Shown here one piece after another: positions 1 to 9,731 of a DNA stretch of 9,731 bases (positions are counted from its first letter, which is position 1; every line of letters starts with the position of its first letter). The stretch is taken from assembly GCA_938045315.1 (NCBI GenBank), contig CALINM010000134.1, positions 1-9,731 on the forward strand. The letters are read 5' to 3'. Origin of the DNA: an uncultured bacterium (GTDB taxonomy: Bacteria; CALINM01). The notes under the pieces were generated by a model. The model was not told the origin of the DNA. It did no database searches and saw only the letters and a list, made by a program, of their open reading frames with translations. The position numbers and the translations under genes were made by a program.

Positions 1-243
1 ATCATACCCAGAAATTTCTTTAACTTCTTCAAAATTTCTCTCAATAAACTTTCCGCTTAAAAAAATTGTTACAGGTAATTTTTCTTCTATCACATAATTA
101 AGGATTGCTCTATCAAAGTAACTCGGTGTCTTTGTTTCACAGGCATCGAAAGTTAAAGCTATTAATTTTTCATTTGTATCAAACTCTGTTATTATTTGAA
201 AATTCAAGATACTACTTATTAAAAGAGAAATCCATAAACCCAT
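1..243 (-). CDS. Polysaccharide deacetylase (NodB homology), N-terminal part, continues beyond left edge
   Basis: Reading the minus strand from the ATG at 243 gives 81 codons without a stop up to the window edge, so the gene is 3'-partial here. The first 16 or so residues are a hydrophobic export segment (GLWISLLISSIL), though it has no basic residue before the hydrophobic stretch. Residues 28-36 read LIALTFDAC, followed by E, P40, D44 and then PVTIFLSGKF (57-66). This is the first NodB block of the carbohydrate esterase 4 fold (the TFDDG region, then the second strand ending in a TFF-like motif). The enzyme would remove N-acetyl groups from an envelope glycan outside the cytoplasm. The second Asp of TFDDG is replaced by Ala-Cys, which I recall as the TFDxCE subfamily rather than damage. 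The start lies 2 nt after the helicase stop. The nearest Shine-Dalgarno-like AGGA is about 13 nt upstream, so translational coupling is likely. The family is fairly sure; the substrate is not known. Confidence 0.8.
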   Translation of the reverse strand, partial: MGLWISLLISSILNFQIITEFDTNEKLIALTFDACETKTPSYFDRAILNYVIEEKLPVTIFLSGKFIERNFEEVKEISGYD

Positions 244-245
244 AT

Positions 246-3083
246 TTAAAAATAAATCCTCACTAATATATTGTCAATCTCGCACAGCAAATATCCCTGT
301 TTTCTATATAATTCGAAAAGTTCTTTAACTAACTCAACATCTCTTTGGCAATATAGTTTTAGTTTTTCCATTTCACCATTTCTAAACCATTGGACAGCTT
401 GTATACCATCTGAAATTTTTTCGGATTCAAGATTTACTTGTGCTAAGTGCTGAAGGCTTTTTCTTATATTTGTTTTTTCTTTAATTTTTTTTAAAATATC
501 AAAAGTTTTTACTTTTAGTTTTTTACCATAATATGCCGATAGTACTTTCAGATCAAAATCATCAATATTATATCCCACAACCAAACTTGCATTAATTAGT
601 TTTTCTATAAGTATGTGTACATCTTTTTCTTCATAAAAATAAAATTTTCCCCCATCATAATCATACAAAACAGCTATAGAAACACCCATAAGATGGACAT
701 TTTGCCAACCACCAACTTCATGGGAAAGATATTTTGTCTCAAGATCAAAAAAAACGATGCCTCTGTCTGGAAAAATCTCGCTTTCATTTTTTATCAATTT
801 TTCAGTAATGTAAATTTCTTTTATATTTTCTTGTTCATAAATATTAATTTCTCCCATAAGACCTTTTAATAAGAATATTGAACCCTCCTTATCAAGTGGG
901 TAGTTTTGAGAACCACATTTTGGAGAGTGAATACAGGAAGGGCAACCAAATTCACATTCACATTTTTCAAGTAATTGTAATGTTTTTTCTAATAATTCGT
1001 TAAATTTGTTAAAACCTGATAATGCAAGTCCAGCACCACCTTCATACCCATCATATACAAAGATTGTGGAGCTATCTGTTTGTGGATGAAAGGGATAACA
1101 AATCCCACCTAAATCAAATCTGTCACAAAGAATTATTGCAGGCATAAGTCCAATCATAGCATGTTCTGTGGCATGAAGAGAACCCATAAGATGATACTTT
1201 TGTTCCTCAATTCTTTTAATTATTTTTTTTGGTATTCTCAAGATAAATCCCCTAGTCTCATAAGTATATGGTGGGAGATTCAACTCTTCCCTTCCAATTA
1301 AGTTCTGATTAAATAAATCTTTCTTTTCATAACCAGTTACTTTTTCAGTAACTTTTAGTTTGCCATATAACAATACATAGTTATCTTCAATTCTTTCCCT
1401 TTCTATATTCAAAATCTCAGTATCTTTTAAAACATAGGGCCTTGTAAAATAACTACCCCTATCTTCATCTACCCAGACTTCCTTTTTGTTTATATCAAGA
1501 TTTTTTACATAAAAACTTTCTCCTCTATGAAGGTATATGGCTCCAGGGTGACATTCTGAAAAAACTCTTGGAGCACTTATATTTCCTATAATCTTCTTTG
1601 TTTTAATATCAATAACTGAATATGTTACTCCAGATTCCCTAATATTTATTTTGAGATGGGGATTCCTCTCTTTAGTAAAATATGTTTTCCCATCCTGGGA
1701 TTGAAAAATAGAACCATCTCTTATATTTTCAAAAAGTATATCTTTAAAATCGTCAATTTCTTCATATCTAATAGGCATCTCATAGGCTGAACAAATCAGG
1801 TGCTGTTTAGCAATATATGGGTTCATGGGATCTACAATGATATCTTCATACTTTTTCTCAAAAAATTCATCAGGATTTTTAACATAATATTGATCAAGGG
1901 CATCTTGCTGCATAACCATAAATATTCCTGCTGGTGCAATACCTCTCCCTACTCTTCCGGCTCTTTGGAAGGTATTAATAATTGAACCTGGATAACCTAC
2001 GAGGATGCAAACATCTAAATTACCTATATCAATCCCCAATTCTAATGCAGAAGTTGCAATAACCCCTAATAATTCTCCATTAAAAAGTTTTTTCTCAATT
2101 TCCCTTCTTTCTTCAGGCAAGTATCCTGATCTATAAGAACTAACTTTATCAGATAATCGGGGATAGCTTTTTTTAAAATTATTATAAACTAATTCAGTAA
2201 TTTTTCTTGCCTTAGTAAAAACTATTGTCCTTATCCCAGCCTGTACAAAATGGGAAAATAACTTTACAGCAATCCTATAAGCAGTTCCAGACTCAACTGG
2301 ATTTACAAAGAAAAAATGCTTAATAGGATTTCCTGCTCCATTTTGCTTCACTATTTCAAAGTTAAAACCAAATAAACTTTTGTGAAACTGTTCTGGATTA
2401 CCAATAGTAGCAGAAGTAGTTATAAAAACAGGATCTACATCATAATAATTGAGTATTCTTAATAGTCTTCTTATCACCCAGGATATATGGCTACCAAACA
2501 CACCTCTATAAGTATGAACTTCATCAAAGACAATATATTTTAAGTTTATAAAGAAATCTTCCCATTTGTAATGGGATGGTAATATTCCATAATGTATCAT
2601 ATCAGGATTGGTTATTAGGCAATTGGGTAAGTTTTTTCTTATCTTTTCTCTTCTATAACCTGATGTATCACCATCGTATATTTCACATCGAAAAAAGGGA
2701 GTTACTTTTTCAGCATTTTTTATCAGTTTCTCTTTTTGATCTTGAGCAAGAGCCTTTAATGGATAGATTAGCAAAAACTTAGAATTTTTATCTTCTGAAA
2801 ATTTCTTCAAAATTGGTAGATGATAAGATAAGGTTTTTCCACTTGAAGTAGGAGTAGATATACATACATTTCTACCTACAAGAATTTTTTCAATAGCTAT
2901 TTTTTGATGGGTATATAACTTTATATTTTGTTTTTTACAAAACTCTTCAATAAAAAAATCGTTTAAATTAGCAAACTCAGGTTCTTTTGAATCTATTCTC
3001 TTATGATATACGTATACACCACTTTTTTTTAAACTTTCGGCACATTCTATTATCTTCTCTTCTATTCTCCTAAAATTAGCCAC
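246..3083 (-). CDS. MrfA/YprA-like DEVH-box helicase fused to an MrfB/YprB-like DEDDy exonuclease
   Basis: This 945-residue protein holds two enzymes. Residues about 50-400 are a superfamily 2 helicase: LYTHQ (56-60), Walker A TPTSSGKT (77-84), DEVH (187-190), SAT (224-226), SALELGIDIG (345-354) and QRAGRVGR (373-380). Residues about 400-745 match the MrfA/YprA C-terminal region (DUF1998), with HATEHA (637-642), DGYEGGAGLA (678-687) and a Cys cluster C708, C710, C714, C717, C723 that probably binds a metal. Residues about 773-935 form an RNase H-like 3'-5' exonuclease: FFDLE (D780, E782), VGYNIDDFDL (D844) and YCQRDV (Y911, D915), the DEDDy pattern. In Bacillus subtilis, MrfA and MrfB are separate neighbouring proteins that act together in mitomycin C damage repair; here they are one chain, without the long C-terminal part of MrfB. 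The start is GTG at 3083 with GGAG 7 nt upstream, overlapping the preceding gene by 22 nt. No later ATG precedes the helicase motifs. Domain calls are strong; the repair role is inferred. Confidence 0.93.
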   Translation of the reverse strand: MANFRRIEEKIIECAESLKKSGVYVYHKRIDSKEPEFANLNDFFIEEFCKKQNIKLYTHQKIAIEKILVGRNVCISTPTSSGKTLSYHLPILKKFSEDKNSKFLLIYPLKALAQDQKEKLIKNAEKVTPFFRCEIYDGDTSGYRREKIRKNLPNCLITNPDMIHYGILPSHYKWEDFFINLKYIVFDEVHTYRGVFGSHISWVIRRLLRILNYYDVDPVFITTSATIGNPEQFHKSLFGFNFEIVKQNGAGNPIKHFFFVNPVESGTAYRIAVKLFSHFVQAGIRTIVFTKARKITELVYNNFKKSYPRLSDKVSSYRSGYLPEERREIEKKLFNGELLGVIATSALELGIDIGNLDVCILVGYPGSIINTFQRAGRVGRGIAPAGIFMVMQQDALDQYYVKNPDEFFEKKYEDIIVDPMNPYIAKQHLICSAYEMPIRYEEIDDFKDILFENIRDGSIFQSQDGKTYFTKERNPHLKINIRESGVTYSVIDIKTKKIIGNISAPRVFSECHPGAIYLHRGESFYVKNLDINKKEVWVDEDRGSYFTRPYVLKDTEILNIERERIEDNYVLLYGKLKVTEKVTGYEKKDLFNQNLIGREELNLPPYTYETRGFILRIPKKIIKRIEEQKYHLMGSLHATEHAMIGLMPAIILCDRFDLGGICYPFHPQTDSSTIFVYDGYEGGAGLALSGFNKFNELLEKTLQLLEKCECEFGCPSCIHSPKCGSQNYPLDKEGSIFLLKGLMGEINIYEQENIKEIYITEKLIKNESEIFPDRGIVFFDLETKYLSHEVGGWQNVHLMGVSIAVLYDYDGGKFYFYEEKDVHILIEKLINASLVVGYNIDDFDLKVLSAYYGKKLKVKTFDILKKIKEKTNIRKSLQHLAQVNLESEKISDGIQAVQWFRNGEMEKLKLYCQRDVELVKELFELYRKQGYLLCEIDNILVRIYF

Positions 3084-3679
3084 GAAGGATCTCCGCCTGC
3101 CTGAATCAATTCATCATAAATATCTACGCTTATTTTTTTATTAAGTTCATCTAAAGAAGAAATTGTTATTTTTATTGTATTTTCAATATCTCTAAGCCTA
3201 TTTTCTAATGAAGCTGCTTCAGTAATACTTTGAGAATCACCAATAAAATATGCTCTATTCCTTGCACTTTCTAATTTTTTAGATATATCATCCCTCTGGT
3301 CTTGAAGGCTCCGCAGTTCTTTTTCTTTTGATAATTTTTCATCCAGAAGAGCTTTATACCTTGCACGCCAATAGGCTGATGTATTACCAAACTTATCTTT
3401 TTTAATCTCCATCCCTTTAAATTCCCCTTTAGGTTTTCCATCTTGCTTATCTTCCATCATAGGCACTGGCTCAATCTCTTTTTTAATCACAGATTTAGAA
3501 CGTACTTTATATTTTTCAGGGATTAAACTCTCATCATCTACAAAATGCATAACACCCTGATCATCTATATAGCTATGTATATTTTGAGCTATAAGCTGAT
3601 TAACAAAGATAGATAACATTAAAATCAATACTAATAAACTAATTTTTAGCCCTACACAACCCAAATATGTATATTTCAT
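3062..3679 (-). CDS. Exported DUF4124 domain protein with C-terminal coiled coil
   Basis: The protein has 205 residues when started at the ATG at 3679, which has a strong AGGAGG 5 nt upstream. A longer reading from 3703 adds only eight residues and lacks such a site. Residues 10-31 are a hydrophobic signal segment ending near LIAQ, so the protein is probably periplasmic or envelope-bound. Residues 34-58 (HSYIDDQGVMHFVDDESLIP) are the short DUF4124 module, a two-strand motif with the typical Y-x-D-x-x-G-x-x-H/F pattern. After a charged linker, residues about 104-185 are rich in heptad-like Leu/Glu/Lys and probably form a coiled coil starting with YWRARYKAL. The tail (AGGDPSWL, 194-201) resembles the conserved ends of such proteins in Deltaproteobacteria. 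The gene starts inside the comF end (41 nt overlap), and its own end overlaps the helicase start by 22 nt. The family has no established function; a structural or scaffolding envelope role is a guess. Confidence 0.85.
   Translation of the reverse strand: MKYTYLGCVGLKISLLVLILMLSIFVNQLIAQNIHSYIDDQGVMHFVDDESLIPEKYKVRSKSVIKKEIEPVPMMEDKQDGKPKGEFKGMEIKKDKFGNTSAYWRARYKALLDEKLSKEKELRSLQDQRDDISKKLESARNRAYFIGDSQSITEAASLENRLRDIENTIKITISSLDELNKKISVDIYDELIQAGGDPSWLILGE
3091..3094 (-). promoter_or_regulatory. Shine-Dalgarno site supporting the GTG start of the helicase-exonuclease
   Basis: The minus strand carries GGAG seven bases before the GTG at 3083. It sits within the last codons of the DUF4124 gene. 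The next Met in the helicase frame is at residue 162, past Walker A, so this GTG is the only sensible start. Confidence 0.65.
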
Positions 3680-4373
3680 TGCATCCTCCTTTTTTAAGAA
3701 CATAAGATGCTTCTCTAATTGTTGCAGTAGTTGTAATTATATCATCAACTAAAATTATTGTATCAACGCTATTTTTTTTAGCAACTGAAAAAGCACCTTT
3801 TATGTTTTTAAATCTTTCTTCCCTACTTAAGGTCATCATTGGTTTAATTTCCTTTACCTTTATAAGATAATTGTATAAAACAGGAATTTTAACTATTTTT
3901 GAAAGTTCATTTGCTATAAGATGGGATTGGTTATATCCTCTTAATATTTTTCTAGCCTTTGATAAAGGAACAGGAACAATAAAAGATTTTCTTAAATCTA
4001 AAGTTTTAAAAAAATTAATTACTTTTTCTTTTATTGGGACAAAAATTTTTGGTATGTAATAATACCTTTGCCTAAATTTAACATCCTGTATCAGATCTTT
4101 TAACCTACCCTCATACCAAAATGGTGCATAAACCTGTTTAAAATCCGGTGGATTTTTAAGACATTCTCCACACAAAAGGTTATTATTTAGATTAGCGCCC
4201 TGGAGGGGGGTCAAACACTTAATACAAGTATTCCCTTCGAGAAAAGGAAGTTTTAAAATACAAATATCACAGATAAATTTACCTGGCTCTCCACAAAAAT
4301 AGCATTTTTCACCTATCCAGAAAGATATAAAATTATCGAAAAAAGCATTAATCTGTTTGAAAAAGTGATACAC
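3639..4373 (-). CDS. comF: ComF family phosphoribosyltransferase-like protein with double zinc-ribbon N-terminus
   Basis: The protein has 244 residues. The N-terminal third carries four CxxC pairs (C24/C27, C35/C38, C50/C53, C68/C71), enough for two zinc sites, as in ComF/GntX proteins. The C-terminal half is a type I phosphoribosyltransferase fold: PVPLSKARKILRGYNQSHLIA spans 134-154 with the RGxNQ signature at 145-149, and the PRPP-binding loop TIILVDDIITTTAT lies at 205-218. ComF is needed for uptake of transforming DNA across the inner membrane in Bacillus and Haemophilus; in many other bacteria its role is unknown. The start is GTG at 4373, inside the gpmI end (26 nt overlap), with only a weak purine stretch upstream, so reinitiation after gpmI is likely. 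No other start codon lies between it and the first Cys pair. Whether this organism is naturally transformable cannot be told from this window. Confidence 0.92.
   Translation of the reverse strand: MYHFFKQINAFFDNFISFWIGEKCYFCGEPGKFICDICILKLPFLEGNTCIKCLTPLQGANLNNNLLCGECLKNPPDFKQVYAPFWYEGRLKDLIQDVKFRQRYYYIPKIFVPIKEKVINFFKTLDLRKSFIVPVPLSKARKILRGYNQSHLIANELSKIVKIPVLYNYLIKVKEIKPMMTLSREERFKNIKGAFSVAKKNSVDTIILVDDIITTTATIREASYVLKKGGCNEIYIFGLCRAKN
3685..3690 (-). promoter_or_regulatory. Shine-Dalgarno site that decides the DUF4124 gene start
   Basis: The minus strand reads AGGAGG, then five bases, then the ATG at 3679. It lies inside the last codons of comF, so ribosomes finishing comF or free ribosomes can start here. 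It is the best-matched ribosome binding site in the window and selects residue 9 of the longest open frame as the true start. Confidence 0.85.
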
Positions 4374-5883
4374 CCGTCATCTCTGGTGGCTTTTTTATAC
4401 CCATATATGATAATATGGTCGGTGCAATGTCAGCAAGTATTCCATTCCTTACCTTTAAGAGAGAACCATTACTGATGAAAAGAAAAGGTACAGGATTGGT
4501 AGTATGAGCTGTATGTGGTTTACCATCTTCTTCGGTCATCTGTTCTGCATTACCATGATCAGATGTAAGGAAAATAGTACCATTTTTCTCAAGTATTGCT
4601 GGAATTAGTTTTGATAAACATTTATCAAGTGCTTCCACCGCTTTTACAGCTGCTTCAAATACACCTGTGTGTCCAACCATATCCATATTAGCATAATTTA
4701 GCACTACGAACTCATAATTTTCCGTCTCCAATCTTTTCAATACTTCTTCGGTTACTTCATATGCACTCATTTCTGGTTTTAAATCATATGTTGCAACGTC
4801 TCTCGGGGATGGGATCAAACATCTATCTTCATAGGGAAAGGGCTTTTCTTCTCCACCATTAAAAAAATATGTTACATGAGCATATTTTTCAGTTTCAGCA
4901 ATTCTTAGCTGTTTTATTTTATGATTACTTAAAACCTCACCCAGTATGTTTTTTAAATTCTCAGGTGGATATGCTATATTAACATTTTTAAAAACTTCAT
5001 CATATAGCGTCATAGTTACATAATAAGCAATTTCAGGTCTTACGGCTCTCTCAAATTCAAAAAACTTATCTTCTGTTAATGCTCTTGTTAATTGTCTCGC
5101 CCTATCAGCTCTGAAATTGAAAAATATTACAACATCTTTCTTTACTATTTTTATATCTCCTTCCTGATTTATAATAGTGGGTTTAATAAACTCATCAGTC
5201 TCCCCTCTATCATAAGCTAATTTTACAGCATCTATTGCATTATCAGCATAAAAAGGAGCCTCACCCAGTGTTAGAGCGTCATAAGTTAATTTTGTCCTAT
5301 CCCATCTTTTATCCCTATCCATTGCATAGTATCTTCCTGATACGAGCCCAACTCTACCAAAACCTATCTTTTCCAAATAATTAGCCAATCTGGTTATGTA
5401 TTCTATACCACTTTTTGGAGGTGTATCTCTACCATCCATAAAACAGTGAATAACAACATCATAAAAACCTTTCATTCTTGCGAGTTCTAATAAACCTTTC
5501 AGATGATCGATATGAGAATGAACACCACCATCTGATAGAAGTCCCATTAGATGAACTTTTGAAGAGTTCTTCCTGGCTATTTCAAAAGCCTGATTGAGAA
5601 CAGGGTTTTTAAAGAAACTACCATTTTTTATATCTCTCGTTATTCTTGTTAAGTCCTGATAAACTATTCTACCTGCCCCAATATTTAAATGTCCTACTTC
5701 TGAATTGCCCATCTGACCATCAGGTAATCCTACATTTTCGCCTGAAGCTGAAAGCAAAGAATTAGGATATTTTTTAAAAAGTGCCTTTATAAATGGGGCG
5801 TTTGCTTCCTTAAAAGCATTTTTTGTTCTATTGGAATTATTAACGCCCCAACCATCAAGTATAATTAGATAAACTGGTATCAT
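4348..5883 (-). CDS. gpmI: 2,3-bisphosphoglycerate-independent phosphoglycerate mutase
   Basis: The enzyme interconverts 3-phosphoglycerate and 2-phosphoglycerate in glycolysis and gluconeogenesis, using two metal ions and a phosphoserine intermediate, in the cytoplasm. The 511-residue length is normal for the family. Visible signatures are LIILDGWG with metal ligand D10, the catalytic serine S61 in GNSEVGHLNIGAGR (59-72), HSHIDH (122-127), DGRDTPP (150-156), RYYAMDRDKRWDR (184-196), FFNFRADRARQL (254-265), NMDMVGHTG with D401 and H405, TSDHGNAEQ with D442 and H443, and H460 in AHTTNP. All metal and catalytic residues are present, so it should be active. The ATG at 5883 follows gpsA by 30 nt and has no clear Shine-Dalgarno sequence. 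Its end overlaps comF. It also pairs with gpsA as a triose-phosphate-linked enzyme, but co-regulation is only inferred from the tight packing. Confidence 0.98.
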   Translation of the reverse strand: MIPVYLIILDGWGVNNSNRTKNAFKEANAPFIKALFKKYPNSLLSASGENVGLPDGQMGNSEVGHLNIGAGRIVYQDLTRITRDIKNGSFFKNPVLNQAFEIARKNSSKVHLMGLLSDGGVHSHIDHLKGLLELARMKGFYDVVIHCFMDGRDTPPKSGIEYITRLANYLEKIGFGRVGLVSGRYYAMDRDKRWDRTKLTYDALTLGEAPFYADNAIDAVKLAYDRGETDEFIKPTIINQEGDIKIVKKDVVIFFNFRADRARQLTRALTEDKFFEFERAVRPEIAYYVTMTLYDEVFKNVNIAYPPENLKNILGEVLSNHKIKQLRIAETEKYAHVTYFFNGGEEKPFPYEDRCLIPSPRDVATYDLKPEMSAYEVTEEVLKRLETENYEFVVLNYANMDMVGHTGVFEAAVKAVEALDKCLSKLIPAILEKNGTIFLTSDHGNAEQMTEEDGKPHTAHTTNPVPFLFISNGSLLKVRNGILADIAPTILSYMGIKKPPEMTGVSLFQTD

Positions 5884-5913
5884 AGTATTATTTTATATCG
5901 ATTCATAATTTTT

Positions 5914-6924
5914 TTAAATAATAAATTCCCTTTCAAACTTTAATTGTCTCTGCATAAGCTCTTTTAAGGCAATAACTGGTGATTGATCTTTATAAATAAT
6001 ATTATAAACACTTTCTGAAATTGGCATCTCAACACCATATTTTTCCGCTAAATCTTTTACAGATTTAGATGTTTTAACACCTTCAGCAACCATTCTCATT
6101 TGTTTCTCAATATCACTAATTTTCATACCCTGCGCCAATTTAATACCCACCTGTCTATTCCTGCTAAGACTACCTGTACAGGTTAAAACCAGATCTCCAA
6201 CGCCTGATAATCCCTTGATAGTAAGTGGATTTGCCCCCATAGCAACACCCAATCTTGTCATCTCTGCAAGTCCCCGAGTAATAAGTGCTGCCATAGCATT
6301 ATACCCCAGATTCATACCTTCAGATATCCCAGCAGCAATAGCAATAACATTCTTAACGGCACCGCCGAGTTCAACACCTATAACATCATCAGAAGTATAT
6401 ATTCTAAAAAAATCATTAGAAAATTCTTTTTGAACAACCTGTGCTTTTTTTAAATCTTTTGAAGCAACCACAACAAGAGTAGGTTTTTTCTCAGCCACTT
6501 CTTTTGAGAAACTTGGACCTGAGAGAACACAGATGTTGCCAATGTACTCCTCTCCAAGCACTGATTCAATTAACTCTGACATTAATAGATTAGTTGTATT
6601 TTCAATTCCCTTTGCTACGGAAACAAAAATTATATTACTGCTCACATATGGTTTTAAATTTAAAAGAACATTTCTTAATACATGAGATGGAACTGCCAGA
6701 AACACTATATCAACTCCCTTTACTGCTTCTTCAATGTCCTGGGTGGGCTTTATATTCTCATTTAATTTTATACCGGGCATATAAATAGAATTTTCTCTTT
6801 TTGTCAAAATATCATTTAAGACATCCTTTTCATAAACCCATAAGAAAACTTCTTTGTGGATTAAAGATGTAAGGTTTGCAAGAGCAGTTCCAAAGCTTCC
6901 TGCACCTATAACAGAGACTTTCAC
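5914..6924 (-). CDS. gpsA: NAD(P)-dependent glycerol-3-phosphate dehydrogenase
   Basis: GpsA reduces dihydroxyacetone phosphate to sn-glycerol 3-phosphate, the backbone precursor for membrane phospholipids. The 336-residue length is standard. The Rossmann-fold dinucleotide motif GAGSFGTALA is at 7-16, followed by FLAVPSH (75-81), VAKGIE (103-108), LSGPSFSKEVA (134-144), the catalytic lysine K191 in GGAVKNVIAIAAGI (187-200), NAMAALITRGLAEM (209-222), GVGDLVLTC (241-249), SRNR (254-257) and EGVKT (281-285). Nothing expected of the family is missing. The start is GTG at 6924, set by a strong GGGGAGG seven bases upstream, which lies in the last codons of the preceding gene. In many bacteria gpsA neighbours plsY or der; here it sits between a helical protein of unknown function and gpmI. 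Confidence 0.98.
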   Translation of the reverse strand: MKVSVIGAGSFGTALANLTSLIHKEVFLWVYEKDVLNDILTKRENSIYMPGIKLNENIKPTQDIEEAVKGVDIVFLAVPSHVLRNVLLNLKPYVSSNIIFVSVAKGIENTTNLLMSELIESVLGEEYIGNICVLSGPSFSKEVAEKKPTLVVVASKDLKKAQVVQKEFSNDFFRIYTSDDVIGVELGGAVKNVIAIAAGISEGMNLGYNAMAALITRGLAEMTRLGVAMGANPLTIKGLSGVGDLVLTCTGSLSRNRQVGIKLAQGMKISDIEKQMRMVAEGVKTSKSVKDLAEKYGVEMPISESVYNIIYKDQSPVIALKELMQRQLKFEREFII

Positions 6925-6928
6925 TAAT

Positions 6929-8425
6929 TTACCTCCCCTTTGTATTTAAAAATTTTTCTTTATTATACAAAATTATATATTTAATTAAATCTTCTTTTTC
7001 CATATTCTCGATATCTGGTTTTAACCTATCAATAGTTTGATGAATTAAAATTGATAATTTTTGCTTTGATTCAACTAAATATAGATAGTCTGCAAGCTGA
7101 CATAATCTTTTTTTCCAAAAATCAAACTCGGGAAGGATTATTTCTCTTATAATTTTTCTAACAAACAGATGATCTCTCCATAAATCTTCATAGGGCTCAG
7201 TATCAAAATACCATTTCTCAATAATTTCAACAAATCTTATATCATTTAAAAGCCAATTATTATTAACTAAAAGATTGGTTAACTGATTATTAATAAATCC
7301 ATTAAAGAAAATATCGCCCTTCTCTTTTACTTTACATTCATAATTTTCAGGAATTAAATCTTCATAATTAAGAAAATAACAAAGGTAAGTAAAATGACAA
7401 GGAAATGGAATACCCATTTCATAGTGATTTTTTATAATATCCTTCAAAATAGCAAAAATAAAACTACTCTTTGCCTTTTTTAACTCAAATATACTTTCTA
7501 AATTACTATCACTCTTACCATAAAGATAACTATTCACTGATAAAAGATAAAAATTTGATACGGAGAGCAAAAACTTATTACAAGCACTAAAATCTTTTAT
7601 CTCAAAAAAAAGAAAAAACCCCTCATCTTTATTTAGATTTGAAATTTTTGTTTCTATGTTATATTTTTTTTCTAAAAAATCTGGTTTTTCTTCTTCATCA
7701 ACGCCTGAAAAATTCAATTTTTTTATGCTTCTATCAATCTCATGTAAAAATCTTTCAGGTAAAAAAGTTTTAGAAATTTTTAGCAAATATAACGATTTGC
7801 CAGTCTTTATACGACTTAACAATTTTATTGTTTCATTTATTGTTGGATTTGAACCAGTCCACAGAAGAAGATAACAAAGCTTGTAAACATTTTCACTGTT
7901 AAATGTGTCTATCTTTTCAATCAAACTCTCTCTCTCATAGTCAGTCAAAAAATAAAACGTATTAATAAAACTCACAGCTAAGGAATGGAAATGATCCTTA
8001 TCTTTCAGAAGTGTCTCAAGTTGTTTTTCAGCTTCGTTAAAATACTTCTCTATTAATGGATACAGCTCAATTTCTCTAATATTTTGCCCATAAAAATTTA
8101 AAAGATTAACGACACTATTTCTTAAAAATAAATTTTCCTCTATATTTATTTGAGAGAGATGTCTCAAAAATTCTGTATCATAAATGTTCATAATAAGATA
8201 CTCATATCTACTAATAATTAATGGATCCTTTTGTTGAGCAAAATTTTTCATTATGATGGTAGTAGCATGATGTTCATACTCAATTAATTTTTCTGCCATA
8301 TCTTCAATATCATCACAGGTTAATGATTTGCTTTTCTCCAATCTATTCAATAATTCTAAAACTCTCCTTCTGATTAAAAATAAAGAAGCTGTTGATAATA
8401 AACTACCTTTTTTGATTAAATCCAT
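6929..8425 (-). CDS. Uncharacterised, probably all-helical (HEAT-like) protein
   Basis: I do not recognise this 498-residue protein with certainty. It has no signal peptide or clear membrane segment and no cofactor or catalytic motif, so it is probably cytoplasmic. Residues about 35-125 have a helix-turn-helix rhythm (HHATTIIMKNFAQQKDP, then FLRHLSQ, then LRNSVVNLLNFYG) that resembles HEAT-type helical repeats. The middle (about 265-345) is rich in Phe, Tyr, Ser and Leu, and the C-terminal third contains WYFDTEPYEDLWRDH followed by a Trp-containing long helical region. Such helical proteins are often scaffolds, but no partner is evident. The ATG at 8425 lies 10 nt after the nitroreductase stop and has no clear Shine-Dalgarno site. 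The stop is 4 nt before gpsA, so the two genes are tightly coupled. That it is a real gene is supported by its long intact frame and its place in the operon; its function is unknown. Confidence 0.8.
   Translation of the reverse strand: MDLIKKGSLLSTASLFLIRRRVLELLNRLEKSKSLTCDDIEDMAEKLIEYEHHATTIIMKNFAQQKDPLIISRYEYLIMNIYDTEFLRHLSQINIEENLFLRNSVVNLLNFYGQNIREIELYPLIEKYFNEAEKQLETLLKDKDHFHSLAVSFINTFYFLTDYERESLIEKIDTFNSENVYKLCYLLLWTGSNPTINETIKLLSRIKTGKSLYLLKISKTFLPERFLHEIDRSIKKLNFSGVDEEEKPDFLEKKYNIETKISNLNKDEGFFLFFEIKDFSACNKFLLSVSNFYLLSVNSYLYGKSDSNLESIFELKKAKSSFIFAILKDIIKNHYEMGIPFPCHFTYLCYFLNYEDLIPENYECKVKEKGDIFFNGFINNQLTNLLVNNNWLLNDIRFVEIIEKWYFDTEPYEDLWRDHLFVRKIIREIILPEFDFWKKRLCQLADYLYLVESKQKLSILIHQTIDRLKPDIENMEKEDLIKYIILYNKEKFLNTKGR
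6932..6938 (-). promoter_or_regulatory. Shine-Dalgarno site for gpsA (GTG start)
   Basis: The minus strand reads GGGGAGG, seven bases before the GTG at 6924. It overlaps the last two codons and stop of the upstream gene. This fixes a GTG rather than ATG start, and the resulting protein begins MKVSVIGAG, exactly at the expected beginning of the Rossmann fold. Confidence 0.8.
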
Positions 8426-8435
8426 AAATCAAATA

Positions 8436-9025
8436 TTAGCTTAATTCAATAACAACATCTTTTAAAGATTTTTTTTGAGGAGTACTATTTAACATTAAAG
8501 GATAGCCAATAGGTATAAGTGCTAAAAGTTTATGCCCTGTATTTAAAAATTTTTCAATCTTTTCTGAAATTAATGACACTATTCCAAGCCATACTGCACC
8601 CAAACCAAGTTCTGTTGCCTGAAGTAACATATTTTGCACAGCTGCAGAAGCACTTTGCATCTCCATATTAAAAAAAACTTTTCTATATCTCTTTTCATGG
8701 TTTCGCCAAAATCTTCCGCTTCCATTACAAGCTCACCGGTACTAAAAACGCCTATAACTACTGGTGCTGAATAAATTGATTTTCCTGCCATTCTTAATAA
8801 GGTTCTACTTTTTCTTGGGAAATTGTTAGATAAATCATTGATCAAATCAGCTAATTGATTTTTTTTATTCTTCGAGATTATATAAAACTTCCATGATTGT
8901 TTATTATGGGCTGATGGAGCTAAATTACCCGCCTCAAGAACTTTCAAAATTAATTCTTTTTCAATTTCTCTATTTTCAAATATTCTAACACTTCTTCTTT
9001 TTCTTGCTAATTCTAAGAAACTCAT
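8436..9025 (-). pseudogene. Small FMN-dependent nitroreductase, split by a one-base frameshift
   Basis: Two overlapping frames encode successive parts of one nitroreductase-family protein. The first (9025 to 8579) holds LARKRRSVRIF (6-16), AGNLAPSAHNKQSWKFYII (32-50) and APVVIGVF (87-94), the FMN-binding and dimer region; it then runs into unrelated sequence after residue about 118. The second (8666 to 8436, open further upstream) supplies the missing end: SASAAVQNMLLQA, LGLGAVWLGI and ALIPIGYP. The total span of 590 nt is one base short of 197 codons. Adding one T to the T8 run at 8670-8677 restores a single reading of 196 residues, a normal size. The family reduces nitro compounds, quinones or flavin-linked substrates with NAD(P)H. 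The start is 3 nt after the preceding stop, with no strong Shine-Dalgarno site. It may be a sequencing error, a decayed or switchable gene, or read through by slippage; I cannot tell which. Confidence 0.88.
8670..8677 (-). other. Homopolymer frameshift site in the nitroreductase gene
   Basis: The coding strand reads AAG followed by eight T and then AATATGG. In the upstream frame the codons are AAG TTT TTT TTA, which contains the slippery heptamer T TTT TTA in the correct phase. A ribosomal shift of -1, or one extra U added by RNA polymerase, would enter the frame encoding the rest of the enzyme. I did not identify a stimulatory hairpin downstream. Confidence 0.75.
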
Positions 9026-9028
9026 ATA

Positions 9029-9220
9029 TTAGATTTTTATTTTCTGAAGCTCTTCAATAGCTTTTCTTGTATGCAAAGATGCTTCTTTGAAGCGCTCAGC
9101 TATATCAATCAACCCCATTTTTAATAATTTATCCATCCACTCTTCATAAGTTTTAACATGTTCTAATCCATGTTCAATGAAATGGGGTAACAAAACTTTC
9201 AGTTTTTCAAAATCATTCAT
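9029..9220 (-). CDS. Small helical His-striped protein, DUF8180-like
   Basis: This 63-residue protein is predicted to be mostly helical and soluble. The N-terminal segment LLPHFIEHGLEHVKTYEEW (10-28) places H13, H17 and H21 four residues apart with E16 and E20 between, so one face of the helix could bind a metal ion. A second helix (about 38-61, IDIAERFKEASLHTRKAIEELQ) holds H50. I recall short bacterial proteins with a similar LLPHWIEHNxEH start (a DUF8180-type family), sometimes near metal-related genes, but I cannot check this and no function is established here. The ATG at 9220 has AGGAG nine bases upstream, a good ribosome binding site. The gene lies 25 nt after the Slp gene and 3 nt before the nitroreductase, consistent with co-transcription. 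The coding call is firm for its size; any metal role is inference. Confidence 0.78.
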   Translation of the reverse strand: MNDFEKLKVLLPHFIEHGLEHVKTYEEWMDKLLKMGLIDIAERFKEASLHTRKAIEELQKIKI

Positions 9221-9229
9221 GGATGGCTG

Positions 9230-9234
9230 CTCCT
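9230..9234 (-). promoter_or_regulatory. Shine-Dalgarno site of the 63-residue protein
   Basis: AGGAG lies nine bases before the ATG at 9220, in the 25-nt gap after the Slp gene. It supports this very short frame as a translated gene. Confidence 0.6.
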
Positions 9235-9245
9235 AAATAGATTTT

Positions 9246-9728
9246 TCAAAATCCTTTAAATATTCCTATGCCAAAATGAAAAGTTGGTTGCCCTACCCTT
9301 TCTTCTAATCTTATAAGTTTTATTTCCTTACTTTTAATTACTGGATATGTGTATTCTGCTTTTTCAATCTTACCAACCGTAGTCCCCAATATTTCTCCTA
9401 CCACAGTTATGTATTTCCCAATTTTATATATAGCGGAATCCAAAAAACCATCATAATATACTATAAATCTTCCCCTTGATAAATCCGTATCCTGGGGATA
9501 ACCTCTAAAATCAAGTGGCCTTTCCAGAACTTCTATATAGGTAACTTTTTCTTCATTTTTAACATTAATAATCATACCACCTAAAAGTACATTTTTGCCT
9601 TTATAAGCATCTGTATTATTGTAAATATCCTCTACCTTTATATTTCTATCCACAGTCTTAAGAGTTTCTTCGGATATAATATGAGCACAGGAAAAGAGAA
9701 AAAGTAATACTAAAATCCCTAAAGACAT
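9246..9728 (-). CDS. Slp-family outer-membrane lipoprotein
   Basis: The protein begins with a hydrophobic stretch ending in the lipobox LFSC (C14), so it should be cleaved and lipidated at that Cys and anchored in the outer membrane. The rest matches the Slp family layout: YKGKNVLLGGMIINVKN (42-58), YIEVLERPLDFRGYPQ (64-79), the SRGRFIVYYDGFLD block (84-97), YKIGKYITVVGEILGTTVGKI (101-121) and EYTYPVI (125-131). Slp proteins are starvation- or stationary-phase-linked lipoproteins in enterobacteria; their molecular role is poorly known. The ATG at 9728 is 3 nt from the window edge. The short leader has no Lys or Arg before its hydrophobic core and the codon just upstream is AAG (Lys), so the real start may be beyond the edge. 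The stop is 25 nt before the small His-striped protein. The family call is strong; the exact start is not. Confidence 0.88.
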   Translation of the reverse strand: MSLGILVLLFLFSCAHIISEETLKTVDRNIKVEDIYNNTDAYKGKNVLLGGMIINVKNEEKVTYIEVLERPLDFRGYPQDTDLSRGRFIVYYDGFLDSAIYKIGKYITVVGEILGTTVGKIEKAEYTYPVIKSKEIKLIRLEERVGQPTFHFGIGIFKGF

Positions 9729-9731
9729 CTT

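Follow-up and report, generated by a model that had tools for sequence, protein, structure and literature searches.

A YprA/MrfA-type helicase fused in one chain to a DEDDy exonuclease, a probable housekeeping DNA-repair enzyme

The window, that is, the whole 9,731-base stretch of DNA analysed, is the entire contig C134 of a draft genome of 1.86 Mb with a GC content of ~31%, and it encodes a YprA/MrfA-type helicase and a DEDDy exonuclease in one chain. This protein is probably a housekeeping DNA-repair enzyme in which a flexible tether links the YprA/MrfA-type motor to a 3'-5' DEDDy exonuclease of the DnaQ fold. It belongs to an already known architecture, YprA helicases fused to YprB homologs having been mentioned in a 2025 preprint (PMC12458937), and its nuclease is, judged by sequence, not MrfB but a distinct DEDDy family.

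Domain layout of the fused protein

The open reading frame of the fusion (246-3083, minus strand) begins with a GTG start codon and encodes 945 amino acids with zero internal stops. The following features were detected:

246..3083, minus strand: gene for the YprA/MrfA-type helicase plus DEDDy exonuclease, 945 residues (open reading frame, Pfam, homologs)
2391..2912, minus strand: DEAD helicase domain, residues 58-231, with Walker A TPTSSGKT and DEVH box (Pfam, 3e-32)
1944..2246, minus strand: Helicase_C, residues 280-380, with motif VI QRAGRVGR (Pfam and alignment)
1635..1835, minus strand: HRQ1-type winged helix (WHD_HRQ1), residues 417-483 (Pfam)
930..1166, minus strand: MZB/DUF1998 zinc domain, residues 640-718, with Cys 708, 710, 714 and 717 (Pfam and alignment)
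771..851, minus strand: predicted flexible linker, residues 745-771 (structure model)
249..776, minus strand: DEDDy exonuclease, residues 770-945, with D780, E782, D844, Y911, D915 and EVGGW (RNase_H_2, alignment and model)

A sequence-only reading of this DNA had proposed a helicase and a DEDD exonuclease in one frame, and the stop-free frame, the Pfam matches and the homologs all support it. The residues that it named (D780, E782, D844, Y911, D915, C708 and C723) are found at those positions, and the domain search that it proposed returned DEAD, Helicase_C and MZB (DUF1998) in the full protein and RNase_H_2 in the isolated C-terminal piece.

Regarding the helicase half, the residues of the SF2 motifs (Walker A, DEVH, SAT and motif VI), which had been read as complete, are invariant among 30 aligned fused homologs. 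The DUF1998-type Cys cluster is likewise present, with C708, C710, C714 and C717 in an MZB domain scoring 79 bits against a Pfam cut-off of 24.2. A fifth invariant Cys (C723) directly follows this cluster in a CGSxNxPLDK motif (residues 723-733; window ~885-917, minus strand). The best match among solved structures is B. subtilis YprA/MrfA (6znp; 470 bits, E 1e-139, residues 45-720). The NCBIfam model TIGR03817 also covers the helicase, with 651 bits, but was not used for naming since this is below its cut-off of 874.

Regarding the nuclease half, the C-terminal 201 residues alone match RNase_H_2 (PF13482) with 31.9 bits, above the cut-off of 22, and are thus RNase H-like as that reading required. 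RNase_H_2 was not listed in the full-length Pfam scan of the 945-residue protein, and a six-frame search of the genome with RNase_H_2 missed the window nuclease; as the isolated domain passes the cut-off, both misses reflect the divergence of the domain. The six-frame search, which missed the window's own divergent domain, gave no further RNase_H_2 match in the genome, and so no MrfB was found there. The D, E, D, Y and D catalytic residues are invariant in the 30 aligned fused homologs, in agreement with the intact DEDDy core (D780/E782, D844, Y911/D915) claimed earlier, and an inactive nuclease is therefore unsupported.

Searched by sequence, the nuclease has only insignificant matches among solved structures, for which reason a fold comparison was needed. 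When the structure model of the isolated domain (pLDDT 94, pTM 0.89) was compared with known folds, family-B DNA polymerases came out best through their proofreading exonuclease domains (Z up to 14.3), together with T7 DNA polymerase and a DNA dinuclease; by this model the window nuclease has a DnaQ/proofreading exonuclease fold. The 50 top-ranking fold matches listed do not include MrfB (8UN9), an absence that excludes nothing.

The full-length model (pLDDT 85.9, pTM 0.73) predicts residues 750-771 with a pLDDT <50, and across the family CGSxNxPLDK and FDLET are separated by anything from 34 to 84 residues. Since the linker is predicted to be disordered and its length is variable, no fixed geometry between unwinding and strand removal, as had been supposed, is implied; both the structure prediction and the 34-84 residue range contradict it, and a flexible tether fits better.

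Occurrence of the fusion

An assembly error joining two genes, a doubt raised beforehand, is ruled out: the fused frame recurs in independent genomes, G001 (82% identity) and others. In a search of 60 genomes, the full-length fused frame was found at 82% identity within the same genus, at 56% within the same family and at 42-48% in seven more genomes of other families, the fused architecture holding among relatives to ~40% identity.

The helicase-DEDDy fusion is common, and the earlier guess that similar architectures exist was borne out by the genome scans and by PMC12458937. In a scan of public genomes, members of the nuclease family turned up at 546 loci or more. The best 80 of these were inspected: in 76 a single open frame also encodes the helicase, in two a contig edge interrupts the locus, and the other two encode the nuclease on its own. 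The isolates Desulfacinum hydrothermale and D. infernum are among the sources, as are metagenome-assembled genomes with the labels Planctomycetota (Scalindua), Gemmatimonadales, Myxococcota, Aerophobetes and others. The nuclease family was detected in 62 of 386 sampled genomes; 40 of the 62 combine a frame of 739-1142 residues with an MZB domain encoded in that genome, which puts the fusion in ~40 of the 386, and 22 do not, one of these (G227) having a decayed fusion remnant and another (G229) a frame cut by the contig edge.

Helicase clade and age of the fusion

A tree was built from 44 helicases, and its fused members (28/28) all lie to one side of a branch that has an SH-aLRT support of 99; B. 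subtilis MrfA and the MrfB-linked forms then sampled form a separate group. After enlargement of the tree by 20 unfused helicases, the support for the fused group was still 99 and the group included two others. One of these, L293, appears unfused in the enlarged tree, and its contig ends within the gene; the other, L290, is a complete protein of 756 residues inside the fused clade which has lost the nuclease and kept the CGSGNxPLDK signature. The L290 helicase persists without an exonuclease, so the coupling is not indispensable. A second, small group of MrfB-linked helicases lies near but outside the fused clade, and its MrfB partners are still DEDDh. Given these results for the helicase clade (support of 99, L290), the fusion looks like a single old event followed by occasional loss. 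The survey of fused and split forms suggested in the sequence-only reading places the fused helicases in a clade of their own, with B. subtilis MrfA, to which that reading had tied them, outside it.

The fused nuclease compared with MrfB

In B. subtilis, MrfB combines a DEDDh exonuclease and a C-terminal TPR domain (PMC11194089). At the family level, the description of the fused domain as MrfB-like therefore does not hold, as the domain is DEDDy and not DEDDh, has no TPR region and is not encoded by a separate gene. Just ~30 residues follow the last catalytic motif, which agrees with the absence of an MrfB-like C-terminal extension noted before, hence no TPR region; some MrfB partners of unfused MrfA are likewise short. 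The fused family has the signatures FDLET, EVGGW and YCxxDV, with Tyr911 located in YCxxDV, and the DEDDh histidine (HNxxD) is absent from the window protein. Nearly all MrfB partners of unfused MrfA have HNxxD, with one RNxxD and one HGxxD.

The best surviving alternative, though an unlikely one, is that a true MrfB was fused to MrfA and later underwent a change of His to Tyr and loss of the TPR tail. The order of the genes, MrfA then MrfB, would make such a fusion simple, the preprint names such fusions MrfB/YprB homologs (PMC12458937), and in a profile comparison the fused domain is distantly homologous to the MrfB partners (probability ~96%). However, the catalytic class is another one (Tyr versus His), the signatures differ (EVGGW and YCxxDV versus HNxxD), and RNase_H_2 scores are ~23-39 bits for the fused domains versus ~92-137 for MrfB-type proteins; moreover, the DEDDy family has stand-alone members outside any MrfA context, and the MrfB partners closest to the fused clade remain DEDDh. 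A distinct DEDDy family, a distinction from MrfB that is absent from the literature searched, thus remains the preferred reading of the fused nuclease. Its sequence is compatible with recruitment independent of MrfB or with a common ancestral partner of both, and the exonuclease tree, which has mostly weak support, agrees with either direction, fusion or separation.

Stand-alone relatives of the nuclease

The DEDDy family is near-universal in two phyla, those of genomes G082 (47/52 genomes) and G271 (41/46 genomes), whose stand-alone members (L215-L274) are ~200 residues long. MZB matches were found in none of the 20 clear stand-alone genomes of the 386-genome sample (a chance of ~0.0007 on an assumption of independence, which fails). 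Near the protein end, the pattern Q[LMI]x[LM]F was detected in 9 of 25 stand-alone frames, likely start sites counted, versus 0.2 expected by shuffling, and in none of 108 fused proteins, for which 3.5 were expected. In the G082 phylum, Q(M/L)(S/T)LF lies at the C-terminus or at most one residue from it in all 30 sampled stand-alone proteins (0.25 expected), and in the G271 phylum most of 30 stand-alone proteins end in QxxLF variants (QYKLF, QFSLF, QQSLF), four of the 30 having the strict pattern; genomes sampled within a phylum are related, so these counts are not independent events. We take this terminal peptide to resemble the bacterial beta-clamp-binding motif, and QLSLF occurs in the clamp literature. 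The clamp-motif pattern of the stand-alone nucleases is absent from the literature searched.

These sequence patterns suggest two alternative tethers for the DEDDy nuclease, a helicase or a putative clamp peptide. We lean slightly towards a wider reading in which the DEDDy family would be tethered by fusion to an MrfA-type helicase or, where the helicase is absent, by a QxxLF clamp peptide, and in which the pairing of YprA with an exonuclease would have arisen twice, once with the DEDDh nuclease MrfB as a separate protein and once with the fused DEDDy nuclease. The clamp-motif pattern hints that the exonuclease has a replication- or repair-linked role of its own, near-universal in two phyla.

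Proposed function

In mitomycin C repair, the helicase MrfA works 3'-5', and so does the exonuclease MrfB (PMC12458937, PMC11194089). As both proceed 3' to 5', the fused motor and nuclease would, if alike, travel along one strand in a common direction. Judged from its homology to MrfA, the motor would load on single-stranded DNA, move 3' to 5' and open the damaged duplex, while the exonuclease, probably recruited from a DEDDy family with free-standing members, would follow the motor and degrade that strand from its 3' end; the damaged stretch would thereby be removed, leaving room for resynthesis. The domains, active-site residues, fold, clade and distribution are shown by the data above; in this scheme we infer the polarity of the helicase, the polarity and substrate of the exonuclease, the same-strand coupling and the role in lesion removal. 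The genome also encodes UvrA, so the fused enzyme would add to standard excision repair and not replace it.

Like some other enzymes of the DEDDy class, the nuclease could instead act on RNA or an RNA-DNA hybrid, and the protein would then work at stalled forks and not on damaged DNA. RNase D and NrnC are RNases of the same fold and DEDDy class (PMC11194089), but the top structural matches of the window nuclease are proofreading domains of DNA polymerases and a DNA dinuclease, and the attached motor is by homology a DNA helicase, which makes an RNA substrate rather improbable beside the repair of damaged DNA.

Neighbouring genes

The neighbours of the fused gene in the window encode iPGM, GpsA, ComF, an Slp lipoprotein and a nitroreductase (Pfam, NCBIfam). 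Relative to the fused helicase, comF (window 3639-4373) is two genes upstream here and downstream in ~15 other loci (L071, L075, L090, L117, L144 and others), mostly of Desulfobacterota, and in those loci examined a small Cys-rich gene, YkgJ-like by eye, lies between the two. The gene immediately upstream (3062-3703, minus strand) overlaps the helicase start by 22 bases, which suggests translational coupling; its product is DUF4124-like by eye, and Pfam gave no significant match. The nitroreductase gene is broken into two frames that overlap, 8579-9025 and 8436-8666 (window 8436-9025, minus strand), each matching part of the Pfam domain, and this is either a real frameshift or a sequencing error. 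No significant Pfam or NCBIfam match was found for the 498-residue protein encoded at 6929-8425 on the minus strand.

A role in anti-phage defence, as in the nuclease-fused YprA helicases of ARMADA, Druantia and TALON, is very improbable even though the helicases of those YprA branches typically carry a nuclease fused at the C-terminus (PMC12458937), as the window protein has the length and layout of the repair branch with no inserted BrxA-like or extra zinc domains (Pfam), is closely akin in sequence to MrfA, has housekeeping neighbours (comF, iPGM, gpsA), and carries an active-type DEDDy domain, not the Vsr, PLD, PD-(D/E)xK or inactivated RNase H nucleases described for the defence branches. 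None of the partners expected of a defence operon (methylase, BrxHII helicase, PLD nuclease; cf. ARMADA, Druantia, DISARM) is present among the window neighbours, and no conserved linkage to defence genes was seen in relatives.

Comparison with known systems

The housekeeping repair enzyme proposed here resembles MrfA/MrfB (YprA/YprB) of B. subtilis in its homologous helicase, in a DnaQ-fold 3'-5' exonuclease partner and in a likely repair role. It differs in being one chain, whereas MrfA and MrfB are two separate proteins, MrfB being DEDDh with a TPR tail (PMC11194089) and MrfA belonging to another clade. The fusion had been taken to argue strongly that MrfA and MrfB act as one machine; as the fused helicases are separate from B. 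subtilis MrfA, and the nuclease is not of the MrfB family, it is weak evidence on that point. The YprA-YprB fusions of PMC12458937 have the same general architecture, fall within the YprA repair branch and probably include the clade of the window protein; in its main text, that preprint does not assign the fused nuclease to a catalytic class or to a family of its own, nor does it describe its structure. A likely mis-annotation is thereby corrected, such fusions not being simply MrfA plus MrfB, and the fusion offers a single-protein system for studying the cooperation of a 3'-5' helicase and a 3'-5' exonuclease, with cultured sources such as Desulfacinum.

The exonuclease-containing DinG of Staphylococcus aureus and B. 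subtilis is likewise a single-chain bacterial protein with a DEDD exonuclease and an SF2 helicase, and it protects against mitomycin C (PMC12345164). In DinG the exonuclease is DEDDh and N-terminal and the helicase is XPD-like and runs 5'-3', so that polarity and domain order are opposite to those of the window protein. Human WRN combines a 3'-5' exonuclease and a 3'-5' SF2 helicase in one chain, as proposed for the window protein, and differs in its RecQ helicase and N-terminal exonuclease, which represent an unrelated fusion event. The WRN exonuclease belongs to the DnaQ superfamily (PMC11194089).
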